Assembly: GCA_030667105.1 (NCBI GenBank)
Contig: DAOUWN010000019.1
Location: 1 to 13,352 of the forward strand
Origin: Deltaproteobacteria bacterium
Lineage (GTDB): Bacteria; Desulfobacterota; Desulfobacteria; C00003060
Direction: 5' to 3'
Length of the DNA stretch: 13,352 nucleotides
Program-made: the position numbers and the translations under genes
The notes under the pieces: model-generated
The model's input: only the letters and a program-made list of their open reading frames with translations
Databases searched by the model: none
What the model was told of the DNA's origin: nothing
Shown here: in pieces, positions 1 through 13,352 of the stretch
How positions within the stretch are numbered: the first letter of the stretch is position 1
Layout: every line of letters starts with the position of its first letter

Positions 1-334
1 AGGGTATATGGGCAATCCCCTCCTTGGATCCAATCAGAGGTACGACATGACTGCCGACAGCCAGATCGACGTTGAATCTGCCCTTGTACCACCTTGCCAC
101 GGCAGCGTTGAAGTCATCCATCCCCGAATAAGACGGGTAATGGTGGTTGGCAGGATCCTCAGCCGCCTGTTTCAGTGCCTCAATAATGTGGGGGGGCGTC
201 GGAAGATCAGGATTACCCACGCCAAGGTCAATAATGTCTACGCCCTTGGCACGGACCTCTTCCTTCTGCCGATCAAGCTCTTTGAAAAGGTAAGGGGGAA
301 GGCGTTTCAGTCTTTCAGATTTCGCGATCTTCAA
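1..334 (-). CDS. dapL: LL-diaminopimelate aminotransferase, N-terminal part (runs off window)
   Basis: DapL is a PLP-dependent class I/II aminotransferase that converts tetrahydrodipicolinate directly to LL-diaminopimelate with glutamate as amino donor, bypassing the succinylated or acetylated intermediates. The first 111 residues are visible. They start KIAKSERLKRLPPYLFKELD and continue with the IDLGVGNPDLPTP segment and a HHYPSYSG stretch, all typical of the N-terminus of DapL-like aminotransferases. The PLP lysine lies beyond the window. I chose a TTG start at 334-332 because GGAGGA sits just upstream and the family N-terminus begins exactly there; no in-frame ATG fits. It follows dapF by 56 nt, and lysA and dapF precede it, so the last three lysine-pathway enzymes are consecutive. 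Another class I aminotransferase is possible from sequence alone, but the context makes DapL the best call. Confidence 0.88.
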   Translation of the reverse strand, partial: MKIAKSERLKRLPPYLFKELDRQKEEVRAKGVDIIDLGVGNPDLPTPPHIIEALKQAAEDPANHHYPSYSGMDDFNAAVARWYKGRFNVDLAVGSHVVPLIGSKEGIAHIP

Positions 335-352
335 TTTATTCCTCCGTTGTCG

Positions 353-370
353 GTCATTGGTACAAACAAT
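353..370. repeat. 18-nt direct repeat, copy 1 (upstream of dapL)
   Basis: GTCATTGGTACAAACAAT occurs here and again, identical and in the same orientation, at 8122-8139. Here it lies 19 nt upstream of the dapL TTG start, in the dapF-dapL spacer. The rest of the spacer, on the minus strand, carries CACTGGT and CATTAGT heptamers directly after the dapF stop. It looks like one member of a dispersed spacer repeat family. Confidence 0.8.
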
Positions 371-390
371 TCGGAACTAATGACCAGTGA

Positions 391-1218
391 CTATGCGGCC
401 TCATTCCAAAGCTTACCTTCATAAACGACTATTGCATCACCCTCCAGAAAGACGTTGTGATAATCATTGCCGTGTTTCTCAAAATAGATCTTCAAAACCT
501 CCCCGCCCCTGGTGTGAATGGCGACAGGCGAACCAGTCATCCTCTTGGCAGAGGCAACGAGGGCGGCAGCAACCGAACCAGTCCCGCAGGCAAGGGTTTC
601 ATTCTCCACACCCCGTTCATAGGTGCGAATGGCAAAGGAGCCGTTTTCTAAAGGCTGAACAAAGTTCACGTTTGTTCCGGCCGGGGCATAACGCTCATGG
701 TACCTGATAGCGCTGCCTGCTTCAAAAACAGGCGCCTTCTCCACATCCATTGGCCAGATCACCACATGTGGCACGCCCACGGTGATACTGCTTACGGTGA
801 AAATTTTTCCTTTAACCTCCAGGGGATAATCGAGCTTCGCTCTTGATGGTTCCGGCATCTCCAGCTTGACCCTTTTGTCTGTCACCTCGGCCCGGATTAC
901 GCCTGCCTTGGTTTCAAAGCTGAGGTTGGGCCCTGCAATTCCCTTTAGATGGGCAAGCCTTGCCGCACAGCGGCCTCCGTTGCCGCACATCTCAACTTCT
1001 CCCCCATCTGCGTTGAAAAAGCGCCACTTGAAATCGACCTGCTCGGAAGTCTCAATCAGGATGAACCCGTCAGCCCCCACTGAGTGTTTCCTGCGGCATA
1101 CCGATGCAATCCATTGGTTAAGATCTTTTTCCTCCACGACCCCGGTACGGTTGTCAACAACGATAAAATCGTTTCCACTGCCGCTCATCTTGTAGAAAGG
1201 GATATGTGTCTGTGCCAT
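391..1218 (-). CDS. dapF: Diaminopimelate epimerase
   Basis: DapF is a cytoplasmic, PLP-independent epimerase that converts LL-diaminopimelate to meso-diaminopimelate, the precursor of lysine and of the peptidoglycan cross-link. The 275-residue product opens with the family motif FYKMSGSGNDFIVVDN. It carries both catalytic cysteines in their usual settings: Cys78 in EMCGNGGRCAAR and Cys211 in LACGTGSVAAAL. The length is normal. The open frame extends to a GTG at 1260-1258 that overlaps the lysA stop as GTGA, so coupled initiation there is possible and would add 14 residues. The ATG at 1218 fits the family N-terminus better; another ATG lies at 1224. Neither start has a strong ribosome site. 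The stop is TAG, and its last two bases begin a heptamer-like spacer repeat. Confidence 0.95.
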   Translation of the reverse strand: MAQTHIPFYKMSGSGNDFIVVDNRTGVVEEKDLNQWIASVCRRKHSVGADGFILIETSEQVDFKWRFFNADGGEVEMCGNGGRCAARLAHLKGIAGPNLSFETKAGVIRAEVTDKRVKLEMPEPSRAKLDYPLEVKGKIFTVSSITVGVPHVVIWPMDVEKAPVFEAGSAIRYHERYAPAGTNVNFVQPLENGSFAIRTYERGVENETLACGTGSVAAALVASAKRMTGSPVAIHTRGGEVLKIYFEKHGNDYHNVFLEGDAIVVYEGKLWNEAA

Positions 1219-1256
1219 AGTCATAACTTCATTAGATCGACTTCTGTCATTACTGG

Positions 1257-2510
1257 TCACAAAAAAGCTGGTATTGACTCTCCTGCAATCAGGTCTTCGT
1301 AAGACTCCCGTGCCCTGACCACAAAGAACCGATCTTCCTTGACCATAATCTCCGGAACCCTCGGCCTGGAATTGTAATTGGAAGACATGGTAAAACCATA
1401 AGCACCTGCGCTCATGACTGCCAGGAGATCGCCTGACTGGACAAGAGGAATCCGCCGATCCCGGGCAATAAAATCGCCGCTCTCACAGATGGGGCCTACC
1501 ACATCTGCTTCTATGGTTTCCTTGCGATCTCTCACTACAGGTTCAACGGCGTGGTAAGCGCCGTAAAGGGATGGTCGCACAAGGTCGTTCATGGCCGAAT
1601 CCACGATCACAAAGAACTTGTCTTCACCGCTTTTCGTATAAAGGACTCGAGTTACCAGTATTCCCGCATTGCCTACAATAACACGACCAGGTTCAAGGAT
1701 TAGCGTAACGGGGGCTTGGCCCAACGTCTCCAGGATTGCCTTGCCGTATTCACTGGGATGCGGAGGGGATTCCTGGTCATAAGTGATTCCAAGGCCGCCG
1801 CCCAAGTTGAGATAGGAGATGGAAATGCCGGAAGTCTCCAACGTGGCGATAAGATCCTTGATCCGGCCCAAGGCATCCACAAAGGGAGAGACCTCTGTGA
1901 GCTGGGAACCGATATGGCAACTGATCCCCATCACTTTCACGTGAGAGCAGGCGTTGGCTGCACTGTAGGTTTCCACCACGGCTTCAACGTTTAGCCCGAA
2001 CTTGTTCTCTTTTAACCCGGTGGAAATGTATGCATGTGTCCTGGGGTCAACATCCGGATTGACACGCAGCGCTATTGGCGCTTTTTTGTTCAGGCGAGCA
2101 GCGCACTGATCTATGAGTTCGAGTTCCTGGAATGATTCCACATTGAACATGAGGATATTCGATTCCAGAGCGTACACGATTTCGTCCTCACGCTTTCCCA
2201 CCCCTGAAAAGACGATCTTGCCTGGCGGAACACCTGCTGTGAGTCCGCGGAACAACTCGCCTCCCGACACAATGTCCAGGCCGCCACCGAGTTTTGCAAA
2301 GAGTTTCAACACGGCGATATTTGAATTGGATTTGGCCGAAAAGCAGATCAGGTGATTGACGGCTTCAAAGGCCTTTTGAAAGGTAAGGAAGTGGTGCCGG
2401 AGCGTTGCATGACTGTAGAGGTAAAAGGGCGTTCCCACCTCCCGGGCAATCTCAGAAATGGAGACATCCTCACAATACATCTCATTATTCTGATAGTTGA
2501 AGTGGTGCAT
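1257..2510 (-). CDS. lysA: Diaminopimelate decarboxylase
   Basis: LysA is a PLP-dependent fold-III decarboxylase that converts meso-diaminopimelate to L-lysine and CO2, the last step of the pathway. The 417-residue product shows the alanine-racemase-like barrel first: PLP lysine Lys60 in CFSAKSNSN, His199 in SCHIGSQ, the glycine loop GGGLG at 237-241, and EPGR at 273-276 for phosphate binding. The C-terminal beta domain has the partner-subunit residues Cys342-Glu343 in ICESGDF and Tyr371 in AGAYGFTMSSNYNSRPR. Length is normal for the family. The ATG is preceded by GGAG at six bases. The first 26 bases overlap the end of the upstream lipoprotein gene in another frame, and the stop overlaps a possible GTG start of dapF, so the three genes are probably translationally coupled. 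Confidence 0.96.
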   Translation of the reverse strand: MHHFNYQNNEMYCEDVSISEIAREVGTPFYLYSHATLRHHFLTFQKAFEAVNHLICFSAKSNSNIAVLKLFAKLGGGLDIVSGGELFRGLTAGVPPGKIVFSGVGKREDEIVYALESNILMFNVESFQELELIDQCAARLNKKAPIALRVNPDVDPRTHAYISTGLKENKFGLNVEAVVETYSAANACSHVKVMGISCHIGSQLTEVSPFVDALGRIKDLIATLETSGISISYLNLGGGLGITYDQESPPHPSEYGKAILETLGQAPVTLILEPGRVIVGNAGILVTRVLYTKSGEDKFFVIVDSAMNDLVRPSLYGAYHAVEPVVRDRKETIEADVVGPICESGDFIARDRRIPLVQSGDLLAVMSAGAYGFTMSSNYNSRPRVPEIMVKEDRFFVVRARESYEDLIAGESIPAFL

Positions 2511-3015
2511 AAGGGCTCCGTGATTCTATATCCGTTGTCGTTTGCGAGTCGGGCATGGGCCAAAAAACGATGTTGGAATCGGCACTCACGCCTCCGCTCT
2601 TGTGATAAGATAAAACCTTATATGCATATCTATACTCAGGCTCAATCCTATCATGCCAGATAACGCGATTTCCTTCTACCTGATCCGCCTCAGGATACTT
2701 GAGTTGCACATCAAGGAATTCATCACCAAAAGGGATGGGGCACCCGGGGCATGGAGCCACCGAGTTATGCGCTTTATGCCTGAAGACCCTGAAACCATCA
2801 ATGCCTTTAAAAATGGTGTCGCCCTTTGTCGGGATGGACCATGACAGCAGCACCTCATCTCCGACAATCTCTGCCTTCAAGTCCTTGACTGCCGGGGGCA
2901 CGACAGCCTGTGGGGCAACAGGCGGCCCTTTCCTTCCGCACCCCGGATGAAGAAGCAAAGATCCCAGGGCTACGAGCAGAAGGAGTCTGTCTTGACGGCC
3001 TTTCACTCTTCCCAT
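2485..3015 (-). CDS. Predicted lipoprotein, LptM-like N-terminus plus fibronectin III-like domain
   Basis: The 176-residue product has a basic N-terminus, a hydrophobic stretch at residues 11-22, then HPGC with Cys26 followed by GRKGPP. A lipidated cysteine followed by G-x-K-G-P is the hallmark of the small LptM/YifL (LppL) lipoproteins, which are often encoded beside lysA or dapF; that proximity also holds here. The -3 residue is His rather than the usual Leu, so the lipobox is imperfect. LptM proteins are normally tiny; here about 115 residues follow (roughly 42-155) that read like one fibronectin III domain: VKDLKAEIVGDEVLLSW, GIDGFRVFRH and YRYAYKVLSY. A CPGC motif (Cys89, Cys92) lies inside it. 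An envelope role is inferred; the function is unknown. The gene begins one base after the argH stop, and AAGGGG provides a ribosome site. Confidence 0.85.
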   Translation of the reverse strand: MGRVKGRQDRLLLLVALGSLLLHPGCGRKGPPVAPQAVVPPAVKDLKAEIVGDEVLLSWSIPTKGDTIFKGIDGFRVFRHKAHNSVAPCPGCPIPFGDEFLDVQLKYPEADQVEGNRVIWHDRIEPEYRYAYKVLSYHKSGGVSADSNIVFWPMPDSQTTTDIESRSPYAPLQLSE

Positions 3016-3016
3016 G

Positions 3017-4414
3017 TTATTGCCCCTTGTCTGCTTCGCGGGCCGTTACTTCCTTTGCCTTGTGGATGGCTCGAACCACGTTCTCTGTGGCTGTACCGCC
3101 TGCAGAAAGCCGCCTGTTTACCATCTGTTGTGGTGTCAGAAGCTCAAAGATATCTTCTGAAAAGAGCTTGGAGAACTTGTCAAGCTCATTCAACGAAAGT
3201 TCGTGGAGCTCTTTGGTTTGCCCAGTAGCATATCGGACAACCTCTCCGGTGCAACGGTGAGCCTCTCGGAATGCCATGCCCTTGGTCACCAGGTAGTCGG
3301 CCATGTCCGTGGCATTTAGGAAGCCCTTTAAAACCGCCTTTTCCATGGCCGTCCGGTGCACTTTCAAACTTGGGATGAGCTTTTCGTATACCTCAAGACA
3401 CGCTTTTACGGTATCGACTGCATCAAAGAGGGGTTCCTTGTCTTCTTGCATGTCGCGATTGTAGGTGAGGGGGAGCCCCTTCATTACGGTGAGCAAGGCC
3501 ATCAAGTCCCCAAATACACGTCCTGTCTTGCCCCTGACCAATTCCGGCACATCCGGGTTTTTCTTCTGGGGCATGATGCTGCTTCCCGTGGCAAAGGAAT
3601 CGGGTATTTCCACAAAGCCGAACTCGCTTGAGGCCCATAGAATCAATTCTTCTGAAAGACGGCTCAAATTAACCATGCAGATGCTGGCTGCAGCCAGGAA
3701 CTCAATAACAAAATCCCGGCTGCTGACAGCATCCAAGCTGTTGGCCGAAATCTCCGGGAAATCAAGCAGCTTGGCAGTGTACGCCATGTCGATAGGATAC
3801 GTCGTGCCGGCAAGCGCCGCACTGCCCAATGGCATTACGTTGATCCGCTCAAGCACCCCCTTGAATCTGGCCCTATCCCTTGAAAACATCTCGTAGTAAG
3901 CCATCAGGTAATGGGAAAAGAGCACTGGTTGGGCACGCCGGAGGTGGGTATATCCAGGCATGATGACACCAATGTGCTCATCAGCCAATTTTACCAGACT
4001 GCTCCTGAAGGCGGTCAGTCTTTCGAGTATGTTGTCCACCTCGTCCCGCAGGTACATCCGAACGTCCAAAACAACCTGATCGTTTCGGCTCCTTGCCGTA
4101 TGGAGCTTTTGCGCCGCCTTGCCGACTTCAGCGGTCAGACGGGCCTCAATATTCATATGAATATCTTCCAGGGCGTCATCGAACTCAAAGTTGCCGCGTT
4201 CCAAGTCGCGAGCTATCCTGCCAAGGCCTTCAACAATTTCTGAAGCCTCATCCTCGGAGATGATCGACTGCTTGGCAAGCATTCTGCAGTGGGCAATACT
4301 GCCCTTTATATCGTAGGCGTAGAGGCGCCTGTCAAAAGCAATGGAAGAAGTGAAAGCCTCCACACTGCGGTCTGTTCTTTCAGTAAAACTTCCATTCCAG
4401 GGTTTATCAGGCAC
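3017..4414 (-). CDS. argH: Argininosuccinate lyase
   Basis: ArgH is a cytoplasmic homotetramer of the fumarase/aspartase superfamily that splits argininosuccinate into arginine and fumarate, the final arginine step. The signature loop GSSIMPQKKNP, at about residues 277-287, contains the catalytic serine. Other conserved blocks are KLHTARSRNDQV, MPGYTHLRRAQP with the conserved Thr-His, and the long central helices. I place the start at GTG 4414: GAGGTG sits four bases upstream, and the product then begins with PDKPWNGSF, as in relatives. An ATG at 4426 would add four residues but has no ribosome site. It is separated from argG by a 367-nt repeat-filled spacer, unlike the tight packing elsewhere, so it may be transcribed from its own promoter. 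It is followed at once by the lipoprotein gene and lysA. Confidence 0.96.
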   Translation of the reverse strand: MPDKPWNGSFTERTDRSVEAFTSSIAFDRRLYAYDIKGSIAHCRMLAKQSIISEDEASEIVEGLGRIARDLERGNFEFDDALEDIHMNIEARLTAEVGKAAQKLHTARSRNDQVVLDVRMYLRDEVDNILERLTAFRSSLVKLADEHIGVIMPGYTHLRRAQPVLFSHYLMAYYEMFSRDRARFKGVLERINVMPLGSAALAGTTYPIDMAYTAKLLDFPEISANSLDAVSSRDFVIEFLAAASICMVNLSRLSEELILWASSEFGFVEIPDSFATGSSIMPQKKNPDVPELVRGKTGRVFGDLMALLTVMKGLPLTYNRDMQEDKEPLFDAVDTVKACLEVYEKLIPSLKVHRTAMEKAVLKGFLNATDMADYLVTKGMAFREAHRCTGEVVRYATGQTKELHELSLNELDKFSKLFSEDIFELLTPQQMVNRRLSAGGTATENVVRAIHKAKEVTAREADKGQ

Positions 4415-4429
4415 AATGCACCTCATGAC

Positions 4430-4448
4430 AAAATCGCGTAGCGATTTT
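4430..4448 (-). promoter_or_regulatory. Hairpin directly upstream of the argH ribosome site
   Basis: AAAATCGC and GCGATTTT form a perfect 8-bp stem with a 3-base loop. In the argH mRNA it ends only a few bases before the GAGGTG ribosome-binding sequence, so it could influence ribosome loading or act as a weak attenuator. The position and symmetry are seen directly; a regulatory role is inference. Confidence 0.35.
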
Positions 4449-4460
4449 ATTGGTTTCTGG

Positions 4461-4483
4461 AAAACCCCGTCCTCTGGGCGGGG
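4461..4483 (-). terminator. Possible weak intrinsic terminator between argG and argH
   Basis: Read on the minus strand, CCCCGCCC, loop AGA, GGACGGGG is followed by TTTT. One stem position is a C-A mismatch and the T tract is only four bases, so termination would be partial at best. On the plus strand the same stem pairs fully, using one G-T wobble. It lies about 300 nt after argG and about 50 nt before argH. The alternative is that it is a mobile-element end, because a sibling hairpin sits at 4760-4774. Confidence 0.35.
4465..4483. repeat. GC-rich hairpin with TCT loop, copy 1
   Basis: CCCCGTCC, loop TCT, GGGCGGGG. The core CGTCCTCTGGGCG is repeated exactly at 4761-4773, with different outer stem bases. 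Hairpins of this look occur at the ends of IS200/IS605-type elements, but no transposase gene lies between the copies. Confidence 0.6.
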
Positions 4484-4527
4484 TCAGAGTCAATTGGCTC
4501 TGCCGAGAACGATGAGACCAAGTGTTT

Positions 4528-4704
4528 AAATTCGAAATCCGAATATCGAAATCCTAAACAAATTCAAAGCTCTAATGTTCCAATGACAGAAACAAACACA
4601 CCAAGTTGCAGTCTCGAAATCGAATGTCGCACAGTACAGTTTCGGTCATTTGGATTTCGGTCATTTGATATTGTTTCGGATTTCGGATTTCGAGATTCGA
4701 ATTT
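4528..4704. repeat. Long imperfect inverted repeat (66-bp arms, 45-nt loop)
   Basis: The left arm (4528-4593) and the reverse complement of the right arm (4639-4704) agree at 47 of 66 positions by hand count without gaps, with the best match in the outer 41 bases. Both arms are built from short degenerate units such as TTCGAAATCC and CAAATGACC. Transcribed, it would fold into a long bulged hairpin between argG and argH. It resembles dispersed palindromic spacer elements I recall from anaerobic deltaproteobacterial genomes, but I cannot check that here. It has no coding capacity. Confidence 0.75.
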
Positions 4705-4759
4705 TTATGTTCTATAGAGCGATGCCCCCCGCACCCCTATGGGGTCTTGCCTGAAAGCC

Positions 4760-4774
4760 ACGTCCTCTGGGCGT
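4760..4774. repeat. GC-rich hairpin with TCT loop, copy 2
   Basis: ACGTCC, loop TCT, GGGCGT, sharing the exact 13-base core with copy 1 at 4465-4483. The outer bases differ between copies, yet both stems still pair at the first position outside the core, A-T here and C-G there. It ends eight bases from the argG stop codon. Confidence 0.55.
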
Positions 4775-4781
4775 CGATCCT

Positions 4782-5987
4782 TTACTTTTGCTTCATCATA
4801 GCCTGAATGCGCAGCCTCAGGGCATTGAGGCGGATGAAGCCTTCCGCGTCTTGCTGGCGGTAAACCTGATCTGATTCAAACGTGGCAAAATCGCTCCTAT
4901 ATATGGACGTTTCGGATTTGCGGCCCAGGACACGGCAGTTTCCCTTGTAAATCTCCAGTCGGGCCGTTCCTGACACCGTCTCTTGTGTCTCATCAATCAT
5001 TGCCTGCAACACCTTCATCTCAGGTGAAAACCAGAATCCATTATAGACAAGTTCAGCATACTTGGGAATCAAGGAATCGCGAAGATGCATGACTTCGCGG
5101 TCCATGGTGATGGACTCAACGGCCATGTGAGCCACTCTCAGGATCGTGCCTCCCGGTGTCTCATATACCCCTCGAGACTTCATTCCCACGAACCGGTTTT
5201 CAACAAGGTCGACCCGGCCTATGCCGTTTCTACCCCCCAGAACATTGAGCCTTGCAAGTAGCTCGGCAGAAGAAAGCTTGTCGCCATTGATGGCTACAGG
5301 GTCTCCACGTTCAAATGATATTTCAATTACCTCTGGTCTGTCAGGGGCCTCCTGAGGGGACACAGAAAGGGAAAACATATCATCCGGCGGTCCTTGCCAG
5401 GGATCTTCAAGAATGCCCCCCTCATAGCTCATATGGAGCAAGTTTCGATCCGTGCTATACGGTTTCCTGGGACTTGTTGGAACCGGAATCCCATGAGCTT
5501 TGGCATATTCCATGAGAGACTGTCGAGAATTCAACGACCAGACCCGCCAGGGCGCAATGATCTTCACATCAGGGGCCAAGGCTTGGTAGGTCAATTCAAA
5601 TCGCACCTGATCGTTGCCCTTTCCAGTTGCGCCATGGCTCACTGCATCGCCACCCTCCAGCCGGGCAATCTCGATCTGCCGTTTTGCAATGAGAGGGCGT
5701 GCAAGGGAAGTCCCCAGGAGATAGCCCCCCTCATATATGGCATTGGCACGAAAAGCCGGAAACACATAGTCCCGAACAAAGGTCTCTCTCAAATCCTCGA
5801 TAACGATCTTTTCCGCGCCGGTCCTCAGGGCTTTTGCCTCAAGGTTATCCAGTTCCTCTCCCTGACCAATATCAGCTGCAAATGCAACCACTGGGCACTT
5901 GTAGGTCTCGGTGAGCCACTTCAGGATAACCGAAGTGTCAAGACCTCCTGAGTAGGCCAGGATGATCTTCTTGATTTCTTGTGACAA
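4782..5987 (-). CDS. argG: Argininosuccinate synthase
   Basis: ArgG joins citrulline and aspartate using ATP to give argininosuccinate, AMP and pyrophosphate; it is a cytoplasmic tetramer. The product is 401 residues, the normal length. It begins [20 protein letters not shown], with the PP-loop ATP motif AYSGGLDTS at residues 11-19. Further conserved blocks follow: [33 protein letters not shown] and [22 protein letters not shown] chose a TTG start at 5987-5985 because GGAGG sits six bases upstream and the family N-terminus begins there; the open frame continues upstream to 6113 but reads back into argF. It follows the argF stop by 13 nt, so the two genes are co-transcribed. Downstream is the repeat-rich spacer before argH. 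Confidence 0.96.
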
Positions 5988-6000
5988 GACAGTCCTCCGA

Positions 6001-6915
6001 CTAATGACTAATAAACATTTCCAGAATTGCTTTGTGCATGTGGAGCTTGTTTTCTGCTTGATCCCACACAACCGAATGAGGCCCTTCCAGTACGTCGGCG
6101 GTAATCTCCTCACCCCTGTGAGCAGGCAGACAGTGCATGACTATGACATCTTTTTTGGCCAGGGCCACCAGGGCCTGGTCCACCTGATAGGGCTTGAAGG
6201 CTTTTTTCCGATTGGCTGATTCGCTTTCTTGGCCCATACTGGCCCAGACATCCGTATAGATCACGTCCGCATCACGAACGGCCTCTTTAGGATCAGAAAA
6301 GACGACTATACGGCCAGTCGTGTCCTTCCTCGCAGGCCCCAAAATCTCCTCCTTGGGATGGTAACCTTCGGGGCACGCAAGAACCAGGTCAGTACCCAGG
6401 ATGGCTGATGCGTTCAACCATGAATGGGCCACATTGTTACCGTCTCCTACCCAGACAATCTTGAGCCCCTCCAGACTGCCCTTTTTTTCCAATATTGTCA
6501 TAAGGTCACTCAATATCTGGCATGGATGGTAAAGATCGGTTAGTGCGTTGATCACAGAGATAGAGGCCCTGGCTGCCAATTTTTGAAGCAAATCCTGGGA
6601 ATATGTTCGAACGACCAGGCCATCAAGATACCTGGAGAGAACACGGGCCGTGTCTGCAATAGGCTCGTTTCGAATCAGTTGGGTATCCCTGGCACTCAAA
6701 AACAAGGAGGTCCCACCCAGCTGAATCATGGCCGCCTCAAAGGAGACCCGGGTTCGAGTCGATGCCTTGTCGAAGATGAGCCCAAGGGTCTTGCCCTGAA
6801 GCGGTCGATCCGGAACTCCTTTGCCGTGCCGTCCTTTCAGTTCAAAAGACCGCACAAACAACGCCTCAAAATCACTAGCGCTCAAATCTCTGAGGGTTAA
6901 GAGGTCCTTTTTCAT
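6001..6915 (-). CDS. argF: Ornithine carbamoyltransferase
   Basis: ArgF transfers the carbamoyl group of carbamoyl phosphate to ornithine, giving citrulline; these enzymes are usually cytoplasmic trimers. The 304-residue product has the carbamoyl-phosphate motif STRTR (52-56), HPCQ (130-133), the nucleotide-fold-like stretch [12 protein letters not shown], the ornithine-loop SMG (226-228), and [10 protein letters not shown] (261-270) with the catalytic cysteine. HCLP together with SMG marks an ornithine rather than an aspartate transcarbamoylase. The ATG at 6915 overlaps the argD stop as ATGA and has AAGGA upstream; the longer open frame to 6966 would overlap argD by 55 nt and is not needed. 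The stop TAG lies in a TATTAGT-CATTAGT heptamer pair, so the last codons may derive from the spacer repeat. Confidence 0.96.
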
Positions 6916-8126
6916 TCTTGTTCCTTGGGCTGATCGGAGAGACGCTGAAATACCGAATCCAGGCACGCAATTAGCGCGTCAATATCTTTTTCCTGAATGA
7001 TCAGCGGCGGGATGAATCGCAAGACATGCCCCTGGGCGCAGTTAATCAGAAAACCCCGTTCCATACAGCTCTTGACGACAGGCATGCCGTCGCAGGTAAG
7101 ATCCGCGCCAATCAAGAGCCCCTCTCCTCGAACTTCACGGATAAAGGCGTATCTGGCTTTAAGGCTCAGGAGTTGATCCTTGAAATATTGGCCAACCCCT
7201 TGACAGTTTTCAAGGACACCTTCATTCAGAAGCGCCTTGGCTACCTCAATGGCTGCAGTGGCAACCAAGGGCGTTCCACCAAAGGTCGAGGCATGAGCCC
7301 CCGGAGTAAAGGCCTTCGCCACGTCCTCTTTGGCCAGCATTGCCCCCATGGGAAGCCCGTTGGCTAAGGCTTTCGCCAGGGTCATAATGTCGGGTGTCAG
7401 GGCAAAGCGCTCATAGGCGAAGAGCTTTCCGGTCCGCCCCATGCCGGTTTGTACTTCATCAAAGATGAGGAGCAGGCCTTCTCTGTCACAAAGCTCGCGC
7501 AGTCCTTCCAGATACCCCTGGACAGGGCACTTGACCCCACCTTCTCCCTGGATGGGTTCCAGCATGACCGCACATGTCTCCCTGGAAACAGCGTTCCGGA
7601 CAGCCTCAAGATCGTTAAAGGGGACAATGTCAAACCCATCCGGAAGGGGTTCAAAGCCCTTCTTGATCTTGGCCTGACCAGTGGCCGCAAGAGTTGCCAT
7701 GGTTCGACCATGAAAGGAGTCTTCCATGGTTATGATCCTGAACCGTTGAGGGGCTCCGCTGTCATGGAAATACTTCCGTGTCAGCTTGATGGCTGCTTCA
7801 TTTGCCTCAGCGCCGCTGTTGCAGAAAAAAACCCTGTCGGCAAAGGAATGTTCAACCAGCCATTCGGCCAACTCGGTTTGCGGCTCAGTGTAGTACAGGT
7901 TTGAAACATGCACTAAACGACGCGCCTGCTCTGCCACGGCCTTGGCAATTCCTTCATGGGCATGCCCCAGATTGCACACTGCAATGCCGGCAACAAAGTC
8001 GGTATAGGTGCGACCTTCTATATCTCTAAGCATGCATCCCTTGCCCTCTGTGAGCACAACAGGAAACCGGCTGTAGGTAGCTGCAATGGCGCGGTCTGCT
8101 CTCTTTATGGTTTGGTCACTTGTCAT
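6912..8126 (-). CDS. argD: Acetylornithine aminotransferase
   Basis: ArgD is a class III PLP aminotransferase that converts N-acetylglutamate semialdehyde to N-acetylornithine using glutamate. Homologues often also act on N-succinyl-DAP semialdehyde; with dapL present that side activity may not be needed. The product is 404 residues from the ATG at 8126. It shows FVAGIAVCNLGHAH, NSGAEANE (103-110) for phosphate binding, SFHGRT, the PLP-ring aspartate Asp223 in FDEVQTG, and the Schiff-base lysine Lys252 in TLAKALANGLPMGAM. The frame is open to 8222, but the extra 32 residues cross a GC-rich hairpin and do not resemble the family, so I excluded them. No clear ribosome site precedes the ATG, which lies in a repeat, so the start is less certain than the rest. 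Confidence 0.94.
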   Translation of the reverse strand: MTSDQTIKRADRAIAATYSRFPVVLTEGKGCMLRDIEGRTYTDFVAGIAVCNLGHAHEGIAKAVAEQARRLVHVSNLYYTEPQTELAEWLVEHSFADRVFFCNSGAEANEAAIKLTRKYFHDSGAPQRFRIITMEDSFHGRTMATLAATGQAKIKKGFEPLPDGFDIVPFNDLEAVRNAVSRETCAVMLEPIQGEGGVKCPVQGYLEGLRELCDREGLLLIFDEVQTGMGRTGKLFAYERFALTPDIMTLAKALANGLPMGAMLAKEDVAKAFTPGAHASTFGGTPLVATAAIEVAKALLNEGVLENCQGVGQYFKDQLLSLKARYAFIREVRGEGLLIGADLTCDGMPVVKSCMERGFLINCAQGHVLRFIPPLIIQEKDIDALIACLDSVFQRLSDQPKEQE

Positions 8127-8139
8127 TGGTACAAACAAT
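8122..8139. repeat. 18-nt direct repeat, copy 2 (overlaps argD start)
   Basis: Identical to 353-370 and in the same orientation. The argD ATG (8126-8124) lies inside it. On the minus strand it continues as heptamers ACCAATG, ACAAGTG, ACCAAAC, so the first argD codons are written in the spacer repeat. Confidence 0.8.
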
Positions 8140-8176
8140 GATGCCCGATACCTGATATTCTCCATTGACACTCGGT

Positions 8177-8205
8177 ACCCGCCTGCCAAGCCCCGGCGGG
8201 CAGGT
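8177..8205. repeat. GC-rich REP-like hairpin in the argB-argD spacer
   Basis: ACCCGCCTGCC, loop AAGCCCC, GGCGGGCAGGT: an 11-position stem with nine Watson-Crick pairs. On the minus strand it also has one G-T wobble and one mismatch. No T tract follows on the minus strand, so it is not an intrinsic terminator. CCTGCCCGCC-type palindromes are common dispersed repeats in bacterial genomes. It could slow RNA decay or partly insulate argD from argB. Confidence 0.65.
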
Positions 8206-8259
8206 CCGGTATCAAGCGTCATGCGCTAGAGATAATGTAGCTGTTCACAACACCAATGA

Positions 8260-9135
8260 CTAACCGCGAATCTCTGTTCCTATCCCCTTGTCTGTGAAAA
8301 GCTCAAGGAGCACGGCATGGGGATTGCGACCATCGATGATGTGAACCCTTTTGACCCCTTTTTCAACGGCCTCCAAGGCGCATTGAATCTTCGGGATCAT
8401 GCCGCCGGAAACAGTCCCGTGCTTAAGGAGCTTTTGCGCTGCCTCGGCCTTCAGAGAGGACATCAGTGCTTCCTGCTCATCCATGACACCCTCAACGTCT
8501 GTGAGCAGGATCAGCTTGATCGCATTGAGGGCCACGGCAAGCTTGCTGGCCACCCAGTCGGCATTGATGTTATAGGTTTCTCCCGTCTCCCCTGTCCCGA
8601 TCGGAGCAATGACAGGAATAAAGCCGCCGGCCTCCAGGGTGTCTATGATTTTAGGATTTACGCTAACAACCTCGCCCACCATGCCGATGTCTATGATTTC
8701 AGGGGGCTTCTCTTCCACCTGTGACCGAACAAGGTGGAGCTTCCTGGCAAGAATCAGGTCCCCGTCCTTGCCACTTAAGCCCACAGCCTTGCCCCCCTGT
8801 TGACCGATTTGAGCCACGATCTCCTTATTGACCTTGCCCCCGAGCACCATTTCGACAACATCCATGGTAGGTTCATCCGTAATGCGCATGCCATCTACAA
8901 AGCGAGACCTGATCCCCATCTTGTCCAAGACCGATCCGATCTGCGGACCTCCGCCGTGGACCACTATTGGATGAAGGCCTATGTATTTCATCAGGGTGAT
9001 GTCTTGGGCAAAGTCCTCCTGAAGACGCTCATCCACCATGGCGTGGCCGCCGTATTTGATGACGATCCTCTTTCCGTAAAAACGGCGGATGTAAGGAAGG
9101 GCTTCAATCAGTATGTCGGCAATATTGCTAGTCAT
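8260..9135 (-). CDS. argB: Acetylglutamate kinase, arginine-sensitive type
   Basis: ArgB phosphorylates N-acetylglutamate with ATP, the second step of arginine synthesis, and belongs to the amino acid kinase family. The 291-residue product has KYGG (27-30), HGGGPQIG (60-67) and GGMIPKI (244-250) with the catalytic lysine near the C-terminus. About 20 residues ([19 protein letters not shown]) precede the first strand. This N-terminal helix is typical of hexameric, arginine-inhibited kinases and absent from the E. coli enzyme. The C-terminal [17 protein letters not shown] matches the effector-site region. Feedback inhibition by arginine is therefore predicted. The ATG is the last unit of a heptamer array filling the 45-nt gap after hslU, with no clear ribosome site. 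The stop is TAG, running into GGTTAGT-CATTGGT. Confidence 0.96.
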
Positions 9136-9181
9136 CGGCCATCAGTCATTGGTGATCTATCATCGGGCATCCGGCATTGCT
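9133..9181. repeat. Seven-unit degenerate heptamer array
   Basis: Read on the plus strand the units are CATCGGC, CATCAGT, CATTGGT, GATCTAT, CATCGGG, CATCCGG, CATTGCT, a continuous 7-base period with rough consensus CATYRGK. The array fills the hslU-argB gap exactly, providing the argB ATG at one end and the last base of the hslU stop at the other. Confidence 0.75.
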
Positions 9182-10554
9182 TAGAGGATATATCGGCTCA
9201 GATCCTCATCCTCCACGATGTCTTGCAGTTTTTCATACACATACTTGGCATCAATTACTATCCGTTGTTCGGCGACATCCGGCGCATCAAACAGGATCTC
9301 ATCCAGAAGCCGTTCGATTACCGTATGGAGCCTCCTTGCCCCGATGTTTTCAGTCCTTGCATTGACCTCTGTGGCGATCTCTGCGATGGCAGAAATAGCA
9401 TCGTTTTCAAACACCAAATCTATCCCCTCGGTCTTGAGCAAGGCCCTGTACTGAAGCACGAGGGCATTCTTAGGCTCGGACAGGATCCTGACGAATTCTT
9501 CTTTGCCCAGGGATTTTAGTTCCACCCTGATCGGAAAGCGACCCTGCAGTTCCGGAACCAAGTCAGAGGGCTTGGTCGTGTGAAAGGCCCCGGAGGCAAT
9601 GAAAAGAATATGGTCTGTCTTTACCATGCCATACTTGGTGGTCACCGTGCATCCTTCAACAATGGGGAGGAGGTCGCGCTGTACTCCCTCCCTTGAAACA
9701 TCCGGCCCGTGTCCACCCTCTCTCCCTGTGATCTTGTCGATCTCATCAAGAAAGATAATGCCGGTCTGTTCAACCTTTGTGATTGCCTGCTTGACCACCT
9801 TGTCCATGTCCACCAGTCGTTGAGCTTCCTCCTGCGTGAGAATCTCAATGGCTTCCGGAACCTTTTCTTTCCGTTTTTTTGTTCTTTTCGGAAACATACC
9901 GCCAAGCATGTCCTTAAAATTAATATCCATCTCCTCAAGCCCAGCGCTGGAAAATATTTCCACTACAGGCATGGCCCGTTCAGCCACTTCAAGATCCACA
10001 TAACGATTGTCAAGCTTGCCGTCATGTAACATTTTTCGGATTTTTTCGCGGGTTGACACAGGCTCTGTGGCGTCTTTCCTGACCAACTCCAAGGTCTTCT
10101 CTTCGCTTTCAATCTCCTCAGTGGACTTGGAGGCCTTTTTCGGCGGGAGAAGGATGTCGAGCATTCGTTCCTCGGCGATGGCTTGAGCCGTTACCTTGAC
10201 CGCTTCTCGCTCGTCAGATTTTACCATATTGACGGCTAGCTCTGTCAGATCGCGAATCATGGACTCCACATCGCGACCCACATATCCCACCTCGGTAAAC
10301 TTGGAGGCCTCAATTTTCAAAAAAGGCGAATCAGCCAAGCGCGCCAAACGTCTTGCAATCTCGGTCTTACCAACGCCTGTGGGACCGATAAGGATGATAT
10401 TTTTTGGGGCTATCTCATCACGCAAGTCCTCGGGAACCTGCTGGCGCCGCCATCGATTCCTAAGGGCAATGGCCACAGATCGCTTAGCATCCTTCTGGCT
10501 TATGATGTACTTGTCTAGCGCTGCTACTATCTCCCGTGGCGTAAGTTTTTTCAT
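9181..10554 (-). CDS. hslU: ATP-dependent protease ATPase subunit HslU (ClpY)
   Basis: HslU is an AAA+ unfoldase whose hexamers cap HslV and feed unfolded substrates into it. The 457-residue product has Walker A GPTGVGKT (57-64), the pore loop GYVGRD (90-95), an intermediate I domain (about 110-245) rich in charged residues, Walker [11 protein letters not shown] (from 267), the GRFPIRVEL arginine-finger region (338-346) and GARRLHTV for sensor 2 (406-413). It ends DEDLSRYIL; this extreme C-terminus inserts between HslV subunits to activate the peptidase and is intact. The ATG overlaps the hslV stop as ATGA, with GGAG nearby, so the two subunits are translationally coupled. It is followed by argB after a 45-nt repeat spacer. 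Confidence 0.97.
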
Positions 10555-11093
10555 AGATGCTCCATCGTGATATCTTCATTGGTGTAAATGCAAATGGAAG
10601 CGGCAATCTTCATGGCGGCCCCTGCAATTGATCTTGCATCCAATTCCGTGTGACGGATCAGAGCCATCGCAGCGGCTTGAGCGTAGGCCCCTCCGGAGCC
10701 GATACCCAGAATTCCTTCGTCTGGTTCAATCACGTCGCCATTTCCGGATATTAGAAATAACTGGTCAGAATCCGCGACCACGAGAACGGCTTCCAGGCGC
10801 CTCAAGTACTTGTCAGTTCTCCAGTCTTTGGCCAGTTCCACAGCCGAGCGTGTTAGATTTCCATTAAATTGCTCAAGTTTTCCCTCAAAGCGTTCAAAGA
10901 GATTCAGGGCGTCGGCCGTGGCGCCGGCAAACCCCACAAGGATCTTCTCCTTAAATAACTTGCGAACCTTCTTGGCGCGGTGTTTCATGATAGTATCCTT
11001 CAAGGTCACCTGACCGTCACCCGCCAAAGCCACGTGCCCGCCGCGCCGCACAGCCAAAATCGTTGTTCCGTGTGGACTTATTTGATTTTGCAT
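10551..11093 (-). CDS. hslV: ATP-dependent protease peptidase subunit HslV (ClpQ)
   Basis: HslV is a proteasome-like N-terminal-threonine peptidase that forms a dodecamer and degrades proteins delivered by HslU. The 180-residue product reads [26 protein letters not shown] near its start. Cleavage after Gly9 would expose Thr10 as the nucleophile. Other conserved blocks are [53 protein letters not shown] and [13 protein letters not shown]. All expected parts are present. The ATG has GGAAGATAGGA upstream and lies ten bases after the distal xerC stop. It overlaps hslU by ATGA. Confidence 0.97.
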
Positions 11094-11103
11094 TCCTATC
11101 TTC

Positions 11104-12003
11104 CTATCGCCTGGGGTGTGCCTTGTCGTAGACCTCCATCAGCCTGTCGATACTCACGTGGGTATATCTTTGAGTAGTAGACAAGCTCGCATGGCCTAAC
11201 AGCTATTGCACCATACGGAGATCTGTCCCGGCATCAAGCATATGGGTGGCAAAGGTGTGGCGGAGTCCGTGGGGGGTGATAGGCCGCAACAGTCCCAGTT
11301 GCCGGACTACCTTGTCAAGGAGTCGCCCGACTGAACGGGAGCTCAAACGCCCGCCCAGCCTGTTCAAAAACAAGGGCGCGCTGTCCGAGTCACACATTGT
11401 CTCTCCCCGGTTTCTCCTATCCAGATAGACCCGCATACAACGTAGCGCTTTCTTTCCCACAGGGGCGAGGCGCTCCTTGTTCCCTTTACCCAGAACCCGG
11501 ACCATCCCCCTGTCAAAGTCAACATCCTGTATGTCCATCCCCACCAGTTCACCCACTCGCAACCCTGTGGAATAGAGTGTTTCAAGGATCGCCCTGTTGC
11601 GCAGAGCAAGGACCGAATTCCCTTGGACGCCGTCCAAGAGACGAAACGCTTCATCAACAGGCAAATAATTCGGCACAGGGCGCCCACGCTTAGGCGTCAG
11701 AACCGTTTCAGCCGGGTTTTTCGTAATCAACCCCTTTTTGACCAGGAATCGAAAAAAGGATCTCAAAGCGGAAAGCTTGCGTGCGATCGTCGTTTTCTTA
11801 TGTCTCTTGTGCAAAAAGCCAAGATAAGAGCGAATCACCAGGCCATCTACCTCATGGACGTCCAGACCTGTTTCGCCCTGGAGCTTTCCGTGGAGATAGG
11901 CTGAAAACTGCTCCAGATCCTTCCGGTAGGCTCGACAGGTGTGAGGCGAAAAATCCTTTTCGACTGACAGCATTTCAACAAATGTGTCGATCCACACTGT
12001 CAT
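11104..12003 (-). pseudogene. xerC: Tyrosine recombinase XerC, interrupted by an in-frame TAG
   Basis: XerC-type recombinases resolve chromosome dimers at dif together with a partner. The reading frame runs for 266 codons to a TAG at 11205-11203, then continues in the same frame for 32 codons to a second TAG at 11106-11104. The first part has the SAM-like N-terminal domain and catalytic Arg149 (STGLRVGEL), Lys173 (LGKGNKER) and His245-Arg248 (HGLRHTF). The part after the stop reads [17 protein letters not shown] and contains the last catalytic histidine (His271) and the nucleophile Tyr280. The TAG occupies the position where relatives read Glu (VQELLGH), so one base change explains it. Terminated at TAG, the protein cannot cleave DNA. 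Read-through, sequencing error or true decay are all possible. The total of 299 codons is normal. It is followed by hslV after ten bases. Confidence 0.85.
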
Positions 12004-12072
12004 AAATATCTCAATTCACTCCATGATGGCCAAGCTGACCAGGATGGAGATGCGATTTTCTAAGAAACCTTT

Positions 12073-12100
12073 TTAATATCACAATAGGTTGATTAATCAA
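12073..12100 (-). promoter_or_regulatory. Possible sigma-70-like promoter for xerC-hslVU-arg
   Basis: On the minus strand TTGATT (12100-12095), a 16-base spacer and TATTAA (12078-12073) resemble -35 and -10 boxes, four of six matches each. The leader to the xerC ATG would be about 60 nt. The -35 box lies inside the palindrome at 12088-12101, so a repressor bound there would block it. This is a pattern match only. Confidence 0.3.
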
Positions 12101-12101
12101 C
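12088..12101. promoter_or_regulatory. 14-bp perfect palindrome, candidate operator
   Basis: GTTGATTAATCAAC is its own reverse complement. It lies in the 196-nt gap between the HAD-family gene and xerC, in an AT-rich stretch unlike the surrounding coding DNA. Such symmetry suits a dimeric regulator. No second copy was noticed in the window. Confidence 0.35.
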
Positions 12102-12199
12102 AATAAAATGGGACGATTAGGGAGAATTAAGGTAAGTTCTCAATAACCTTCATTACCCCGGCGCTTATGGCAACCGCGTTGCCCGGACTTTTTGAGAAA

Positions 12200-12772
12200 T
12201 TACGAATCAAGATCAATCAGGTCCATGATCTCAACCCAAGTGCGGACCTCCAGGAAAGGGTGGGAAGAACGATTCCACGGCTGGTGGAACAAGATGGGGG
12301 TGATATCTTGTTCGTACAGCATGAAGCAGACCTCAAGGCAGTCGTCCACAAAATACTGGATACCATGTGCTTTGAGCACGTCGGTTTTTGCCTCATGGGC
12401 GCCCGTGGCAATCACTTCAATCGGAAAGGGTGACTCAGGAAGCATTCTGTCCACCCAGCTCTTAATCGGCGCAAGCGTGGGGCGAGCTGTCACAAAAAGT
12501 AGTGGCCCTTTGCGGGCCATGTCAGAAAGCGCCTTGCTGGAACCGTCTATAGGCTCAAGCTCAGCATCACAGTCTCCTTCCAGAATGCAATTTATGATGG
12601 CGCTGATAATATCCGGATCTATGTCCAGGCACTCTTCAAGATAGTATTGGGTAATGTCACTGTACTTTATGTGGTTAATGCCGTAATTCTTGCGAGCAAT
12701 TTCCAAAAAAAGCGTCATGGTATCGGCAAACACGCCATCTATGTCAAACGCTATCTGCTCTGGGCTGATCAT
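12200..12772 (-). CDS. HAD-superfamily hydrolase, 5'(3')-nucleotidase (NT5C)-like
   Basis: The 190-residue product has the four HAD motifs: Asp10 and Asp12 in AFDIDGVFADT (nucleophile and acid/base), Thr95 in LLFVTARPT, Lys129 in HEAKTDVL, and Asp143-Asp144 in YFVDDCLEV for magnesium. The small helical cap between motifs I and II (about 20-85) and the overall size fit the NT5C-type deoxyribonucleotidase family. A phosphatase acting on a nucleotide or another small phosphate ester is inferred; the substrate is not readable from the sequence. The ATG follows the Rho-N-like gene by 12 nt with AAGAG upstream, so they are probably co-transcribed. The 196 nt after it separate it from xerC. Confidence 0.75.
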   Translation of the reverse strand: MISPEQIAFDIDGVFADTMTLFLEIARKNYGINHIKYSDITQYYLEECLDIDPDIISAIINCILEGDCDAELEPIDGSSKALSDMARKGPLLFVTARPTLAPIKSWVDRMLPESPFPIEVIATGAHEAKTDVLKAHGIQYFVDDCLEVCFMLYEQDITPILFHQPWNRSSHPFLEVRTWVEIMDLIDLDS

Positions 12773-12784
12773 TTTGGCTTGCTC

Positions 12785-13111
12785 TTATGCTGCCATCCGA
12801 GTCTTTTTCTTGAGCCGGCTGATTCGGCGTCTCATTATCTTGGCCTGTGCTTTGCCTCCGTCTTCCTTCAACTGCGCTTTGGCTGTTTTCAGATCCCGAA
12901 TCTTTTTCTTGATCTTCCGCACTGAAACGTCAGATTTCTTGATCACCTCATCAACGATTCCGCGGGCTTCCTTAATGGCAGCCAATAACTCAGGCTTGTT
13001 CATCCCGTGGACTCCTGTTATTTCCGGGATTTTTAGGGCTGTCTCCCGCAACTCCTTGGCTGTCAGTCGGTCTAGAGGTTTTTCTTTCTTTTCCATTTGC
13101 TTTTTTCCCAT
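12785..13111 (-). CDS. Small basic protein with Rho N-terminal-like domain
   Basis: The 108-residue product starts with a lysine-rich stretch (MGKKQMEKKEKP). Residues 12-50, PLDRLTAKELRETALKIPE through HGMNKPELLAAIKEAR, resemble the Rho N-terminal (SAP-like) helical module that binds nucleic acid in transcription termination factor Rho. The rest (about 53-108) is highly charged, very rich in lysine and arginine, and likely a helix or coiled coil (VRKIKKKIRDLKTAKAQL, RRRISRLKKKTR). No membrane segment or catalytic motif is seen. A nucleic-acid-binding role is inferred. I chose ATG 13111, nine bases after AAGGAG; a TTG two codons earlier is too close to that site. It lies 54 nt after the slipin gene and 12 nt before the HAD gene. 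Confidence 0.7.
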   Translation of the reverse strand: MGKKQMEKKEKPLDRLTAKELRETALKIPEITGVHGMNKPELLAAIKEARGIVDEVIKKSDVSVRKIKKKIRDLKTAKAQLKEDGGKAQAKIMRRRISRLKKKTRMAA

Positions 13112-13165
13112 AACCAAATTCTCCTTGTTTTAATATAGATGAGATCGCTTCTCCCGGGCATCCCT

Positions 13166-13352
13166 TTAGGCCTCTTCAGAGGTTTTCTTGTCGAACTGGG
13201 AGAGAAAGGGCCTGAAAAGGTCGATGGGGACAGGAAATATGGTTGTCGAATTATTCTCAGCCGAGACCTCCTTTAGTGTCTGCAGATACCGCAACTGCAA
13301 GGCCATGGGGTGAGCTTGGATGATAGCAGCAGCCTCTGCAAGCCTGCCGGCC
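13166..13352 (-). CDS. Slipin / SPFH (band 7, stomatin-like) protein, C-terminal fragment
   Basis: The last 61 residues are visible, ending at TAA. They begin [20 protein letters not shown] and continue [20 protein letters not shown], then [10 protein letters not shown]. The alanine-rich helix, the LRYLQTL stretch and the [13 protein letters not shown] motif are characteristic of the C-terminal part of bacterial slipins. These are membrane-anchored SPFH-domain proteins that oligomerise in lipid microdomains and are usually encoded beside an NfeD membrane protein. The N-terminal membrane anchor and SPFH domain lie outside the window, as would any nfeD partner. Confidence 0.85.

What the first reader, a model, noticed from the sequence alone, without database searches (positions are those of the whole stretch)
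11104..12003. xerC carries an in-frame TAG just before its catalytic His and Tyr
The frame is intact on both sides of TAG (11205-11203), and the downstream 32 codons read [17 protein letters not shown], a well-preserved recombinase C-terminus ending at a second TAG ten bases before hslV. Only the one codon, normally Glu, is wrong. No other decay is visible, so the lesion is recent, is a sequencing error, or the codon is read through. Some anaerobic deltaproteobacteria insert pyrrolysine at UAG, which makes read-through worth testing. Against it, TAG is the ordinary stop of dapF, argF, argB and xerC itself here. A truncated protein would keep DNA-binding parts but could not cut DNA.
Basis: partly seen in the sequence, partly recalled or inferred. 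Interest (0 to 1): 0.75.

Follow-up and report, generated by a model that had tools for sequence, protein, structure and literature searches.

The report
Lone premature stop in xerC
One copy of an ordinary chromosome-maintenance gene carries a single out-of-place stop signal that the relatives examined lack, which is most simply a sequencing error or a fresh mutation and not a new way of reading the genetic code.

Summary
On the minus strand the frame 12003-11104 is a full XerC (300 codons including the final stop), broken only by TAG at 11205-11203, codon 267, before the motif residues His271 and Tyr280. The TAG was found in no relative. All 80 loci kept (the best of 218) have Glu there and no internal stop, including a 95%-identical contig, L001, with the same gene order. 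Of 123 listed related proteins, 120 have Glu. Decoding is poorly supported. TAG ends 4 of 13 window genes and xerC in 32 of 80 relatives, L001 included. The draft genome behind L001 has release factor 1, no pyrrolysyl-tRNA synthetase over the cut-off, and no CTA anticodon among the 25 tRNAs found, an incomplete set. The window's own genome is not held, so reads, pyl genes and a second XerC could not be tested in it. I judge a consensus error or minority-strain base slightly more likely (0.5) than a real, very recent knock-out (0.42). Interest is low.

The parts
11104..12003 (-). xerC frame, 300 codons including the final TAG, interrupted once
   Evidence: the 98%-identical intact relative P0002 meets the XerC equivalog cut-off of NCBIfam
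11203..11205 (-). in-frame TAG, codon 267; Glu in 80 of 80 related loci kept
11206..12003 (-). 266-aa open part: N-terminal domain and most of the catalytic domain (motif residues Arg149, Lys173, His245, Arg248)
   Evidence: catalytic roles recalled for E. coli XerD
11104..11202 (-). conserved tail beyond the stop: 32 codons with motif residues His271 (11193-11191) and Tyr280 (11166-11164), then the final TAG
   Evidence: no amino-acid change from L001
10551..11093 (-). hslV, next gene, 10 bases after the xerC stop
   Evidence: gene name recalled, not searched in a family library
9181..10554 (-). hslU, following gene
   Evidence: gene name recalled, not searched in a family library

Best explanation
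The TAG is a single wrong base, or a minority-strain base, in the consensus of what is probably a metagenomic contig. The organism most likely carries a normal XerC that pairs with XerD to resolve chromosome dimers. Shown: no relative examined has the stop, and nothing else in the gene is broken. Inferred: that the base is an error and not a real allele, and that the source is a metagenome.
For: Glu in 80 of 80 related loci kept and in all 7 listed proteins that are 96-98% identical. L001, 95% identical over 7.3 kb, reads through intact with the same gene order. No amino-acid change in the 32 residues after the stop against L001, though the stretch is short. xerC is under purifying constraint between the two sequences (dN/dS 0.14, second lowest of eight genes). 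A protein search with the truncated frame listed 120 proteins, none shorter than 289 residues.
Against: The contig does not look error-rich: each of the 13 genes is one open frame apart from this TAG, and polarised amino-acid differences fall equally on the window and L001 (28 against 29, 34 unclear). In xerC alone they fall 3 (the stop included) to 1, with 2 unclear, too few to tell. No reads could be seen. The protein database is clustered at 90% identity, so a truncated copy could be hidden inside a listed cluster.
Confidence: 0.5

Rival explanations
1. A real and very recent nonsense mutation. The product is a 266-residue XerC without the motif His and the nucleophile Tyr, so it may bind DNA but could not cut. 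Dimer resolution would fail or rest on other enzymes.
For: The same comparative facts fit. The contig shows no other sign of error. The nearest genome has a separate XerD over its cut-off and four further integrase-family matches; none was shown to replace XerC.
Against: The tail is conserved in the relatives examined and the gene is constrained against L001, and no truncated relative was listed.
Confidence: 0.42
2. UAG is decoded as pyrrolysine or by another dedicated suppressor tRNA, giving a full-length XerC.
For: A PylS over the cut-off, with a partial PylB-like match beside it that stays under the PylB cut-off, occurs in one related genome, G017. Pyrrolysine use in marine deltaproteobacteria is in print (PMC8318568, passages seen).
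Against: No PylS over the cut-off in 16 of 17 related genomes, including the nearest, G001. No CTA anticodon among the 25 tRNAs found in G001, though that set is incomplete and an atypical tRNA could be missed. RF1 present in G001. TAG ends 4 of 13 window genes. 80 of 80 related loci use Glu, so no conserved UAG was found.
Confidence: 0.03
3. Ordinary low-level read-through or near-cognate misreading of UAG supplies a little full-length XerC, enough for its work.
For: Frame and tail are intact; a recombinase may be needed only in small amounts (inference).
Against: No relative shares the stop, so there is no sign of selection for leakiness; the 63 bases centred on the codon differ from L001 at two bases only, the stop itself being one.
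Confidence: 0.04
4. The truncated XerC is a selected form, for example a non-cutting partner or architectural protein.
For: The part left covers most of the aligned XerD sequence.
Against: No related truncated form was listed, and the tail is unchanged from L001 at the amino-acid level.
Confidence: 0.01

Closest known systems
XerC tyrosine recombinase (NCBIfam TIGR02224)
   Same: Full frame, motif residues and hslV-hslU neighbours; the 98%-identical relative P0002 meets the XerC cut-off (335.8 against 335.15 bits).
   Different: One in-frame TAG; the 266-residue open part alone scores 264.6 bits, under the cut-off.
Pyrrolysine-encoding UAG genes, such as the methylamine methyltransferases (PMC8318568, passages seen)
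   Same: An in-frame TAG with a conserved sequence after it.
   Different: There the UAG residue lies in a conserved active site and pyl genes are present; here no relative examined has the UAG and the nearest genome has no PylS over the cut-off.
Ordinary nonsense mutations and consensus errors in draft assemblies (recalled)
   Same: One base change seen in this sequence only, no other decay.
   Different: Nothing found.

Membership tests
XerC (TIGR02224) | score over the curated cut-off | tested here: not met
   The 266-aa open frame scores 264.6 against 335.15; the intact relative P0002 scores 335.8. The gene is an interrupted xerC, not a working member as it stands.
XerC (TIGR02224) | six catalytic residues in one product | tested here: not met
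   Four of the six lie before the TAG; His271 and Tyr280 lie after it. Catalytic roles recalled from E. coli XerD.
Pyrrolysine-decoded gene | pylS in the genome | not testable with these tools
   The window's genome is not held. Proxy: no PylS over the cut-off in the nearest genome, G001, an incomplete draft.
Pyrrolysine-decoded gene | tRNA with CUA anticodon | tested here: inconclusive
   None in the window or among the 25 tRNAs found in G001. ARAGORN was run only on loci that matched the Rfam tRNA model, and seven amino acids (Glu, Phe, Tyr, Cys, Ser, Ile, Asn) have no tRNA in that set.
Pyrrolysine-decoded gene | UAG conserved at the site in relatives | tested here: not met
   0 of 80 related loci have a stop there.

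The most novel reading that the evidence does not exclude
This strain has acquired a UAG-decoding system that its near relative lacks, and makes full-length XerC by suppression at the new UAG.
Probability: 0.03. Interest if true: 0.6.

Novelty: already known. Interest (0 to 1): 0.08.

Why it matters
If the mutation is real, it is a natural case of a bacterium with a non-cutting XerC, of modest use for the question of how chromosome dimers are resolved without it. If it is an error, it is a reminder that lone in-frame stops in draft contigs should be checked against near relatives before recoding is invoked.

Tried and rejected
Pyrrolysine decoding: PylS was searched in 17 related genomes and PylB in 6. 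Only G017 has a PylS over the cut-off; 0 of 6 have a PylB over the cut-off, G017 having a partial match (259.9 against 348.2 bits) at a contig end. G001 has neither over the cut-off.

In-frame TAG in prfA of G003 and G005, flagged: looked at and dismissed. Both have an unbroken 361-aa RF1 frame, and the flagged TAG is the triplet directly before the ATG.

An error-rich contig: tested by assigning amino-acid differences between the window and L001 with outgroups L002-L015; they fall 28 to 29, with 34 unclear, so no excess on the window side.

A recurring truncation in relatives: a search with the truncated frame listed 120 proteins; over both protein searches the shortest of the 123 has 289 residues.

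Literature: one search on pyrrolysine/UAG/Desulfobacter/readthrough and one on XerC with premature stop codon. From the first I read passages of one paper; from the second I saw the listing and starts of abstracts only and followed none.

One search used a wrong query (the last protein of a multi-record file) and its codon tally is void; one search is the corrected run. The frame tally counted overlapping loci twice; one search counts distinct frames.

Full report
What is there. The minus-strand frame 12003-11104 encodes XerC. It reads 266 codons, TAG at 11205-11203, 32 further codons and a final TAG ten bases before hslV. Aligned to E. coli XerD (1a0p), the tail holds the last two of the six motif residues, His271 and Tyr280; Arg149, Lys173, His245 and Arg248 lie before the stop (catalytic roles recalled). 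An intact relative, P0002, meets the NCBIfam XerC cut-off by a small margin, while the open part of the window alone does not.

Relatives. A scan of genome contigs gave 218 relatives, of which the tool kept the best 80. All 80 have Glu at the place of the TAG (GAA 50, GAG 30), none has an internal stop in the aligned part, and their xerC genes end in TAG 32, TGA 26 and TAA 22 times. Of the 123 distinct proteins listed in the two protein searches (the best 120 of each), 120 have Glu, two Ser and one Gly. The nearest contig, L001, comes from a draft genome labelled Proteobacteria bacterium C4.bin.21. It is 95% identical over 7.3 kb, has the same gene order (hslV, hslU, argB, argD, argF after xerC) and a Glu codon at the site. 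An hslV match begins within 300 bases downstream of xerC in 35 of 80 loci.

Is the gene decaying? Between window and L001, xerC has dN 0.011 and dS 0.075 (ratio 0.14), second lowest of the eight genes compared; hslV shows 0.10 and the other six 0.18-0.31. Some of those frames, argD and argF above all, are probably read from too early a start, which may inflate their ratios. The stretch after the TAG shows one synonymous change and no amino-acid change; it is only 99 bases long, so this says little by itself. None of the other seven genes compared has a stop difference, and the three indels lie at the start of the listed argD frame (21 bases) and in two intergenic stretches. Amino-acid differences polarised with L002-L015 fall 28 on the window, 29 on L001 and 34 unclear; in xerC alone 3 (the stop included), 1 and 2. 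The window is therefore not visibly more error-prone than L001. The TAG looks new, but age alone does not separate an error from a real mutation.

Is the TAG decoded? TAG ends 4 of 13 window genes (dapF, argF, argB, xerC), TAA 6 and TGA 3. In a sample of stretches from the L001 genome (G001), 12 of 35 distinct stop-to-stop frames of at least 200 codons end in TAG; such frames are not all genes. G001 has an RF1 over its cut-off. Its only match to the PylS model is far below the cut-off (19.2 against 178.15 bits), and weak matches of this kind also occur in the control genomes, 13 of 14 of which ring and only 1 of which is over the cut-off. G001 has no PylB over the cut-off. ARAGORN found no CTA anticodon among the 25 tRNAs at the G001 loci given to it, but tRNAs for seven amino acids are missing there too, and an atypical tRNA could escape the Rfam search that chose those loci. 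One of 17 related genomes, G017 (XerC about 60% identical), has a PylS over the cut-off; its XerC has GAA at this codon and ends in TAG. Pyrrolysine use by marine deltaproteobacteria is in print (PMC8318568; passages seen), and there the methyltransferase UAG residue lies in a conserved active site. A UAG that no examined relative shares has none of that pattern.

Consequences if real. The 266-residue product would lack the motif His and the nucleophile Tyr and could not cut DNA (inference from known XerD chemistry). G001 has a separate XerD and four other integrase-family matches, but XerC and XerD are not known to stand in for each other (recalled). Polar effects on hslV and hslU should be small, since the early stop lies 99 bases before the normal one (inference).

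Verdict. I put a consensus error or minority-strain base at 0.5, a real recent knock-out at 0.42, incidental leakiness at 0.04, decoding at 0.03 and a selected truncated form at 0.01. Without reads, the first two cannot be told apart here. The window's own genome is not held.

Noticed in passing
L083-L085 (G001:C165:645-3080): Three tyrosine-recombinase-family frames in a row on one strand in the nearest genome, resembling the recombinase-in-trio elements known from memory.
   Followed up: no
L087 and L128 (G017:C56): A PylS over the cut-off with a partial PylB-like match beside it, at a contig end, in a related deltaproteobacterial draft genome.
   Followed up: partly
window 9140-9167, near 8121 and near 12141: Indels of 28, 21 and 27 bases between the window and L001. 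The 21-base one lies near the start of the listed argD frame, possibly before the true start, since many relatives align only from about residue 32 on; the other two are intergenic.
   Followed up: partly
window 6095-9135: argF, argD and argB show rather high dN/dS (0.22-0.31) against L001 for biosynthetic genes; over-long frames may explain part of it for argF and argD.
   Followed up: partly
L006: hslV lies downstream of xerC on a 2.4-Mb chromosome record, but no hslU match appeared in the 10 kb held after xerC, unlike the other 13 of the 14 nearest loci.
   Followed up: no
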